Shown: positions 1 through 64,000 of the stretch, piece after piece
Numbering within the stretch: the first letter of the stretch is position 1
How the letters are laid out: every line of letters starts with the position of its first letter
From: Alkalicoccus daliensis
GTDB lineage: Bacteria; Bacillota; Bacilli; Bacillales; Salisediminibacteriaceae
DNA length: 64,000 bases
Direction of reading: 5' to 3'
Assembly: GCF_900103955.1 (NCBI RefSeq)
Contig: NZ_FNIL01000002.1
Span: 204,475 to 268,474 of the forward strand
Translations under genes and position numbers: made by a program
The notes under the pieces: generated by a model
What the model saw: the letters and a program-made list of their open reading frames with translations, nothing else
What the model was told of the DNA's origin: nothing
Databases searched by the model: none

Positions 1-196
1 ACCTATATCGTGAATTTTTTCATATTTATAAGGGGATTTTACATAAAAAAATAAATAAAGAACTGGTGCTTTTGTATGTATTATTAGAGATAATCCATCT
101 GGTTTATCCATAAAATCCAAAATTATCCTTTACATTATTTTCTTTTTCCCGTAAACTGGAAATATTCAAAATATTAAATGAAAGGAGCGTTGTCCC

Positions 197-268
197 ATGT
201 TGGCATTAACTGCGGTATCTCAAAGTACAAGATTTCCATTCATGGGCGACGTTTCCTTGCTTCTGTAG
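197..268 (+). CDS. possible 23-aa peptide
   Basis: A short frame starting MLALTAVSQS and ending in LLL follows a good ribosome site (AAAGGAG, about 9 bases before the ATG). It ends 20 bases before a strong structured hairpin, so it could be the coding part of a small transcript. No family is recognised. The hydrophobic tail is compatible with a membrane peptide or a leader peptide. It may also be chance; the ribosome site and position are the only support. Confidence 0.35.
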   Translation: MLALTAVSQSTRFPFMGDVSLLL

Positions 269-287
269 CATTACAGAAGAATATAAA

Positions 288-391
288 GGCCGGAGTCCAT
301 TCCCCGTGTCCAGTGTATTTGTCGATGAAACATCAGTCGCCCGGCTGATTGGAGACAAAGAGCTGCACGGGAAGGACTCCGGCTTTTTATT
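288..391 (+). ncRNA. rod-like structured RNA ending in a terminator-like U tract
   Basis: Four nested helices can be drawn: 289-298 with 374-383 (10 perfect pairs), 303-308 with 366-371 (6 pairs), 318-323 with 354-359 (6 pairs) and 332-336 with 345-349 (5 pairs, loop 337-344). The outer helix is followed by TTTTTATTTTT. A plain terminator does not need about 95 nested bases, so this may be a small RNA or a regulatory 3' end. No known RNA family is recognised. Confidence 0.6.
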
Positions 392-495
392 TTTGACTGC
401 AGAAGGCAGGTCTTCGGCAGGCACATAGAAAGGAGGAACTAAAAAGAGAGCGAGCCTTCCGCGCAGAAGCACAGCGGGCGCAGGAGGGATATAAG

Positions 496-645
496 ATGCA
501 GCTGAATTTATTTTTTTTCTCTATTATTATTCAAAAACGAAAACTCTCTGCAAAGGAATTGAAGCGCGAACAGCAATTGATGGAAAAGCAGAAAGCATTC
601 AAACAAGCACAGGACCGCAGCATAGAGCACCGGCGTATGCTGTAA
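496..645 (+). CDS. YrzI-like small protein
   Basis: A 49-residue frame (MQLNLFFFSI...) with ribosome site GGAGGG. A hydrophobic aromatic N-terminus of about 12 residues is followed by QKRK and a charged helix rich in Glu, Lys and Gln, the pattern of the YrzI family of Bacillus small proteins. The biochemical role of the family is not known to me. It sits in a cluster of tiny frames between two structured hairpins, and the next frame starts 20 bases downstream with its own strong ribosome site. Family membership rests on recognition by eye. Confidence 0.7.
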   Translation: MQLNLFFFSIIIQKRKLSAKELKREQQLMEKQKAFKQAQDRSIEHRRML

Positions 646-665
646 AATTAAAGGAGGAGATAGCT

Positions 666-728
666 ATGCTATTATATGAATGGACGAAAGTGGTAATGAT
701 AGGCGATATTCGGACGGGATTTATATAG
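666..728 (+). CDS. possible 20-aa peptide downstream of YrzI-like gene
   Basis: A 20-residue frame (MLLYEWTKVV...) preceded by AAAGGAGGAG at good spacing and 20 bases after the YrzI-like stop. It ends just before a hairpin-terminator pair. A near-consensus ribosome site before so short a frame suggests translation, but no homologue is recognised and coding is unproven. Confidence 0.4.
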   Translation: MLLYEWTKVVMIGDIRTGFI

Positions 729-763
729 CAGAAGCAGCGGTTGTAAAAGTTGCTGCATCTGGA

Positions 764-802
764 AAGCACCGGCGGAGGACTGATCCTTTGCCGGTGTTTT
801 TT
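764..802 (+). terminator. terminator of the small-peptide cluster
   Basis: Arms CACCGGC (767-773) and GCCGGTG (790-796), with an inner AGG/CCT pairing, are followed by six T. A second hairpin with GCAGC/GCTGC arms lies just upstream (735-757). Confidence 0.8.
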
Positions 803-894
803 CATTTCTTAAGGTGGAACGGTTGTGGAAAATTATGTTAGCATTTAAAGAAGAGAAGATACATAATAATCGGAGGAAAGCAGGGGAGGGGTGA

Positions 895-1326
895 ATGATT
901 ATGGGAGTTGAGCCTGTATTCTGGGTGGAACTGATCCTGCTGCTGGCTGGAATGATCATGATGATAATGGCTTTTAATTCTGCCATGCGAAAATTTTTCA
1001 AAGTGGAAAAGCAGAAGCCGTTTACGAATGTACATATGAATGATGTGCATAAGAAGGCGGATTGGACCGTAAGAGGCTTCGTCATCCTTTATTTAATAGT
1101 AGGACATTTTGCGAATATTCATAGAGAGCCTGCAGAGCAGATCTGGTATTTTAATTTTATATTTATTCTGGTTGTTTCGATCGTCGCAACAGAAGGAGTC
1201 CAGGCAGTGATGGAGAAGAAGTATGCGGAAAACCCCAATGCCTATAAACTGACACTAAGCCGAATGATATTTGTAGTTTTGTTATTACTAGTGCTGATTA
1301 TTACAGATTTTTTTGGTCTGATTTAG
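895..1326 (+). CDS. DUF4181-like membrane protein
   Basis: A 143-residue integral membrane protein with about four hydrophobic segments: residues 8-26, 60-76, 88-103 and 122-142. The central HKKADWTVRGF stretch resembles Bacillus DUF4181 proteins, whose function is unknown. The start is the ATG after GGGGAGGGGTGA; a second in-frame ATG two codons later is also possible. It stands alone, with the next gene on the opposite strand. Confidence 0.65.
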   Translation: MIMGVEPVFWVELILLLAGMIMMIMAFNSAMRKFFKVEKQKPFTNVHMNDVHKKADWTVRGFVILYLIVGHFANIHREPAEQIWYFNFIFILVVSIVATEGVQAVMEKKYAENPNAYKLTLSRMIFVVLLLLVLIITDFFGLI

Positions 1327-1510
1327 TGGTGGGTTATTTTAAGGCTTTGTGAAAAACAAAAAGGTGAGCCAGCGGCTTCTCTACCTGCCGCGGAGTTTCC
1401 TTAGGAAATAAGCAAGGTTCCATGTAGTGAACTCCAAGCGGAACAAACACCGTTTTCTGGGATGTAAAAATCGCAGCTGGCTTCGTACTGCAGCTGTCTT
1501 GGTTTTCTCG

Positions 1511-1972
1511 TTATTGTATTTCTATAGTAAATGTGTAGGAGTTAGTACCGTTTTCCCAATCCGCCACCACTTCATAAATATAAGTACCAAAACCAGGAGG
1601 AGCAGTAAATTGCGCATGCTGGTGTTCTACTTTTTCTTTTGTTCCGCTCTCGTCCCAAAGGTATAGAGTTATATCAGGATTTTCTTCCACCTGAATGTTG
1701 ATAGTTTCATTTGGCTGAACAGCAATTGCTTCGAGCTCCACAGCGATCTGGAGGGGAGAGGCATGATCAGTCTGGACCACTTCTGTTTCCGTACCTTTCT
1801 GCCTTTCCCATTCCTACCCGCCAGGTTCCATTTCATATTCCGTATCATTAATCACAACTTCTCCAGTGAGCGATGGGGGGAACTCATTATCGAGCATGCC
1901 TGTTCCGTTCGCTGTGCAGCCGACTGTTACAAATAATCCGCACAGTATTATGTTAAATCGTTGAAATCTCAT
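1511..1972 (-). pseudogene. lipoprotein gene interrupted by an in-frame amber codon
   Basis: Reading from ATG at 1972 gives a lipoprotein signal (MRFQRFNIIL..., lipobox ending VGC) and 52 residues up to a TAG at 1816-1814. The same frame then continues without a shift for another 100 residues to a natural stop at 1511. The downstream part (PNETINIQV, PGFGTYIYEVVADW, YTFTIEI) looks like one beta-sandwich domain. A single base change would restore a 153-residue lipoprotein. Function is unknown. This is either a nonsense mutation, a sequencing error or readthrough. Confidence 0.75.
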
Positions 1973-2086
1973 AATATTCCCCCTTAATTTTTTTGATGAA
2001 AGCTGAATAATATGGTTTTTTCAGGACTTTTACTTTCTGGCAGTGATGCAAAGAATACAATAGTGACTTTTAATATATGATTGAAA

Positions 2087-2437
2087 TCAAAGCATTTTGC
2101 TTCGGATTTCTTCAGGTATCATGATTACTTCCGGTGTTAAATCTATCGGTGTAAAGGTTTCATCAATGCATTCTTTCCAGAACTCCAAATGCTTTTTATC
2201 AATCCAGTGGGTAGAGTCAGTTACCTCTTGTCCGCCGTGACCCTGCACAGAGTACCAGTACATAAATTCTTCCCCATGTAAATCCTCTCTGAAAATCGTC
2301 TCCACATACATTTTTTCATCATCTAATGTAAGAAGTACCTCTTCCATATGTTCGTTTAAAAACTTAATCCATTCATCTACGCGTTTTGTTTTATCTTTTT
2401 TTACTTTGAATCTGGTTAATTCTACAGTTAATTTCAT
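2087..2437 (-). CDS. DUF6176 family protein
   Basis: A 116-residue soluble protein. The segments VELTRFKVKKDKTKRVDEW, KMYVETIFRE, FMYWYSVQG and DKKHLEFWKECID match my recollection of the DUF6176 family, whose function is unknown. The start MKLTVEL is preferred because GAAGGAG lies 7 bases upstream; a start five codons earlier has no ribosome site. A small membrane protein gene on the same strand lies 45 bases upstream, so the two may be co-transcribed. Confidence 0.75.
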   Translation of the reverse strand: MKLTVELTRFKVKKDKTKRVDEWIKFLNEHMEEVLLTLDDEKMYVETIFREDLHGEEFMYWYSVQGHGGQEVTDSTHWIDKKHLEFWKECIDETFTPIDLTPEVIMIPEEIRSKML

Positions 2438-2482
2438 TGAAAGCTCCTTCACTGATTATCTTATAGGTAGGACAGTATTAAT

Positions 2483-2788
2483 TTAGTTAGTTTCTGTTTT
2501 ATTTTGAGAAAAAACTTTTTCCTGCTTTATCGTTATTAATATATGCCAGGAAACTAGAAGAGTAACAGCAGGAAGAATTAAATTCCAGGAGGAATAATTT
2601 GTTGCAGCTCCAGAATAAAAGGTGTAATGATACATAATTTCGTAAAGCAGCGTCAGAAACAGCGTAACAATGGGACCAAAAATCAATTTTCTAAACACAA
2701 GCAACGCTGCAATACCTAAACCGACAGCAGTAAATGGAAGAACAATTAGCTGTTCCACGAATGGATCCAGACCGGGTATAAATGTCAT
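2483..2788 (-). CDS. small membrane protein, possibly DUF2651-like
   Basis: A 101-residue protein with three hydrophobic segments (about residues 12-32, 38-54, 68-86) and a charged C-terminus. The ribosome site is AAGGAG. The pattern of hydrophobic segments separated by RKLIFGP is reminiscent of DUF2651 proteins of Bacillus, but this is tentative. It lies just upstream of the DUF6176 gene on the same strand. Confidence 0.6.
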   Translation of the reverse strand: MTFIPGLDPFVEQLIVLPFTAVGLGIAALLVFRKLIFGPIVTLFLTLLYEIMYHYTFYSGAATNYSSWNLILPAVTLLVSWHILITIKQEKVFSQNKTETN

Positions 2789-2995
2789 AGTACAACTCCT
2801 TAAAGTGAATTAAAAAATACATTTTTTTCCTATTAAAGGTATAATACACTGCGAACAAAGAAATAGACAGCTTAAATAAAATATTTTAGGGGGTATAGTT
2901 TTTAATTTCGATCATCACCTGAAAATTTCTATAGTGAAAGAACTGCACGGAGAACAGGAATCGCCACGCAGATTATCTTTCGCATTAAAAAAAAA

Positions 2996-3024
2996 TTGAC
3001 AGATCACTTATAAGAAGGTATGTT
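2996..3024 (+). promoter_or_regulatory. sigma-A promoter of the siderophore-binding protein gene
   Basis: The -35 box TTGACA (2996-3001) and -10 box TATGTT (3019-3024) are separated by 17 bases. They lie directly upstream of a Fur palindrome. Confidence 0.75.
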
Positions 3025-3034
3025 ATTTATTAAG

Positions 3035-3067
3035 TGATATTGATAATCATTCTCATTATCAATATCA
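3035..3067 (+). promoter_or_regulatory. Fur operator
   Basis: A perfect inverted repeat of TGATATTGATAAT (3035-3047) and ATTATCAATATCA (3055-3067) with 7 central bases contains the classical Fur core. It covers the expected transcription start, so iron-loaded Fur would block initiation. Confidence 0.9.
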
Positions 3068-3108
3068 GCAAATAGATAGTAATTATCATAAAGGGGATCT
3101 GAAGGAAG

Positions 3109-4017
3109 ATGAAATTGAAAAATATGCTGTACGCAACATCTATGTTATTTTTATTTACTGCCTGCTCTGACGGAGAAGATGCCGAGACAAGTGCAGCGGA
3201 GGAAGATGGAACGATTACATATGAGTCAGAGGCCGGTCCGGTGGAAGTGCCAGCAAATCCTGAGCGAATTATTACGCTGACGAACGGACCGAATGTGCTG
3301 GCACTGGATGGAAATGTGGTAGGCGTGGACAGCTGGACAAAAGCGAATCCGTTGTTTACAGAAAAGCTGGAAGACGTAGAGGAAGTATCTGAAGAAAACC
3401 TGGAGAAAATTATTGAATTGGAGCCGGATCTTATTATCGGCGGTACGCATATGAATAATGTGGAGCAGCTGCAGGAAATTGCACCGACAGTACTTTTTAC
3501 CTGGGGCGAGCTTGATTATCTTTCCCAGCAGGTGGAGATTGGGAAGCTGCTGAATAAAGAAGAGGAAGCACAGGACTGGGTGGAGGATTTTGAAGCGCGT
3601 GCAAAGGCAAGCGGCGAAGAGATTAAAGAAAAACATGGGGAAGATGTGACTGTGTCGGTGTTTGAAAACGGAGACAAGGAAGTGTATGTTTTCGGAAATA
3701 ACTATGCCAGAGGCACAGAAATTCTTTATCAGGCGATGGAACTGGAGATGCCGGAAAAAGTAGAAGCAGATGCACTGGAGGCAGGCGTGCATACGATGTC
3801 TTCTGAAGTAGTTCCTGAATATGCAGGAGATTATATTGTGCTCAGCAGATCGCAGCAGGGAGATAATTCCTTTATGGAAACGGACACGTGGAACAACATT
3901 CCTGCTGTAGCCGATGGAAATGTGATTGAAATTGATACAGAGGCTTCCACCTACAGTGATCCGATTACGCTGGAGCATTTACTGGAAGTGTTTGAAGAAG
4001 GATTTTTAGAAGAATAA
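3109..4017 (+). CDS. iron-siderophore ABC transporter substrate-binding lipoprotein
   Basis: A 302-residue lipoprotein with lipobox FTAC (Cys about residue 19), an acidic linker and a type III periplasmic-binding fold. Diagnostic stretches are PANPERIITLTNG, LEPDLIIGG, and a C-terminal helix after DPITLEHLLEVF. It captures Fe-siderophore outside the membrane and delivers it to a FhuBG/FhuC-type permease. No permease or ATPase gene is adjacent, so it must share one encoded elsewhere. Regulation by iron is visible in the Fur box. The exact siderophore cannot be read from sequence; FhuD/YxeB-like hydroxamate binding is a guess. Confidence 0.88.
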   Translation: MKLKNMLYATSMLFLFTACSDGEDAETSAAEEDGTITYESEAGPVEVPANPERIITLTNGPNVLALDGNVVGVDSWTKANPLFTEKLEDVEEVSEENLEKIIELEPDLIIGGTHMNNVEQLQEIAPTVLFTWGELDYLSQQVEIGKLLNKEEEAQDWVEDFEARAKASGEEIKEKHGEDVTVSVFENGDKEVYVFGNNYARGTEILYQAMELEMPEKVEADALEAGVHTMSSEVVPEYAGDYIVLSRSQQGDNSFMETDTWNNIPAVADGNVIEIDTEASTYSDPITLEHLLEVFEEGFLEE

Positions 4018-4044
4018 AAGCTGAATATGGTGCAACAAACAAAG

Positions 4045-4080
4045 AAAGACAGCAGATTTCTGCTGTCTTTCTGTTATTTT
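4045..4080. terminator. bidirectional terminator between the siderophore-binding gene and ald
   Basis: Perfect 11-base arms AAAGACAGCAG and CTGCTGTCTTT with an ATTT loop lie between two convergent genes. T-rich sequence follows on both sides. Confidence 0.85.
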
Positions 4081-5195
4081 ATCGACAATGCTTTTTCCGG
4101 AGGCAGATAGTCGAAGCCGAGATCGTTTGCGACCGCTTCGTAGGTTACATGCCCGGCAGCTGTGTTGACACCTTTCATGAGCGGTGGGGACGATTGCAGT
4201 GCTGGAAGTAATCCTTTATTGGCAATTTTCAGCGCATAGGAAACAGTTACATTTGTCAGGCCGGTCGTGGACGTTCTCGGCACGGCCCCCGGCATATTTG
4301 CTACAGCGTAATGCAGTACGCCATGCTTCGTATACGTGGGATCGTCGTGCGTCGTAATATGATCTATCGTTTCTACAATGCCCCCCTGATCAATTGCCAC
4401 ATCCACGATCACAGAGCCTGGGTGCATCGTTTTTACCATATCTTCTGTGACGAGCCTTGGCGCTTTCGCACCCGGAATCAGTACTGCGCCGATCAGCAGG
4501 TCAGATTCCTGCACAGATAAAGCGATATTGAGCGGATTGCTCATCAGGGTATTAATTTCCGCGCCGAACAAATCATCCAGCTGCCGCAGGCGGTCGGCAT
4601 TCAGATCAATGATAGTAACGTCCGCACCGAGCCCAATGGCAATTTTTGCAGCGTTTGTGCCCACGACACCCCCACCGATAATTGTTACTTTCCCGCGTCT
4701 CACACCGGGAATTCCCGAAAGCAGGACGCCGCTGCCTCCGCGTGATTTTTCTAAAAACTGTGCTCCGATCTGTGCTGCCATCCGGCCGGCAACCTCGCTC
4801 ATCGGCGTCAGCAACGGAAGTGTATGATCTACCTCCACCGTTTCATAAGCAATAGCCGTCACTTTATGTTTTGTCAGAGCTTCTGCAAGCTCGGGGACAT
4901 TTGCTAAATGGAGATAGGTGAATAAAATCAGGTCTTCCCGAAAGAATTTATATTCTTTCTCGAGCGGTTCCTTCACCTTCATAATCATCTCTGCTTCCTT
5001 CCAGACGTTTTCTGCGTCTTCACGCAGGAAAGCACCTGCCTCTTCATATTCCCTGTTAGAAAAACCGCTTTCGATTCCGGCACCATTTTCTATGAGCACC
5101 TGGTGTCCTGCCTGAGTGAGTGTCATGACGCCTGCGGGGGTTAAAGCAACTCTGTTTTCGTTGTTTTTAATTTCTCTGGGCACACCGATAATCAT
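4074..5195 (-). CDS. ald: alanine dehydrogenase
   Basis: A 373-residue NAD-dependent enzyme that interconverts L-alanine and pyruvate plus ammonia. The N-terminus [18 protein letters not shown], the substrate-binding MKVKEPL and YLHLA segments (Lys about 75, His about 96), the Rossmann motif [10 protein letters not shown] and the DVAIDQGG stretch are all characteristic. Length is normal for the family. It is a single gene, convergent with the siderophore-binding protein gene. In Bacillus the enzyme supports alanine catabolism and sporulation. Confidence 0.96.
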
Positions 5196-5302
5196 TCATA
5201 TTTCCTCCCTTGTAAAAAAATAAATTTTTATTTCAGGGTGTTTCGCTGGATATCTACGGTGAGGTCCTGTGACAGCTGGAGAAGAGGCATGGTACAGGAA
5301 AA

Positions 5303-5330
5303 GCCTATCTGACAATATGTCATGATAGGC
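5303..5330 (-). terminator. terminator of the KTSC-domain gene
   Basis: Arms GCCTATC plus TGACA pair with TGTCA plus GATAGGC with one bulged base. On the minus strand the hairpin is followed by TTTT. It separates the KTSC gene from ald. Confidence 0.65.
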
Positions 5331-5356
5331 GAAGGATCTCCGTATGAAAATGATCC

Positions 5357-5584
5357 TTATTTGGATTCTCCTTCTGTAAGATCCCGGTAAGGAAATTTCG
5401 GTTTAATTTCATTCTCGAAGTAAGCAGTCTTATCATCACTGGACAAAAGACCGACGTACTGTTGATCCTGCACTTCATAGTAAATCACATAAGCACCGGA
5501 GTTATAACGAATGTGTAACTGTTTCAACTCTTCATCAAAGCCGATTTCTTTCATATCTGCAGCAGCAATATTCGTCCATTCCAT
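5357..5584 (-). CDS. KTSC domain protein
   Basis: A 75-residue protein whose body (IGFDEELKQLHIRYNSGAYV, YYEV) matches the KTSC domain, a short beta-rich domain often linked to nucleic-acid enzymes. Here it is free-standing. The ATG follows AAAGGGGGTAG. It has its own downstream hairpin. Function is unknown. Confidence 0.75.
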   Translation of the reverse strand: MEWTNIAAADMKEIGFDEELKQLHIRYNSGAYVIYYEVQDQQYVGLLSSDDKTAYFENEIKPKFPYRDLTEGESK

Positions 5585-5783
5585 TATTGACTACCCCCTT
5601 TAGTATATATAATTCCATTCCCAGCCGGTTATTTTCATAAACCTGAAGTGAAACAGAAGGATGCAACGATTTAGAAAAACAAGGAGAAAATTTACATTAA
5701 TTATGAAAATATTTCCTTCCGTAAGTCGAAAGATATGGTAGGATAGAAGGGTGTATAAAGAATGAGGGAACGGGGCGATCAAA

Positions 5784-7523
5784 GTGAGTGATTTACATAA
5801 TGAAAGTCTCAGCCAGGAGGTTGAGAGAAATACACTAGCTGACCTCCTTCCTGTATTGAACGAAGCTGACTTACAGCGAATGCTTCAATTGCTGGATCAG
5901 GCTGCCTGTGCAGCGGTTGTAGATGATACCGGCATAATCGTCCATGCAAGCAGGGAATTTGCCGGTAAGTTAAAGGCAGACAGGCAGGATCTTGTTGGTA
6001 AACTTTACGGGGATATTATAAACACGCAGGGATCTTCTGCCCCTTTTGACGGGGAATACCAGCATTTTAATTTGCCGGACAAGGGAACTGCGAAAAGAAA
6101 AGATGGGTCGAGAATTTATTTCGAGATAAAAAGCACTCCGCTGGAATTTAAAGACAATCAGCGAAAAGGAAATCTTCTGCTTCACTTTGACGTAAGTGCA
6201 TTAATTGCAGCGGAAGATAAATTTGAAAAGCTTGCAAAAATAGATCCGTTGACAAAGCTGAAAAACCGGAAGCAGTTTCAGCGGGAGGTAAACAACGCGG
6301 TTTTTGGCAGAGAAGCGATTACCCTTTTGTTTATTAATCTGGACAGATTTAAATATTATAATGATACACTTGGCCATTTTACGGGCGATGCATTGATTTT
6401 ATCCATTTCCAAAGCGCTGCAGAAACTCGAAACAAAGCATTTCCGTGTGTACCGTTATGCGGGAGATGAATTTGCGGTGCTGCTTAGGGGTGTTCATCAT
6501 GAAGAAGCGGCAGCAAATTTTGCGCAACGAGTAATGAAAGTATTTGCGAAGCCTTTTTCCATTCAAACTAAAGAGTTGAAAGTTTCTGCCAGTATCGGAA
6601 TTTCCCGTTTTCCGGGAGGTGCTTCCACTGCCGCTGAGCTGATACAGCAGGCAACGACCGCAATGCAGTCGGCAAAGGAAATGGGGCGGGACAGCTACAA
6701 ATCCTATGCGCCGCAGCTGACGACGAAATATGATCAAAAGCTATTGATTGAAAAGAAGCTTCGGCATGCACTGGAACTGCGTTCATTTGAGCTTTTTTAC
6801 CAGCCACAGGTCGATTTGAAAAACCAGCAGGTGGTAGGTGCGGAGGCACTGCTGCGCTGGCATGATAAAGAGCTTGGAACGCTGCCGCCGGATGTGTTTA
6901 TTCCTATCGCTGAAAAGTCAGGGCTGATTATTCAAATCGGGGACTGGGTGCTGGAGGAAGCGTGCAGGGAAGCAAAAACATGGGCAGATAACGGACAGGC
7001 GCTGCGCGTCGGTGTGAATATTTCACCACTCCAGTTCCAGCGGCCGGATTTTGTCAATAAAGTGAAAAAGGTGCTGCAGCGGACAGGGCTGGATCCGTCG
7101 CTGCTGGACCTGGAAATCACAGAAAATGATCTTTTATATCATCAGGAAGAAAGTCTGGATACGCTGCGCAGGCTGAAAGCCGAAGGAATCCGCATTTCCA
7201 TTGATGATTTTGGAACGGGCTACAGTTCGTTAAGCTACCTGCGCCAGTTCCCAGTCGATACACTGAAAATCGATAAATCTTTTATTAAAGATGTGCTCAT
7301 GAACAAAAAAGATCAGGCAATCGTCACTTCGATTATTCAGCTGGCACATAATATGAAAATGCGCGTCATTGCAGAAGGTGTGGAAACAAAAAACATGCTC
7401 CCATTTTTATTTGAGCAGCAGTGTGACGAAATGCAGGGGTTTCTTTACAGCAGGCCCGTCCCGGCGGCTTCGCTGGCAGAGTATATGGAAGCTTCCCGGT
7501 CTGCACAGCTGTTTGTCAATTAA
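5784..7523 (+). CDS. PAS-GGDEF-EAL cyclic-di-GMP enzyme
   Basis: 579 residues, cytoplasmic, with no membrane segments. A PAS-like sensor (about 38-145) is followed by a GGDEF domain (about 150-310) with AGDEF at its signature and an EAL domain (about 325-570). The EAL part keeps EALLRW, VNIS, LEITE, DDFGTG, LKIDKSFI, AEGVET and QGFLYSRP, so phosphodiesterase activity is likely. AGDEF is found in some active cyclases. No RxxD inhibitory site is seen. The GTG start has only a weak ribosome site. A methyltransferase gene follows after 27 bases. Confidence 0.93.
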   Translation: MSDLHNESLSQEVERNTLADLLPVLNEADLQRMLQLLDQAACAAVVDDTGIIVHASREFAGKLKADRQDLVGKLYGDIINTQGSSAPFDGEYQHFNLPDKGTAKRKDGSRIYFEIKSTPLEFKDNQRKGNLLLHFDVSALIAAEDKFEKLAKIDPLTKLKNRKQFQREVNNAVFGREAITLLFINLDRFKYYNDTLGHFTGDALILSISKALQKLETKHFRVYRYAGDEFAVLLRGVHHEEAAANFAQRVMKVFAKPFSIQTKELKVSASIGISRFPGGASTAAELIQQATTAMQSAKEMGRDSYKSYAPQLTTKYDQKLLIEKKLRHALELRSFELFYQPQVDLKNQQVVGAEALLRWHDKELGTLPPDVFIPIAEKSGLIIQIGDWVLEEACREAKTWADNGQALRVGVNISPLQFQRPDFVNKVKKVLQRTGLDPSLLDLEITENDLLYHQEESLDTLRRLKAEGIRISIDDFGTGYSSLSYLRQFPVDTLKIDKSFIKDVLMNKKDQAIVTSIIQLAHNMKMRVIAEGVETKNMLPFLFEQQCDEMQGFLYSRPVPAASLAEYMEASRSAQLFVN

Positions 7524-7550
7524 ATCAGCGGAGGCAGAAGGGAGAATACA

Positions 7551-8303
7551 TTGCTGAGTTATTATAGTAAGCTTTCAGCGGAAGTTTATGATCTGGATAA
7601 ATATGTAGGGAGATCTTTTGGAGATGTGGAGTACTACCAGGAACGGCTGGCCGACTGTAAAGGACCTGTATTGGAACCGGGTGCAGGAAACGGCCGGCTG
7701 TTAATTCCCTTGTTGGAAAAGGGTTTTGATGTAGATGGTCTTGACGTTTCCACCGACATGCTGGATATCTGCCGGCATCACTGTGAGAAGCGGGGGCTGG
7801 AAACAAATTTATTCACTGGCAGGATGGAATCTTTCTCCCTGGAAAAAAGGTATGAAGCAATTATTATTCCTACAGGATCTTTTCTGCTCCTGCATCAAAG
7901 AGAAGATGCCGTCCGGGCGCTGGAAAACTTCCAGAAGCACCTTAATAAGGACGGCAGGCTGCTCATAGATATATTTCTGCAGAAAGACGTTTCTCTTCAT
8001 ACAGTATCTACTCGGTCATGGGAGACAGCGAACGACGAATTGATTACACTGGAGACAAAACTGGTGGAAGTAGATTATGTTCATCAGTATTCCCTGTCTC
8101 ATCACCGTTACGAAAAATGGAAAAAAGGAGCGCTTTTAGAAACGGAGCTTGAGCTGTTTCCGCTTCGCTGGTTTGGGGTAGAGGAATTCAGGCTGCTGCT
8201 TCTGCAGCATGGCTTTAAAGACATTACGATTTCAGCGGATTACCAGTATGGACAATATCCAACGAATACCAGCGAAATCATTACTTTTGAAGCCCGGGTG
8301 TAA
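7551..8303 (+). CDS. class I SAM-dependent methyltransferase
   Basis: 250 residues. The SAM-binding motif I is VLEPGAGNGRL, followed by the acidic motif VDGLDVS and IIIPTGSFLLL at motif II. The TTG start is preceded by AGAAGGGAG. It probably transfers a methyl group to a small molecule, but the substrate cannot be told. It follows the GGDEF-EAL gene closely and may be co-transcribed with it. Confidence 0.88.
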   Translation: MLSYYSKLSAEVYDLDKYVGRSFGDVEYYQERLADCKGPVLEPGAGNGRLLIPLLEKGFDVDGLDVSTDMLDICRHHCEKRGLETNLFTGRMESFSLEKRYEAIIIPTGSFLLLHQREDAVRALENFQKHLNKDGRLLIDIFLQKDVSLHTVSTRSWETANDELITLETKLVEVDYVHQYSLSHHRYEKWKKGALLETELELFPLRWFGVEEFRLLLLQHGFKDITISADYQYGQYPTNTSEIITFEARV

Positions 8304-8313
8304 AGTACGCAAT

Positions 8314-8346
8314 AAAGCAGCTGTGCGGAAACAGCTGCTTTTTTCG
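8314..8346 (+). terminator. terminator after the methyltransferase gene
   Basis: AAAGCAGCTGT (8314-8324) pairs with ACAGCTGCTTT (8331-8341), followed by more T. Confidence 0.9.
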
Positions 8347-8372
8347 TGAAAATAACCAGTGGAACTTTTGCT

Positions 8373-8891
8373 TCAATTACAATGTTTCGTCCACTGATAA
8401 TGGACAAATTGACATAGCTCGCCGTTCATTTCAAAATGTTCTTTGTCTTGAGAGATCCATTCAAACCCGTTTTTCTCAAGCACTTTTTGAGAAGCAATAT
8501 TGTTGGTGGTAGTTTTCGCAGCGATTTGCTGGATGGGCTCTTTCTGCATCAGCTGCAGAAGTATGGCGAGGGATTTCTTAGCAATTCCTTTCCCTGCAAA
8601 AGACTCACCGATACGATATCCGAGAAATCCTGATTGATGTGAAGCGTCCACATCACCGATATTCATCCGGCCGAGGATGGTGCCTTGTGGGTTCTTTACG
8701 AGATAATAATAGCCCTCTTTCTTTTCCTGCTCCAGCAGCAGTGCCTGATGTCTGAGAAGGAACTCATCGTACTGATAATAGCTTTCTCCGCGTCCCGGCA
8801 CCATTTTTTCAAAAAAACTTCTGTTGTCCCCTTCAAATGCAAACAGCTTTTCAGCATCTCTCTCCGTTAATTGTTCCAGCAGTATGTTCAT
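8373..8891 (-). CDS. GNAT family N-acetyltransferase (RimJ/RimL type)
   Basis: 172 residues. The acetyl-CoA fold is shown by GTILGRMNIGDV, GYRIGESFAGKGIAKKSL (the Q/RxxGxG/A loop region) and NIASQKVLEKNGFEW. Such enzymes acetylate protein N-termini or small amines; the substrate is unknown. The start follows GAGGAAAAACAA. It is convergent with the methyltransferase gene. Confidence 0.88.
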   Translation of the reverse strand: MNILLEQLTERDAEKLFAFEGDNRSFFEKMVPGRGESYYQYDEFLLRHQALLLEQEKKEGYYYLVKNPQGTILGRMNIGDVDASHQSGFLGYRIGESFAGKGIAKKSLAILLQLMQKEPIQQIAAKTTTNNIASQKVLEKNGFEWISQDKEHFEMNGELCQFVHYQWTKHCN

Positions 8892-9007
8892 TTGTTTTTC
8901 CTCACTTTAAATTTTATGTATTGGATGAAATTGATTTTATAAAGGTTGCTTCCCCTTAGTAGGGCATCTTTCATTTTATCATTTTAAAAGTTACCTTGAA
9001 AATAAAA

Positions 9008-9165
9008 GTTCCGCTAAAAAGAAGTAAGACTGCTGCTTCACTTTCGGAGCGGCTTCCCCAAGGGCTTGTTCTCGACTAATTTTGACGGAAAAAACGTCCG
9101 CCCAAATGGATTCTCCAGCTGCGCTCGTGCGTCCTCTCCTTCGTTACACAGCAGTATTAATTTTC
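9008..9165 (+). repeat. interspersed intergenic element, scaffold family B, copy 1
   Basis: From the TTCCGCTAAAAAGAAGTAAGACTG region to the end of TTAATTTTCATAC this stretch matches, on the opposite strand, positions 33622-33790 nearly throughout. Shared pieces include CCCAAGGGCTTGTTCTCGAC, GGATTCTCCA, CTGCGCT, CGTCCTCTCCTTCGTTACAC. A central inverted repeat around the ATTTTG...CAAAT segment is imperfect here but perfect in the other copy. The whole 8892-9583 interval holds no convincing gene. Confidence 0.75.
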
Positions 9166-9185
9166 ATACTTTTTTAAAGAATATA

Positions 9186-9440
9186 GAAGCCAAGGGGATT
9201 TTTCGAGACGCCTGCGGGAAAAGAAAGCGTGAAGATCAAAGGTTCGTCTCGAACTACAGACGAACTCGTAAAACAGGTGTGCAGCCAGCCGGGATCTTGA
9301 ATCCAAGCAAGGCGGTTGGATTGGCTGCGCGGAACCCTGATTATTCCGAGGGGATAGCGGAAGGATTTCTCCGCGGCAAGCGAAGAAAAAAAGAGCCGCA
9401 GGCGTACCTTTCTTATATCAACACCTGCTTTAACAGAGCC
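9186..9440 (+). ncRNA. structured element A, copy 1
   Basis: A closing helix of 10 perfect pairs (9208-9217 with 9396-9405) encloses about 180 bases. Inside are a hairpin of 8 pairs (9242-9249 with 9258-9265), a hairpin of 7 pairs (9300-9306 with 9316-9322) and CAGCC (9286-9290) facing GGCTG (9323-9327), which could nest outside the 7-pair hairpin; a further pairing of GGGATCT with GGAACCC would make a pseudoknot. A second copy at 33322-33590 keeps the same helices with different sequence. Invariant single-stranded stretches include GGATTTCTCCGCGGCAAGCG and ATATCAACACCTGCTTT. The RNA class is not recognised. Confidence 0.75.
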
Positions 9441-9583
9441 ATTTTAAAAGACATGGAAGGAACCGGAACTGCGCCTGCTGAAGCTAAAGAAAGCTAACAT
9501 TTTTTCTGACACAGGACGTTTATCCTTTCCTTTACAAAAGAAAGTGAATTCGCTATAGTTTTACTAGAATAGGGGAGAGGTCA

Positions 9584-10006
9584 ATGGAAAAACAATTGGA
9601 AGCTCTGCTTGCGGGAGCCTGGGCAGCAGCGCTCGCAGCGACACTGGGATCTTTATATTTCTCGGAAATTATGGGGTTTGTGCCCTGTGAACTCTGCTGG
9701 GTCCAACGGATATTTATGTATCCACTTGCGTTGACTTTGGCAATTGCCACTGTGAAAAAAGACGCGAAGCATGCGTATTATGCGCTGCCGCTTTCTATCA
9801 TCGGCGCTGGTTTTTCAATGTATCATTATTTGATTCAGAAGGTGCCGGCACTGCAGGAAGCTGGAACGGCCTGCGGCATTGTCCCTTGTAATGCCCAGTA
9901 CATAAATGTATTTGGGTTTATTACGATACCGTTTCTAGCGTTTACTGCTTTTACAATTATTTCTGTGCTGCTTATTTTTGTGATTATTGTGGATAAAAGG
10001 AGATAG
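9584..10006 (+). CDS. bdbC: disulfide bond formation protein, DsbB/BdbC family
   Basis: 140 residues with four membrane segments. The redox pairs are C35-x-x-C38 (CELC, followed by WVQRI) and C97...C102 (CGIVPC), as in DsbB-like quinone-linked oxidases. It reoxidises an extracytoplasmic thiol oxidase and passes electrons to menaquinone. The ribosome site is GGGGAGAGG. A thioredoxin-like membrane protein gene follows after 4 bases and is the likely partner. Confidence 0.92.
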   Translation: MEKQLEALLAGAWAAALAATLGSLYFSEIMGFVPCELCWVQRIFMYPLALTLAIATVKKDAKHAYYALPLSIIGAGFSMYHYLIQKVPALQEAGTACGIVPCNAQYINVFGFITIPFLAFTAFTIISVLLIFVIIVDKRR

Positions 10007-10010
10007 AGGG

Positions 10011-10478
10011 ATGAAAAAGATTTTAATCATTGGCGGGGCGATTATTGTTATATTTGCAGCGCTCATATTTGTAACAAACTATCAGAACCAGCAGCAGGCG
10101 GAGGGGAATCCGTTTGGACTGGACACACTTGAACAGGAAACGATTGATCAGCTGGATGATCCAAACTATGAAAATATCATTCTGCCTGATGAGCTGGAAC
10201 GGCGTCTGGCAGCCGGTGAAGATGCGACTGTTTATTTTTACAGCGGCCAGTGCCAATACTGTAATGAAACTACGCCTGTTATCGTTCCTATGGCAGAGGA
10301 AATGGGTGTAGATCTGGAATTATACAATATTCTTGAATTTGAACAGGGATGGAACACTTTCGCAATTGAAGGCACCCCGACCGTGATTCATTTCGAAGAC
10401 GGAGAAGAAGAAGCACGTGTGGAAGGTGGCCAGGAGCCTGCCGTGTATGAACAGTTTTTTGAGCAGGTGAATGATTAA
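10011..10478 (+). CDS. membrane-anchored thioredoxin-like protein
   Basis: 155 residues. One N-terminal membrane anchor (about residues 4-22) leads to a thioredoxin fold with C81QYC84 in YSGQCQYC and a cis-proline segment EGTPTVIHF. It would act on the outer face of the membrane, probably oxidised by the BdbC-like protein encoded just upstream. Start MKKILI is chosen because AAGGAGATAGAGGG precedes it. It is smaller than typical BdbD and may be closer to the thioredoxin-like thiol-disulfide proteins. Confidence 0.88.
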   Translation: MKKILIIGGAIIVIFAALIFVTNYQNQQQAEGNPFGLDTLEQETIDQLDDPNYENIILPDELERRLAAGEDATVYFYSGQCQYCNETTPVIVPMAEEMGVDLELYNILEFEQGWNTFAIEGTPTVIHFEDGEEEARVEGGQEPAVYEQFFEQVND

Positions 10479-10550
10479 AAGGCACGAAAATGTGGAAAAG
10501 AACCTATAGAAACTCTTTTCTTAATTACAAAGATAGAAAGGATAATTTTC

Positions 10551-10811
10551 ATGAATCGATTAGTAATGTGGATCGGTATCACGATTTTTCTCGGCTGGAC
10601 TGCGGCAATGATCGTAAATTACGGAATTTACAGTCAGGATCCCGGACCGGCAGTGATTACTCCATTTTTTGACGGTATTTTGTTTATGGCATTGATGCTC
10701 GGGATGTATTTTTTAATTTACTATATTTATCAGACGCGCCGGCGGCTGGCAACGATGATTCTCTCCATTACCGGAGCGGTGGTGCTCGTCTTTGCCGTGC
10801 TGATGTGGTAA
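10551..10811 (+). CDS. small membrane protein of unknown function
   Basis: 86 residues with three hydrophobic segments (about 5-26, 38-58, 67-85) and a basic loop YQTRRRLA. The ribosome site is AGAAAGGA. It follows the thioredoxin-like gene on the same strand after 72 bases and precedes a strong terminator. No family is recognised. Confidence 0.65.
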   Translation: MNRLVMWIGITIFLGWTAAMIVNYGIYSQDPGPAVITPFFDGILFMALMLGMYFLIYYIYQTRRRLATMILSITGAVVLVFAVLMW

Positions 10812-10822
10812 CATTTTTTATT

Positions 10823-10860
10823 AAAAAACGCCTTTTCCATTTCTGGAAAAGGCGTTTTTG
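10823..10860. terminator. bidirectional terminator shared with clpE
   Basis: Arms AAAACGCCTTTTCC and GGAAAAGGCGTTTT with a six-base loop, flanked by A and T runs, between convergent genes. Confidence 0.92.
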
Positions 10861-12876
10861 CTACTTAGCTTTTAATACTATCTTCTCGTCTTCTACGAAA
10901 ACTTCCATACTCGTCAGCTGGTCACTCGCCAGCATTTCATCAACAATTTTGTCTTCAATATGCTCCTGAATCGTTCTGCGCAGCGGACGGGCACCGTATT
11001 TCGGATCGTATCCGTTCTCTGCAAGCCATTCAACAGCTTCTTCGGTAAAAGTGATGGCTACATTTTGCGCTTCGCTGTGCTGCTTTACTTCTTCCAGCAT
11101 CAGCGTAACGATTTTCTTCAAGTCTTCTTTCTCAAGTGCTTCAAATCCGACAACGCGGTCAAGGCGGTTGAGAAATTCCGGCTTAAAGTATGCGTCGAGC
11201 GGATTGGCGTTTGTTGTCATAACGATGATCGTATCCTTAAAGCTGACGGTGCGGCCGTGGCTGTCCGTCAACCTGCCGTCTTCAAGCACCTGCAGGAACA
11301 TATGCTGCACGTCCGGATGCGCTTTTTCCATTTCATCAAGAAGAATAATGGAATACGGCCGGCGGCGGACCTGCTCGGTAAGCTGGCCGGCTTCTTCATG
11401 CCCGACGTAGCCCGGCGGAGAGCCGATCAGTTTGGAAACGGTGTGTTTCTCCATATACTCACTCATATCAAGCCGGAGCATGGCTTCCCGGCTGCCGAAC
11501 ATTTCTTCTGCAAGAATGCGGGTCAGCTCTGTTTTGCCGACACCCGTTTGTCCATGGAACATAAAGGAGGCAATTGGCCGGCCTTCCCGGCGGAATCCTG
11601 CACGCCCGCGGCGGACTGCTTTGGCAACTGCTTCGACAGCTGCTTTCTGGCCGATGACCCGGGATCCTAGCCGTTCTTCTAAATGCTGCAGCTTTTTTTG
11701 TTCCGAAGCTTCCAGCTTCTGCACCGGTATTCCTGTTTTCTTCTCGATAATCTGCTGGAGGTCGCTAATTTTCACTTCCGGTACAGTTTTATTTTCGCTG
11801 CTGTGCAGCTTATCCTGCAGCTGCAGTTCTTCCTGGCGCAGTCTCGCTGCTTCTTCATACTGCTCTGCTTCCGCTGCCTGCTGCTTTTCTTTTTCAATTT
11901 CTCTTAGCCGGCGCTCCAGTTCATCTTTACTGCTCGTGCCGTGCCGCAGATTCAGCTTCGCTCCGGAAACGTCCATTAAATCAATTGCTTTGTCCGGCAT
12001 TCTTCTGTCCTGAATATAGCGGTCGGAAAGGCGGGCACATGCTTCCAGCACTTCCTCAGAATAATGGACGCCGTGATACGCCTCATATTTCGGCGCAAGT
12101 CCTTTCAGGATTGCAATCATGTCTTCCACTTTTGGCTCTTTCACGGTAATCGGTTCAAAACGGCGTTCCAGCGCTGCATCTTTTTCTACGGTGCGGTATT
12201 CCTGGAAGGTGGTCGCGCCGATCACCTGAATCTGGCCGGCTGCGAGTGCCGGCTTTAGAATGTTGCCCGCGTCGGTGGAGCCTTCTGTTTTTCCAGCGCC
12301 GACAAGCTGATGAATTTCATCGATAAACAGGATGATGGCCGGATCATCTTCCAGCTCCTTGACGATCTGCTTCATTTTTTCTTCAAACTGTCCGCGGTAG
12401 CTGGTGCCGGAGAGGATAGATGCGACGTCCAGAGAGATCAGCTTTTTGTTCTTCAGCTTTTCCGGCACATCTCCTTCATTGATTTTCAGCGCAAGGCCTT
12501 CTGCGATCGCTGTCTTGCCGACACCCGGCTCTCCGATGAGCACCGGGTTATTCTTGTTGCGGCGGTTTAATACTTCCGCTACCTGCTCCATTTCCTCGTC
12601 CCTGCCAATAACCGGGTCTATCAGGCCTTTTTTCGCCTGCGCAGTTAAATCTCTGCCGAATGTCTCCAGCATGCTTTCTTCTTTTTCCTGTGCAGGTGCT
12701 CCCTGAGAAAATGATCCTTGCTGCGGCTGGGAGAAAGACTGCCTGCCGTTCTGCTGTGCCTGCTTTGCCAAGCTTTCATAGCAGCTGCTGCAGAGCTGGG
12801 CTGCCTGCTCTTCTCCATTAACATTGACGCGATAATAAATCGTTGCTTCGCTTTGATGACAATGTTGACATTTCAT
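10861..12876 (-). CDS. clpE: ATP-dependent Clp protease ATP-binding subunit ClpE
   Basis: 671 residues. An N-terminal treble zinc site (CQHC ... CSSC within the first 33 residues) is the hallmark of ClpE. Then come two AAA+ modules with Walker A motifs GEPGVGKT and GQTGVGKT, separated by a UVR-type coiled coil (EEAARLRQEEL), and a C-terminal D2-small domain. It unfolds misfolded proteins for ClpP after heat stress and disassembles CtsR. Three CtsR boxes in its promoter agree with this role. The ribosome site is AAGGAGG. Confidence 0.96.
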   Translation of the reverse strand: MKCQHCHQSEATIYYRVNVNGEEQAAQLCSSCYESLAKQAQQNGRQSFSQPQQGSFSQGAPAQEKEESMLETFGRDLTAQAKKGLIDPVIGRDEEMEQVAEVLNRRNKNNPVLIGEPGVGKTAIAEGLALKINEGDVPEKLKNKKLISLDVASILSGTSYRGQFEEKMKQIVKELEDDPAIILFIDEIHQLVGAGKTEGSTDAGNILKPALAAGQIQVIGATTFQEYRTVEKDAALERRFEPITVKEPKVEDMIAILKGLAPKYEAYHGVHYSEEVLEACARLSDRYIQDRRMPDKAIDLMDVSGAKLNLRHGTSSKDELERRLREIEKEKQQAAEAEQYEEAARLRQEELQLQDKLHSSENKTVPEVKISDLQQIIEKKTGIPVQKLEASEQKKLQHLEERLGSRVIGQKAAVEAVAKAVRRGRAGFRREGRPIASFMFHGQTGVGKTELTRILAEEMFGSREAMLRLDMSEYMEKHTVSKLIGSPPGYVGHEEAGQLTEQVRRRPYSIILLDEMEKAHPDVQHMFLQVLEDGRLTDSHGRTVSFKDTIIVMTTNANPLDAYFKPEFLNRLDRVVGFEALEKEDLKKIVTLMLEEVKQHSEAQNVAITFTEEAVEWLAENGYDPKYGARPLRRTIQEHIEDKIVDEMLASDQLTSMEVFVEDEKIVLKAK

Positions 12877-12912
12877 TGAAATTCCTCCTTTTTTCTATCT
12901 TGGATGGCATCG

Positions 12913-12994
12913 TTTGACCATCTTTGACCTTTTATTAACTTTAGTATAATTCATTAGTCAAAGAAGGTCAATAATTATTTGACCAATTTTGACC
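12913..12994 (-). promoter_or_regulatory. clpE promoter with three CtsR operators
   Basis: Heptad pairs of the type GGTCAAA-N3-GGTCAAA occur at 12913-12929 and 12978-12994 (minus strand) and, with one changed base, at 12956-12972 (plus strand). The clpE promoter reads TTGACC (12971-12966), 17 bases, TATACT (12948-12943). The middle box overlaps the -35 hexamer, and the other two flank the promoter. Confidence 0.9.
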
Positions 12995-13006
12995 TTTAAA
13001 ATAAAT

Positions 13007-13036
13007 TTGTTAGATGCTTTTGAAAAAAATTATAAT
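13007..13036 (+). promoter_or_regulatory. promoter of the isoaspartyl dipeptidase gene
   Basis: TTGTTA (13007-13012), 18 bases, TATAAT (13031-13036). It is divergent from clpE and 13 bases from the nearest CtsR box, so some cross-control by CtsR is possible. Confidence 0.55.
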
Positions 13037-13072
13037 AAAGAAAGAGAAAATGTTTTTTGAAGGAGGAAAAGT

Positions 13073-14227
13073 ATGCTGACATTAATTAAAAACGCAGAGG
13101 TTTTTACACCAGAAGCGCTTGGGAAAAATGATGTGCTGCTCGGAGGCGGAAAAATTATTGCGGTAAAGCCGCAGATAGAAGCAACGGCAGAAATGGAAGT
13201 CATGGAAGGAAAGGGAAAGCTGCTCGTACCGGGGCTGATTGATGGACATGTACATATTTCCGGAGGCGGTGGAGAGGGAGGATTTTCCACAAGAACGCCC
13301 GAGCTGCAGCTTTCTGACTGTATCGCCGGAGGAGTTACTACAGTCATCGGCGTGATCGGAACAGACGGAATTTCGAGAACGATGGCGGAGCTTGTGGCAA
13401 AAGCAAAGGGACTTACAGAAGAAGGAATTACCTGCTGCTGCCTGAGCGGGAATTATTACGTGCCGGTCACCACACTGACAGGATCGCTTCAAAAAGACAT
13501 AATGATGGTACAGGAAATTATCGGAGCAGGTGAAATTGCGGTCGCAGATCACCGGTCCTCTCAGCCGACAGTGCAGGAGCTTGCCAGACTTGCAAGCGAA
13601 GCGAGAATCGGGGGACTGCTGGCAGGAAAAGGAGGAGTGGTCAATATTCACACAGGGGACGGCAGTGATTTGCTTTCTTCGATAGAAGCAGTAGTGGATA
13701 CAACTGACATTCCGATTTCCCAGTTCTGGCCGACGCATATCAATCGCAACGAAAAACTTCTCGAAGCAGGGATCGCTTTCGCAAAACGAGGAGGCACGGT
13801 GGATTTAACGACGAGTATTGCTTCCGGTGATCCGGTATTAAAGTGCAGCCGTGTGTTGAAAAAAATGCTGGAGGCGGGGGTGCCGGACAGCCAGATTACA
13901 TTTACTTCAGATGGACAGGGAAGTCTGCCGCAGTTTGATGCGGACGGAAATTTCACAGGACTCGGTATTGGCAGAGTCTCTTCCTTACTGGAGGAGCTGC
14001 GCGATGCCATATTCACAGAAAAGCTGCCGCTCTCCCAAGTGTGGAAAACAGCAAGTGAGAATCCTGCGCGTCACTTAAAGCTGCGTAATAAAGGAACAAT
14101 TGCTCCAGGGAAAGATGCAGACTTACTTTTATTGAAGAAAGAAGACTTGAAAATCACAGATATTCTTGCAAAAGGCGAGTGGCTGCAGCAGGGGACGGTA
14201 AAAAGAAAAGGAACCTTTGCACAGTAA
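13073..14227 (+). CDS. iadA: beta-aspartyl (isoaspartyl) dipeptidase
   Basis: 384 residues of the amidohydrolase superfamily. Metal-binding motif GLIDGHVHISGGGGEGGF near residue 60, then VADHRSSQPT, FWPTHINR, FTSDGQGSLP and a C-terminal GTIAPGKDADLLLL. It cleaves isoaspartyl dipeptides arising from damaged proteins, which pairs sensibly with the divergent stress gene clpE. The ribosome site is AAGGAGG. Length is normal for the family. Confidence 0.93.
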   Translation: MLTLIKNAEVFTPEALGKNDVLLGGGKIIAVKPQIEATAEMEVMEGKGKLLVPGLIDGHVHISGGGGEGGFSTRTPELQLSDCIAGGVTTVIGVIGTDGISRTMAELVAKAKGLTEEGITCCCLSGNYYVPVTTLTGSLQKDIMMVQEIIGAGEIAVADHRSSQPTVQELARLASEARIGGLLAGKGGVVNIHTGDGSDLLSSIEAVVDTTDIPISQFWPTHINRNEKLLEAGIAFAKRGGTVDLTTSIASGDPVLKCSRVLKKMLEAGVPDSQITFTSDGQGSLPQFDADGNFTGLGIGRVSSLLEELRDAIFTEKLPLSQVWKTASENPARHLKLRNKGTIAPGKDADLLLLKKEDLKITDILAKGEWLQQGTVKRKGTFAQ

Positions 14228-14308
14228 TATTTTTCTCGAAAAAGTTTAACTGCGGAGAAAAAGGTGAATCTATCCTTACAATCTGTTTCTTGAAAGGAGG
14301 TTTTTCCC

Positions 14309-14752
14309 ATCGCAGCAGAGAGCAATGCTAAATACGTAAAGATAGGAAGTTTCTTACTCGGCTTCGGTTTTCTCGGAGCAATGGACGGTATTGTATTTCA
14401 CCAGCTCCTCCAGTGGCACAGTGTGGTGATGGATACATCGAGAACGATGCAGATCGTAAGCGATGGCATCTTCCATTTTGCAGTAACCCTCACACTAATT
14501 GCAGGGGCAATACTTATCTGGCTTGGCGGTAATCCCGGAAGCTTTCGTTACGGTGCCCGCCTGATCGGCAGTTATTTTCTGATGGGAGGCGGGATTTTTA
14601 ACTTTGCGGAGGGCATCATTAATCATCATCTGCTGCAGATTCACCGGGTGCATCCGGATGCAGCCAATCCGCTGTTTTACGACCTGGCGTTTTTAGCAAG
14701 CGGCCTGGTGCTGTTTGCTGCAGGTTTCCTCCTGAAAAAAGGATTGAAATAA
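14309..14752 (+). CDS. DUF2243 membrane protein with apparent ATC start
   Basis: The body from MDGIVFHQLLQWHSV onward is a DUF2243 membrane protein with four segments. The family's first membrane helix lies upstream of the first ATG (14381): the frame continues back as SFLLGFGFLGAMDGIV to codon ATC at 14309. A perfect AAAGGAGG lies 8 bases before that ATC, and no ATG, GTG or TTG exists in frame there. Initiation at ATC, or an ATG-to-ATC change, is therefore likely, giving 147 residues. A His-rich anchored protein follows one base after the stop. Function is unknown. Confidence 0.78.
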   Translation: MAAESNAKYVKIGSFLLGFGFLGAMDGIVFHQLLQWHSVVMDTSRTMQIVSDGIFHFAVTLTLIAGAILIWLGGNPGSFRYGARLIGSYFLMGGGIFNFAEGIINHHLLQIHRVHPDAANPLFYDLAFLASGLVLFAAGFLLKKGLK

Positions 14753-14753
14753 T

Positions 14754-15209
14754 ATGGCTTACCGTATATTAAGTTTTATTGTATTGTTCCTGTTTGTCAC
14801 TGTGACGCTTTATTTTTATACGATGAACAGCCACTTTGTGATGGAAGCGGCCGGCGGGCACGATCACGGCATGATCGAAGTGCCGGAAGAAACAGAACAT
14901 CCGCCGCAGATTACTGCAGAAGTGAAAGAAAAAGAAGATGGTACAGCGGTGCTGCAGACGACAGTAAAACATTTTGTTTTTGTCAGAAACAGTGAGGGGG
15001 AAGCAACTTTCCGCGAAGGACATGCCCACGTGTATATTAATGGGGAAAAAGAAGGCCGGCTGTATGGAGCGGAGTATCCACTGGGCAGGGTGGAAGAAGA
15101 TCTGGACATCCGTGTTGTACTAAGCACCCATGACCACCGGCTGCTTATGTGGAACGGTGCAGAAATTGAAGCAGAGCTTGTGTACAATGCAGGAAACGTG
15201 GAAAAATAA
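14754..15209 (+). CDS. membrane-anchored His-rich extracytoplasmic protein
   Basis: 151 residues. One N-terminal membrane segment (about 5-24) is followed by an outside domain with GGHDHGMIEVPEE and then GHAHVYINGEKEGRLYG and STHDHRLLMWNG. The Gly-His-Ala-His-Val-Tyr and His-Asp-His spacing suggests metal binding, perhaps copper. It starts one base after the DUF2243 gene, so the pair is translationally linked. The family name is unknown to me. Confidence 0.75.
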   Translation: MAYRILSFIVLFLFVTVTLYFYTMNSHFVMEAAGGHDHGMIEVPEETEHPPQITAEVKEKEDGTAVLQTTVKHFVFVRNSEGEATFREGHAHVYINGEKEGRLYGAEYPLGRVEEDLDIRVVLSTHDHRLLMWNGAEIEAELVYNAGNVEK

Positions 15210-15288
15210 ATTTTCATTTTTTGTAAACATTTTTCTGAAATAAAGGTAATATATAACTAACAGCTGTTAAAAATAAGGAGGGTTTGCC

Positions 15289-15957
15289 ATGCAAGTGAAA
15301 CAAGTGTCCGAGAACGTCTGGAAGCTGAGCGTCTGGATGGGAATTACGATCAGTGTGTGGCTGGTGAAGGAAGAAGATGGAGTGACACTGGTGGACTGTG
15401 GCATCCCCTCGATGGGTACAGGGATTTTAAAAGAAATAGAAGCACTGGAGCTCGGTCCGCTCCATCGGATTTTGCTTACCCACGGGCATTCAGATCACAC
15501 AGGAGCGCTGGAGAAACTCCGGACAGAAGCTTCAGTGACAGTATTTGCGCATGAGAAAGAAATTCCTTATATGGAAGGAAAAAAGCCTTATCCAGGGCGA
15601 AGCAAAGCGACAGCTGTGGCGAAGCGGGGGACAGTGAAGCCGCTGAAAGAAGAAAGTGACACATTTACTGCGGTCGGCTCCCTGCAGCCTTACTATACTC
15701 CCGGCCATTCGCCGGGCCATATGGTGTATTATCATGAGCAGGATAATGTACTGATTGGAGGAGATTTATTTACCTCCTTTAAAAACGAAAAGCTGCGCCG
15801 TCCGATCCCGATGTTTACCGCAAACATGGGAGAAGCGATTAAGAGCGGGGCGATCGTAAAACAGCTGGAACCGGAAATTCTGAGTCTCTGCCACGGGACG
15901 GAAATACCTAAACCGCATACACAGTATGATGAATATAAGGAAAAATGGCTTTCTTAA
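15289..15957 (+). CDS. MBL-fold metallohydrolase
   Basis: 222 residues. The metal motif HGHSDHTG (HxHxDH) near residue 65, a later His in TPGHSPGHMVYY, the Asp in IGGDLFTS and the terminal SLCHGTEI complete the metallo-beta-lactamase set. It probably hydrolyses a thioester or phosphodiester in the cytoplasm. Substrate is unknown. The ribosome site is AAGGAGGG. Single gene. Confidence 0.92.
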   Translation: MQVKQVSENVWKLSVWMGITISVWLVKEEDGVTLVDCGIPSMGTGILKEIEALELGPLHRILLTHGHSDHTGALEKLRTEASVTVFAHEKEIPYMEGKKPYPGRSKATAVAKRGTVKPLKEESDTFTAVGSLQPYYTPGHSPGHMVYYHEQDNVLIGGDLFTSFKNEKLRRPIPMFTANMGEAIKSGAIVKQLEPEILSLCHGTEIPKPHTQYDEYKEKWLS

Positions 15958-16002
15958 ATAGAGTGGAGTAGGGAGTACTGCTTCTTCAAAATATGATAGT
16001 GT

Positions 16003-16135
16003 TTTCCTTCGCTTTCCGGCGGAAGCTTGCCGTGGGGTTGTCTTCAGCTCTTTGGAACACCTCCTGGCATTCCAAAGGATCTTTAGACAGCGCTTTATCC
16101 CACAGGCGTCACCGCCGGACGCTTCGAAGAAACAT
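16003..16135 (+). repeat. scaffold family B element, copy 3
   Basis: Contains CTTCGCTTTCCGG, GTTGTCTTCAGCT, a central hairpin CTTTGGAA/TTCCAAAG with 12-base loop, then GGATCTTTAGACAGCGC, CACAGGCGTCACCGCC and GCTTCGAAG. The flanks TGTCT and AGACA also pair. The rest of 15958-16368 holds no gene. Confidence 0.7.
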
Positions 16136-16319
16136 TATTTATTTGTAGAGGAGATCTCCTGTCATATTTTTTCTTGAAATTACTTTTTAAGGGGACGCTG
16201 AAAGGATAAAAAACGATTCGAAGAGCACTCATGCAGTTCAGTTGAAAGAGTTTCTATCGGAAGCGTTATTTGAAAGCGAAAGTATACTTTTACATGAAAA
16301 TCTATTTTTTACACTCTGA

Positions 16320-16350
16320 AATCAGCTCCATCAGCAGGGCTGATTTTTTT
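16320..16350 (+). terminator. terminator or attenuator before the YhfM-like gene
   Basis: AATCAGC (16320-16326) pairs with GCTGATT (16339-16345), followed by a run of seven T beginning in the stem. It lies only about 5 bases before the ribosome site of the next gene, so it could act as an attenuator. Confidence 0.7.
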
Positions 16351-16368
16351 ACATAGGAGGTATTCAAG

Positions 16369-16776
16369 ATGATGAAATTATCTATCGCAGGGTTAATGAT
16401 TTTTGGACTTCTTACTGCTGGATGCAGCTTTGGTTTATATGTAAATTCTTTCAGCGTGGATGAAATCAGGCTTTATGAAACAGACAGTTTTTACTCAGAA
16501 AATCTGGAATTATTTGAAGTATATGAAGAATCGAAAGATATCAAACGATTCCTCCGGGCGGTGAATAATACATCAAAGCTGGATGGGGCTGTGGATATGG
16601 CAGATCCTGATTTTGAAGTGGATCTGATAAAAGAGGGAGAACTGTTCAAAGGATATTATCTCTGGGTATCGGAGGACGGTGCTTCCCTTATGGATAGAGA
16701 TGATACACATACTTTATACAGAGTTAAAGAGAAAGGACAAGAAATCTTTCGGGGGGTAACAGCAGTAGAGGAATAA
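16369..16776 (+). CDS. YhfM-like lipoprotein
   Basis: 135 residues. A signal peptide with lipobox LTAGC (Cys about 19) leads to a small domain containing VDEIRLYETDSF, IKRFLRAVNNTSKLDG and HTLYRV, resembling Bacillus YhfM lipoproteins. It would be anchored on the outer face of the membrane; function is unknown. The ribosome site is TAGGAGG. Two ATG codons in a row make the start uncertain by one residue. Confidence 0.75.
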   Translation: MMKLSIAGLMIFGLLTAGCSFGLYVNSFSVDEIRLYETDSFYSENLELFEVYEESKDIKRFLRAVNNTSKLDGAVDMADPDFEVDLIKEGELFKGYYLWVSEDGASLMDRDDTHTLYRVKEKGQEIFRGVTAVEE

Positions 16777-16943
16777 TTTTTACGCAGGAACATATTTTTT
16801 ATGGAAGAGGCTTTTATTTATTCCTCATCCACATTCTTCAAAGACCTGCATTCATTTCGATTCTCCAACAGGCGGCATTATCCTGAAAAAGGCCAGTTTT
16901 CGTATGTATACAATTGAGGAAGGGTCTTTTAAAACGAATATTG

Positions 16944-17156
16944 TTAAACAGACTTGACCCTTCTTCTGTACCGCAGCACTCCTTCGCAGACAAATCCTGC
17001 TGCAAATCCTCCCACAATCGGCAGGAGGGAAACCTCCGTGTAATCAAGGGAAATGTGTAATTGTAAAACAGCTATATTAAAGAAATAACCCACGCCATAT
17101 AACACGATCATTACACCAAAGGCTGCCAGCAGTGGCATCCAGAAAGGCCTCTTCAT
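16944..17156 (-). CDS. small two-helix membrane protein
   Basis: 70 residues (MKRPFWMPLL...) with membrane segments at about 8-30 and 42-60 and a basic C-terminus RYRRRVKSV. The start is chosen for GGAGGGGGAAG upstream. No family is recognised. Confidence 0.6.
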   Translation of the reverse strand: MKRPFWMPLLAAFGVMIVLYGVGYFFNIAVLQLHISLDYTEVSLLPIVGGFAAGFVCEGVLRYRRRVKSV

Positions 17157-17330
17157 GTTTCTTCCCCCTCCAACAGGCAGGAATTCTCCTGCAGTTTTTT
17201 CTTTTCTTCCTATAGTAAATTTTACCATAGATAAGCACTTGGCTGACCGTTAGCTTTTTCTTTTTTCGTCCACAACTCTCATTCTGGGAAATATATTTCT
17301 CCTGAAATTTATTTGCTGATAAAATATATG

Positions 17331-17780
17331 CTACTCCAATGTGATCAAAATGAGCTGGTCTGTAGTATCTTGGCAGTTTTCGAGAATGTAATCAGCTCCT
17401 TCTCCAGTTTCGACTGTTTGAATGGAGTTGCAGGTCGCAGTAGTTATACTTCCTTCACCATATTCATCTCTTCTTGAATCCATTGTTAACTTTATCTCTC
17501 CTGCATCGTAAGCAAGGTCATAAAGTATTGGATCGCCTTCTGTTGTATATCTGACAAGTCTTAAATTATCTTTTTTCTCTTCTTCCACATGATTAAGAAA
17601 CTGCTTAAACCTTTCCTCATTTTCAATTTCCCCGTGCATATCTACCACATCTTCAGCTGAAGGAGTGTAAGCAGAAACCGTATGTTCTTCCTGATTGCCG
17701 GCAGAGGAATACTCCGTATTTTGACAACCTGCAATAAAGAATATAAGTAATAAAACAATGGAAAATGTAATTTTTTTCAC
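17331..17780 (-). CDS. DUF4362 domain lipoprotein
   Basis: 149 residues from a GTG preceded by GAAGGGGG. The lipobox is FIAGC (Cys about 19). The domain begins AEDVVDMHGEIENEERFKQFL and contains RLVRYTTEGDPILYDL and a final ENCQ, matching DUF4362 of Bacillaceae. Function is unknown. It stands alone on this strand, upstream of the small membrane protein gene at 16944. Confidence 0.82.
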   Translation of the reverse strand: MKKITFSIVLLLIFFIAGCQNTEYSSAGNQEEHTVSAYTPSAEDVVDMHGEIENEERFKQFLNHVEEEKKDNLRLVRYTTEGDPILYDLAYDAGEIKLTMDSRRDEYGEGSITTATCNSIQTVETGEGADYILENCQDTTDQLILITLE

Positions 17781-17924
17781 TATGTATACCCCCTTCTTGC
17801 AACACATAGACGTTTTTCTTTCAGGGAAGTTTCATGTCGCACTTTTTCCCGGCAAGAGAAAATAACTATGATTGTTTCGACTGAAAATTAACAAAAACAA
17901 GTTTAAAAGTGAGGAAAGTAAATG

Positions 17925-18060
17925 AATCAAGTGTGCGAAACGCAGCCGGCGACTCCCTGGAGGACTGTGGACGAATTGAACATCCAGCTGCTGAAGGCAG
18001 CTTAGCTGAGAGAGTCCCCTCCGGAAAGCGTCCGGCGAAAGTGGAGCACCCACCACATTT
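17925..18060 (-). repeat. scaffold family B element, copy on minus strand
   Basis: Read on the minus strand it gives CACTTTCGCCGGACGCTTTC, GGGGACTCTCTCAGCT, a central hairpin AGCTGC/GCAGCT with loop CTTCA, then GGATGTTCAA and GGGAGTCGCC. The scaffold matches the copies at 16003 and 45808, but the hairpin arms differ. No gene is seen here. Confidence 0.65.
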
Positions 18061-18186
18061 CATAAAAGAAAATCATGTCTTAATGTTCTTTATAAGAAGT
18101 GAAGTTGTTTTTTATTTTCCCCTTCACAAAACCGACATATTTTTCCGAGGTGTCGTCTTTGACTATGAAAAAAAGTTACTTTATAG

Positions 18187-18224
18187 TTTAGAAAGTTAAC
18201 AGTTTAACAACTTAATAGTTTACG
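18187..18224 (+). promoter_or_regulatory. candidate MarR operator
   Basis: AAGTT (18193-18197) and AACTT (18209-18213) flank GTTAAC and GTTTAAC, and AGTTTA recurs on both sides. This AT-rich palindromic stretch lies immediately before the marR-like gene, as expected for autoregulation. Confidence 0.45.
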
Positions 18225-18234
18225 GGGTGTATAG

Positions 18235-18687
18235 ATGAAAAAACTGGAGTATATTGATCAGATCGACCAATTTATTATTGATATCAGTCTGACGATGTCC
18301 CACGAATTCGGCGCGGATGTGGAGGTAGATCTTTCCTCCAACCAGCAGTTAATGATTTATTTAATTGCGAAAAAGAATATCGTGAGGGTGAAAGAACTCG
18401 CTTTTTATATGAATGTTTCTGCCAGTGCGATCAGCCAGATGGCAGGAAAGCTGGAACAGCTCGACCTGCTTGAGCGGTCCATTGATGAATGCAACCGGCG
18501 CCAGACGGTGCTGCGCCTGCTTCCCAAAGGAGAAAATTTTGTAAAAGAGATGGAAGAAAAACGCCACGCAATCATGCGGAAATACTTATCCAGACTGCCG
18601 GAAGATGAGCTGGAAACAATGCGGGATACATTCGCCAATTTGTCGCAGCTGATTCTGGAAAGCCAGAAAGAAGGAGAGGAATCATGA
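18235..18687 (+). CDS. MarR family transcriptional regulator
   Basis: 150 residues with a winged helix in the middle (VKELAFYMNVSASAISQMAGKLEQLDLLERS, then DECNRRQTVLRLLPKG as the wing). It probably represses its own operon. The stop overlaps the start of the RND pump gene by four bases, indicating translational coupling and a role as local repressor of the pump. A palindromic AT-rich stretch lies just upstream. Confidence 0.92.
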   Translation: MKKLEYIDQIDQFIIDISLTMSHEFGADVEVDLSSNQQLMIYLIAKKNIVRVKELAFYMNVSASAISQMAGKLEQLDLLERSIDECNRRQTVLRLLPKGENFVKEMEEKRHAIMRKYLSRLPEDELETMRDTFANLSQLILESQKEGEES

Positions 18688-21600
18688 AAATAACAAACTT
18701 TTCTATTGCGCGCCCGGTTTTTACAATGGTTACGATGGCCTTGTTTCTGCTGCTCGGGTTCGTATCACTTACAAATATTCCATTAAAATTAATCCCGGAC
18801 ATTGATCCGCCGATTGCGGCAGTAGTAACATCATATGATGATGCAGGACCGGAAGAAGTAGTGGAGCAGATATCGCGGCCGATGGAGCAGAATTTATCTA
18901 CCGTCGGCGGTTTGAATAATATCTCCACCATTTCCATGGAGGGGCAGTCCCTCACAATCCTGGAGTTTTCCTGGACGACTTCGATTGATGATGTGGAGAA
19001 TGACATTATCACTTCGATGAACCAGGTGCCGCTGCCAAATGATGCGGGACAGCCGCAGTTTATTAAATTTGATCCGGCACAGTTCCCGATTATTCAGCTT
19101 TCCCTTTCTTCCGATAATGGCGGGGATATGCAGGCGCTCGTGGAAGACCTGGAAAGGGACCTGCTCCGTGTGGATGGAGTAGCAACGATTGATCTTATGG
19201 GAGACGCAGTGGAAGAAATTTCTGTCACCCTGGACCAGGAAGCCCTGGAAGAAAATAATCTCGTGCAGTCTGATATTGTGCAGGTGCTGCAGACACATAA
19301 TATCACTGCACCGGGCGGCGTCGTGGAAGACGGTGGCGATGAGCTGACTACCCGGGTGCTGTTTGAACTCGGCAGTCTGGAAGACATAGAAAATATCGTC
19401 GTTACAGAAACGATTACGGAGGAAGAAGAAACGGAAACGGTCACGCTTTCGGAAGTAGCGGAAGTGGAAAGAGGACCGGAGCCGACAGATATTATTACCC
19501 GCACAAATCAGGAAGATGCCATTTTATTAAGCGTACAGCAGCAGGCAGATGCAAATACTGCCGGGGTCGCTTCAGAAGTAATGGCGGAGCTGGATGAACT
19601 GCTGGAAACAGGAGATTACGAGGACCTGCAGGCAGATGTCCTGTTTAATCAGGGCGAATTTATTGAAGATGCCATTTCCAACGTCGCACTTGCATTAATC
19701 GGCGGGGGAATTATTGCGATGGTCGTGCTGTTTTTCTTTTTGCGGAGCTTTAAAACACCATTACTCATCGGAATCGCTATTCCGTTTTCTGTAATTGTCA
19801 CGTTCGTACTGCTGTACTTTACGAACTTCTCGTTAAACATCATGACACTCGGCGGACTTGCGCTCGGGATCGGGATGCTTGTTGATAACTCCATTGTGGT
19901 AATTGAAAACATTTACAGGCATTTATCGATGAAAAAGTCACCCCGGCAGGCGGCGGCAGACGGAACGAAAGAAGTCGCAACTGCGATTACCGCTAGTACA
20001 CTGACGACGATTTCCGTATTTTTACCGGTCGTATTTATCAGTGGAATTGTCGGAAATTTATTCCGGGAATTTGCGCTTACCGTATCCTTCAGTCTGCTTG
20101 CTTCTCTGGCAGTGGCCCTTACGGTTGTGCCGATGATTGCAAGCCGCTGGCTGAAGGCGCCGAAGGAAGATGTAGAAGAAAAGCGCCAGAAATCACGATT
20201 TATCACCTTTTTTGATAAAACGGCCCGCTGGTCGCTGAAGAACAGAATGATTGTCTTTTTAGTCACGGTGGCGCTGCTTATAGCAGGCGGATTTGGCATC
20301 ACGACTGTCGGCACACAGTTTTTGCCGGCCACTGATGAAAGCTTTCTGCAGATTGAAGTGGAAAATGAAACAGGTACACCGCTTGATACAACGTTTGAAG
20401 ATGTCCAGGCAATTGAGGAAGTATTGGACGAGCACGGGGAGATTGAAGCGTATACTTCTGTCACAGGTTCCGGCGGAGACCAGGGACCAATGGCGGAAGG
20501 CACCCAGGGGAACCAGGCAGTCGTGTATGTAACGATGGTTCCGGTCGGGGAGCGCGACATCTCCACGATTGATTTCGGCGAAGAAATCCGCCGCGACGTG
20601 GAGAACGCAGCACCGGATGCAGAAGTAAATCTTGCAGTGGAAGCTTCCTTTGGCGGGGATCCGAATACGTTCAGCTTTGATTTAACTGATCAGGATCCCG
20701 TCCAGCTGCAGGAAGTGGCAGAGGATCTGCTGGCAGAATTTGAAGATATGCCAGAGTTTACAGAAGTAACGAACACGTATGAAGAAACAACACCGGAGCT
20801 GCAGGTGCTGATTGATGAAGAAGCAGCCCGGGAAGAAGGCCTTACGCCGGCCGAAATTGCTGAGGCAGTGGATACAAACACCCGCGGCGCCTTTGCGACT
20901 CAGATTGTCACAGAGCAAAATGACGTACTGGAAGTAAACGTCCGGCTCGCAGAAGAGTTCACGGAAGACGTGGAAGCGCTGGAAGACTTGCTGCTGCGTA
21001 ACCAGGAAGGGGAGTTCGTCGCCCTGAATGAAGTGGCAGACATTGAACGCGGAGAAGGCCCGGAAACAATTAACCGGATCAACCAGGAAGAATCTGTGCA
21101 GTTCTCGCTCACGTATTCTACAGATTATAACTTAGGGGAAATTAATCAGCTCGTGGACGATACAGTAGAGGATTACGGTCTCCCATCCGGTACGACGCTT
21201 TCCTACACAGGGGATCAGCAGCTGCTGGACGATGCGATCAGTGATTTAACGCTCGCTTTAATCCTTGCCGTAGTATTCGTTTACTTCGTCATGGCAGCGC
21301 AGTTTGAATCATTGAAATATCCGCTTGTTGTCATGTTTACGGTGCCGCTCGTATTAATCGGCGTGACGCTCAGTCTCACGCTTACGAGAACGCCGATCAG
21401 CGTGACCGCCTTTATTGGGCTCATCGTCCTCGTCGGAATCGTCGTCAATAACTCGATTGTACTTGTCGACTACATTAACAGGCAGAAAGAGTACGGCTTA
21501 AAGAGTTATGATGCTATTGTAGAAGGAGTGAAGGATAGAGCACGTCCGATCCTTATGACAGCTTCTACGACAATTCTGGCGCTGATTCCGCTTGCGATGG

Positions 21601-22061
21601 GTCTCGGAGAAGGATCGGAAATTCAGCAGCCGCTTGCGATAACCGTGATCGGCGGCATGGTGAGTGCTACTTTCTTAACACTTGTACTGATTCCGGTCGT
21701 TTACAGCTTTTTTGATAAAGAGACACGGAATTTAAACAAAAAGTATATGACACCGGACGGGCAGATTGTTCCTGCCTACCTGCTGGAAGATTCATATAGG
21801 AAAGAAGATGGAGCCTCCCGTAAGCACTTTTCCATCGAATCAGAGGACCGGCCGCTCGATAAAGCAGAATTGAATGATTTTTATAAAGGCATGGACGACG
21901 AACTCGATCCAGCCTTTAAGGAAGCAACTTCTGCAGAAGAGGCCGGCGATGAAAGTGAATTTTTAACAGAACGCAGGGAAGACAAAGACACGTCGAAAAT
22001 GTCGAAGGAAGAATTGCTGGAGGTACTGGAAGAATTAATCAAGCGTAATAAAAAAGAATAA
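18684..22061 (+). CDS. RND family efflux transporter (SwrC/AcrB-like)
   Basis: 1125 residues. Twelve membrane segments in the RND pattern: one at 10-30, then blocks near 330-490 and 860-1010, separated by two large extracytoplasmic domains. GLALGIGMLVDNSIVVIENI carries the proton-relay Asp of TM4, and RPILMTASTTILALIPLAMG is a typical late segment. The first lines (ARPVFTMVTMAL, IPPIDP-like region) are canonical. The C-terminal tail of about 100 residues is acidic and ends KEELLEVLEELIKRN. It exports surfactants or hydrophobic compounds using the proton or sodium gradient. It forms an operon with the MarR gene. Confidence 0.93.
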   Translation: MKITNFSIARPVFTMVTMALFLLLGFVSLTNIPLKLIPDIDPPIAAVVTSYDDAGPEEVVEQISRPMEQNLSTVGGLNNISTISMEGQSLTILEFSWTTSIDDVENDIITSMNQVPLPNDAGQPQFIKFDPAQFPIIQLSLSSDNGGDMQALVEDLERDLLRVDGVATIDLMGDAVEEISVTLDQEALEENNLVQSDIVQVLQTHNITAPGGVVEDGGDELTTRVLFELGSLEDIENIVVTETITEEEETETVTLSEVAEVERGPEPTDIITRTNQEDAILLSVQQQADANTAGVASEVMAELDELLETGDYEDLQADVLFNQGEFIEDAISNVALALIGGGIIAMVVLFFFLRSFKTPLLIGIAIPFSVIVTFVLLYFTNFSLNIMTLGGLALGIGMLVDNSIVVIENIYRHLSMKKSPRQAAADGTKEVATAITASTLTTISVFLPVVFISGIVGNLFREFALTVSFSLLASLAVALTVVPMIASRWLKAPKEDVEEKRQKSRFITFFDKTARWSLKNRMIVFLVTVALLIAGGFGITTVGTQFLPATDESFLQIEVENETGTPLDTTFEDVQAIEEVLDEHGEIEAYTSVTGSGGDQGPMAEGTQGNQAVVYVTMVPVGERDISTIDFGEEIRRDVENAAPDAEVNLAVEASFGGDPNTFSFDLTDQDPVQLQEVAEDLLAEFEDMPEFTEVTNTYEETTPELQVLIDEEAAREEGLTPAEIAEAVDTNTRGAFATQIVTEQNDVLEVNVRLAEEFTEDVEALEDLLLRNQEGEFVALNEVADIERGEGPETINRINQEESVQFSLTYSTDYNLGEINQLVDDTVEDYGLPSGTTLSYTGDQQLLDDAISDLTLALILAVVFVYFVMAAQFESLKYPLVVMFTVPLVLIGVTLSLTLTRTPISVTAFIGLIVLVGIVVNNSIVLVDYINRQKEYGLKSYDAIVEGVKDRARPILMTASTTILALIPLAMGLGEGSEIQQPLAITVIGGMVSATFLTLVLIPVVYSFFDKETRNLNKKYMTPDGQIVPAYLLEDSYRKEDGASRKHFSIESEDRPLDKAELNDFYKGMDDELDPAFKEATSAEEAGDESEFLTERREDKDTSKMSKEELLEVLEELIKRNKKE

Positions 22062-22069
22062 GACATGCA

Positions 22070-22110
22070 GGCAGCGCAGACAAGAAAGTCTGCGCTGCCC
22101 GTTTGTTTAT
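22070..22110 (+). terminator. terminator after the RND gene
   Basis: Perfect 12-base arms GGCAGCGCAGAC and GTCTGCGCTGCC with a six-base loop; the T run after it is short (TTTGTTT). Confidence 0.75.
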
Positions 22111-22151
22111 AAAGTTATAGGTATGATATATTTATAGCTTTCTATATATTG

Positions 22152-22200
22152 GGTTCTCCTTCGCTTTCCGGCGCAAGCGTTCGCCGAAAGTGAAGCAGCA
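22152..22200 (+). repeat. fragment of a scaffold family B element
   Basis: TCCTTCGCTTTCCGGCG followed closely by GCCGAAAGTGAAGCAGC looks like the two ends of a B element joined, with the centre deleted. Confidence 0.45.
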
Positions 22201-22374
22201 AAGAAAGCTATTAATTTACAAAAAACAGTTTTGTTTTCAAAGAAGCTTTAAATAACAACCTGCTGATACCTTTCCGACAACGAACAGGAGAAAATTGTAA
22301 AGTTTTCCTAGGCAAATGGATTCTCTTTTTGTATGATGGATAGAGAGAATTGGCAAAGAAAAGAGGGCTGGACC

Positions 22375-23016
22375 GTGAAAATGAAACATTTACTATTGGC
22401 AGCTGCGCTGATCAGTCTTGCCGCCTGTGCAAATAATGAAGACGGGGAAGAGGCTGCCCAGCAGGACGAAGAAAGGGAGCTGGAATCACTGCGGGAAAGT
22501 GAAGCGGCGCTTGCGGAACAGCTGGAAGAGGAACGGGAACGCACCTCGGAACTGGAAGAAAGAGTCGAAGACCTTTATGAAGAAAACATGCAGTTAAAAG
22601 ATGATTTACTGACGTATAAACAGGACTTAATCGACCGGCAGGCGGAACATGAGCAGGAGCTTGCGGAACGCCAGGAACTCGATGACACAGCGAGACAGCT
22701 TTTTCAGGCAATGCACGAAAGGGATACGGACCTGCTGGCTGAGCTTCTGGCAGAGGAAGTGCAGATTGACAGCGACGCAGAGCTGCTTACTTTTACAAGA
22801 GATGAGATGGAGCGGTCGTTTCATTTTCTGCAGCTGGAACGAGTGAATTTTGTCCGGCAGCGTTCCCTTGAGGTGAATGAGGGCGAAGCAGTGGCAGAAT
22901 ACGAATTTTACGACGCGGACGAAGAGGAACTTTATTTGGATGGCGCTGTGGAAGTCAGCTTTGAGCAGATCGAGGAAAATGACTGGTCAGTCGTCTATGT
23001 ACAGTTTATCAACTAA
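22375..23016 (+). CDS. lipoprotein with coiled coil and NTF2-like tail
   Basis: 213 residues from a GTG after AAGAGG (an ATG two codons later is also possible). The lipobox is LAAC (Cys about 18). Residues 30-100 form a Glu/Arg-rich coiled coil with heptads. The C-terminal part (RQLFQAMHERDTDLLAELLA, ERSFHFLQ, VEVSFEQIEENDWSVVYVQF) resembles a SnoaL/NTF2-like fold. Function is unknown; it is probably a cell-surface protein. Confidence 0.75.
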   Translation: MKMKHLLLAAALISLAACANNEDGEEAAQQDEERELESLRESEAALAEQLEEERERTSELEERVEDLYEENMQLKDDLLTYKQDLIDRQAEHEQELAERQELDDTARQLFQAMHERDTDLLAELLAEEVQIDSDAELLTFTRDEMERSFHFLQLERVNFVRQRSLEVNEGEAVAEYEFYDADEEELYLDGAVEVSFEQIEENDWSVVYVQFIN

Positions 23017-23019
23017 ATG

Positions 23020-23058
23020 AAGGGCCCTTCCTGGCAAGCAGGAAAGGCTCTTTTTCTA
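23020..23058 (+). terminator. terminator after the coiled-coil lipoprotein gene
   Basis: GGGCCCTTCCTG pairs with CAGGAAAGGCTC apart from a mismatch, followed by TTTTTCT. It also lies at the 3' end of the convergent YvrJ gene. Confidence 0.7.
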
Positions 23059-23059
23059 A

Positions 23060-23242
23060 TTAATGCAGATGATTTTCCGCTGGGCCGGGAGGTTTTAATT
23101 CCGGGGGGAGCGGTCGTCCGGCAGCAAGGCTGAGGATGGAACGGTTAATCGTATCAAGCTTCTTTTCCATCCGGTAGAGCAGATAAAAAGTGATCGTGAC
23201 CGGAAAGCCGAATTCCCCCAGTACCTGTATCCAGAACTCCAT
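23060..23242 (-). CDS. YvrJ family protein
   Basis: 60 residues: MEFWIQVLGEFGFPVTITFYLLYRMEKKLD pattern, a single membrane segment followed by KLDTINRSI, typical of the YvrJ family of unknown function. The start follows AAAGGAGATGCGCCC. It is the third gene of a same-strand trio with DUF2922 and DUF1659 genes, a recurrent arrangement in Bacillaceae. Confidence 0.82.
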   Translation of the reverse strand: MEFWIQVLGEFGFPVTITFYLLYRMEKKLDTINRSILSLAAGRPLPPELKPPGPAENHLH

Positions 23243-23420
23243 GGGCGCATCTCCTTTCTGCTGGGATCCGTGGCTGCACTGCTTGCAGATATCTTCTATG
23301 AAATACATCGGACAGCTTGTGTAATTGATCGGGAAAAGCCACTCATAAGCTGAAAAGAGTAAAAATCTCATAATAAAAAGCTCTCCCGTCACAAAGGCAA
23401 CGGGAGCAGCTCGGAAAAAC

Positions 23421-23642
23421 TTATATACCGATATCGATTGTGTCTACGTTTCGTTCCACGAGACGGGCACCGCGTTTTTCAACGAAGTTGCCGCTGGCAC
23501 CGAAAAACACATCCGCAGCGAGGATCTCATCCATCGCCTGTGTGACTGCTGCTGCATCTACGGGTTCTTTCGGAGAATCCACTGCAATCGTAGCGCTGGT
23601 ACCTGCTTCTGTAGTAAACAAAAGTTCTAAACGTTTTGTCAT
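23421..23642 (-). CDS. DUF2922 family protein
   Basis: 73 residues. KRLELLFTTEAG, SPKEPVDAAAVTQAMDEIL and GARLVERNVDTIDI match the DUF2922 family. Cytoplasmic, no signal. It lies between the DUF1659 and YvrJ genes on the same strand. The family has no known function. The ribosome site is AAGGAGGG. Confidence 0.85.
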   Translation of the reverse strand: MTKRLELLFTTEAGTSATIAVDSPKEPVDAAAVTQAMDEILAADVFFGASGNFVEKRGARLVERNVDTIDIGI

Positions 23643-23658
23643 CTTTTATCCCTCCTTA

Positions 23659-23871
23659 TTATTCAGATAGTTCGTACACGTTATTTCGTTCTACACTGTA
23701 CACCAAGTGCTGCTGCAGGGAGGCAATTGCCATCCCGGCCTGGTAAAGTGCTGCATCTTCCGACTGAGATTTTACATTGCGGAAATTGCGTGTCTGAAAC
23801 AGGATGTTGCCGTCTTCATCATAACCAGCATTGAAAGTAAGAATCAGGCGAGTCTGCGTTAAATGATTCAT
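23659..23871 (-). CDS. DUF1659 family protein
   Basis: 70 residues. TRLILTFNAGYDEDGNILFQ and TRNFRNVKSQSEDAALYQAG are typical of DUF1659. The ATG follows AAAGGGGGTGACACA. It is the first gene of the trio with DUF2922 (16 bases downstream) and YvrJ. DUF1659 and DUF2922 proteins look distantly alike (short beta strands then a helix), suggesting a partner pair. Confidence 0.85.
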   Translation of the reverse strand: MNHLTQTRLILTFNAGYDEDGNILFQTRNFRNVKSQSEDAALYQAGMAIASLQQHLVYSVERNNVYELSE

Positions 23872-23985
23872 TGTGTCACCCCCTTTCACTCCATAAGTAC
23901 ATCGAAAGTAAAAAAAGGGAGGAAGGAAACTTGAAAAAAATTTGAAAACAGGAGAAAATAGACAAAGAGACAGGGGGGCCACTTC

Positions 23986-24612
23986 GTGAAGATACTGCTG
24001 ACAGGGTTTGAGCCGTTTGGAGACATGGATATAAACCCATCGCATTTATTAATGGAATGGGCTGCGACACAGGAATTTGAGGGAGTGGAGATAAAAACGC
24101 TTTCTCTGCCGGTGGTGTATGCTCTCTGTGCGGAAAAAGCACTGGAGGAAATGAAACGCTGGGAGCCGGACGCAGTCGTTCATTTCGGGGTAGCCGCCGG
24201 ACGGGAAGCGGTAAATGTGGAGAGAATTGCGGTGAATCTGGAAGATGCTGCATCGTTCCCCGATAACAGCGGGGATACGCCCCAGGACAGACCGGTCGTA
24301 AACAACGGGCCGGATGGGATATTTGCAACACTTCCTGTACGCAGATTGACAGCGCAGCTGCAAAGCAGGGGAGTGCCGGCAGTACTTTCCTACAGTGCCG
24401 GTACTTATATCTGCAATACGACGTTATACCGCACGCTGCACCTGATTACACAGGAGAACCTCCCCTGCCAGGCCGGATTTATACATCTGCCCGCGCTGCC
24501 GGAAATGGTAACTGGAACACGGCTTCCTTCCATGGCAATGGAAACGCAGCAGCAGGCGCTTCGTATTATAGTAGAAACAATAACGGAGGAGAAGAGCCAT
24601 GATAAAAGATAA
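23986..24612 (+). CDS. pcp: pyroglutamyl-peptidase I
   Basis: 208 residues from a GTG. A cytosolic cysteine peptidase that removes N-terminal pyroglutamate. MKILLTGFEPFGD, the catalytic Glu79 in NVERIAVN, Cys143 in SYSAGTYICN and His167 in GFIHLPALP are all present. Its 3' end overlaps the start of an ArsR-type regulator by 14 bases. Confidence 0.95.
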   Translation: MKILLTGFEPFGDMDINPSHLLMEWAATQEFEGVEIKTLSLPVVYALCAEKALEEMKRWEPDAVVHFGVAAGREAVNVERIAVNLEDAASFPDNSGDTPQDRPVVNNGPDGIFATLPVRRLTAQLQSRGVPAVLSYSAGTYICNTTLYRTLHLITQENLPCQAGFIHLPALPEMVTGTRLPSMAMETQQQALRIIVETITEEKSHDKR

Positions 24613-24943
24613 AATGAGCTATGAAGATGCAGCTGTATTATTTAAGCTACTTGGGGATAAAACCCGGTTGACGATGGTGTCACTGCTGTCCGCTGATGAT
24701 GTATGTGTCTGTGAATTTGTAGAGATTTTTCAGACGAGCCAGCCTTCCGTGAGCCAGCATCTGAGAAAACTCCGTGATAAGGGACTTGTGAAAGAAAGAA
24801 AGCAGGGACAGTGGGTTTTTTATTCGCTGAATGAATCTTCCATTCATTATCCGATGGCGATGGCACTCGTGCAGGAGCTGCCGGATCCGAAAATTATGCT
24901 GAACCAGATTGAAGCAGATGGCCTGCGCGTTACCTGCTGCTGA
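24599..24943 (+). CDS. arsR: ArsR family metalloid-responsive repressor
   Basis: 114 residues. The winged-helix region contains LFKLLGDKTRLTMVSLL, DVCVCEF (the Cys-Val-Cys arsenite ligand pair at the recognition helix) and SQPSVSQHLRKLRDKGLV. A Cys-Cys pair ends the protein. It would release DNA on binding As(III) or Sb(III). It overlaps pcp and precedes arsC, so its message may start inside pcp. Confidence 0.92.
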   Translation: MIKDKMSYEDAAVLFKLLGDKTRLTMVSLLSADDVCVCEFVEIFQTSQPSVSQHLRKLRDKGLVKERKQGQWVFYSLNESSIHYPMAMALVQELPDPKIMLNQIEADGLRVTCC

Positions 24944-24990
24944 TTTTCTTCATACTTTCTTTACATTTTGATAAAAGAAATCATGTTATT

Positions 24991-25010
24991 ATATAAGTGA
25001 ATGATTATAT
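24991..25010 (+). promoter_or_regulatory. candidate ArsR operator upstream of arsC
   Basis: ATATAA (24991-24996) and TTATAT (25005-25010) form an inverted repeat around GTGAATGA, resembling SmtB/ArsR sites. A possible promoter TTGATA-16-TATATA overlaps its left arm. Confidence 0.45.
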
Positions 25011-25032
25011 GAAAAATACTGGAGGCTTTCGA

Positions 25033-25452
25033 ATGTCAAAACGAACAATTTACTTTTTATGTACAGGGAATTCCTGCCGCAGCCAAATGGCAGAAGGCTG
25101 GGCGAAACACTATCTCGAGAATGGATGGGATGTGTACTCCGCAGGCATTGAAGCACACGGAGTCAACCCGGATGCGGTAAAAGCCATGGGGGAAGTGGAT
25201 ATTGATATTTCCAGTCAGTCTTCTGATAAAATTGATCCGGAGCTGCTGCAGCAGGCAGATCTCGTCGTTACGCTCTGTGACCACGCAGATGAAGTCTGCC
25301 CGGCAACGCCACCGAATAAAGAACGTGTACACTGGGGATTTGAAGATCCTGCGAAAGCCGGCGGCACCCCGGAGGAACGCTGGGCGGTATTTCAGCGTGT
25401 ACGTGATGAAATCGGAGAACGCATCCGCTTATTTCAGGAAACAGGTCAATAA
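25033..25452 (+). CDS. arsC: thioredoxin-coupled arsenate reductase
   Basis: 139 residues. The phosphatase-like P-loop C10TGNSCR16S and the relay cysteines C82 and C89 (LCDHADEVC) match the Staphylococcus/Bacillus ArsC class that hands electrons to thioredoxin. It reduces arsenate to arsenite in the cytoplasm. No arsenite efflux pump gene is adjacent. The start MSKRT follows TGGAGG. A strong terminator follows. Confidence 0.95.
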
Positions 25453-25492
25453 TAAAATCCCCGGCCATTAATTGGTCGGGGATTTTTTTTGG
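25453..25492 (+). terminator. terminator of arsC
   Basis: AATCCCCGGCC pairs with GGTCGGGGATT and is followed by T8. Its right half overlaps the 3' end of the convergent gene at 25468. Confidence 0.9.
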
Positions 25493-26004
25493 TCCTTTTC
25501 TTTTTCCACATATACATAGTCAGCCAGAAAATTTTCCAGCCGCTGCTTTTCTTCATTCGGTACTGTCGTTTTGATCCGCTGTCCTTTTACAAGTTCCATA
25601 ATCAGCTGCCGCCTGTGCCTGCGCTGCTTTCCCCATTTAATAATACGGATTTTTGACCACTTGGCGTGGTAGCCTGCGAAAATAACCGCATCCCCCTGAA
25701 CCTGGAAAACTTTATCCAGCGTAAGCAGAATAAACATGCCAAGCAGAAATACGACGACAAATAACAGCGTCGCAGTAGTGAAATTGGTGAACAACTGCAT
25801 AAACAGCAGGATCGACAGCAGGAACACTATATAGCAGGCATAAATAGAGCTTTTATAAATGATGGAAGAAGTCGATATTTTTTTCGGATCGTCTAATTCA
25901 AAAAGAACGGTATTGCCCGAAAGCTTCCGGAATCGGTCGGTAAAAAGATGATACACAGCAAGTATGGACATGACAACTGCTGTAATAAGATAAAGCCACT
26001 GCAT
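25468..26004 (-). CDS. membrane protein with PH-like/DUF5673-type tail
   Basis: 178 residues. Membrane segments at about 3-20, 50-68 and 76-95 precede a soluble part (VFQVQGDAVIFAGYHAKWSKIRIIKWG, EKQRLENFLADYVYV) that looks like a small bacterial PH-like domain. Function is unknown. It lies between arsC (convergent) and the pterin dehydratase gene. Confidence 0.65.
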   Translation of the reverse strand: MQWLYLITAVVMSILAVYHLFTDRFRKLSGNTVLFELDDPKKISTSSIIYKSSIYACYIVFLLSILLFMQLFTNFTTATLLFVVVFLLGMFILLTLDKVFQVQGDAVIFAGYHAKWSKIRIIKWGKQRRHRRQLIMELVKGQRIKTTVPNEEKQRLENFLADYVYVEKEKDQKKSPTN

Positions 26005-26070
26005 ACAACACTCTCCCTCGTACGAAACGTCCTGTCTATCATACCATTTCGCAGATGGAGAAAAAAGAAA

Positions 26071-26361
26071 CTACGTATATTTCTGGAACAGCCGGTCGTA
26101 GGCGTGGGCAGATTCAAAATCTTTCTGGGTTAACCCTCCTTCATCAATCGTACTTAACTTCAGCGTCACCTGTTTATGATCAATAATTGTGTATGGATGG
26201 TGCTGCCGGTCCTCTGCAATCTGCGCGACAGACTGCACGAACTGAATTGCTTTCGGATAGGAAGAGAAAGTATATTTTTTGGCAATCCAGCTTTCCCCCT
26301 CCAGCTCCCAGCCGTCTGAATCTTCGATGTTCTGCGTTACTTCTTCTTTCGTTAACGTCAT
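26071..26361 (-). CDS. 4a-hydroxytetrahydrobiopterin dehydratase
   Basis: 96 residues of the DCoH/PhhB family. The signature EDRQHHPYTIIDHKQVTL carries the catalytic His-His-Pro and the later His. It dehydrates 4a-hydroxy-pterins formed by aromatic amino acid hydroxylases or may serve in molybdopterin metabolism. The ribosome site is AAGGAGG. Single gene. Confidence 0.93.
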   Translation of the reverse strand: MTLTKEEVTQNIEDSDGWELEGESWIAKKYTFSSYPKAIQFVQSVAQIAEDRQHHPYTIIDHKQVTLKLSTIDEGGLTQKDFESAHAYDRLFQKYT

Positions 26362-26510
26362 ATGTTCATTCCTCCTTTATAGTGTGAACATTCTGTCAAT
26401 TACCTGCATCATAGCATGTTCCGGGTTGATTGTATAGTTGTGTAAAAACAGGTTAGGACCATGCCCGGGAAGGGAATAACAGAGTAAAGAGAACGAAAGG
26501 GGCCGTGCAT

Positions 26511-27251
26511 ATGCTAGCTGCGGTAAAAGATAAATATTTTCAATTGCTGGCGAAAAGATCCATAAAAAAATTCGGGAGAGAAAAAATTCAGTCTCTTGTT
26601 ATCCCGGAGAAGCCAATGAGCGAATGGCGTGTTTCTTTTTTAACGACGGCAGGTGTACATTTGGCGGAGGAAGACCCTTTTGACGTAGAAGCAGGGGACT
26701 GGAGTGTACGCTTTATTCCCGCAGACACTGAACCTGAAAAGCTTACCGTGTCCCACACGCATTACGATACGAAGGCAGTAAAGGAAGATGTAAATACAGT
26801 ATTTCCGCTGCATGCACTGCGGGACCTGGAAGCGGAGAAAAAAATAGGGGCAGTCACGCCGACGCTGTTCGGGATGATGGGGTATATACCTAGGACAGAC
26901 AAGCTGATGAAAAAAAGCGTGCCTATTATCCTGAAGCGTCTGCAGGAGGAAAACGCAGATATTCTGCTGTTATCCCCCGGCTGATATATCTGCCATCAAT
27001 CGGTCGGATTGATACAGAAAGAAGTGGAAAAGGCAGGAATTGCTACAATGTCGATGACTCATTTTCCAGATTTAACAAAGCTTGTACATGCCCCGAGAGC
27101 GCTTCACATCAAGTTTCCGCTGGGAAGAACATTTGGCCAGCCGGAAAGAAAAGACCTGCAGAAGAAAATCACAGTCGATATGTTAGATAATCTCACAACA
27201 ATGGAGAAAGAAGACTTGAAAGTTCTCTCCTATCGATGGAAGAGGGACTAA
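26511..27251 (+). CDS. selenoprotein B family (glycine/D-proline reductase-like), UGA-encoded Sec
   Basis: One frame of 246 residues if the TGA at 26982-26984 is read as selenocysteine. Upstream it reads ...ADILLLSPG, then U158-Tyr-Ile-C161, then HQSVGLIQKEVEKAGI. A UxxC redox pair after LLLSPG followed by HQSVGL is what the GrdB/PrdB selenoprotein B family shows. The frame continues cleanly for 89 residues with HFPDLTKLVHAPRALHIKFPLGRTFGQP. A SECIS-like hairpin follows the TGA at the right distance. The ATG at 26511 is preferred over GTG at 26505 by spacing to AAAGGGG. Its substrate is unknown. If the cell lacks SelA/SelB it would be a broken gene. Confidence 0.85.
26995..27013 (+). promoter_or_regulatory. 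bacterial SECIS hairpin
   Basis: ATCAATC (26995-27001) pairs perfectly with GATTGAT (27007-27013); the loop is GGTCG. The loop begins 18 bases after the last base of the TGA and opens with GG, as in the E. coli fdhF element. It lies within the coding frame. Confidence 0.8.
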
Positions 27252-27351
27252 AGACTTATATTTCGTAAAAAGTATCAACTAATAGGTTTTTTGAACTACG
27301 AATTAGGGTATAATAAAGGAAATGTTATTAAAGGGGAAGATGGTGGAAATT

Positions 27352-28398
27352 ATGGAAGCATGTCAGCTTTGTCAGGGGAAAATTCCATTAAATGAATCAG
27401 GACGAATGATGTTATTCAGTTCAGTGCCGGGCGTGATCCGGACGCTGCACCGTGCATTCCGCAGAGTACAGACGGAATTCACCGAGGAAAACCGTCTGTT
27501 TGTAAATTATACTGCATGGATGGAACTGCAGCAGCATATGGAGCAGATTGAAAAAGTGCTTCCGGAAGAAGAGCAGGAGAGTCTCCGGGGAAGTCTCATC
27601 TCTGCAGAAGGAAACACTTATCTTCCGGGGAATGAATTTCCCATCCAGCAGCTGCGCGAGCAGATTGCTAATCCGATGTTCGTAAAGGTTATTCAGGAAA
27701 AATTGTTTCAATCCTATATGCAGCCGGTAATCGACACAAAAACCGGCAAGCCGTTCGGCTACGAGTTCCTCCTGCGGCCGAACAGTAAGCTGTATCCGTT
27801 CAACCCTGGCGAGCTGTTTGCTTTCTCCCAGCGGTCGGGACTGCAGTCTATGCTCGACAGCCAGGCCCGCATCAATGCCATCCGGACTGGCGCACACATG
27901 CTTGAGCGCGGGACGAAGCGGTTTATTAATTTTCTGCCCTCTTCCATTTATGATCCGCGCCACTGCCTGCAGAGCACTTTTAAAGCGGTGCGTGAATATA
28001 AAGTGGACCCTGATGATCTTGTTTTTGAAGTGGTGGAAACAGAAAAAATTGAAGATATTTCTCATCTGCAGTTTATCTTTGATGAATATAAGAAAGCAGG
28101 GATCCGCGTAGCGCTTGATGATCTGGGCAGCGGATATTCCACGGTGGAAGTAATGGAAGCCCTGCAGCCGGATTACGCAAAAATTGACCGGAAACTCGTG
28201 CAGGACTGTCATCTGCGCCCGGAAAAAATTGAGCAAATTAAGCAGTTAAAAGAATCTGCCGGGAAAATCGGGACGCTTCTGCTTGCAGAAGGTATTGAAA
28301 AACCCGAGGAGTACGAAGCAGTTAAACCAATTGTCGATTACGTTCAGGGATATTTCTTCGGCAAACCGCTGATTAAACCCGCAAAAGATCAAAAATAA
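27352..28398 (+). CDS. EAL domain cyclic-di-GMP phosphodiesterase
   Basis: 348 residues from MEACQLCQG (upstream in-frame ATGs are less well placed). A Cys-x-x-Cys pair (residues 4 and 7) opens the protein, then about 100 residues of unknown fold, then an EAL domain from residue 115. Catalytic residues: YEFLLRP at the EAL site, NFLPSS, FEVVETEKI, DDLGSG, YAKIDRKLV, LLAEGIEK, VQGYFFGKP. The signature reads EFL rather than EAL, but metal and base residues are kept, so activity is plausible. No GGDEF domain. Confidence 0.88.
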   Translation: MEACQLCQGKIPLNESGRMMLFSSVPGVIRTLHRAFRRVQTEFTEENRLFVNYTAWMELQQHMEQIEKVLPEEEQESLRGSLISAEGNTYLPGNEFPIQQLREQIANPMFVKVIQEKLFQSYMQPVIDTKTGKPFGYEFLLRPNSKLYPFNPGELFAFSQRSGLQSMLDSQARINAIRTGAHMLERGTKRFINFLPSSIYDPRHCLQSTFKAVREYKVDPDDLVFEVVETEKIEDISHLQFIFDEYKKAGIRVALDDLGSGYSTVEVMEALQPDYAKIDRKLVQDCHLRPEKIEQIKQLKESAGKIGTLLLAEGIEKPEEYEAVKPIVDYVQGYFFGKPLIKPAKDQK

Positions 28399-28409
28399 TT
28401 TGAAATGCT

Positions 28410-28451
28410 TAAAAACCTATCAGGACGGCGGACGTCAGGATAGGTTTTTTA
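28410..28451 (+). terminator. terminator after the EAL gene
   Basis: AAAACCTATC and GATAGGTTTTTT form the stem around a GC-rich loop (GGACGGCGGACGTCAG). Confidence 0.85.
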
Positions 28452-28473
28452 TTGAAAAGAAAGGAGTTATCTT

Positions 28474-29049
28474 ATGCGCATCATGTACATATACATGCAT
28501 CCTGCTTACGACAGCTTTAACGGAGCCATCTTTCAGGCTATCCAGGAAAAGCTGCCGGAAGTAGATGTTTTTTCTCCAGGTACAGAAAGCTTCGAACCGA
28601 AACTTACGATAGAAGAATATCAGGCATCGATGGAAGGACACTACGCTCCGGATGTGAAAGAGGCGCAGGCAGCGCTGCAGAAGGCAGATCACGTAATTTT
28701 TCAGTTTCCACTTTGGTGGGGGTCTTTTCCCGCGCCTGGGAAGGGATTCATCGACCGGGTGTTTGCCTATGGCATCGCCTACGAGCTCGAAGGGGAAACG
28801 CCTGTCCCGCTGCTTAACGGCACAAAGGCATCTCTCGTTTTTACCACAGGATCCCCGCCGGACGAATTTCATACCGCGGGGCTGTATGAAAATGTTGTCA
28901 CCGGGATTGATAAGCATTTGCTTCAGTTCTGCGGGCTAGAGCTTGCAGAAGTGCTGCATTTTGGGGACGTCATCCAGGAAAGCGATGAAGCGAGGCAGAA
29001 AATGCTGGAAAAAGCAGCGGCGTTCGCAGAAACGCTCCACGGCAAATAA
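28474..29049 (+). CDS. NAD(P)H-dependent quinone oxidoreductase, flavodoxin-like fold
   Basis: 191 residues. YMHPAYDSFNGAI begins the FMN/FAD-binding fold, HVIFQFPLWWGSFPAPGKGFIDRVF is the strongly conserved cofactor segment, and LVFTTGSPPDEF follows. The family (KefF, YwrO, NQO-like) reduces quinones by two electrons. The ribosome site is AAAGGAG. It sits between two terminators and is a single-gene unit. Confidence 0.9.
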   Translation: MRIMYIYMHPAYDSFNGAIFQAIQEKLPEVDVFSPGTESFEPKLTIEEYQASMEGHYAPDVKEAQAALQKADHVIFQFPLWWGSFPAPGKGFIDRVFAYGIAYELEGETPVPLLNGTKASLVFTTGSPPDEFHTAGLYENVVTGIDKHLLQFCGLELAEVLHFGDVIQESDEARQKMLEKAAAFAETLHGK

Positions 29050-29060
29050 AAATGTATACA

Positions 29061-29098
29061 AAAAAGCTGCAGATCAAAGTTACACGCTGCAGCTTTTT
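29061..29098. terminator. bidirectional terminator
   Basis: Perfect arms AAAAAGCTGCAG and CTGCAGCTTTTT between convergent genes. Confidence 0.88.
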
Positions 29099-29104
29099 CG
29101 TATT

Positions 29105-29881
29105 TTATTCCTCCTGTCCTTTATCAAGCGGAACAGTCAGCGACAGCCGCCATTGCGGGAGGGAGGTGGTTGTACGCTGTATTTGCAGCGTGACAGGGAA
29201 GGAAAATTCCTGGCTGAACTGCAGATCCACTTCTGCGTAGGGACCATCCTGCTCAATATTTTTAAAAAGGGGATAAATTCGTTCTCCTTCTTTTTCCTGC
29301 ATGAAGGAGTACTGAATTTCCCGCTGCCTGGCAGCACTGTGCTGGTCTTCCAGCGTAAAGCGGAGCCGCTGTTCCTGCGCAGTCACGTTCACCAGGGCAA
29401 GATCTCCCTGAAATACTGCCTCCATTTCTTCTTCTGTTATGACATACTCGTAACCGGAAGCATACAGCTGCGGTACAAGCAGGAAGGGGAGGTGGAGCTG
29501 TTTTCCCGCTGTATTGTTCGGCGGCGGTCCCGCTTCAATCGTTATTCCCAGCTGGTGGGAAGAAAGAGAGCTGCCCCGAAAATCATCCTCATGATAAGTA
29601 ACGTCATACACTTCATAGGGAATCCCTTCTTCATCATACAGAAATGCAGGCAAATCAAACTCGTAGTCACCGCTGCTAATCTGTGTTTCATCCTCGTGGG
29701 CTGCAATAAAATAAAGATGCATCTTATTATCTTCTATCTCTGTCCCCTGATAAGCAAGCCAAAAAGGTTCCTGGGAAATAGATTCTGTAAGAGGAAGGGA
29801 TGATTCGGATTCATTTTCTTCGGAGGCTGTATTGCTGCATCCTGCAAGAATTATTAAAGCAAGCCATAAAAGCCATTTCAT
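29105..29881 (-). CDS. lipoprotein of unknown function
   Basis: 258 residues. Signal MKWLLWLALIILAGC with lipobox LAGC; the mature part is beta-rich and acidic (AFLYDEEGIPYEVYDVTYHEDDFRG, VTLQIQRTTTS). No family is recognised. The start is chosen after AAAGGATGAGTTTG; an ATG three codons earlier exists. It lies downstream of nothing on this strand and ends at a shared terminator. Confidence 0.7.
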   Translation of the reverse strand: MKWLLWLALIILAGCSNTASEENESESSLPLTESISQEPFWLAYQGTEIEDNKMHLYFIAAHEDETQISSGDYEFDLPAFLYDEEGIPYEVYDVTYHEDDFRGSSLSSHQLGITIEAGPPPNNTAGKQLHLPFLLVPQLYASGYEYVITEEEMEAVFQGDLALVNVTAQEQRLRFTLEDQHSAARQREIQYSFMQEKEGERIYPLFKNIEQDGPYAEVDLQFSQEFSFPVTLQIQRTTTSLPQWRLSLTVPLDKGQEE

Positions 29882-30095
29882 CAAACTCATCCTTTGTTCA
29901 CTCATTTGAACGATTTTGTTAAATCAATTTTACTACGAATTCCGTTTCCTATGGGAAAGATAGAGAAAATCTTCTGCACAAGACGAAATTTTCTATATTA
30001 TTCTGGAAAAATAAGTTAATATATAGATATTATCGCTTTCTACCGATATTTAATAAAAACATCCACTTATACATTTTTAGTAAAGGAGGACTCGT

Positions 30096-30551
30096 ATGAG
30101 TTTATTTAAAAGGTTATTACTTTCTGCACTCATTTTAGCTGTCTTTTCCAGCGGTTATCTACTAGGAAGTTTTCAAGGGACCGCGGTGTCGAAAGAACTG
30201 AGAATCGGGTATCAAAACAGTTCGCATTCCGGCCAGATTGATTATCCTTATATTTTCACAGATACGAAGGATGATACGGTTATTGATAATTTCTTAATGA
30301 TTTATTTGTACCCAGATAAGGTGGAGGAAGCAGAGGTAAACTTAGAAAATCCGGATCTCTATGTACTCATGCTCAACCCGGATCGCGGGATAGGTATGAT
30401 TGACTCCAGGATTTGGTTCCAGAAAGAAGAGGCAGTGATCGCAGAGCGAATCGGAGAAACCTGGGAGGAAGTTGAGTATTTTCAAGTCGATAAGAATACT
30501 GCTGATTATATAAAAGAAGTCATAGAAGAGGAAGCAGGAGAAGCTGAATAA
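30096..30551 (+). CDS. membrane-anchored protein of unknown function
   Basis: 151 residues. One N-terminal membrane segment (about 5-25, SALILAVFSSGYLLGSF) precedes an outside domain with DDTVIDNFLMIYLYPDKVEEAEV and VLMLNPDRGIGMIDS. The ribosome site is AAAGGAGG. No family is recognised. Acidic tail. Confidence 0.65.
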   Translation: MSLFKRLLLSALILAVFSSGYLLGSFQGTAVSKELRIGYQNSSHSGQIDYPYIFTDTKDDTVIDNFLMIYLYPDKVEEAEVNLENPDLYVLMLNPDRGIGMIDSRIWFQKEEAVIAERIGETWEEVEYFQVDKNTADYIKEVIEEEAGEAE

Positions 30552-30592
30552 GAAAGCAGCGTCTGAAGAAAGGGAAATAAGTGTCTTTACAT

Positions 30593-30633
30593 AAGAAACC
30601 TGCCCGGAATTGGCGCCGGACAGGTTTCTTACA
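30593..30633. terminator. bidirectional terminator
   Basis: AAGAAACCTGCCCGG and CCGGACAGGTTTCTT form a long stem with one mismatch between the membrane-anchored gene and the convergent kamA-like gene. Confidence 0.85.
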
Positions 30634-30636
30634 TAA

Positions 30637-31812
30637 TTATTTTGTTTCGAGTACTTCTTTTTCTTTCTGGCTGATTTTATCATTGGCTCCCTGGAAGTCG
30701 ACCCACTTTTTCTGTGGTGCTCTCCAGTGCGCTTCATTGCCGGGAAGGTCATCAAACCATGCTGCATCGTCCGGACAGTCAAGCACCATGAATTTGCCGT
30801 ACTCATTGTCTCTGGACTGATGATACTTCAGGTAAGCTTTTCCGTCTTCAATCGCAAGGATCTCAATTTTTCCGGAAGTGTGGCTCATAGAAAGGCGTAC
30901 ACGTTTTCCGAGACCGGAAGTTTTCGCTTTCGCCTGCTCTGTAATTTCATACGCTTCCTTCAGGGAAAGCACGAAATCGTTGTTTCCTGCAACCGGACGG
31001 TTGATAAAGAAGTAGTAAGGTGTAACCCCTGCCCAGGAAAGCTTATCAAGCAGTTCTGCAAGCACTTCCGGATCATCATTGATGCCGCGCAGCACCGGCG
31101 TCTGGTTTACGACAATTGCTCCGGCGTTATGCAGGAATTCAAAGCCTTTTTTCGCTTCTTCTGTAATTTCACGCGGATGGTTAATGTGCGCCATCACGTA
31201 GATTCGCTGCTCCGGAGTGGAAAATTCGCGGATCAGATCATGGAGGTCCTGGTCTTCATAAATGCGCATCGGGTTGAAAACCGGCATTTTTGAACCGAGA
31301 CGGATAATCTTCACGTGCGGGATTTCCCGGAGCTGCTCGATAATTTTACGGAGCTTGCGCGTCGCAAGAATTAAGGAGTCACCGCCTGTAAGAAGCACGT
31401 TCGTAATTTCAGGATGTTCACGGATATATTCGATGCCGGGAGATACATCAGACATCGCTTCTTTGATATCATTACGGAAGAGCCGCTTACGGAAGCAGTA
31501 CCGGCAGTAAGCACCGCACACTTCAGAGACGATAAGCAGGGCAGTCTGGTCATATTTATGCTGGCAGCCTGGAACAACATAGTTCGTATCTTCATCAGAG
31601 GAATCCCAGCGTCCGTACTCCTCGAGTTCTCCTTCGTTCGGGATAACGAGTTTTCGGATCGGGTCTTTCGGATCTCCCCAGTCGATGAGACCTAAATAAT
31701 ATTCATTCACACGGAAAACAAATTTCTCCGTTATTTGTTTGAGTTTTGCTTTTTCCTCATCTGATAAGTGCGGGACTTTTTCAATGTTCATAATATACTT
31801 TGGCTGTGCCAT
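30637..31812 (-). CDS. KamA family radical SAM protein (lysine 2,3-aminomutase-like)
   Basis: 391 residues. The iron-sulfur motif C99GAYC103RYC106 follows VSEVCG; LLTGGDSLIL, IRLGSKMPVFNPMRI, AHINHPREIT and the PLP-lysine-like HTSGKIEI are present. The family moves an amino group by a radical mechanism using SAM and PLP. It is shorter than the classical lysine 2,3-aminomutase of Bacillus (about 470 residues). In halophiles such enzymes make the osmolyte N-acetyl-beta-lysine with AblB, but no ablB is adjacent, so the substrate is open. Confidence 0.88.
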   Translation of the reverse strand: MAQPKYIMNIEKVPHLSDEEKAKLKQITEKFVFRVNEYYLGLIDWGDPKDPIRKLVIPNEGELEEYGRWDSSDEDTNYVVPGCQHKYDQTALLIVSEVCGAYCRYCFRKRLFRNDIKEAMSDVSPGIEYIREHPEITNVLLTGGDSLILATRKLRKIIEQLREIPHVKIIRLGSKMPVFNPMRIYEDQDLHDLIREFSTPEQRIYVMAHINHPREITEEAKKGFEFLHNAGAIVVNQTPVLRGINDDPEVLAELLDKLSWAGVTPYYFFINRPVAGNNDFVLSLKEAYEITEQAKAKTSGLGKRVRLSMSHTSGKIEILAIEDGKAYLKYHQSRDNEYGKFMVLDCPDDAAWFDDLPGNEAHWRAPQKKWVDFQGANDKISQKEKEVLETK

Positions 31813-32005
31813 GATGTATCTCCCCTTTCGAAGTTCTTATCTTATTAAAACACAAGCTTCAAAATTGGTCAAAAATGGTTGAAAACTTTGAAAATTAGCA
31901 CAAAAGTGAATGATATCTTTCATTTTTTAAAGCGCTTTCCTGATTGCTCCGGACTACAAATTTTTCTTCAGATCAAGTAAACTAAAGAGAGAGGAGAGTG
32001 GTTGG

Positions 32006-32866
32006 ATGAGTGATATGGATGTGTTTGCAAAAATCAGCCGCGAGCAGGCCTCGCTGAGTAAATCCCATAAAAAAATTGCCCGATATTTAATAGAGCACCG
32101 GGAGGCAGCACCATTTCTTACTGCATCCCGCCTGGCGCAGAATGCAGAGGTGGGGGAGGCGACGGTGATCCGTTTTGCCACAGTGCTCGGATACCGCGGC
32201 TATCCGGATCTCCAGCGCCATCTGCAGGAAGCACTGCAGAAAAAGCTTACGTCCGCAGAAGTGCTGAAACGAACGACCCAGGGAACGGAAAAATCGAAAG
32301 AAACCATCCGCGAAGTACTGACGGATGATATTCATAATTTAAATACGACCATGGAGCAGATAAGTCCGGAAGAATTTGAAGCGATCGTGATGGATTTAAT
32401 TCAGGCAAAAAGAATTTATATCGTTGCTTACCGGAGTGCGGCAAGCATTGGTTCCTATCTTGCTTTTTATCTGGATCTTGTACTGCAGAATACAGAATTA
32501 ATTGAAGAAGCGGATGGGGTATCAGAGCATCTGCTTGATATTACGGAGGAAGATGTAGTGCTCGGTCTGGGATTTGCGCGTTACACGAAGAGGACGGTGG
32601 AAGTGATGAAGTACGTGAAAGCGCGCGGCGCAAACACGATCGTTATGACGGATCACCTCTTAAGCCCGCTGTATCCCTATGGAAACAAACATCTGATCAC
32701 CGCAACGGAAATCAATTCGTTTATCGATTCCTTTGCAGCGCCGATGAGCGTCGCAAGTGCCCTGATTACCGCGCTCACTCGCTCCGAGCATAAAAAAGTA
32801 GCAAAACGGCTGGAGGAGCTGGAGACACTTTGGGAAACGTTTGACGTTTTTTATGATGGAAAATAA
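32006..32866 (+). CDS. MurR/RpiR family transcriptional regulator
   Basis: 286 residues. An N-terminal HTH (about 20-75: LIEHREAAPFLTASRLAQNAEVGEATVIRFATVLGYRGYPDLQ) is followed by a SIS sugar-phosphate domain (about 125-260: RIYIVAYRSAASIGSYLAFYLDLVL). Such proteins sense phosphosugars or amino-sugar phosphates. The target operon is not adjacent; the downstream neighbour is a repeat island, then a TRAP transporter on the other strand. The ATG follows GAGGAGAG. Confidence 0.9.
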   Translation: MSDMDVFAKISREQASLSKSHKKIARYLIEHREAAPFLTASRLAQNAEVGEATVIRFATVLGYRGYPDLQRHLQEALQKKLTSAEVLKRTTQGTEKSKETIREVLTDDIHNLNTTMEQISPEEFEAIVMDLIQAKRIYIVAYRSAASIGSYLAFYLDLVLQNTELIEEADGVSEHLLDITEEDVVLGLGFARYTKRTVEVMKYVKARGANTIVMTDHLLSPLYPYGNKHLITATEINSFIDSFAAPMSVASALITALTRSEHKKVAKRLEELETLWETFDVFYDGK

Positions 32867-32976
32867 TAATGATTTCAGTTCAATTAAATGAAGAAACGGT
32901 GAATTCGTCGTCTGTTAGTCATTATAATTAGATACTGTGTAAAAGAAATAAATAGAAAAATAACCCAACTGAATGG

Positions 32977-33013
32977 AAAAAGAGGATGCCCACGAAGGAC
33001 ATCCTCTTTCTTA
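32977..33013 (+). terminator. terminator of the RpiR gene (left copy of a duplicated hairpin)
   Basis: AAAGAGGATG (32979-32988) pairs with CATCCTCTTT (33000-33009). An almost identical hairpin with the same trailing CTTA lies at 33814-33846. Confidence 0.8.
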
Positions 33014-33049
33014 TGAATTAGCTCTGTTAATGCTCGTTATTGATAAGAG

Positions 33050-33280
33050 AAAACTTCACTAGCCTGCCGTGGACGAGCTCCTTCGCTGTGATCTGCCGAG
33101 TTCGTTCTTCCAGAGGCTGTGAGAACTTTCTCAGCCGAAAGCTTTTACGTAGCCGACCAAAGGATTTTAAAGTCATCTTCACGATCTCTATAAAGATGAA
33201 TGCTGGTCGGGTGGAGCAATGCTCTCTCTAACACAGGCGTCCACCGGTTTTCGCTTCGTTCTTCCTTTTTAAAACAAAAG
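33050..33280. repeat. B-like intergenic element, diverged
   Basis: Holds AGCCTGCCGTGGACGAGCTC, an inner hairpin TCATCTT/AAGATGA with a 13-base loop, and CACAGGCGTCCACCGG near GCTTCG. These pieces parallel the ends of the element at 16003, but the centre is rearranged. No gene is evident. Confidence 0.5.
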
Positions 33281-33321
33281 ATAGGGACTGTTCCTTTCTA
33301 CTTTCTTCTCCTAAATAAAAC

Positions 33322-33590
33322 AAAGCCAAGGCGAGTTTTCAAGACGCCTGCGGAAAAAGAAAGCGTGAAGATCGAAAGTTTGTCCGGTCTCTGGACAAAC
33401 TTACAAAGGAGGAGTGAAGCCAGCCAGGGTTTTGAATGTTCGTAAGACGGTCTTGGTCTTACGAACATTGGCTGCGCGAAACCCTACTCTCTTGTAAGGA
33501 GGGATAGCTGAAGGATTTCTCCGCGGCAAGCGAAGAAAAAAGAGCCACAGGCGTAGTTTCCTTATATCAACACCTGCTTTTAACAGAGAC
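33322..33590 (+). ncRNA. structured element A, copy 2
   Basis: Outer helix 33344-33353 with 33545-33554 (one mismatch). Hairpin AAGTTTGTCC (33376-33385) with GGACAAACTT (33393-33402). Hairpin AATGTTCGTAAGAC (33435-33448) with GTCTTACGAACATT (33456-33469). CAGCC (33421-33425) pairs with GGCTG (33470-33474), and AGGGTTT (33426-33432) with AAACCCT (33479-33485), crossing to form a pseudoknot. Each helix also exists in copy 1 (9186-9440) with different bases. No protein gene is associated. Confidence 0.78.
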
Positions 33591-33621
33591 ACTCATGTAA
33601 AATTTTTGCACCATGAAGTAT

Positions 33622-33790
33622 GAAAATTAATACTGCTGTGTAACGAAGGAGAGGACGCCCAAAGGACTAGCGCAGTTGGAGAATCCATTTTGGCGGACGT
33701 TCTTTCCGCCAAAATTAGTCGAGAACAAGCCCTTGGGCAAGCCTCTCCGAAAGTGAAGCAGCAGTATTACTTCTTTTTAGCGGAACTTTT
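33622..33790 (-). repeat. scaffold family B element, copy 2
   Basis: Reverse complement of the element at 9008. The central hairpin is perfect here: ATTTTGGCGGA pairs with TCCGCCAAAAT. It abuts element A, as does the copy at 9008, but element A is flipped relative to it. Confidence 0.75.
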
Positions 33791-33813
33791 GTTTTCAAGG
33801 TAGCTTACAAATA

Positions 33814-33848
33814 AAAGAGGATGCCCTATAAGCGGGCATCCTCTTTCT
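33814..33848. terminator. terminator of the TRAP permease gene (right copy of a duplicated hairpin)
   Basis: Perfect 13-base arms AAAGAGGATGCCC and GGGCATCCTCTTT. Together with the copy at 32979 it brackets the repeat island. Confidence 0.85.
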
Positions 33849-33852
33849 TAGA

Positions 33853-35826
33853 TTAAGCTTCCTGTTTCTTTTTGCGTGCTCTCTGTACAATAGCGATCAG
33901 CACTAAGAGTACGAGTCCGGTTCCTTCCACAATCAAATGCCCCGGCCAGATAAGCATAATACCGGCCGCAAGGAGCAGTGGTTTTTCGTACCACTTAAAT
34001 GTATTGAAGAAATATCCCATCATCGTCGCACTTATCGCAGCCATCCCGATCAATGCGGTAATCACAAGATAAATGACCGTAAAGAACTCTGCATCGACTA
34101 AAAGCAGCTGCGGGTTGTACACAAAGACATATGGAATAATAAACCCTGCAATGGCGAGCTTGAAGGCGGTCACCCCGGCTTTCATCGGGTTCGCCTTGGC
34201 TATTCCGGCGCCGGCATAAGCAGCTAAACACACTGGAGGTGTAATGTCGGCAACAATACCGAAGTAGAACACGAAAAAGTGTGCTGCGACTTCCGGAACA
34301 CCGAAGTTAATTAATGCAGGTGCCGCCATAGAAGCTGTAACTACATAGTTGGCAGTTGTCGGCAGACCCATTCCAAGCAGGATACAGGCGATCATCGTAA
34401 AGAACAGGAGCAGGAATAAGCTGTCGCCTGCCATCGCAAGCAGTCCGCCTGCGATCCGGCCGCCAAGTCCTGTGAATACTACTGTACCTACGATAATACC
34501 TGCGGTCGCACACGCTGCGATAACAGGGAGGGCGATTTTTGCACCGTCTTCAAACGCCTGAATAATATCTTTCGGCGTTAATCTCGTCTGTTTCTTTATA
34601 TAACTTACGGCAAAGGCTGTACCAATACCAGTGAGCGCTGCGTAGGTCGGCGTAAAGCCGTTTACCAGCATCGTTACAATTAACACAAGCGGCAGCAGCA
34701 GATAGGAATCTTTTAACAGGCCTTTTTTCGAAGGAAGCTGGTCCTTCGGCAGTCCGTGAATCCCATGCCGTTTCGCTTCAAAGTGCGTACCCATGAATAC
34801 CCCAGTGAAATATAAAATTGCCGGAATAATACCAATAATAATAATATCACTGTATGAAACAGTAGAAACATATTCTGCCATGATAAAAGCAGCAGCACCC
34901 ATGATCGGCGGCATAATCTGCCCGCCGGTGGAAGCGGAAGCTTCAGCAGCAGCCGCAAATTCCGGACGGAACTTCGCCCGCTTCATCATTGGGATCGTAA
35001 ACGAACCGGAGGCCACCGTGTTGGCAACGGAGCTTCCTGTAACCGTCCCCTGCATGGCAGACGCAGCAACAGCGGCTTTTGCGGTACCGCCGGTGAAGCG
35101 TCCGGTCAGCCCGAATGCCAGATCGTTAAAATACTGCCCGACACCGGTTTTTGTCAGCATGACGCCAAAGAATAAGAATAAGTATATATACGTGGAGGAT
35201 ATTTGAATAGGTGTACCGAATATCGCGTCGGAAGAGAAAAACAAACGCCTTGATAATCCAGTCCAGTCAAACCCGCCGTGGCCAAAATATGGTATATTCG
35301 TGCCGAATAACCCGTATAAGATTGCTAAAGAACCAATGACAACAATAGGTATCCCGACAGCCCGCCGCGTTGCTTCGAGAAGAAGCACAATCCCTATCGT
35401 CGCAACGATAATGTCGACCGTGGTGAAGCCCATAATTCTGGCTGCACCCGTAATCCAGTCATACCGGAAGAGAATATAATAACTGGCTGCCATGCCGAGA
35501 AATGCAAATACGACATCGTACCAGGGCACGCCGACTTTCTTTTCGCCGCCTCGTTTCAGGGGATAAAGAAGAAAAATAAGTCCCATTGCTGTACCGAGGT
35601 GGACGGCTCCCTGCATAAGAGAGACAAGTGGCCCATTCTGTGGAAAGGCTCTGTAAATATGAAAAGCCGTGAGGGAGACTGCAATAAATGTAATCGCCCA
35701 GGCCCATTTTCCGGTTTTTTGGCGAATAGAAGATTCTTTATCATACTTCGCCAGCATTTCATCTCTTTCTTCATCGGATAGTAAGTCGAGATCTTTCTCT
35801 TTTTCTCTGTCCATCCTGTAACCCAC
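33853..35826 (-). CDS. TRAP transporter permease, fused DctQM type (TAXI system)
   Basis: 657 residues with about 18 membrane segments. The N-terminal DctQ-like part is fused to a DctM part containing GTGVGQYFNDLAFGLTGRFTGGTAKAAV-type and EASASTGGQIMPPIMGAAAFIMAEY stretches, GMGLPTTANYVV and ADITPPVCLAAYAGAGIA. It imports carboxylate-type solutes using the sodium or proton gradient. The matching TAXI binding protein is encoded 176 bases upstream on the same strand, with a hairpin between them. Confidence 0.93.
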   Translation of the reverse strand: MGYRMDREKEKDLDLLSDEERDEMLAKYDKESSIRQKTGKWAWAITFIAVSLTAFHIYRAFPQNGPLVSLMQGAVHLGTAMGLIFLLYPLKRGGEKKVGVPWYDVVFAFLGMAASYYILFRYDWITGAARIMGFTTVDIIVATIGIVLLLEATRRAVGIPIVVIGSLAILYGLFGTNIPYFGHGGFDWTGLSRRLFFSSDAIFGTPIQISSTYIYLFLFFGVMLTKTGVGQYFNDLAFGLTGRFTGGTAKAAVAASAMQGTVTGSSVANTVASGSFTIPMMKRAKFRPEFAAAAEASASTGGQIMPPIMGAAAFIMAEYVSTVSYSDIIIIGIIPAILYFTGVFMGTHFEAKRHGIHGLPKDQLPSKKGLLKDSYLLLPLVLIVTMLVNGFTPTYAALTGIGTAFAVSYIKKQTRLTPKDIIQAFEDGAKIALPVIAACATAGIIVGTVVFTGLGGRIAGGLLAMAGDSLFLLLFFTMIACILLGMGLPTTANYVVTASMAAPALINFGVPEVAAHFFVFYFGIVADITPPVCLAAYAGAGIAKANPMKAGVTAFKLAIAGFIIPYVFVYNPQLLLVDAEFFTVIYLVITALIGMAAISATMMGYFFNTFKWYEKPLLLAAGIMLIWPGHLIVEGTGLVLLVLIAIVQRARKKKQEA

Positions 35827-35957
35827 CTCACTTCATCAAGATCGTTTTATTCCGTACGAATCGATCGAAGAAAAGGTAGGAGCTGCTGCTCCTGCATTTT
35901 CTTCGATGTTCTGTCTCTTGTAACAGAGCAAAGGATCCGCAGGAAATAGGAAAGAAG

Positions 35958-35990
35958 GAGACCGGACGATAAAACGCTTGTCCGGCCTCA
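35958..35990 (-). terminator. partial terminator between the TAXI binding protein and permease genes
   Basis: CCGGAC (35962-35967) and GTCCGG (35980-35985), extended by GAG/CTC. It would stop part of transcription so that the binding protein is made in excess. Confidence 0.5.
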
Positions 35991-36002
35991 TCTTTCAATA
36001 TG

Positions 36003-37124
36003 CTATTCGTCCAGAATACCTGCTTCTTCAAAGTAACGCTCAGCACCTGGGTGCATTGGAAGTCCGTCCGAACCGTTAAGCGCGTCCTCTTCCGTAATTG
36101 CCTCTCCCTGAGGGTGGGCAATATCTCCAGTGTTTTCGAACATTGCTTTTGTGATTTCATAGCCTAGCTCTTCATCAATAGTATCTAAAGAACCAACGAG
36201 AATCGCGTAAGCAGTGATTGCCTGCACGTCCTCTTCCATGAAGTCATAGGAATCACCAGGAATATCAAATGCAGCGTAGCCGCTGTTTTCTTCTACATAA
36301 GCAATACCTTCATCTGTTAGAGATAAAAGCTCTACATCTGCAGAAACAGCAAGCTCTTCAATTCCGCCTGCCGGAAGTCCGAGAAGGCCGAAGGAAGCGT
36401 CAAGCTGTCCATCCTGAATACGGCCCTGTGCATCATCAAAGCCTTCTTCAAAAGCTTCGTAGTCGCCTTCTTCCAGGCCGTACGCCTCAAGAATCAGACG
36501 GGCCGCAGCCTGCGTTCCGCTTCCTGGAGGCCCGATTGCAATAGAAGCACCTTCAAGGTCCGCTACTGTTTCGAATCCGGAATCTGCAGGAACAACAATC
36601 TGCATTACTTCAGGATAAATGTGGCCCATAAAACCAAAGTTATTGATTTCCACGCCTTCAAAATCGCCGTCACCTGTAAGGGCATCAAGCGCTGGAAGGT
36701 GTACCGTCATACCAAGGTCCATTTCTCCCTGGTAAATACTTACGATGTTATCCACAGAAGCACCGGAAGATACCGCACTTAAGTCGAAGTCATCGAAGTT
36801 TTCAATGTTGTTATTGATCGTTGTTGCAATTTCCTGGCCAAGCGGGTAGTACGTACCGCCGGTAGAACCAGTACCAAGCTGCATGTTGCTGATGTCTCCA
36901 GCTTCGCCTTCTTCCCCAGCAGCTGGATCATTTGCGTTTTCGTTCTCATTCACGTCTTCCACAGCGTTGCCGTCTTCACTGTTGTCCACTTCACCGGACA
37001 GGTTGTTGTTGGTAGTTTCGTTGTTGACAGTGTCGTTTCCGGCATTGTCACCATCGTTACCGCAGGCAGCCATGAAAAGCGCAGATGAAATAAGTAAAGC
37101 TGATAAAGATGTTACTTTTTTCAC
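36003..37124 (-). CDS. TAXI family TRAP solute-binding lipoprotein
   Basis: 373 residues from a GTG after AAAGGGGGAATTC. Lipobox FMAAC, then an extreme Asn/Asp/Glu-rich linker of about 60 residues. The TAXI fold starts at MQLGTGSTGGTYYPLGQEIA and includes AVSSGASVDNIVSIYQGEMDLGM, ASIAIGPPGSGTQAAARLILEAYG and SFGLLGLPAGGIEELA. It binds the substrate outside for the permease gene downstream. Substrate may be glutamate or another carboxylate; not determinable. Confidence 0.93.
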   Translation of the reverse strand: MKKVTSLSALLISSALFMAACGNDGDNAGNDTVNNETTNNNLSGEVDNSEDGNAVEDVNENENANDPAAGEEGEAGDISNMQLGTGSTGGTYYPLGQEIATTINNNIENFDDFDLSAVSSGASVDNIVSIYQGEMDLGMTVHLPALDALTGDGDFEGVEINNFGFMGHIYPEVMQIVVPADSGFETVADLEGASIAIGPPGSGTQAAARLILEAYGLEEGDYEAFEEGFDDAQGRIQDGQLDASFGLLGLPAGGIEELAVSADVELLSLTDEGIAYVEENSGYAAFDIPGDSYDFMEEDVQAITAYAILVGSLDTIDEELGYEITKAMFENTGDIAHPQGEAITEEDALNGSDGLPMHPGAERYFEEAGILDE

Positions 37125-37357
37125 TATGAATTCCCCCTTTTCCTTCGTAAGTATAGTAAATACCACAATCTGCGATATTCTCCTTTATTTAATCAGATAG
37201 GAGCAGGATTGTCAAAAGTTTACCTACAGGAAGAAGGGGGTATAGAAACTGTTCTACACTGCACGGAAGCTACACAAGACTGGAACACAGCTCTTTCAGC
37301 AGAGGTGTATCATTCGCTTCTGCTGAATAAAATAGTACAGCAGTCCAAACAGTATTT

Positions 37358-38764
37358 TTACATAAATGCCTCACTTTTTTTCTCGCTGTTGCTATCTTCT
37401 ATTTCTTCACGTATATCTGTGGTAAAGGACATTTTTTTCCACTTCTTTGAATTCCAGCGCCGCAGCATTAGTATGCCCCGGAGCCATTCATCAAGTGTCA
37501 TCGCAATCCAGATGCCGACAAGACCGAATCCGAGCCAGATACCTGCAGCGTAGGAGATGGTAACTGCGACCCCCCACATGGACATAATTCCAATATAGAC
37601 GGGGAATTTCACATCTCCTGCCGCCCGGAGCGCATTAATGACGATCAGGTTAAAGGCGCGTCCAGGTTCGAGAAGAATTGTAAGCAATAGCAGCAGTGAG
37701 CCGAGCTGGATAATTTCCTGGTTGGAAGTGAAAATAGAGAAAAGCTGCTCACTGAATGTAAAGAACATAATTGAAACAAACGTGGAGACGGCAATGCCGA
37801 TCCAAAGACTCCGGAGGCAGCGCTGATAAGCTTCTTCATACCGTTTTTCCCCGATCATATGCCCGATTAAAATCTGCGTGCCCTGGCCGATCGCAATCGA
37901 AAACAGCAGTGCGAACATAATGATATTTAGTGCATACACTCTTGTCGTCAGCGCCACGGTGCCCATCGAAGCAATAAAAATCGTGATCACCATCTGCGAT
38001 CCGTTATACGCCAGATGCTCGCCGGCAGTTGGAACACCGATTTTCAGTAAATCGCGGACTTCTCTTTTCGGGAACGCAGCGATTAAATATTTCCACGGCA
38101 GAAAGTCAGGTGTCCGTTTTAATAGAAGATAAAATAATACAACGGTCCCTAAAGTGCGGCTGGCTGCCGTACTTGCGGCTACTCCCATAACCCCGAGTTC
38201 CGGCGCGCCGAAAGCGCCGAAGATCAGCACGTAATTTCCGAACACATTGAGTAAATTCATGCCGAAGGTGACGTACATTACATCTTTCGTGAAGCCGTGG
38301 CTTTTTAATACAGCACCGATCGTCATAATGACTGCCTGTACAAATGCAAAGCCGCCGACAATCTGCAGGTAAATTAAAGCAGGCTCCATCAGCTCCTGCG
38401 GCAGGTTCATTGCCGTAAGAATCGGACGACCGAAGCCAAACAGCAGCACGCTTAAGAGAAGGCCGGCAATAATATTCATGACAATGGAAACGACAGCTAC
38501 CTGCCCGGCTCCCTGATGATTTTTTGCACCGAGGTACTGGGCGACGAGAATCGTAGTCCCGGTAGCCACAAAACCGAACATGACAATAATAACGCTCATA
38601 ATCTGGTTGGACACTCCGACGGCAGCCACAGCTTCATCGCTGTACTGGCTCAGCATCAGCGTATCTGCATTTCCCATCAGCATATGCAGCATAATTTCAA
38701 TAAAAATGGGCCATGTGAGGGCGAAGAGAGATAATTTTGCAACGTTTTTCTTAGTATGGCTCAT
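37358..38764 (-). CDS. MATE family multidrug/sodium antiporter
   Basis: 468 residues with 12 membrane segments. SLFALTWPIFIEIMLHMLMGNADTLMLSQYSDEAVAAVGV is the canonical first bundle; GVPTAGEHLAYNGSQMVI opens the second. It exports cationic compounds in exchange for Na+ or H+. The start MSHTKK follows AAAGGAGATGCGCC. Single gene. Confidence 0.92.
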   Translation of the reverse strand: MSHTKKNVAKLSLFALTWPIFIEIMLHMLMGNADTLMLSQYSDEAVAAVGVSNQIMSVIIVMFGFVATGTTILVAQYLGAKNHQGAGQVAVVSIVMNIIAGLLLSVLLFGFGRPILTAMNLPQELMEPALIYLQIVGGFAFVQAVIMTIGAVLKSHGFTKDVMYVTFGMNLLNVFGNYVLIFGAFGAPELGVMGVAASTAASRTLGTVVLFYLLLKRTPDFLPWKYLIAAFPKREVRDLLKIGVPTAGEHLAYNGSQMVITIFIASMGTVALTTRVYALNIIMFALLFSIAIGQGTQILIGHMIGEKRYEEAYQRCLRSLWIGIAVSTFVSIMFFTFSEQLFSIFTSNQEIIQLGSLLLLLTILLEPGRAFNLIVINALRAAGDVKFPVYIGIMSMWGVAVTISYAAGIWLGFGLVGIWIAMTLDEWLRGILMLRRWNSKKWKKMSFTTDIREEIEDSNSEKKSEAFM

Positions 38765-39034
38765 GGCGCATCTCCTTTCAGCGGATGGTTCTATTGGAAC
38801 AGTAAGCGTATGATTCAAGTGAGAAACGATGAATAAATGAAAATTCTCTTTATGAAAAACCAGTAAATCGGCTTTTATGTACAGTAAATGCCTTCAAAGG
38901 AGAATACACGTCCGTCCAGCTTTCTTCTATATAATAGGAAACCTGTATTTTTCAAGAATTTTGATAAAAATATGGTTCATCACCACGAAGTGCAGTTGAC
39001 AAGAAAAAATCGAAAAAGATTTTACCCAAAATAA

Positions 39035-39165
39035 CACTGCTTCTGCAGCCAAAGTGGAAATGGGGCGGCTCCGAGGCAAAATTGGCCGACTCGAAGATCC
39101 ATTTTGCCCGACGAACCGGAGGAAGGAATTAGCTGAAGCCGGCCCGCCCGGAAAGCGTCCCTATG
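39035..39165 (-). repeat. B-like intergenic element, rearranged
   Basis: GGCAAAAT and ATTTTGCC form a hairpin around GATCTTCGAG-type sequence, with CACTTTGG and GGAAAGCGTCC at the edges. The order of arm and GGATCTTC is swapped relative to other copies. The rest of 38765-39370 holds no gene. Confidence 0.5.
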
Positions 39166-39370
39166 GACACAAAGGCTGCAATCATCAAAGGGAAAAAATA
39201 ACTATCTGTATTTCACCTACATGTTATGGTGAAGAACTAAAAATATCCCAAAGTTTTCTCCTATAGGACAGATCCGCTCTTAATCTTTTCATAGCTTACT
39301 CGAAAAGATATACTGAACAAAGGAAGAAAAACGAAGCAACATGGACAAAACCGACCTGGAGGAAAAGAAA

Positions 39371-40237
39371 ATGACGTATCTGCTTACAGAAGTACCGCCG
39401 ATGCCTACCTTTATAAAAGCCGGTATTGGAAAGTTTCAGCCCGGCAAGCAGCATTTCTACCGCACCTTTCATTTATTTGATTTTATTTTTGTAAAGGAAG
39501 GAACGCTTTATATAGAAGAAAAAGGAATACAGTATACCTTGCATAGAGGTGATTATCTTATTTTAGTGCCGGGGCGGCTGCACGGGGGGCCAAAGCCGTG
39601 CCAGGTAAAAACGGAATTTTACTGGGCGCATTTTTCGTTTCCGCATGACTTTCATTTGTCTGACCGGCAGGAAGTCGACTGGTCGACGATTTTAAAGAAG
39701 CGCAACACCTTTTTAACGCCTGATGTATTCCAGCTGGCACTGCAGCAGCAGGGAAGCTTCCGCAGGCGGGATCAGGCGATGGCACTTTTTGAAACACTGC
39801 TGCAGCCGAACGCTTCCAACGATCCCGCAGAGCGGATGCGGCAGCAGCTGTATTTTTTCGACTTCCTGATTCACGTGCAGCAGGAATCACTCCAGGTTCC
39901 TTCGAGTGCCCAGCAAGTTGCGCATAAAACGATGAAGTATGTGCAGGAGCATGCACTCGATGAACCATTTCTCGTAAAGAATATGGCAGCGGAACTTCTT
40001 TATCACCCGGATTACATAACCAGATCGATGAAGCGCGTGACCGGGATGACGCCGAATCAGTATATGACGCACCACCGGCTGACACTCGCGAAGGAAATGC
40101 TCCAGCAGGGAGAATATCACCTGCAGGCAGTCGCGCAGGAATGCGGCTTTACCGATGTGAGCTATTTTTCCAGGGTGTTTAAACAGCGGGAAGGAGTTAC
40201 ACCGGGGGAGTACAGAAGACTGAGCGGGAAAAAATAA
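39371..40237 (+). CDS. AraC family transcriptional regulator
   Basis: 288 residues. An N-terminal cupin-like sensing part (FHLFDFIFVKEGTLYIEEKGIQYTLHRGDYLILVPG) is followed by two helix-turn-helix motifs at the C-terminus (LVKNMAAELLYHPDYITRSMKRVTGMTPNQYM; LQAVAQECGFTDVSYFSRVFKQREGVTPGEYR). It likely activates sugar-use genes. It lies 517 bases upstream of the maltodextrin operon on the same strand and may control it. The start is chosen after CTGGAGG; a start 10 codons earlier lacks a site. Confidence 0.92.
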   Translation: MTYLLTEVPPMPTFIKAGIGKFQPGKQHFYRTFHLFDFIFVKEGTLYIEEKGIQYTLHRGDYLILVPGRLHGGPKPCQVKTEFYWAHFSFPHDFHLSDRQEVDWSTILKKRNTFLTPDVFQLALQQQGSFRRRDQAMALFETLLQPNASNDPAERMRQQLYFFDFLIHVQQESLQVPSSAQQVAHKTMKYVQEHALDEPFLVKNMAAELLYHPDYITRSMKRVTGMTPNQYMTHHRLTLAKEMLQQGEYHLQAVAQECGFTDVSYFSRVFKQREGVTPGEYRRLSGKK

Positions 40238-40486
40238 TACGCAGGCAGAGCTTTTGTATAAAAATTTTATGCAGAAGCTTTTTTACGGTGAAAAATTTTC
40301 AGCCTCTATAAAATAAAGTTAGTGAAAGTTTCACAGAATGCGCAACTTTGTTCCTTCATTTGCACAAAGTTTTCCCAGGATAAATCTGATGAAATTTTAT
40401 AGTGAAATTTCTTTCTGAAACGTTGTTATATCAGCACTTGTGAATGAACTATACTAAAAATGGCGAAAAAAAATTTTAAAAAAAGC

Positions 40487-40515
40487 TTGTGTTTATTTAG
40501 GGGAAGTAGTATATT
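40487..40515 (+). promoter_or_regulatory. promoter of the maltodextrin operon
   Basis: TTGTGT (40487-40492), 17 bases, TATATT (40510-40515). It leaves a leader of about 230 bases before malE. Confidence 0.55.
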
Positions 40516-40530
40516 GAATTCAGCAAGTAA

Positions 40531-40690
40531 TGCAAACGATTTCACGGAAACTATCTTCGTGGAATTTTATTTGGAAGCATTATGCAAGCGGTTGTCTTTA
40601 TTTGCAGAGAGAATGTTACATAACGCTATCGTAAGTACAGTGGTGCTATTATTATTTTTCCAGGCTGTGCAAACGGTTACGGTAAGCGTT
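40531..40690 (+). promoter_or_regulatory. three LacI-type operator half-matches in the malE leader
   Basis: TGCAAACGATT (40531), TGCAAGCGGTT (40583) and TGCAAACGGTT (40678) share the pattern TGCAARCGRTT, typical of MalR/CcpA-like sites. A LacI family gene follows the operon. Upstream, GTGAAAGTTTCAC (40322-40334) is a further palindrome. The interval 40238-40754 has no convincing gene. Confidence 0.6.
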
Positions 40691-40754
40691 GTCATTCGCA
40701 TGCAGGAGGAGATAATCTGAAAATGAAATTATCTATCAAGGGGGAAATGAGAAG

Positions 40755-42104
40755 ATGAAAAGAAGTAAATCGCTTATGTTTACACTGGCTATGGTACCTG
40801 CGCTGTCACTTGCACTTGTTGCATGCGGCGGAAATGATGCAGACGGCAACAACGACGCGGGTGGAAATGATAATGCTGCGAATAATGCAGCAGAGAATAC
40901 AGATGACGCAGAAGGAAACAACGCAGAAGGCAATGGCGGAAATGAAGCAGCGGACGGCGAAGCGCCGGAAAAGCCGGAATCCTTGTCTATGTGGGTGAAT
41001 GATGAAGAATCACAGCTCGATGCATATGAAGAAATTGCAGAGCGTTTTACAGAAGAAGAGGGTATTGAAGTAGAAATTATTCCTTATTCTATGCTTGACC
41101 AGACAGAAGGTATGTCACTGGATGGATCAGCAGGACAAGGCGCGGATCTTTTCTTCCAGCCGCATGACCGCTTGGGTGACATCCACCTGCAGGGGCTTGC
41201 AGCAGAGCTTGAATTAACAGATGACCAGCTGGAACGTCTGGAAGGCTATAACGAGGAAGCAGTTACTTCTTTCAGCTATGAAGGAATTCAATACGGTATT
41301 CCGGCAGTCGTGGAAACGTATGCACTTTTCTACAATACAGACCTCGTGCCGGAAGCACCGGAAACAATGGATGACCTGATGGATACAGCAAGAGACCTGA
41401 CGGACGGTGATACTTACGGATTCCTGATGGAAGCAACGAACTTTTACTTTACCTACCCATTCCTGACTGCAGAGGGCGGTTACGTATTTGCGCAGGATGA
41501 AGATGGTGTTTATGATCCGGAGGATATCGGGTTAAATACAGAAGGTGCGGTTGCAGGAGCAGAAACAATTCAAACTTGGTTTGAAGAAGACCTCATTCCA
41601 ACAGGAATTGACGGGGACATCATGAATGGACTGTTTACAGAAGGAAATGCGGGGATGGTAGTAACCGGCCCATGGTCTATTCCAGAATATGAATCTGCAC
41701 TCGGCGACAGCCTGGCTGTAGCGCCGCTGCCGGAACAGGATGGCGAGCGTCTCAGCTCTTTCTCCGGAAATAAAGGCTGGCTCGTAAACTATTACACAGA
41801 GAATGAATACTGGGCAACAGAGCTTGCTTTATTCTTAACAAATGAAGAAAACTCCACAACGTACTTTGAAACTGCAGGAGAACTGCCTGCACACACTGCG
41901 GTGGAAATCGATGATGAGTTCATGGCACCGATCTTCGAGCAGACAGAATATGCGGAGCCAATGCCGAACATCCCTGAGATGACGCAGGTATGGGATCCAA
42001 TCGGAGAAGCAATGGAGTTCATTTCCCAGGGAGATGACCCGCAGGAAGTATTGGACGAAGCAGTAGAACAGATTCGTGAGCAGATCGCGATCTCCGGCAA
42101 CTAA
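40755..42104 (+). CDS. malE: maltodextrin-binding lipoprotein
   Basis: 449 residues. Lipobox LVAC, a long Asn/Gly/Asp/Glu linker (residues 24-75), then the sugar-binding fold: LSMWVNDEESQLDAYEEIAERFTEEEGIEVEI, QGADLFFQPHDRLGDIHLQGL, PAVVETYALFYNTDLVPEAPETMDDL, GNAGMVVTGPWSIPEY, GNKGWLVNYYTENEYWATELALFLT. It captures maltose or maltodextrins for the two permeases downstream. The ATPase (MsmX-like) is not encoded here. The acidic linker fits a saline habitat. Confidence 0.93.
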   Translation: MKRSKSLMFTLAMVPALSLALVACGGNDADGNNDAGGNDNAANNAAENTDDAEGNNAEGNGGNEAADGEAPEKPESLSMWVNDEESQLDAYEEIAERFTEEEGIEVEIIPYSMLDQTEGMSLDGSAGQGADLFFQPHDRLGDIHLQGLAAELELTDDQLERLEGYNEEAVTSFSYEGIQYGIPAVVETYALFYNTDLVPEAPETMDDLMDTARDLTDGDTYGFLMEATNFYFTYPFLTAEGGYVFAQDEDGVYDPEDIGLNTEGAVAGAETIQTWFEEDLIPTGIDGDIMNGLFTEGNAGMVVTGPWSIPEYESALGDSLAVAPLPEQDGERLSSFSGNKGWLVNYYTENEYWATELALFLTNEENSTTYFETAGELPAHTAVEIDDEFMAPIFEQTEYAEPMPNIPEMTQVWDPIGEAMEFISQGDDPQEVLDEAVEQIREQIAISGN

Positions 42105-42178
42105 ATGAAGATGAAGACGAGGGGTTGGAAATGTTAATTTCCAATCCCGACTCTTTTAATGATCAGGAGGACACATTT

Positions 42179-43486
42179 ATGGCAGCAAAAAAAGAACAAG
42201 ACAATAGAGTCCTGGTAAACCCGAAACATAATCCGAAGACAGCGGCGCTGCTCTCGATTATCCCGGGGTTTGGACAAGCGTACAATAAACGATTTATCAA
42301 AGGTGCTGCCTTATTCATTCTCTTTGCTGCTTTTGTTATCGCTGCAATCGATTTTATTACTACTGGTCTGCAGGGCTTGGTAACACTGGGGGAAGTACCG
42401 CGGGAAGATGATTCACGGGTATTTTTAAGTAACGGGATACTGGCACTCATCCTGTCTACATTTTTCCTCGCTTTTTATACGCTGAATATTCAGGACGCGT
42501 TCAAAGACGCAAAGAGAATTCAATTAGGCTGGAAAGTACCAAATATTTCAGAAGGCTTTAAAAACGCATGGGATACAAGCTTTCCATACTTACTCGTAGG
42601 ACCGGGATTAATACTGCTTATTTTCGTTGTCATTTTCCCGCTGCTTTTTATGGTATTTCTCGCATTCACAAACTACAATCTTTACAATGCACCGCCACGG
42701 AATATCCTGGAGTGGGTCGGCTTTGAGAATTTCGTAAATTTATTTGCCATCTCCGAATGGAGAAACACGTTTATTAACGTGCTTTCCTGGACGCTGATCT
42801 GGACATTTGTCGCAACGACACTGCAGATTGCGCTCGCATTATTTCTGGCAACAATCGTCAACGATCCGCGCATTAAATTTAAAAAACTTATTCGCACAGT
42901 GTTCATTTTACCTTGGGCAGTGCCTGCGTTTACAACGATCATTATCTTTTCTGCATTATTTAACGACAACTTCGGTGCGATCAATACGGCGATTCTGCAA
43001 CCGATTTTCGGGATGAGCATTCCCTGGCTGACAGACGCGCTGTGGACGAGAATTGCGATTATTATGATTCAGGTGTGGCTCGGCTTCCCGTTTGTTTACG
43101 CCCTTTTCACCGGTGTGCTGCAGAGTATTTCTGCAGACTGGTATGAAGCGGCCGACATTGACGGCGCAAGCCGCTGGCAGAAGTTCCAGAACATAACATT
43201 CCCGCACGTGATGTTCGCAACGGCACCGCTGCTGATTATGCAGTATTCGTTTAACTTTAATAACTTTAATATCATTTACCTCTTTAACCAGGGGGGCCCT
43301 GCCGTCCGGGGACAGACCGCCGGCGGCTCGGACATATTAATATCATGGATCTATGGACTGACGTTCGAAAACCAGCAGTTTAACATGGCTGCGGCAATTT
43401 CGATTATTCTTGGACTATTGGTCGCAGGCTTTGCCTTCTTCCAGTTCCGTCGTTCACGTTCCTTTAAAGAGGAGGGGACATTCTAA
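42179..43486 (+). CDS. malF: maltodextrin ABC transporter permease (MalF/MdxF type)
   Basis: 435 residues from an ATG after CAGGAGG. An N-terminal extension with two membrane segments (ALLSIIPGFGQAYNKRFIKGA) is followed by the six-helix permease core. The ATPase-contacting EAA loop reads EAADIDGASRWQKFQNITFPH. Its stop overlaps the next start by one base (TAATG). Same length as Bacillus MdxF. Confidence 0.93.
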   Translation: MAAKKEQDNRVLVNPKHNPKTAALLSIIPGFGQAYNKRFIKGAALFILFAAFVIAAIDFITTGLQGLVTLGEVPREDDSRVFLSNGILALILSTFFLAFYTLNIQDAFKDAKRIQLGWKVPNISEGFKNAWDTSFPYLLVGPGLILLIFVVIFPLLFMVFLAFTNYNLYNAPPRNILEWVGFENFVNLFAISEWRNTFINVLSWTLIWTFVATTLQIALALFLATIVNDPRIKFKKLIRTVFILPWAVPAFTTIIIFSALFNDNFGAINTAILQPIFGMSIPWLTDALWTRIAIIMIQVWLGFPFVYALFTGVLQSISADWYEAADIDGASRWQKFQNITFPHVMFATAPLLIMQYSFNFNNFNIIYLFNQGGPAVRGQTAGGSDILISWIYGLTFENQQFNMAAAISIILGLLVAGFAFFQFRRSRSFKEEGTF

Positions 43487-44352
43487 TGGCAGCTGCGAAA
43501 AGAAAACCAATGAGCAGAAAAGCAAAAACACGCCTGGAGCTGTTTGGCAGCTATACAGTAATTTTGATTATGTTTGTAATTATTCTGTACCCGCTTCTTT
43601 GGACGCTGGGAGTATCATTAAATACAGGAAGCGGCGTGTACGGCGCTTCCATCATCCCGGAAAACTTTACGCTGGAGCACTATGAGTGGCTGTTTTTTGA
43701 CCCGCGCAGCAACTATCTGCTCTGGTATCAGAACACTTTAATCGTGGCAGTTTCGGTAACGGTGATCGCGACCTTTATGATCGCTTTAACCGCATATGCA
43801 TTTTCACGCTATCGATTTAAAGGACGGAAAAACGGCTTGTATGCGTTTCTGCTGCTGCAGATGTTCCCGGTCTTAATGGCGATGGTGGCACTATACATCC
43901 TGTTAAATACAGTGAACCTGCTCGACAGCCTGATCGGCCTGATAATTATTTACATCGGCGGCGCGATCCCGATGAATGCGTTTCTTGTAAAAGGCTACTT
44001 TGACACAATTCCACGCGAGCTCGACGAATCAGCGAAAATCGATGGTGCCGGGCACTTCCGGATCTTCTTCCAGATCATGCTTCCGCTTGCGAAGCCGATT
44101 CTGGCAGTAGTTGCCTTGTTTAACTTTATGGCGCCGTTCATGGATTTCATCCTGCCGCGTATCGTGCTGCGGAGCCCGGAAAACTTCACGCTCGCGCTTG
44201 GACTGTTTAACTTCGTTAACGATCAGTTTGCAAACAACTTCACCCGGTTCGCAGCCGGCGCAATCCTGATCGCAGTTCCTATTGCTGCAGTATATCTCTT
44301 TTTACAGCGTTATCTTATTTCCGGCCTCACTTCCGGAGCAACAAAAGGATAA
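43486..44352 (+). CDS. malG: maltodextrin ABC transporter permease (MalG/MdxG type)
   Basis: 288 residues with six membrane segments. The EAA loop is ESAKIDGAGHFRIFFQIMLPLAKP. It pairs with the MalF protein to form the channel. It is the last gene before a strong terminator. Confidence 0.94.
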   Translation: MAAAKRKPMSRKAKTRLELFGSYTVILIMFVIILYPLLWTLGVSLNTGSGVYGASIIPENFTLEHYEWLFFDPRSNYLLWYQNTLIVAVSVTVIATFMIALTAYAFSRYRFKGRKNGLYAFLLLQMFPVLMAMVALYILLNTVNLLDSLIGLIIIYIGGAIPMNAFLVKGYFDTIPRELDESAKIDGAGHFRIFFQIMLPLAKPILAVVALFNFMAPFMDFILPRIVLRSPENFTLALGLFNFVNDQFANNFTRFAAGAILIAVPIAAVYLFLQRYLISGLTSGATKG

Positions 44353-44366
44353 GGCAGCGAGAGCAA

Positions 44367-44396
44367 GAGAGGAGGCGCGCAGTCTCCTCTCTTTTT
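44367..44396 (+). terminator. terminator of the maltodextrin operon
   Basis: GAGAGGAG (44367-44374) pairs with CTCCTCTC (44384-44391), followed by TTTTT. Confidence 0.9.
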
Positions 44397-44430
44397 CATG
44401 AAAGAAATAAAGGCGTCGGGAAGAAAGCCT

Positions 44431-44458
44431 TTGCATACAGCTAGAAAACATTTACAAT
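44431..44458 (+). promoter_or_regulatory. promoter of the LacI family gene
   Basis: TTGCAT (44431-44436), 16 bases, TACAAT (44453-44458). Confidence 0.5.
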
Positions 44459-44523
44459 AATAAGATATAACTAACAGCGGCCGGTAAATGAGCGGTCAGA
44501 ACGTGAAGAAGGGATGAAACGTC

Positions 44524-45579
44524 ATGACGGTAACGATAAAAGATGTAGCGAAGGTCGCAAAAGTTGCCCCGTCTACTGTCTCCCGTGTAATTTCCAATAG
44601 TCCCCGCATCAGCGAACGGACGAAGGAAAAGGTACGGGAAGCGATGAAGGAGCTGGGCTATCATCCGAACTTTAATGCGCGCAGTCTGGCAAATCAATCG
44701 ACGAAGACTATCGGGATTATTATGCCGAACTCCGCGAATAAAACTTTCCAGAATCCGTTTTTCCCGGAAGTAATCCGCGGCATCAGCACGAAAGCGCACC
44801 AGCTGGAATACGGATTGTATCTTTCCACCGGACAGTCGGATGAAGAAATAATTGAAGAAGTCCAGCACATGGTGCAGGGAAAGCGTGTGGACGGAATTAT
44901 TCTGCTGTATTCCAAAGTGAATGATAAAGTGCTGAAATATCTGCACGAGCAGGATTTTCCTTTTACACTGATCGGCAGGCCCTATGATGAGTCTTTGTTC
45001 AATATTACTTATGTGAATAACGATAACTTCAAAGCTGCGAAAACAGTGACAGAATATTTACTGCTGCTGGGACATAAGCAGATTGCGTTTGTCGGGGGCA
45101 ACCTGGATAACGTCGTCACTATCGACCATATGCAGGGATACAACCAGGCCCTGCGAAACGCAGGAATTGAGCCGCGGGATGAATACATTGTTTTTCATGA
45201 AGAACTTCAGGAAGGCGGACAGGAAGCGGTCATTGACTTGATGAGCCTTACAGAACGCCCGACGGCATTGATTGTCGCGGACGATATCATGACGTTCGGC
45301 GTCATGCGGATGCTGAGCGAAATGGAAGTGCGCGTGCCGGAAGACATCTCGATCATCAGCTTTAACAACGTGATGATTTCCGAGCTCTCCGCACCGCCGA
45401 TGACGACGGTGGATATTAACATCTACAGCCTCGGCTACGAAGCGGCGAATCTGCTCATTGATAAAATTCTGCACCCGTCCGTGGAACCAAAGAAAATGAT
45501 CGTACCGCATAAAATGATCAAGCGGGAAACCTGCAGGCGCCTCGTGGAAAAAGGCGGCGCAAAGCGAGAAAGTATGTGA
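44524..45579 (+). CDS. malR: LacI family regulator of maltodextrin use
   Basis: 351 residues. HTH at the N-terminus (TIKDVAKVAKVAPSTVSRVISNSPRISERTKEKV, then the hinge NARSLANQ) and a periplasmic-binding-like sensor with TKTIGIIMPN, FPFTLIGRPYD, ALIVADDIMTFGVMRMLSE and ISIISFNNVMISELSAPPMTTVDI. It probably represses malEFG in the absence of maltodextrin, using the TGCAARCGRTT sites. It follows the operon but has its own promoter and terminator. The mal-specific name is an inference from position. Confidence 0.9.
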   Translation: MTVTIKDVAKVAKVAPSTVSRVISNSPRISERTKEKVREAMKELGYHPNFNARSLANQSTKTIGIIMPNSANKTFQNPFFPEVIRGISTKAHQLEYGLYLSTGQSDEEIIEEVQHMVQGKRVDGIILLYSKVNDKVLKYLHEQDFPFTLIGRPYDESLFNITYVNNDNFKAAKTVTEYLLLLGHKQIAFVGGNLDNVVTIDHMQGYNQALRNAGIEPRDEYIVFHEELQEGGQEAVIDLMSLTERPTALIVADDIMTFGVMRMLSEMEVRVPEDISIISFNNVMISELSAPPMTTVDINIYSLGYEAANLLIDKILHPSVEPKKMIVPHKMIKRETCRRLVEKGGAKRESM

Positions 45580-45585
45580 AACGAG

Positions 45586-45616
45586 GCACTAATCCGAAAC
45601 CGGGTTAGTGCTTTTT
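45586..45616 (+). terminator. terminator of malR
   Basis: GCACTAATCC pairs with GGGTTAGTGC (one G-T pair), followed by TTTTT. Confidence 0.9.
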
Positions 45617-45807
45617 CACATATAAAGATCCGGCAAAACTTAAAACAATGGCTGCTTCTTCAGCAGGCAATTCTTCCATGATTTCAAGGAGCTTTTTTTG
45701 ACAGTATGGATGTTATTTCTCCTCTCTCATGAATATTTTTTAAAAGTATATTGCCGAGGCAATTTCATAATACAAAATCAGAGAATTTAAAACGAACAAT
45801 AGAGGGT

Positions 45808-45945
45808 TCCTTCGTTATAGACGGGTGCTTTCCCAAGGGCTTGTCTTCAGCTAAATAGGACGATAAAAAAACTTTGTCTTATTGGATCTTCAGACTGCGC
45901 TGATCCTCCGGGAGTCACCGCCTGTCACTCCGGAATACTTATGAA
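45808..45945 (+). repeat. scaffold family B element, copy 4
   Basis: CCAAGGGCTTGTCTTCAGCT, a central hairpin AATAGGAC/GTCTTATT, then GGATCTTCAGACTGCGCT and GGGAGTCACCGCC. GTCT and AGAC flank the hairpin and can pair. It occupies most of the 45617-46128 gap, which otherwise holds nothing I can name. Confidence 0.7.
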
Positions 45946-46128
45946 AAAAGAACATTATATGTTTAGTGTCAATGAACGTTCGTCAATTCTCCTTGAAAAT
46001 GTAATTATGAAATTGGCTCTGTCAATAAATGTTTACAATTTAATGTTATAAAACGAGCTGAAAATATATACATTTGGTAAAATATGCTATAATTCTGTAG
46101 GGATTTACATTACTAAGGAGGGGAAATT

Positions 46129-46521
46129 TTGAAAAAGTTAATTATTCCAGGGATTTTAATTTGTACCACTTTATTTGCTGGGTGCAGTGGAGAAAACAAC
46201 GAAGTAGAAGTGAAGGCGGAGGCTGTACAAGTAGAGGGAGAGGAAGAAGCGCAACACTTACTGTCTGTTTTAAAAAATAATATTTTGCAGTCTATAGCAG
46301 AAGAAACAGAGCTTGCAGCGGAAGATATAGATATAATGGTAAGCAGTGGTATAGACGAAGGGCAGATGGAACTTTCCTGTTCGCTTGGCCTGCCAGCGGA
46401 AGCAAATATGGAAAAAGACAAACTGGAACAAATTGTAGTAGATACTATGGAAAGTGTGGCTGAAGCTGAAAATGTTGCTGTCAGTGAAGAAAATATCACT
46501 GTGTTAATCGAAAAACATTAA
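46129..46521 (+). CDS. small acidic lipoprotein
   Basis: 130 residues from a TTG after AAGGAGGGG. Lipobox FAGC; the mature part is very acidic with LLSVLKNNILQSIAEETELAAEDIDIMVSSG. The fold after the signal may be an alpha-beta domain. No family recognised. A strong bidirectional hairpin follows. Confidence 0.65.
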   Translation: MKKLIIPGILICTTLFAGCSGENNEVEVKAEAVQVEGEEEAQHLLSVLKNNILQSIAEETELAAEDIDIMVSSGIDEGQMELSCSLGLPAEANMEKDKLEQIVVDTMESVAEAENVAVSEENITVLIEKH

Positions 46522-46560
46522 ATAGGAAGAAGACAATTCAATTGAATTTTGGATGAGCTT

Positions 46561-46601
46561 CACAAAAATGAACTGCCTCAACTCAGCAGTTCATTTTTGT
46601 G
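46561..46601. terminator. long bidirectional terminator
   Basis: Sixteen perfect pairs: CACAAAAATGAACTGC with GCAGTTCATTTTTGTG and a nine-base loop, between convergent genes. Confidence 0.88.
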
Positions 46602-46637
46602 ATATTTCTCCAGTATCAAGTGTCATTGAATCATGCA

Positions 46638-46856
46638 TTAACCATCTTTTTTAATAAGTCTAACCATCAAAAAAATTACTATCACCACAAGCAGCAATGA
46701 GAACGCTAAAGCCAATGGATTATCTTCCCCGAATAAAGAAACTAACACCTCATTAAAGGATGGAACTCCTAATGCTTGAAGTATTGGCAAAATAAATAGG
46801 GCTGCTGCGATCCCTCCCAAAAACATTAGTATGTAATTTTTCTTATGATTGTCCAT
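46638..46856 (-). CDS. small two-helix membrane protein
   Basis: 72 residues with hydrophobic segments at about 9-30 and 47-66 and a basic end LIKKDG. The start follows GAGGAGGATTGT. No family is recognised. Confidence 0.6.
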   Translation of the reverse strand: MDNHKKNYILMFLGGIAAALFILPILQALGVPSFNEVLVSLFGEDNPLALAFSLLLVVIVIFLMVRLIKKDG

Positions 46857-46994
46857 ACAATCCTCCTCGGTTTCAAACGTTTATGAAAAAGGCTTTTTTT
46901 TACCTCAACACCTCAAATATCTGTTATTTCTATGACAGAATGCTTGATCTCTCCACCCTCACTTTCAGCTAAATATTTTTAAGCGGATATGCCG

Positions 46995-47615
46995 CTAGTA
47001 ACGTCGCATTGGATCAGTTGCAGCAGAGAGAATCATTATGACAATAATGATAAGGAGCAGGCCGGCAGTACCAGCAATCAGCATTTTTTTGTGCGTACGT
47101 GCGGTTTCTCCCTCGAGATCTTCCGGACCGCCTGCCTGATCGATCCGGGAAAATCGTTTCCATATGGCAATGTTGCCAACAATAAAAGGAATAAGTATAT
47201 AAAGCGCAAGAAACTCCGTATGCAGCGAAACAGCACCCGGACTATGTGAAAACAGTGCCAGGAGGAAAATCAGCCCGGCAGCGCCAAATCCCGAAACCGC
47301 CTTTGTTTTCTGTTCCTTCTCAAATTCCTCTCCCAGCTTCGCTTTTTCATATTCCGCTGCTTTATGGAATACCGGCAGCATGCGTTTCGTGGAGGAAGCA
47401 CGCTCATACTGCACGATATGAAAAATAAACATCGAAATACTGAGCAGATATAAGAATGGCGTAAACGTCTGAGAATAGGCAGTGAGCGTATAAAAAATCA
47501 ACGCGAGTGCACTCATATTAATACAGTTGATGGCAATCAGCTGACTGATCCGCAGGCGTTTAATTTCTGCAGCGGACCATGTGGAAATAGGTGTAATATT
47601 TTTCAATCTGCGCAT
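46995..47615 (-). CDS. four-helix membrane protein, paralogue of the next gene
   Basis: 206 residues with about four to five membrane segments (30-46, 52-70, 108-124, 134-150, 182-198). Two motifs are shared with the neighbour at 47624: YEKAKLGEEFEK before the third segment and RIDQAGGPEDLEG near the end. Nine bases separate the genes, so they are an operon of duplicated genes. Function is unknown. Confidence 0.7.
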   Translation of the reverse strand: MRRLKNITPISTWSAAEIKRLRISQLIAINCINMSALALIFYTLTAYSQTFTPFLYLLSISMFIFHIVQYERASSTKRMLPVFHKAAEYEKAKLGEEFEKEQKTKAVSGFGAAGLIFLLALFSHSPGAVSLHTEFLALYILIPFIVGNIAIWKRFSRIDQAGGPEDLEGETARTHKKMLIAGTAGLLLIIIVIMILSAATDPMRRY

Positions 47616-47623
47616 CCCCCTTT

Positions 47624-48196
47624 TTACTGCGAATAGAGTGCAATTCCTAAAAACATGGCGGTAAAATAGATCCCGATTACCGCGGTCACCTGAAAGGCGA
47701 TTTTATTTTCCGCGTACTTGGATCTATTTTGAATAAAGTCTTCCGGCCCTTCCGCTTTATCTACTTCGCGGAAGCTGAGCCAGTTGAAAAAAACGAGAAT
47801 ACTTGCAGCGAGAATCAATACTATCAACAAGAATCCAGGAGGGAGTGTCATCGGCTGGGGTCCCTGCCATATTGAGAGTCCCATATAAATAATGCCGAAG
47901 CCGATAAAGTAAAAAGCAGAGCTTTTATCATTTTTTCTCCATTCCGCTCCCAGCTTTTCTTTTTCATAGACATGCACTTCTTGAAGGATAGAAACCGGCG
48001 CCCAGGTGGATCTTTTTCGAATAAGCTTGTAGATTCCAATGCCGATACCGATCGCGGCGATGGAAATTTGCACCGCTTGAAACGATTGGCCAGAAGCCAG
48101 GTGAATCACGTAAAGCGCCCCTGCGGCAAGCAGAAGCAGAAATGTTTGGAGCAGCAGCTGCTTTCTGCGGAGGGAGGTTAGTTTTTCTTGGGTCAT
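47624..48196 (-). CDS. four-helix membrane protein, paralogue of the previous gene
   Basis: 190 residues with segments at about 14-30, 38-55, 92-108, 118-136 and 168-186. It shares YEKEKLGAEWRK and EVDKAEGPEDFIQ with the product of 46995. It is the upstream gene of the pair. Possible formation of a heteromer is an inference. Function is unknown. Confidence 0.7.
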   Translation of the reverse strand: MTQEKLTSLRRKQLLLQTFLLLLAAGALYVIHLASGQSFQAVQISIAAIGIGIGIYKLIRKRSTWAPVSILQEVHVYEKEKLGAEWRKNDKSSAFYFIGFGIIYMGLSIWQGPQPMTLPPGFLLIVLILAASILVFFNWLSFREVDKAEGPEDFIQNRSKYAENKIAFQVTAVIGIYFTAMFLGIALYSQ

Positions 48197-48231
48197 AAAA
48201 ATATCCTCTTTTCGTTAACTTGTTTTATTGA

Positions 48232-48807
48232 TTAGATTTCCAGGGTGAAAAAATCAGTTTCTTCCGGAAAATCCTTTCTGGATAACTTTTTTCCGGAAAT
48301 AAGTTCTCGGTAAGAAGTGATAGTCCCGTCATGAGAAAGGAGATAGATTCTGGATTTTTCCAGCATCATGCACCAATGAAGAAATTGATCAGCAACCGTG
48401 AAAAACTCTTCTCTGCTGATAATGTTTATTCCTTCAACCCACAAGTTTTCTGGTATTTCTTCTTGAATTTTTACATCCGGGAATTCCTTCATTATATCGT
48501 TTCTACTCATTAATTTATCACACGAAAGGGTGCGGGTTTTAGAAGCCTGGGGAAATATTCTTGGCGCAATCATTGGATTGGCAATAAGGGAACATCCTGT
48601 ATTATCGCTCCAGTACATTGCAGTTTCCAGGGTGCGTTTTAATGGGCTGATCACTACAATATCATTTGATGATAAGGGAAGGGTGGACCTAAGATCTTTC
48701 GCTTGCAAAATTCCCTTATCCGTCAGGTATGGATGCAGAATGTCCAGACTTTCAGGAGGATCGAGCGTGTGAATTGCTTCTCCATGTCTTACAAAAATTA
48801 GTTCCAA
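48232..48807 (-). CDS. histidine phosphatase family protein
   Basis: 191 residues. The phosphoglycerate-mutase-type motif RHGEAIHT (nucleophile His) at the start, SPLKRTLETA, and a late LLSHDGTI make the family clear. TTG at 48807 is the best-placed start, with AAGGAAG upstream; a TTG three codons earlier is possible. It removes phosphate from a small substrate. Same strand as the membrane pair, 35 bases upstream of it. Confidence 0.8.
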   Translation of the reverse strand: MELIFVRHGEAIHTLDPPESLDILHPYLTDKGILQAKDLRSTLPLSSNDIVVISPLKRTLETAMYWSDNTGCSLIANPMIAPRIFPQASKTRTLSCDKLMSRNDIMKEFPDVKIQEEIPENLWVEGINIISREEFFTVADQFLHWCMMLEKSRIYLLSHDGTITSYRELISGKKLSRKDFPEETDFFTLEI

Positions 48808-49010
48808 AAAAACCAACTTCCTTCCACAGCTGCAATAAAAAGATCCGAAGTTATATATCAGCAGCTGTTTTTTATGTATTTGACCGATCCTCCAGCAAAA
48901 CACCTCTATTCACTTTATCATTCATAACTGGAAAATAAAAGGAACATACCAGGGGATCGATAGTTGAAATCAGCCCCATAGAAATTACTTCGTTGGATAG
49001 TTAACAAATG

Positions 49011-49040
49011 TTGACTTTCTTTTTGATTATTGATTATAAT
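49011..49040 (+). promoter_or_regulatory. promoter of the peptide-binding protein gene
   Basis: TTGACT (49011-49016), 18 bases, TATAAT (49035-49040). Confidence 0.7.
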
Positions 49041-49107
49041 AAGCATCGTGCTTAAAACCGATAAAACTGATCGGGATACATATTACATCTATAGGGGGAA
49101 ACTTAAC

Positions 49108-50733
49108 ATGAAGAAATATCTGGGACTGTTGGCGGGAACACTTATCCTTGCAGGCTGTGCGTCCGAGCCGAATAATAATGATGGAAACACGGAAGAGCCG
49201 GCGGAGAACGCGGGAGAAAACAACAGTGCGGCGCCGGAAGCAGATGGAGAGCGTGTTCAGGAAGACTACCTCCAGATGGGAGTAATGTCTGACCCGGTAG
49301 CGCTTGACCCGCACGGTGCAAATGAAAATGTCTCTAACTCCATTAATGCGACGATTTATGACCGGCTCGTCTATATGGATGAAGACCTGGAAATTCAGCC
49401 CGGCCTTGCGGAAAGCCTCGAGCAGGTGGAAGATACGGTATGGGAAGTGCAGGTACGGGAAGGCGTGACGTTTCATGACGGCGCGGAGCTGAATGCAGAA
49501 GTGATACAGATGAATTTTGAACGGATTGCCGACCCGGATATCAGCTCGCCGGTGGCATTTATTTTCGACATGATTGAGGAAGTGGAAGTCGTGGATGACT
49601 ATACCCTGCGGCTGCACACAGAATTTCCTTTTGCACCGCTGCCTTCACACCTGGCACATCCGGGCGGGGGAATCGTGAGTCCGAACCAGATCGAAGCTTC
49701 CTATGAAGAAATGGAAAACGGCGGTTCTCCGTTTAACCTGCCGGAAGACGGACCTGCGGGAACAGGCTACTTCCAGTTTGAGGAGTATGTGCCGGGAGAA
49801 TACGTGACGCTTGCGCGAAATGAAGAATACTGGCACGAAGAGCAGGCGAAAACGGAAGGTGTTTCCTTTCGCGTGATTCCGGAAAGCCTGACCCGCATCG
49901 GAGAGCTGGAAACGGGCGGCCTGGACGTTGTGTTTCCTATCAATCCAGGGGACGTGGAACGAATTGAAGAAGCAGAGGGCGTAGAATTGTACGAGCAGAA
50001 CAGTACACGCATGGCGTATCTCGGCTTTAATACGGAAGTGGAGCCGTTTGATGATCCGCTGGTCCGTCAGGCAATTTCGAAAGTAATTAATAAAGAAGAT
50101 CTGATTGAAGGCGTGCTGAACGGCACCGGAATCGTAGCAGAAGGACCGCTTGCGCCGGATGTGTTCGGATATTCTGAAAACATTGATACGCTGGAGCAGG
50201 ACATCGACGAAGCGCAGGCACTGCTTGCAGAAGCGGGCTATGAGGATGGCTTTGAGGCTTCCCTGCTCACGAACGATGACCGGGAAAATGAAGACCTTTC
50301 CCAGCTGCTGCAGGCACAGCTTTCACAGATCGGGATTGATGTATCCATCGATATGTACGAGCACGGCACTTATCTGGAAATGGCAGGACAGGGAGAAACA
50401 GAAATGTTTATCGGCAGCTGGGGCACAGTGACGATGGACGCAGATTACGGATTGTATCCTGTGTTTCATTCCAGCAATCACGGTGCTCCCGGAAACCGTT
50501 CTTTCCTGGATAACCCGGAGATTGACGAGCTGCTGACAGCCGGACGGCAGGCGGCAGGAGAAGAGGAACGGCTGGAAATTTATGAAGAAGCACAAAACTT
50601 GCTTGCGGAAGAATCTCCGTATGCATACCTTTACTATCCAAATATCATTGCAGGAATTTCAGAAGACGTGTCCGGCTACTGGCAGTATCCGTCCAGCTTT
50701 TACTTCCTGCGGGATGTGGAGCTTGACCGTTGA
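49108..50733 (+). CDS. peptide/glutathione-type ABC substrate-binding lipoprotein
   Basis: 541 residues. Lipobox LAGC (Cys about 17), an acidic Asn-rich linker, then the SBP family 5 fold: VALDPHGANENVSNSINATIYDRLVY, WEVQVREGVTFHDGAELNAE, GTGYFQFEEYVPGEYVTLARNEEYW, FDDPLVRQAISKVINKEDLI. It binds oligopeptides or a related ligand for a Dpp/Opp-like transporter. No permease genes follow; a rhodanese gene does. The ribosome site is AGGGGGAAAC. Confidence 0.92.
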   Translation: MKKYLGLLAGTLILAGCASEPNNNDGNTEEPAENAGENNSAAPEADGERVQEDYLQMGVMSDPVALDPHGANENVSNSINATIYDRLVYMDEDLEIQPGLAESLEQVEDTVWEVQVREGVTFHDGAELNAEVIQMNFERIADPDISSPVAFIFDMIEEVEVVDDYTLRLHTEFPFAPLPSHLAHPGGGIVSPNQIEASYEEMENGGSPFNLPEDGPAGTGYFQFEEYVPGEYVTLARNEEYWHEEQAKTEGVSFRVIPESLTRIGELETGGLDVVFPINPGDVERIEEAEGVELYEQNSTRMAYLGFNTEVEPFDDPLVRQAISKVINKEDLIEGVLNGTGIVAEGPLAPDVFGYSENIDTLEQDIDEAQALLAEAGYEDGFEASLLTNDDRENEDLSQLLQAQLSQIGIDVSIDMYEHGTYLEMAGQGETEMFIGSWGTVTMDADYGLYPVFHSSNHGAPGNRSFLDNPEIDELLTAGRQAAGEEERLEIYEEAQNLLAEESPYAYLYYPNIIAGISEDVSGYWQYPSSFYFLRDVELDR

Positions 50734-50801
50734 TCTCTTTACACTCGCCGAAGCGGACGGTATGATAGAAGTATCAGATTTTAGAAGAGGTGAACGCTCG
50801 C

Positions 50802-51182
50802 ATGAGTCAGGAAAAAGACGGAGTAAAACAGTTTGATAAAGAAGAATTAAAAGAAATTCTCGCGAAAAAAGATCCGAAACAGGTCGTAGTGGATGTGCGG
50901 GAGCCGGAAGAGTATACCGACCGCCATATTCCCGGCGTGCCGCTTGCCCCGATGATGTCTATTCCGGAGCTTGCGGAAGGCTTTGATAAAGAGAAAGAGT
51001 ATGTATTTGTCTGCCGCAGCGGCAACCGCTCGCAGAAAGTGTCCTTATTTCTGAAGCAGCACGGTTTTGACAATGTTGCGAACTTCGAAGGCGGCATGCT
51101 TTCCTGGGACGGGGAAGAAGCAGCCGGCGAGGAAGTGCACATTTCTTCCCCGGAAGAATTGAAAAACTGGAAGCAGCAATAG
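50802..51182 (+). CDS. rhodanese-like sulfurtransferase
   Basis: 126 residues. VVVDVREPEEYTDRHIPGVPLAPM and the active-site loop C71RSGNRS define a single rhodanese domain. It carries persulfide sulfur in the cytoplasm. The start MSQEK follows AGAGGTG. It ends at a strong terminator. Confidence 0.92.
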   Translation: MSQEKDGVKQFDKEELKEILAKKDPKQVVVDVREPEEYTDRHIPGVPLAPMMSIPELAEGFDKEKEYVFVCRSGNRSQKVSLFLKQHGFDNVANFEGGMLSWDGEEAAGEEVHISSPEELKNWKQQ

Positions 51183-51194
51183 TTCGGTAAATAT

Positions 51195-51232
51195 GGGTGT
51201 CTCCTGGAAACAGGAGGCACCCATTTCTTTAT
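51195..51232 (+). terminator. terminator after the rhodanese gene
   Basis: GGGTGTCTCCTG pairs with CAGGAGGCACCC (one G-T pair) followed by ATTTCTTTATTTT. Confidence 0.85.
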
Positions 51233-51349
51233 TTTCTCAGGAAATGTTTGAGTGCGTTTAATAATGGTAATAGTGTTTATAGTACAACTTTAATCAACCT
51301 AGAAATGCATCCAGAAATTATCCCACTACAAAACGAAGGAGTGAACGCA

Positions 51350-51493
51350 ATGATTTGGACTATTATTGGTATTCTTATTTTATTCTGGCTGGTAGGCTTT
51401 ATTGCTGACTTCGGCGGCGGATTGATTCATACGCTGCTTGTCATTGCGCTGATTGTCGCTGTCGTGAATATGATCATGGGCAGGCGGGCCTGA
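51350..51493 (+). CDS. lmo0937 family small membrane protein
   Basis: 47 residues: MIWTIIGILILFWLVGFIAD, a Gly-Gly-Gly break, then a second helix ending MGRRA. This matches the widely spread lmo0937 family of stress-related small membrane proteins. The ATG follows GAAGGAGTGAACGCA. Function is unknown. Confidence 0.85.
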   Translation: MIWTIIGILILFWLVGFIADFGGGLIHTLLVIALIVAVVNMIMGRRA

Positions 51494-51565
51494 CACAGGT
51501 TACAATAACATGGAAGACAAATAAAAAAAGGTGGTGAAAGTGAAGCATCTGAAAATGATGCTCAC

Positions 51566-51955
51566 ATGATTATGGCAAACAGATTTTTACTTTCTACGCT
51601 GGCAGCCTCTGCTGTAGCAGCTGCCTATTATCTCGGTAAAGACGAAAACCGGGAAAAGGTAGCACAGTACGTGAACAAAGAGAAAATGTCGGAGTACGTA
51701 AACAAGGAAAAGCTTTCTGAATACGTGAACAAGGACAAAATTTCTCAGTATGTGGATTATGCAAAAGCCCAGATCAAAGGGGAAACGAAGGAAGATGAAG
51801 ACGAATACCTTCGTGAAAAGGTAGGTCACTCCGACCCTCAGGATCTGCAGGATAATCGTATGGTGGACGAAGGCGCTGCCACAGCGGTAAACTACTACAA
51901 CGAGAATCTGAAAGAAGATGTAGAAGAAGATCCGGAAGAAGACAATAAGCAGTAA
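51566..51955 (+). CDS. membrane-anchored protein with 9-residue repeats
   Basis: 129 residues. An N-terminal hydrophobic stretch (FLLSTLAASAVAAAYYLG) is followed by four tandem nine-residue units of the form YVNKEKxSE/Q (residues about 34-69), then an acidic tail ending EEDPEEDNKQ. The repeats look helical. There is no good ribosome site; ATG at 51572 is an alternative start. No family is recognised. Confidence 0.65.
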   Translation: MIMANRFLLSTLAASAVAAAYYLGKDENREKVAQYVNKEKMSEYVNKEKLSEYVNKDKISQYVDYAKAQIKGETKEDEDEYLREKVGHSDPQDLQDNRMVDEGAATAVNYYNENLKEDVEEDPEEDNKQ

Positions 51956-51960
51956 TCTGA

Positions 51961-51992
51961 AGCCATCTCCTATTTCCGGAGGTGGCTTTTTT
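51961..51992 (+). terminator. terminator of the repeat-protein gene
   Basis: AGCCATCTCC pairs with GGAGGTGGCT followed by TTTTT. It overlaps the 3' end of the convergent DnaD-like gene. Confidence 0.82.
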
Positions 51993-52821
51993 GCTGCGCA
52001 AGTTTGTTCTCTTTTCTTTCTGCGAGTTCTTTTTTCAGCCGCTGGGCTTCTGCTTTCGATGCATCAAAGGATTCCTTCTTGAGGGGCTGCACTTCTTCCT
52101 TCATCCATTTCGGCAGAGGCGCGGCAGTCGTTTTGGTGGGAGCCGGCTGCTTTACCTGCGCCAGCGTTACAAACCTTTTTTTCTGCCACGACTGCAGAAT
52201 TCGCTCTACATAGGAATAGGAGTTTGCCTTGTATTTTTCCGCAAGTTCATAAGCATACAGAAGTATCTCTTCCGGCTCTGTAAACACATTGGTAAGCAGC
52301 CAGCAGTTAATCTTCTCGGCAGCGCCGGGTGTCACTGGTCCGAATAATTTTTCGTGCTCCGTAAATACAGGGATCTCAGAATCTCTTTCTTCTCTGAAGG
52401 AATTTATGGGAATAATCTTTGATACTGCTGGCAGATATTCTTCCTCCGAAAACAAATTTTCTTCATTCGATTCCGCTGTTTCTGTTGCCGGTGCTTCTTC
52501 TATTGGGAAGCCTGCATTAAGAACTGCTTGTTCTACTACTTCGGCTGCGACACGATACTGCTTCGTTTTATCCCACTTCATCAACGGATTATTTCTTTCC
52601 TCCAAAAACCCCGCTGCCACGAGTTTCTTTAAATGGGTACGCATCGAATATCCGGAAATGTTCATCATCATTTCTTCGGAAAGTTCTTCGCCGCTTTTGT
52701 AAATCCACTTATTCTTTTCCGTCGTCCGGGCACTCCAGTACATCATCTGATTCAATACGAGCGCAAGCTTATAATCTCCTGTAATTGCCACCAGTTCTTC
52801 TTTCAGTACAATTCTTTTCAT
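51970..52821 (-). CDS. DnaD-like replication protein
   Basis: 283 residues from MKRIVLKEEL after AAGGAGAGATCGAG. An N-terminal winged helix (ITGDYKLALVLNQMMYWSART, WIYKSGEELSEEMMMNISGYSMRTHLKKLVAAGFLEER) matches replisome-organiser proteins of phages, integrative elements and Bacillus chromosomes. A linker leads to a DnaD/DnaB2-type C-terminal domain (EILLYAYELAEKYKANSYSYVERILQSWQKK). It probably loads replication proteins onto DNA. A long iteron-like array lies immediately upstream of its start. Confidence 0.85.
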   Translation of the reverse strand: MKRIVLKEELVAITGDYKLALVLNQMMYWSARTTEKNKWIYKSGEELSEEMMMNISGYSMRTHLKKLVAAGFLEERNNPLMKWDKTKQYRVAAEVVEQAVLNAGFPIEEAPATETAESNEENLFSEEEYLPAVSKIIPINSFREERDSEIPVFTEHEKLFGPVTPGAAEKINCWLLTNVFTEPEEILLYAYELAEKYKANSYSYVERILQSWQKKRFVTLAQVKQPAPTKTTAAPLPKWMKEEVQPLKKESFDASKAEAQRLKKELAERKENKLAQQKSHLRK

Positions 52822-52945
52822 CTCGATCTCTCCTTTTTTCGGTTCTATAAAACAAGTACGCGAAAAAGTAGGAATCGGAGGAGAAGGAGTACAAATTATT
52901 TTGCATCGAAGGAAAGATGCATGTTTGAGGATAAGGAGGGGGGAT

Positions 52946-53830
52946 GGTTTAGTGTGTGGGGGTTTAGTATAGGGGAGTTTTAGTAAAGTATAGTGGGTTT
53001 GAATGAAAGTATAAGCGGATCGGAGTAAAGTAAAGTCGGTTCGAAGTAAAGCATAGAGGATTCGGAGTAAAATAGCGGGCGTGAAAGTAAAATAAGCGGG
53101 CACGGAAACATGTGAGCTGCTCCATTTTGCTTCTCTCGGAGGAAACGGGCGTAATAAAAGGAGGTAATATGCTCTTGAGGGGAAGCTGCAGCGAGGAAAG
53201 TGCAGCAAATCTGGAAGTTAGTAAAGTATAGGGGAGTTTTGGTAAAGTATAGCGGGTTTGAATGAAAGTATAAACGGATCGGAGTAAAGTAAAGCCGGTT
53301 CGAAGTAAAGCATAGCCGGTTTGGAGTAAAATAGCGGGTGCGACAGTAAAATAAGCGGGCACGGAAACATGTGAGCTGCTCCATTTTGCTTCTCTTGGAG
53401 GGAACGGGCTTAATAAAAGAAGGTAATATGCTTTTGAGGGGAAGCTGCAGCGAGGAAAGTGCAGCAAATCTGGAAGTTAGTTTAGTATAGGGGAATTTTG
53501 GTAAAGTATAGCGGGTTTGAATTAAAGAATAAGCGGATCGAAGTAAAGCATAGAGGATTCGGAGTAAAATAGCGGGTGCGACAGTAAAATAAGCGGGCAC
53601 GGAAACATGTGAGCTGCTCCATTTTGCTTCTCTGGGAGGAAACGGGCTTAATAAAAGAAGGTAATATGCTCTTGAGGGGAAGCTGCAGCGAGGAAAGTGC
53701 AGCAAAGCGGGAAGTTAGTAAAGTATAGGGGAGTTCTGGTAAAGTATAGCCGGTTTGAATGAAAGTATAAGCGGATCGGAGTAAAGTATAGCCGGTTTGA
53801 AGTAAAATAGCGGGCGCGGCAGTAAATTAA
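52946..53830 (+). repeat. iteron-like tandem array upstream of the DnaD-like gene
   Basis: About 3.5 large units, each built from six or seven subrepeats of about 21 bases with consensus GTAAAGTATAGCGGRTTYGGA, followed by a conserved block of about 115 bases (CACGGAAACATGTGAGCTG... to GTGCAGCAAATCTGGAAG). The block starts at 53101, 53360 and 53598: periods 259 and 238, differing by exactly one 21-base subrepeat. The last unit stops before the block. No gene is supported inside. Confidence 0.88.
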
Positions 53831-53874
53831 GGAATCGATTGGGCTCACGGAGCCGGCTCAGCTGAAAATTAACT

Positions 53875-53912
53875 CTAAAATAATAAAACGGAGGAACGTA
53901 TTGCTCCCTCCG
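53875..53912 (-). terminator. terminator of the VanZ-like gene
   Basis: CGGAGG (53912-53907 on the minus strand) pairs with CCTCCG (53894-53889), followed by TTTTATTATTTT. Confidence 0.8.
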
Positions 53913-53936
53913 CTTCAAGCTTATATATGTAAGATA

Positions 53937-54509
53937 CTAACTTGCCTGTGCCGGCGAATGCCGGCGATTCCTCCAACTGTCCAGATACTTATTCACCCAT
54001 ATTCCCAGCAATAATCCCAATGCACCGCCGGCTGTATTTAATATAATATCATCCATGTTGAAATTCCTGCTCAAAAGAAAGCCGTAGAGACTCAGCATAT
54101 GCTGCGTGACTTCTATACCGAGAGTAAATAGCATAATTATGCCAATTCGCTTAAAAAAACTGATTTCTTTAAACAACACTGATAAGAACACTCCAAAAGG
54201 AATCAAAAGCAGGAAATTAAAGAAATTTAACTTTAACGTATTCATGAAATAAAAGCTGTCGCCGGAATAGATGTAAAGCAATTCATAGATGAAAAAGAAA
54301 GGAAGTAACTGTGCATGTGCCGAAGATAAATTTTCCGGAGGCAGATGGATACTTCCCATCGTTAAATGAAAGACAACCAGCAGATAAGCAAAAAAACCAA
54401 TTTTATAAAGCTGCCTCATCGAAAGAGACATTCTGTTTCGATATATATCTACTCCAAGATAAATAAGAAAACATACAGTTAAAGGCATTACCACAGGCAG
54501 TGTAAACAT
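53937..54509 (-). CDS. VanZ family membrane protein
   Basis: 190 residues with five membrane segments. FFAYLLVVFHLTMGSIHLPPENL, NFLLLIPFGVFLSVLF, IIMLFTLGIEVTQHML and FNMDDIILNTAGGALGLLLG are typical of VanZ proteins. Some confer low teicoplanin resistance, but most have unknown roles. The ribosome site is GGAGGGA. It lies beyond the iteron-like array. Confidence 0.9.
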   Translation of the reverse strand: MFTLPVVMPLTVCFLIYLGVDIYRNRMSLSMRQLYKIGFFAYLLVVFHLTMGSIHLPPENLSSAHAQLLPFFFIYELLYIYSGDSFYFMNTLKLNFFNFLLLIPFGVFLSVLFKEISFFKRIGIIMLFTLGIEVTQHMLSLYGFLLSRNFNMDDIILNTAGGALGLLLGIWVNKYLDSWRNRRHSPAQAS

Positions 54510-54735
54510 ATTTCCCTCCAGGATATTTTATTTTGGAAAGTTTTCTCGTTTTCCTTTTCAAGCCCACTACCGAAAAAATTTGAAAACAAAGCTCCTTTCC
54601 TAGAATGCTATAAATTTACATATTTTACAAGTGGAAAACAACATATTTTGTAAATGTGTTACCATTTACTTGAACAGCTTCGAATTATACATAACGCAAA
54701 GAGGACCAGCATAAAGGAAGGGAGGGAAAACTTTC

Positions 54736-55020
54736 ATGGCGAAATGTGACAAATGCGGCAATCAATTTTCCTGGAAAGAGATTTTCAAAAAGAACTTTAA
54801 CTATGGCGAAGTGACTTGTGCAACCTGTGGTAATAACTCGGCCATCACCTTCCCATCCAGATTTATCTTGACCGGAGTTACCATTGTGCCTTTGCTTTTC
54901 TTCACCATTACGATGGAATTTTTTGCAGCTGGATGGACCAACATATTGTTCGGATTACCTGCGGCTGCCGCCGGAGTTTGTATCGCACCGTTCCTCGTCA
55001 ATTACAAACTTGCTGACTAA
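54736..55020 (+). CDS. TIGR04104-type zinc finger membrane protein
   Basis: 94 residues. CDKCGNQFSWKEIFKK and CATCGN form a two-knuckle zinc site, followed by SRF and two hydrophobic helices. It matches the putative zinc-finger family TIGR04104 of Bacilli. Function is unknown. Two direct repeats ACATATTTT lie 60-110 bases upstream and may be regulatory. The next gene is 60 bases downstream. Confidence 0.78.
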   Translation: MAKCDKCGNQFSWKEIFKKNFNYGEVTCATCGNNSAITFPSRFILTGVTIVPLLFFTITMEFFAAGWTNILFGLPAAAAGVCIAPFLVNYKLAD

Positions 55021-55080
55021 TAAAGCCAGTGAACCCGGAGCTTTAAATAAATACATAGGTACTAGGGGGGGAAAGAGTTG

Positions 55081-55464
55081 ATGATAAATAATAAACTCAC
55101 CTTATTCTACGCAGGGATTACCCTGCTTTCCTTCATCTTTTTATTTCTGGGCAGTTTCTGGCTCGTGCTGGGAATCGTACTGCTCGGAATGGGAGTGGAA
55201 GGATTTGCGGATTCGCATATAAGAACGAATTCCGAAAGCAGGAGAAAACTAGAGCATGAAGCCAGTGCCGTTACGATAAAATTCGTGCTGACACTGATAA
55301 TCATTTTTGTAATTATTCATTTTCTATATTATCCGCTGTCGGCAGAATTTTTATTGCTGGCTATTTTACTGTTTACCTATGTTGCATCTGCCGCATCAAA
55401 GCTGCTGATGTACAGATCCGGCCGGAACGCTGGCGATCATGAAAGTCACCAGCGTCTCAAATAA
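55081..55464 (+). CDS. membrane protein of unknown function
   Basis: 127 residues from ATG after GGGGGGAAAGAG. Membrane segments at about 8-40 (a pair) and 62-100 (a pair) with an acid/basic loop between (ADSHIRTNSESRRKLEHEA). No family is recognised. It may be co-transcribed with the zinc-finger gene. Confidence 0.6.
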   Translation: MINNKLTLFYAGITLLSFIFLFLGSFWLVLGIVLLGMGVEGFADSHIRTNSESRRKLEHEASAVTIKFVLTLIIIFVIIHFLYYPLSAEFLLLAILLFTYVASAASKLLMYRSGRNAGDHESHQRLK

Positions 55465-55475
55465 AAAAACTGAGG

Positions 55476-55790
55476 TTACTGCCGGAGTCCCCGGGATCGG
55501 AGGAGAAGTGGGAGGAAATTCAATATCAGGGTAATTGAGAGCAGCACGGCAGAAACAAATGCGACGCCTCCCATCGTATCTTCCAGCGCAGCCCAGTCCT
55601 GAATCTCTACCAAGTGGAGGTTATAAAATATTTGCAGCAGTAACGCGACAGCACAGGCACTTAAGCTTAATAAGGCAGTCATGCCCCACTTGGATTGTCT
55701 CGTATGCGGGTCCCTTATCAAGTTAAGAAAGGGAAGAGCCCAGGCGAACAGACCCAGCAAAAAACTTGCAACGTTTAAATACCCCATCAT
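55476..55790 (-). CDS. three-helix membrane protein of unknown function
   Basis: 104 residues with segments at about 6-25, 38-58 and 76-98 and the soluble links LIRDPHTRQSKWGM and WAALEDTMGG. The ATG follows AAAGGAGAAATTAA. No family is recognised. Confidence 0.6.
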   Translation of the reverse strand: MMGYLNVASFLLGLFAWALPFLNLIRDPHTRQSKWGMTALLSLSACAVALLLQIFYNLHLVEIQDWAALEDTMGGVAFVSAVLLSITLILNFLPLLLRSRGLRQ

Positions 55791-55892
55791 TTAATTTCTC
55801 CTTTACGGTTTATAGAGCTATGTGTATGATTTCTCTGGCTCCTATTAAACTGCCATAAAATACATCAGCGGCATGTTTATTACCTCGGCCGC

Positions 55893-56105
55893 TCATTGTT
55901 TTTTAGGGCTGCCCGCCACTCCTCTTGTTTTTTGCACCTGGTGCATCACAAATCCAATTACAATTCCCGCAGTAACAAAACCTAAATAATTCGGCAGATA
56001 ATACAGGACTTCCTCCGGCTGCCCCCGGAGATAATCAATCAACATAATCAAAAGCACTGTGACAAAAGGATACACAAGTATCCAGGCAAGCATTGTTTTC
56101 AGCAT
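55893..56105 (-). CDS. two-helix membrane protein of unknown function
   Basis: 70 residues with segments at about 6-24 and 40-56 and a basic end KTRGVAGSPKKQ. The start has GAAAGGGAG upstream. No family is recognised. It is on the same strand as the 55476 gene, 100 bases upstream of it. Confidence 0.55.
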   Translation of the reverse strand: MLKTMLAWILVYPFVTVLLIMLIDYLRGQPEEVLYYLPNYLGFVTAGIVIGFVMHQVQKTRGVAGSPKKQ

Positions 56106-56277
56106 TCGTAAGCAGCACTCCCTTTCGTTTTACATATTGAAAATATTACCATAATATCCAGGCGATAAGAACCTTGGACAGAAGAAATAATTGGAATTTT
56201 ACATAATTACTATACAGGAGAAGCCCGTTTCTTTGTCGAAATTTACAGGAAAGAACGAGAGAAATGAGGGGCTTACG

Positions 56278-58251
56278 ATGCGGGATGAAAAAATTCAGGT
56301 GCACCGGAAACAGGGACTGCATATTCGGCTGGCGGCGGCACTGATTTCCACGCTGCAGCAGCACGTTTCTTCCTCGGAAGAGCTCAGGTCCATATGGATT
56401 GAATACAACGGCAGACGCGCGCAGATTGCGAATCTGCTTGCGATCGTTTCACTGAAAATACCGACCGGCGGGGAATTCCGGCTGTTTACCGATCAAGAGG
56501 AAGCGTCTCCCTTAATCGATGTAATTCAGGATTTTTTCAGCGGCAGGGAAGAAGAGGAGGACTTGGAAACAGACCAGCTGCTGATGGAGAGCTCCGTCAG
56601 TATGGAAGCAGCAATGGCTTCGATGCGGCACGGGGTGCTTGTCGTCAATAAAGAAAACCGGATCACCTATGTGAACAGCGCAGCTGAGGAATTAATCGGT
56701 AAAACCGCTGCCCAGCTGCATTTTACAAAGGCTTCAGAAACAGTACCCGGCTCCAAAATCCATCAGGTGCTCGCTGCAGGAACCGCAGAATGGAACGTCC
56801 GCCAGGAAATCGGAAAAAATACGATCATCACCAACCGGTCGCCGATTTTTTACGACGGGCAGATTATCGGCGCGGTGGCAACGTTTGAAGACATTTCCAG
56901 CATTGAAAGCACGTCGAAGGAGCTGGAATCGGTGAAGCTGCTGCAGGAACGGCTGCAGCTGCTGATTGCAACGATCCACGATGCCATTGCCTTTTTTGAC
57001 GAAAGCGGAAAGCTGCTCGTGGAAAACCGTTCGTTTACATTATGGACGCGGCAGGAGCGGAAACAGCCGTCTGCACTGCTGAAAAAAGCAGAGTGGGACC
57101 AGTTGAAGAAAAATATTACGCTGAAAAAAACGTATGAGGGACGGGAAGGCGATTTTTACGTAATGAAGGCCCATCCGGTGTTTTTAGAAGGGATGTTTAA
57201 AGGCGCGGTCGTGAGCTTTATCGCGGAAAGAGAAATGAAAGACTTAATGCGGGAGCTCCCGGAAGTAACGGTAATGCCGGATAGACGGGAAGGCGATGCA
57301 GCCTTTCAGGAACTGCGCGGCAGAAGTGCCGTACTCCAGGAAACGATTGTGATGGCGCAAAAAGCCGCAGCAACGGATTCCACCATTTTTATTAACGGCG
57401 AGAGCGGGACGGGAAAAGAACTGCTTGCCCAGGGGATTCATCAGGCAAGTCCGCGAAGAATGAAGCCGTTTGTCGCGATTAACTGTGCCTCCATTCCGAC
57501 AAACCTGCTGGAAAGCGAGCTGTTCGGCCACGAAAGAGGATCGTTTACGAATGCGCACCGGACCCATATCGGCGCCTTTGAACAAGCAGACTGCGGGACG
57601 CTGTTTCTCGATGAAATTTCCGAGCTCGCTCCGGAAGTGCAGAGCAAGCTGCTCCGGGTGCTGCAGCAGCGGGAAGTCGTCCGAGTCGGAGGGAAAGACC
57701 GGATTCCCATCAATATCCGCATTTTGTCCGCCACCAATCAGCCGGTGGAGAAACTGCTCCAGTCCGGAAAATTCCGGGAAGATCTGTTTTACCGGCTTTA
57801 CGTGGTGCCTTTATTTTTACCGCCGCTCCGGGAAAGGAAAGAAGATATCCCGGAACTTGCGGAAACGTATCTGCGGTATTTCAGTGCCCTGTTCCAGCGG
57901 CCGCTCCAGCATATTTCGGAAGAATTTTTGGCAGGCATTCAAAACAGAAAATGGCCGGGAAATATCCGCGAGCTGAAAAACGTAATGGAGCGGGTGATAG
58001 CGCTCAACGAAACGGGATATATTACGGCGCAGGATCTGCCGGAGGAACTTATCCGGGAAGAAAAAACAATGCCGAAAACGCTGCAGGAAGTGGAAAAAGA
58101 AGCGATCCGGCAAGCGGCGCCCTATTATGCGAGCTACAATCAGCTCGGCAAAGCACTCGGCGTCACACATAAAACAATTGCGCGGAAACTGAAGGAATAC
58201 GAGCTGGAACACCTGCTTGGTCAAAAAGAGCAGATCCATCGGGCAAAATGA
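56278..58251 (+). CDS. sigma-54 activator with HPr-like and PAS domains (DhaR-like)
   Basis: 657 residues. Residues 1-90 resemble HPr: QGLHIRLAAAL keeps the phosphorylatable His15 and Arg17, while the Ser46 position reads Asn (IANLLAIVSL). Two PAS domains follow (about 107-220 and 222-320). The AAA+ domain starts near 345 with Walker A GESGTGKE (about 374), ERGSFTNAH in place of GAFTGA (about 420) and Walker B GTLFLDE (about 440). A Fis-type HTH (LGVTHKTIARKLKEYELE) ends the protein. A -24/-12 promoter and the dhaKLM genes lie directly downstream. It most likely activates that operon. The start MRDEK follows GAGGGG. Confidence 0.92.
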   Translation: MRDEKIQVHRKQGLHIRLAAALISTLQQHVSSSEELRSIWIEYNGRRAQIANLLAIVSLKIPTGGEFRLFTDQEEASPLIDVIQDFFSGREEEEDLETDQLLMESSVSMEAAMASMRHGVLVVNKENRITYVNSAAEELIGKTAAQLHFTKASETVPGSKIHQVLAAGTAEWNVRQEIGKNTIITNRSPIFYDGQIIGAVATFEDISSIESTSKELESVKLLQERLQLLIATIHDAIAFFDESGKLLVENRSFTLWTRQERKQPSALLKKAEWDQLKKNITLKKTYEGREGDFYVMKAHPVFLEGMFKGAVVSFIAEREMKDLMRELPEVTVMPDRREGDAAFQELRGRSAVLQETIVMAQKAAATDSTIFINGESGTGKELLAQGIHQASPRRMKPFVAINCASIPTNLLESELFGHERGSFTNAHRTHIGAFEQADCGTLFLDEISELAPEVQSKLLRVLQQREVVRVGGKDRIPINIRILSATNQPVEKLLQSGKFREDLFYRLYVVPLFLPPLRERKEDIPELAETYLRYFSALFQRPLQHISEEFLAGIQNRKWPGNIRELKNVMERVIALNETGYITAQDLPEELIREEKTMPKTLQEVEKEAIRQAAPYYASYNQLGKALGVTHKTIARKLKEYELEHLLGQKEQIHRAK

Positions 58252-58273
58252 CCAGAAATATTACAAAATAAAA

Positions 58274-58287
58274 AGACAGCGCTTTCA
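58274..58287 (+). promoter_or_regulatory. candidate catabolite-responsive element
   Basis: On the minus strand it reads TGAAAGCGCTGTCT, one base from the cre consensus. It lies 19 bases before the sigma-54 promoter, suggesting CcpA repression of the dha operon. Confidence 0.4.
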
Positions 58288-58305
58288 GTTACTCAGCTTT
58301 TTAAC

Positions 58306-58322
58306 TTGGCATCCATTTTGCA
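58306..58322 (+). promoter_or_regulatory. sigma-54 promoter of dhaKLM
   Basis: TTGGCATCCATTTTGCA: the GG (58308-58309) and GC (58320-58321) are separated by exactly 10 bases, as required. It lies 47 bases before the dhaK start and 55 bases after the activator gene. Confidence 0.85.
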
Positions 58323-58368
58323 TTAATAAAAAAGTGAGTTTTATATTTTTTAAGGAGGCTGGAGGGAA

Positions 58369-59364
58369 ATGAAAAAATTAATCAATGATGTCGAACAAAT
58401 TGTCGATGAGATGCTCAACGGAATGACAGCTGCCCATCCAAACGAATTAAGAAGACTGGAAGATACGACCGTACTTGTGAGAAAAGATGCGCCGGTACAA
58501 GGGAAAGTAGGAATTGTGAGCGGCGGCGGAAGCGGACACGAGCCGGCACACGCAGGGTTTGTCGGCCCAGGGATGCTTGACGCAGCGGTGGCAGGGGAAG
58601 TATTTACCTCGCCGACCCCGGACCAGGTATTTGAAGCAATCAAAGCAGTCGACGGGGGCAAAGGGGTGCTGCTCATCATTAAAAACTACACCGGCGACGT
58701 GATGAACTTTGAAATGGCGGGAGAAATGGCAGAAGCAGAAGGAATCAACGTTAAGCAGGTCGTCGTAAATGACGACGTAGCGGTAGAGGACAGCTCTTTC
58801 ACAAGCGGACGCCGCGGCATTGCCGGGACTGTGCTCGTGCATAAAATCGCCGGAGCAAAAGCTGCAGAAGGCGCATCTCTGGAGGAAGTGCAGCAGACGG
58901 CAGAAGGAGTAATCAAAAACGTGAAATCGATGGGAATGTCGCTCCATCCTTGTACAGTGCCTGCTTCCGGAAAGCCCGGCTTTACGCTCGCGGAAAACGA
59001 AATGGAGATCGGCACCGGCATCCACGGAGAGCCTGGCGTGGAGAGAACAGAACTGAAGCCGGCGAAAGAAGTAGCGCAGATTTTATTTGATAAAATCCAG
59101 GAAGATATGCAGCTGCAAAAGGGAGAGGAAATTGCTGTGCTGATTAACGGGCTCGGTTCCACGCCGTTAATGGAGCTGTATGTGATGAACCATTCCGTCG
59201 CGAAAATTCTCCAGCAGCACGAACTGCAAGTAGAGGAAACGATCGTGGGGGAGTGGATGACGTCGCTGGAAATGGCGGGCGCATCGCTTACGATATTGAA
59301 ACTCGACGAGGAAAGAAAAAAACTGCTCCACGCACCAGCAGATACGGTCGCATTTAAACGTTAA
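58369..59364 (+). CDS. dhaK: dihydroxyacetone kinase subunit DhaK
   Basis: 331 residues. It binds dihydroxyacetone covalently through a His in GIHGEPG (His219); GGGSGHEPAHAGFVG (His57) supplies the second active-site His. VKSMGMSLHPCTVP is also typical. With DhaL and DhaM it makes dihydroxyacetone phosphate using phosphoenolpyruvate via the PTS. The ribosome site is AAGGAGG. First gene of the operon. Confidence 0.96.
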   Translation: MKKLINDVEQIVDEMLNGMTAAHPNELRRLEDTTVLVRKDAPVQGKVGIVSGGGSGHEPAHAGFVGPGMLDAAVAGEVFTSPTPDQVFEAIKAVDGGKGVLLIIKNYTGDVMNFEMAGEMAEAEGINVKQVVVNDDVAVEDSSFTSGRRGIAGTVLVHKIAGAKAAEGASLEEVQQTAEGVIKNVKSMGMSLHPCTVPASGKPGFTLAENEMEIGTGIHGEPGVERTELKPAKEVAQILFDKIQEDMQLQKGEEIAVLINGLGSTPLMELYVMNHSVAKILQQHELQVEETIVGEWMTSLEMAGASLTILKLDEERKKLLHAPADTVAFKR

Positions 59365-59385
59365 CAGCAAAGGAGGGGATAGTGT

Positions 59386-60006
59386 ATGAAAATAACAGTA
59401 AAAGAAATAGAAGCGTGGCTCGAAGCGTTCCGGGAAGAAATTACTGCCCATAAAGAAGAGCTTTCCGACCTGGACCAGGCAATCGGAGACGGGGACCACG
59501 GTATAAATATGGCACGCGGGGTAAAAGAAATGCACAATCTCCTTGAAACAAAATCGTTCCAGGTGCCGGGAGAAATTTTAAAAGCCGTCTCCATGGTGTT
59601 TATCGGAAAAATCGGCGGCGCAGCGGGTCCGTTATACGGCTCGGCCTTTATGAAAATGGCTGCAGAAGCAGGAACGAAGGAAGCGCTCTCTGCCGAAGAA
59701 TTTCTCGGCGTGCTCCGTGCAGGAAAAAGCGCGATCGTACAGCGGGGAAAAGCAGAAACGGGCGAGAAAACGATGGTGGACGTATGGCTGCCGCTCCTGA
59801 AAAAGTTTGAAGGAAAGCAGGAGATTGACTGGGATGACTGGGAAAACTCCGCAGAAGAACTGAAAAACAACACGAAAGAGATGCACGCGAAGAAAGGAAG
59901 AGCCGCTTACCTCGGCGCGAGATCTGTAGGACATATTGATCCCGGCGCCACTTCTTCCTACTATTTATTTAAAGCGTTGGCAGATACACTTCGGGAAGGG
60001 AGTTAA
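59386..60006 (+). CDS. dhaL: dihydroxyacetone kinase subunit DhaL
   Basis: 206 residues. The ADP/Mg site DLDQAIGDGDHG (Asp30, Asp35, Asp37) and GGAAGPLYGSAF, AETGEKTMVD are conserved. It holds tightly bound ADP that DhaM rephosphorylates. It follows dhaK by 21 bases with an AAGGAGG site. Confidence 0.96.
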   Translation: MKITVKEIEAWLEAFREEITAHKEELSDLDQAIGDGDHGINMARGVKEMHNLLETKSFQVPGEILKAVSMVFIGKIGGAAGPLYGSAFMKMAAEAGTKEALSAEEFLGVLRAGKSAIVQRGKAETGEKTMVDVWLPLLKKFEGKQEIDWDDWENSAEELKNNTKEMHAKKGRAAYLGARSVGHIDPGATSSYYLFKALADTLREGS

Positions 60007-60011
60007 TCCAC

Positions 60012-60410
60012 ATGGATAAAGTCAGCTTAGTATTTGTTTCCCACAGTGCCGATATTGTAAAAGGAATTAAATCGCTCCTGTTTGAAATGCAGCCGGAAGT
60101 GAACATTGCCGTCGCAGGCGGAGAGGACGATGGCGGCATTGGTACAAACGCGCAGGCAATTGAAGAGGCGATTTCCTCTGTCTACTCTGACAAAGGCACG
60201 GTCGTCCTGTTTGATCTTGGCAGCGCCCTCTTAAACACGGAGCTTGCGATAGAACTGGGAGAGGAAGGGCGCAAGATCCGCATCGCGGACGCGCCGATTT
60301 TAGAAGGTGGATATTCAGCAGTGGTGGAGGCTGGTTTCGGCAGTGACATTGACAAAGTTGTGGAAGCAGCGGAAAAAGCACGGGAGATGCAGAAGATTCC
60401 ACAGCGGTGA
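60012..60410 (+). CDS. dhaM: dihydroxyacetone kinase phosphotransferase subunit DhaM, EIIA only
   Basis: 132 residues: a single EIIA-mannose-like domain with the active His11 in VFVSHSADIVKG. It passes phosphate from HPr to DhaL-bound ADP. The enterobacterial form adds HPr and enzyme I domains; here only EIIA is present, while an HPr-like domain occurs in the upstream activator. Confidence 0.95.
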   Translation: MDKVSLVFVSHSADIVKGIKSLLFEMQPEVNIAVAGGEDDGGIGTNAQAIEEAISSVYSDKGTVVLFDLGSALLNTELAIELGEEGRKIRIADAPILEGGYSAVVEAGFGSDIDKVVEAAEKAREMQKIPQR

Positions 60411-60438
60411 CCCGTGAAAGAAGGGCAGGGAAATATCC

Positions 60439-61026
60439 ATGGAACTCGCGTATCAAGGAATCATCCCCTCTGTTACGAGTGCCGCAGAATGTATGGAGGC
60501 CATGTCGCAGGGGGCAGAGCTGATCGTTCTTTCCCACTCCTCCGTTGAAGAGCTGATGAAGGTGCATAAAATCTGCAGACGTTCGCCGAAATTGCGCCTG
60601 CTTGTCCATATGGATGTGGTTAAAGGGCTTTCCCAGACGGCGGAAGCAGTCGGTTTCCTTGCCGCTTACATGAAGCCGTTTGGAATTATTTCTTCTCATC
60701 CGGTGGTCATACGTGCTGCGAAAGCAGAAGGGTTATTTGCAGTGCAGCGCTGTTTTATTTTCGATGAGCAGAGCGCGGAAGTGAGTCTGAAGCTGATTGA
60801 AAAAGGGTCCCCTGATTACGTGCAGGTCATGCCCGGCATTGTTCCGAAGACAATTCAATATATGAAAGCGCACTGCGACTACCCCCTGATGGCAGGAGGA
60901 CTGATCCGGACGGAAGCAGAGGCTGCAGAAGCCTGCCGTGCCGGAGCGGAAGCAGTCACTTCTTCTGCCAGGCATTTATGGGAGCAGCGGGAGATTCCAG
61001 CAGTTCATCACAGCTTCCCGCTGTAA
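60439..61026 (+). CDS. glpP: GlpP-type glycerol-3-phosphate responsive antiterminator
   Basis: 195 residues with a TIM-barrel-like fold. IPSVTSAAECMEAMSQGAELIVLSHSSV, LVHMDVVKGL, PFGIISSHPVVIRAAKAEGLFAVQR, VQVMPGIVPKTI and MAGGLIRTEAEA are family features. In Bacillus GlpP binds the leader of glp messages when glycerol-3-phosphate is present and prevents early termination. Here it follows dhaM by 28 bases, with a weak site GAAAGAAGGGCAGG. No glpF, glpK or glpD is adjacent. Confidence 0.9.
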   Translation: MELAYQGIIPSVTSAAECMEAMSQGAELIVLSHSSVEELMKVHKICRRSPKLRLLVHMDVVKGLSQTAEAVGFLAAYMKPFGIISSHPVVIRAAKAEGLFAVQRCFIFDEQSAEVSLKLIEKGSPDYVQVMPGIVPKTIQYMKAHCDYPLMAGGLIRTEAEAAEACRAGAEAVTSSARHLWEQREIPAVHHSFPL

Positions 61027-61074
61027 CCTTTCCCTGCAAATTACGTCTGTACATAGTAAAAGGGGGCAGTCTTC

Positions 61075-61629
61075 ATGAAATACACAGTTCTTGCTGCCAT
61101 ATTACTATTAAGTGCCTGTGGTACTTTGCAGGCGCCGGAAAATAGTAACAATGTACCGGAAGAAAATTTACAGGAGCCGGCAGAAAATAATGTGGAAGAA
61201 GCACAAGCAGAGAATCAACCAGAAGAAAACCAATCAGAAGAAAACACCGCCGGAAATGAGGGGGAAGCTTTGGAAGATACATCGTTTCAGCTTGAAGCAG
61301 AGAAAGACGGCAGTACTGTCCATGTAACAATGAAGCTGTTAAATGAGACAGAGGAAGCAAAAGAAATTACGTTCCGCTCGGGGCAGAAATATCATCTCGT
61401 CATCCGCACAGAAGCGGGAGAAGAAGTGTATGATTATGCTGCCGATATGATGTTCACGCAGGCGATCGAAACAATGACGCTTGAACCAGGTGGAGAAATG
61501 GTATTTGAGGAAACCTGGGAAGGCGAAGCCGAGGGTCCGCTTACGGTCGAAGCCGGAATTACGGCAGATGAAATTGATGGGGCAGCACCGGAAACATCTT
61601 CCCTTCAGGAAACAGTTACGGTAGATTAG
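61075..61629 (+). CDS. BsuPI-domain lipoprotein
   Basis: 184 residues. Lipobox LSAC, an acidic Asn/Glu/Pro linker to about residue 65, then VHVTMKLLNETEEAKEITFRSGQKYHLVI, MMFTQAIETMTLEPGGEMVFEETWEG, a BsuPI (intracellular proteinase inhibitor) domain. It is on the outer membrane face, so a role in controlling an extracytoplasmic protease is plausible but unproven. The ribosome site AAAGGGGG is well placed. Confidence 0.8.
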   Translation: MKYTVLAAILLLSACGTLQAPENSNNVPEENLQEPAENNVEEAQAENQPEENQSEENTAGNEGEALEDTSFQLEAEKDGSTVHVTMKLLNETEEAKEITFRSGQKYHLVIRTEAGEEVYDYAADMMFTQAIETMTLEPGGEMVFEETWEGEAEGPLTVEAGITADEIDGAAPETSSLQETVTVD

Positions 61630-61699
61630 TGCAATCCTTTCTTTTTAAAGGGCGCCCGTGCTAAAATAAACGTATATGCTGAAAAGGAGGATGTTTTTA

Positions 61700-61969
61700 A
61701 TGGCAATTCAAGTACGAGGAGAAGCAACACCTAACCCAAACGCAATGAAATTTACAGCGAACCAGGTACTGTTCGAAGGTTCCGGCAGTGCCTCTTTTAA
61801 GAAAACTGATGACACGGACCACCCGCTCGCAAAAGAATTACTGGCACTTGAGGGCGTAGACAATATTTTTGGTTTCCAGGACTTTGTAACAGTAAACAAA
61901 GAGCCGGGCGCAGAGTGGGATGACCTTCTGCCGCAGGTGCAGGAAACGTTTGAAAAAGTATACGACTGA
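61700..61969 (+). CDS. NifU/Nfu N-terminal domain protein
   Basis: 89 residues. EATPNPNAMKFTANQVLFEGSG and FGFQDFVTVNKEPGAEWDDLLPQV match the Nfu-N (scaffold N-terminal) domain. It lacks the C-terminal CxxC cluster-binding domain, so it probably cooperates with a separate Nfu/NifU protein in iron-sulfur assembly. The start follows AAAGGAGG. Confidence 0.9.
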   Translation: MAIQVRGEATPNPNAMKFTANQVLFEGSGSASFKKTDDTDHPLAKELLALEGVDNIFGFQDFVTVNKEPGAEWDDLLPQVQETFEKVYD

Positions 61970-61978
61970 TCCATCCAG

Positions 61979-62011
61979 GAAGCTGACTCTGATTAGAGCA
62001 GCTTCTTTTTT
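61979..62011 (+). terminator. terminator after the Nfu-N gene
   Basis: GAAGCTG pairs with CAGCTTC, followed by TTTTTT. Confidence 0.85.
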
Positions 62012-62080
62012 CATAAACATCATAAAATTTCTCTGAACCGGGTAAGGAATAAAAGAGTCGCAGAAAAGGAGGAAGGTCAA

Positions 62081-62359
62081 ATGGATTCTAGAGAAGAATT
62101 GAAACAACGGGAAAAGAGTGGAAAGGCGGCTGCCTCGCTGATTTTAGGAATTGTATCCATGCTGACCTCCATTTTTATTATTGTCGGAATACTGCTCGGC
62201 CTCGCCGGGCTGCTGATCGGCAGCGTGGCACTCTTGCAGGCGAAGCGCTACGGACATGCGCGTAAAGGGATGGCAGTCGCAGGCATGGTGACCAGTATCG
62301 CGGGAATTGCCCTGACGATCTTTTTCATTTCAGTCTCGTTTGATTCGTTTTTCTGGTAG
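62081..62359 (+). CDS. DUF4190-like membrane protein
   Basis: 92 residues with two membrane segments (about 16-45 and 66-88). GKAAASLILGIVSMLTS and GHARKGMAVAGMVTSIAGIAL are typical of DUF4190 proteins. The ribosome site is AAAGGAGGAAGG. Function is unknown. Confidence 0.8.
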   Translation: MDSREELKQREKSGKAAASLILGIVSMLTSIFIIVGILLGLAGLLIGSVALLQAKRYGHARKGMAVAGMVTSIAGIALTIFFISVSFDSFFW

Positions 62360-62368
62360 GGGAGGCTA

Positions 62369-62734
62369 TTGCCTGAGGGATTGAATACGCAAAATAATTA
62401 TTTGTTTGATGTTTATGCTGGAGAACAATTAGTAGGAATGATCTGGTTAGCAAGAAAAGATGATAAGAACGGATTTATTTATGATCTCCTTATTTTTGAA
62501 AAGTATAGAAATCTTGGCTATGGTAAAGCTGTTATGCAGTCAATTGAATGGATTGCGAAAGAGTTGGGAGTTCTTAAGCTCGGACTTCAAGTGTTCCCTC
62601 ATAATGAGCATGCAGTTCATCTGTATCATAGCAGCGGTTTTCAGGTTACGAATATGAAAATGGAAAAAAGATTTTCTGATGATTTTCAAATTATCAGCGG
62701 TACTTGTAAAGTAAACAGAAATTGTTTTTCTTAA
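62369..62734 (+). pseudogene. 5'-truncated GNAT acetyltransferase gene
   Basis: 121 residues from a TTG after GGGGAGG. Acetyl-CoA motifs remain: GMIWLARKD, FIYDLLIFEKYRNLGYGKAVMQSIE, LKLGLQVFPHNEHAVHLYHSSGF. The normal family member of this type (as I recall, about 170 residues with LPEGxxT after about 50 residues) begins earlier; here the frame starts at LPEG, directly after the DUF4190 stop. The first third is missing, so it is probably a remnant, though translation is possible. Confidence 0.6.
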
Positions 62735-62901
62735 ACTATGATTTAACTGACTTTGCAATATAAAAAACAATAAATACGAATGGTTAGTTCATTGTGCAGT
62801 AGGCAGGGAAGTTGTGACCAGATATATTTTGTGGAAGACTGCTGCAGCTTATAGACATGGTTATGTGACTGTACTAGTTACTGCTTCATATGTTCTTATT
62901 A

Positions 62902-62940
62902 GCAGCCGGAACAAAGATATTCTTGTTCCGGCTGCTTTTT
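62902..62940. terminator. terminator between the GNAT remnant and the 63007 lipoprotein gene
   Basis: GCAGCCGGAACAA pairs perfectly with TTGTTCCGGCTGC, followed by TTTTT. The rest of 62735-63006 holds nothing I can name. Confidence 0.88.
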
Positions 62941-63006
62941 GTTAGAGGGTTTACAAAAATACAAAAGGCTTGTTAACCATGCCTTAAGCGAGAAAGGTTG
63001 CTTTAT

Positions 63007-63606
63007 TCAATCTTCCAGCTCTTCGCTTAGGTCAAACCGCTCAAATACTCCTCCATCGAGTTCGACTACAATCTCCGCCTCCCTCGCCTGTGCAAGCAGC
63101 TGTTCCAGTTCTTCAGAGGATGGCACAGTAGGAATCTCCGGATTTTCTACTTCTGCACCCAGTACAAAATCCAGGACATATTCAGCTCCGGAATTTTCTT
63201 CAATCATAGGTGCACCCATATATCCCGTCCCGAATCCTTCCACCTGCCAACCGTCTTCATTAATGGCGAAAATATTCTCATCAAGCATTATTTCTGCTGT
63301 TTCTGCCAATGTTTCCTTCGGTTCGATACGCACATACAGCTCTTCGTCACTTACAACAGTTTGATCTTCGCGGGCTTCATTCGTACCAAGGGAGTCATTA
63401 CCAGTGTTTTGCAGAGTGAAAGTATAGCGAAGTACGATCGGCACAACCAACTCTCCTTCGTTTTCTCCTGACAGGATCGCGATTGCCCCGGTCTCTTCTT
63501 TTTCATCTTCCAGTGTTACGTTTACGTTTTCCAGTTGCAGCGCATCCTCCTGCGCACAGCCTGCAAGAAGAAAGCCCGCTGCCGCGATACTGAATAATAG
63601 ACGCAT
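63007..63606 (-). CDS. acidic lipoprotein of unknown function
   Basis: 199 residues. Lipobox LLAGC (Cys about 17). The mature protein is beta-rich with VPIVLRYTFTLQNTGNDS and ends in an acidic helix (SSEELEQLLAQAREAEIVVEL). The ribosome site is AAGGAGAGAT. No family is recognised. Confidence 0.72.
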   Translation of the reverse strand: MRLLFSIAAAGFLLAGCAQEDALQLENVNVTLEDEKEETGAIAILSGENEGELVVPIVLRYTFTLQNTGNDSLGTNEAREDQTVVSDEELYVRIEPKETLAETAEIMLDENIFAINEDGWQVEGFGTGYMGAPMIEENSGAEYVLDFVLGAEVENPEIPTVPSSEELEQLLAQAREAEIVVELDGGVFERFDLSEELED

Positions 63607-63905
63607 TCTACTATCTCTCCTTCTATATTTTTCTCATCTCCTAATGTAGTGTTGCCTGCATCTAGTATATCAGTCTGCAGGTGCTATGTTACATCTTCTA
63701 TACTTACCGGCTGACATGCTGGAAATACTGAATTTAAGTTAGAGTTTTACAAAGAAAAATTTAAACTCGTATGGGTCAAAAAATCTGCTGAAAAAGATTT
63801 TATAATAATAAGTAATTTAATTCCATTTCAGGAAACATAAGATATAATAAGACTATCTAAATAAGCGTTACAGTAGCGAAATAAAAACTTAAGTGAGATG
63901 TAAAA

Positions 63906-64000
63906 ATGTGGATAATATTAGGGGTGATTGCTATAGCAGCAACTATTGCAAACCTCTGCATGTATGCAGCAGGTAAAGACTATAAAATTGCTATGGCAAT
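63906..64000 (+). CDS. partial membrane protein gene, cut by the window end
   Basis: The frame MWIILGVIAIAATIANLCMYAAGKDYK... is open to the last base. A first membrane helix and a following small basic loop are visible. Weak ribosome site. Promoter-like TATAAT-type sequences lie upstream (63800-63850). The family is not certain. Confidence 0.55.
   Translation, partial: MWIILGVIAIAATIANLCMYAAGKDYKIAMA

Follow-up and report, generated by a model that had tools for sequence, protein, structure and literature searches.

MITEs that form stable hairpins are familiar in bacteria, according to the available parts of two accounts (PMC10969869, PMC2229807) that also treat BOX, ERIC and CIR, short structured repeats of other lineages; compared by description, the CIRs resemble the element reported here in that a linker connects their two inverted-repeat arms. 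Among the studied repeats found, the closest parallel, again by description, is the set of repeats bcr1-bcr18 of the Bacillus cereus group, which the available part of the source presents as intergenic Bacillus repeats, some of them MITE-like and some conserved in structure (PMC3446304). A 2008 survey, as far as its available part goes, gives Bhal-1 of Bacillus halodurans as a 74 bp repeat of 36 copies, placed in an intergenic class and predicted to form a common stem-loop (PMC2267715). In the accessible portion of another report, a member of the IS1595 family of insertion sequences yields A/T-rich direct repeats of 8 bp, and 7-9 bp is cited for a subgroup (PMC12561309).

The repeat analyzed here occurs in the window, which is the whole stretch of 64,000 nucleotides of Alkalicoccus daliensis DNA that was examined. 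On balance, it is probably an IS1595-type MITE whose inverted arms carry a hairpin module spread through the order Bacillales, a module that is itself likely maintained as a DNA palindrome and not as RNA.

Copies of the repeat in the window

The first-pass annotation had described a structured RNA-like element in two unlike copies, and both are present in the window with a closing helix and internal hairpins as described (all window features are given on the plus strand). The helices are indeed kept with different bases: the copy 1 hairpin at 9241..9266 pairs GGTTCGTCT (9241-9249) with AGACGAACT (9258-9266), and the copy 2 hairpin at 33376..33402 pairs AAGTTTGTCC (33376-33385) with GGACAAACTT (33393-33402), each being covarying helix 2 of the long-form alignment. 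The word GGATTTCTCCGCGGCAAGCG is common to both copies, in agreement with the claim of invariant strands, and inside the element no protein gene is present. The feature is therefore real as annotated, but its extent is not, since the interval 9186..9440 is only the right arm, or half, of a longer element.

Two covariance models were used for locating the parts: R1, built from the left arm (74 positions), and R2, built from the right-arm core. The long-form right-arm core of copy 1, which comprises the closing helix and hairpins noted earlier, lies at 9206..9407 (R2 match 9206-9406, E 2e-19), with AGACGCCTGCGGG at 9206 and CCGCAGGCGTACC from 9396, and is followed by the right terminal inverted repeat CTTTAACAGAGCC at 9428..9440, identified from its sequence. 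Copy 1 is without a left arm and left end; at that point its linker adjoins a piece of another repeat (repeat B), and a search with R1 near copy 1 gave no left-arm match. The open reading frame just downstream (9584-10006, plus strand) may encode a small DsbB/BdbC-type membrane protein, judging from a resemblance seen by eye.

Copy 2 is a two-ended element at 33021..33590, with left end GCTCTGTTAATG and right end CTTTTAACAGAGAC; no flanking direct repeat was found around it (4 of 9 bases agree). It contains a left-arm module, the hairpin that recurs across the order, at 33064..33118 (R1 match, E 1.7e-09) and a right-arm core at 33342..33556 (R2 matches 33342-33399 and 33466-33555), which is an inverted, diverged copy of the module with the long-form hairpins. 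A third, single copy of the module at 16002..16132 (R1 match 16027-16108, E 1.2e-07) possesses an outer palindrome of its own, and ends of the IS1595 type were not seen around it. The predicted folding of copy 2 is better than chance (z -3.48, equalled by 1 of 200 shuffles) and that of copy 1 hardly so (z -1.53, equalled by 16 of 200). In the long form of copy 2, a putative pseudoknot was noted by eye. The Rfam comparison proposed in the first-pass annotation gave no hits in the window at gathering score, with HEARO and group I and II introns included, and around copy 1 the seven matches at E up to 10 were every one far below gathering.

Repeat B occupies 33589-33804 in the window, with a shortened, inverted copy at approximately 8990-9169. 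It adjoins the terminal repeats of the present element (element A) at a fixed junction, CAGAG joined to ACACTCATGC and GCATGAGTG joined to TCTCTGTTAA; it has an inner palindrome of its own and lies beside element A ends in congeners too. At one locus (L037), a pair of A and B is bracketed by TTTTTTAAA on both sides.

A probable IS1595-type element without a transposase

Comparison of copy 1 with the host genome (3.78 Mb in 28 contigs) by blastn gave 59 pieces, and the left-end pattern with up to three mismatches occurs 53 times in that genome, against none for the reversed pattern as control. When oriented copies were aligned with their flanks, the conserved unit extended beyond the interval first annotated, and two-ended copies run from a start GCTCTGTTAAWG to an end CTTTAACAGAGCC over about 245-650 bp. 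The aligned copies fall into two forms: the long one has extra hairpins, and in the short one a small hairpin takes the place of the approximately 110 bases between the core halves. At the DNA level, relatives of copy 2 were detected in 6 of 7 congeners, whereas the 52 genomes searched outside the genus had none; a 20-base core word matched five stretches of Alkalicoccus chagannorensis, the sole named genome matched, and copy 2 had no match among plasmids and phages.

The left and right ends of 8 among 26 pairs are flanked by target duplications that match at 8 or 9 of the 9 bases compared (six of them exactly), a level of agreement reached by 2.45% of random partners; in 11 of the other 18 pairs, the flank is masked by repeat B at the right end. 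IS1595-type ends, with one mismatch allowed, were found in 29 of 35 genomes of the family. A congener (G007) has an intact element with ends GGCTCTGTTAAAG and CTTTAACAGAGCC and the 8-bp duplication TTTAAATT on either side, and the 358-residue protein that it encodes matches DDE_Tnp_IS1595 and the NCBI IS1595 family. This transposase has matches in 7 of 8 genomes of the genus, mostly fragments, and none in the host genome when used as the query; among the 53 left ends of the host, no transposase was seen between element ends. In another congener (G002), a facing pair of ends contains broken IS1595 pieces only. The broken IS1595-type element of that genome is on contig C7 (L155); the genome lacks element A at the DNA level but has 10 R1 matches.

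The unit thus has shared terminal inverted repeats and an A/T-rich duplication of 8-9 bp, and no transposase inside, as IS1595-type MITEs do. Because its ends are shared with an intact IS1595 element, because 8-9 bp repeats flank it and because the host has no such transposase, the unit is, to judge from its sequence, likely a non-autonomous IS1595-type element.

Inverted arms and an order-wide hairpin module

A profile built from 32 left arms only recognizes 41 of the 44 short-form right arms, always on the opposite strand (E 1e-8 to 0.04), and none of the shuffled right arms. As read from these matches, the element consists of a single hairpin module present twice, in inverted orientation and diverged, plus a linker. 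The module extends far beyond the genus: R1 matches 71 of 120 genomes sampled from the order, the host included, in 46 of 73 genera, and gives at least 30 matches in 10 of these 71 genomes (at most 40 candidates being scored per genome), and R2 reaches 5 of the 120, four of them weakly. In a sample of the class, 10 of 121 genomes have R1 matches, six of those being outside the order. With one order-wide module as the query, blastn found 13 plasmid records (Priestia 5, Peribacillus 3, Bacillus 2, Paenibacillus 2, Niallia 1) and no phage. A second, inverted match lies approximately 100-440 bp away at 12 of 69 loci scanned.

The module is also found in other settings. In one genome (G136) it lies between the IS1595-type ends GGCTCTGTTAAA and TTTAACAGAGCC, and an 8-bp duplication is seen by eye in 4 of 5 aligned copies. 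In another (G044) it lies inside a different repeat, with ends CAGACTGTTGACAAA...TTTGTCTACACACTG, of which six of eight aligned copies duplicate a terminator-like hairpin of approximately 20-28 bp, one does so imperfectly, and one has no visible duplication. The end pattern of this repeat has 98 matches in its genome (reversed control, 1), many of them as facing pairs approximately 200 bp apart, and its backbone may be IS1182-like. The loci inspected there (L300-L303, L322-L324, L249) present a MITE family of approximately 200 bp, bounded by CAGACTGTTGACAAA ends, in which the module is present and adjacent terminator-like hairpins are duplicated. By these sequence comparisons, transposon ends of at least two kinds carry the module, one of them in an unrelated MITE backbone.

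Covariation of the hairpins

Covariation was counted in four alignments and compared with shuffles. In 21 long-form copies of the host (A1), 11 of 48 pairs are changed on both sides, compared to 3.1 in shuffles (none of 500 as high), and there are 17 doubly changed cells, compared to 3.2. These pairs are confined to three helices: five are in the hairpin quoted in the first-pass annotation, four in the next and two in the 3' hairpin. None of the pairs in the 10-bp closing helix shows a change on both sides, and pairing is absent from 15% of its cells. The 32 left arms (A2) have 24 doubly changed cells compared to 8.0 in shuffles, and five doubly changed pairs compared to 3.3, a number equalled by 27 of 500 shuffles; the 44 right-arm cores (A3) have 17 such cells compared to 7.1. 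Among order-wide modules (A4; 82 rows, 77 distinct), 226 cells are doubly changed compared to 64.9 +- 6.4 in shuffles, and 93.4% of cells are paired compared to 44-57% when the structure is slid along the alignment, with the proviso that A4 was fitted to the structure of the model, which biases it towards that structure, and that copies within a genome are related.

Wobble pairs and the choice between RNA and DNA

Maintenance of one strand as RNA should leave more G-U than A-C cells. In the pooled Alkalicoccus copies the two are about equal (68 G-U and 74 A-C), being 15 and 17 in 44 short cores (pairs as in A3; 4/103 left out, 14 C-A), 25 and 26 in 21 long forms (36/61 left out, G-T in 16), and 28 and 31 in 39 left arms (25/47 left out, T-G in 28). 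SRP RNA, taken as the yardstick in place of tRNA (three distinct tRNAs), has 109 G-U and 22 A-C in 30 genomes of the order at pairs that are not usually G-U. Parity in the Alkalicoccus copies could alternatively reflect decay after insertion.

In the order-wide module, all 376 of 376 cells at 13 core pair positions are Watson-Crick in 29 genomes, 21 of them doubly changed, although the set consists of the top hit from each of the 29 outside genomes with the highest scores, a choice that favors intact pairs; over all 82 rows, the same positions have 1053 Watson-Crick, 2 G-U, 2 A-C and 4 other cells. When all 21 pairs of the model are considered in the 29 modules, there are 526 Watson-Crick, 48 G-U, 10 A-C and 20 other cells, the G-U count including a consensus U-G at columns 27/59 that is conserved in 76 of 77 modules; the remaining excess of G-U is mainly in the middle stem, where the alignment is uncertain.

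The outer arms differ among genera, yet approximately 16 columns pair in 54 of 82 modules, and arms of unrelated sequence from different genera are still palindromic (on average, 14.0 of 22 positions compared to 8.9 with the arm of another locus). Isolated mismatches in 883 paired outer-arm columns are 1 G-U, 6 A-C and 34 other. The 34 outer arms that are strongly palindromic have 44 A-C cells and 1 G-U; two positions beside the core account for 36 of the 44 A-C, and these are taken as a fixed bulge, although they would be G-U when read on the opposite strand.

Constraint thus appears to be nearly equal on both strands, and since the core helix pairs are almost all Watson-Crick, the module is likely kept as folded DNA and not as RNA. 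On this reading, a DNA palindrome would be the most likely explanation, a hairpin formed on two strands the second, and self-correcting arms the third.

Predicted mechanism and alternatives

In the explanation preferred here, an IS1595-family transposase that has since been lost from the host would have moved the element in trans by way of its ends. The module would be cargo, its value perhaps being that the same hairpin can form from either DNA strand, as a cruciform or as a single-stranded hairpin during replication; the sequence of the arms may drift provided that both sides change together, and copies would then decay at their landing sites. A narrower proposal, offered tentatively as one possibility, is that selection on folded DNA keeps the module palindromic, as a parasite-borne and possibly host-recognized cruciform whose arms co-evolve without wobble steps, both in unrelated backbones and in free copies. 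The conserved U-G is predicted neither by a pure DNA palindrome nor by self-correction.

A less probable alternative, and the strongest of the rivals, is an RNA hairpin folded by transcripts from either side, serving as a bidirectional terminator, an insulator or a stabilizer of mRNA ends. Selection would then act against wobbles and mismatches alike, because each wobble in one strand appears as a mismatch in the other; the conserved U-G is one of the inner pairs. About half of the bcr repeats of B. cereus are transcribed within longer transcripts, according to the available part of their description (PMC3446304). With respect to neighboring genes, convergent contexts outnumber divergent ones both for 39 host elements with open reading frames on both sides (13 and 6) and for 65 order-wide modules (18 and 6), but tandem contexts dominate both sets (20 and 41, respectively), and the counts rest on crude longest-frame gene calls and few background gaps (21 and 18). 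The lower number of divergent than of convergent sites is compatible with insertions being tolerated and also with a function at transcript ends; 2 of 69 module loci lie within an open reading frame of at least 150 amino acids. Relative to the genes, 15 host elements are on the same strand and 5 on the opposite, and 14 and 27 order-wide modules, respectively; because the reference strands differ between the sets, this strand bias was not used. Moreover, the G044 copies adjoin terminator hairpins that already exist.

Somewhat less probable again is that the arms correct each other by template switching during replication, in which case covariation needs no selection for folding. This would explain why the core has doubly changed pairs and scarcely any that are half changed, and why arms remain palindromic across genera although unrelated in sequence. 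Nevertheless, neither the conserved U-G nor the A-C positions fixed next to the core have been corrected, and words conserved across 46 genera require another reason.

The first-pass annotation took covariation to imply selection on RNA structure, so that the MITE would be the vehicle of a one-strand structured RNA, and this now seems improbable. Covariation in all four alignments and the conserved U-G speak for such an RNA. The repeat, however, has transposon-type ends, target duplications of 8-9 bp and dozens of copies, the window has no Rfam hit, and the ratio of G-U to A-C, which is 5 in SRP RNA of the same order, is near 1 in Alkalicoccus, while the core of the order-wide module is entirely Watson-Crick in the selected genomes.

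Two inverted hairpins with a spacer resemble a REPIN, and Y1 domains occur in 101 of 120 genomes of the order, but mobilization of a REPIN-like repeat by a RAYT (Y1) transposase is very improbable and was rejected, since the repeats do not flank Y1 genes (a single match, E 0.7, within approximately 2 kb on each side of 40 long Y1-domain loci, and none near 30 further Y1 loci) and the host genome has no Y1 match.

Significance and comparison with known systems

Covariation is routinely taken as evidence of functional RNA, and here it is strong in a mobile DNA repeat; pipelines for RNA discovery applied to such genomes are likely to flag the module as a candidate RNA. Judged against SRP RNA, the relative numbers of wobble and A-C cells point away from an RNA of one strand. 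With the module in 46 of 73 genera, no Rfam match in the window and at least two types of ends, a role for the transposon or for the host becomes a testable question.

A literature search found no paper recognizable as describing the module, and a search with the core words gave no title on Bacillales repeats among the matches listed. Bhal-1 resembles the module in size, copy number, intergenic class and stem-loop, a comparison made by description alone, and may be the same repeat; the available part of the survey does not state an order-wide spread or transposon ends for Bhal-1 (PMC2267715). With IS1595-family insertion sequences and their MITEs, the element shares its ends, its A/T-rich duplications of 8-9 bp and a relative in the genus that is autonomous and has the same ends, and it differs from them in lacking a transposase and in having an interior that consists of two inverted, order-wide hairpin modules. 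What is new here, compared to these systems, is the order-wide module itself, its carriage by different transposon ends, and the nearly wobble-free covariation of its core.
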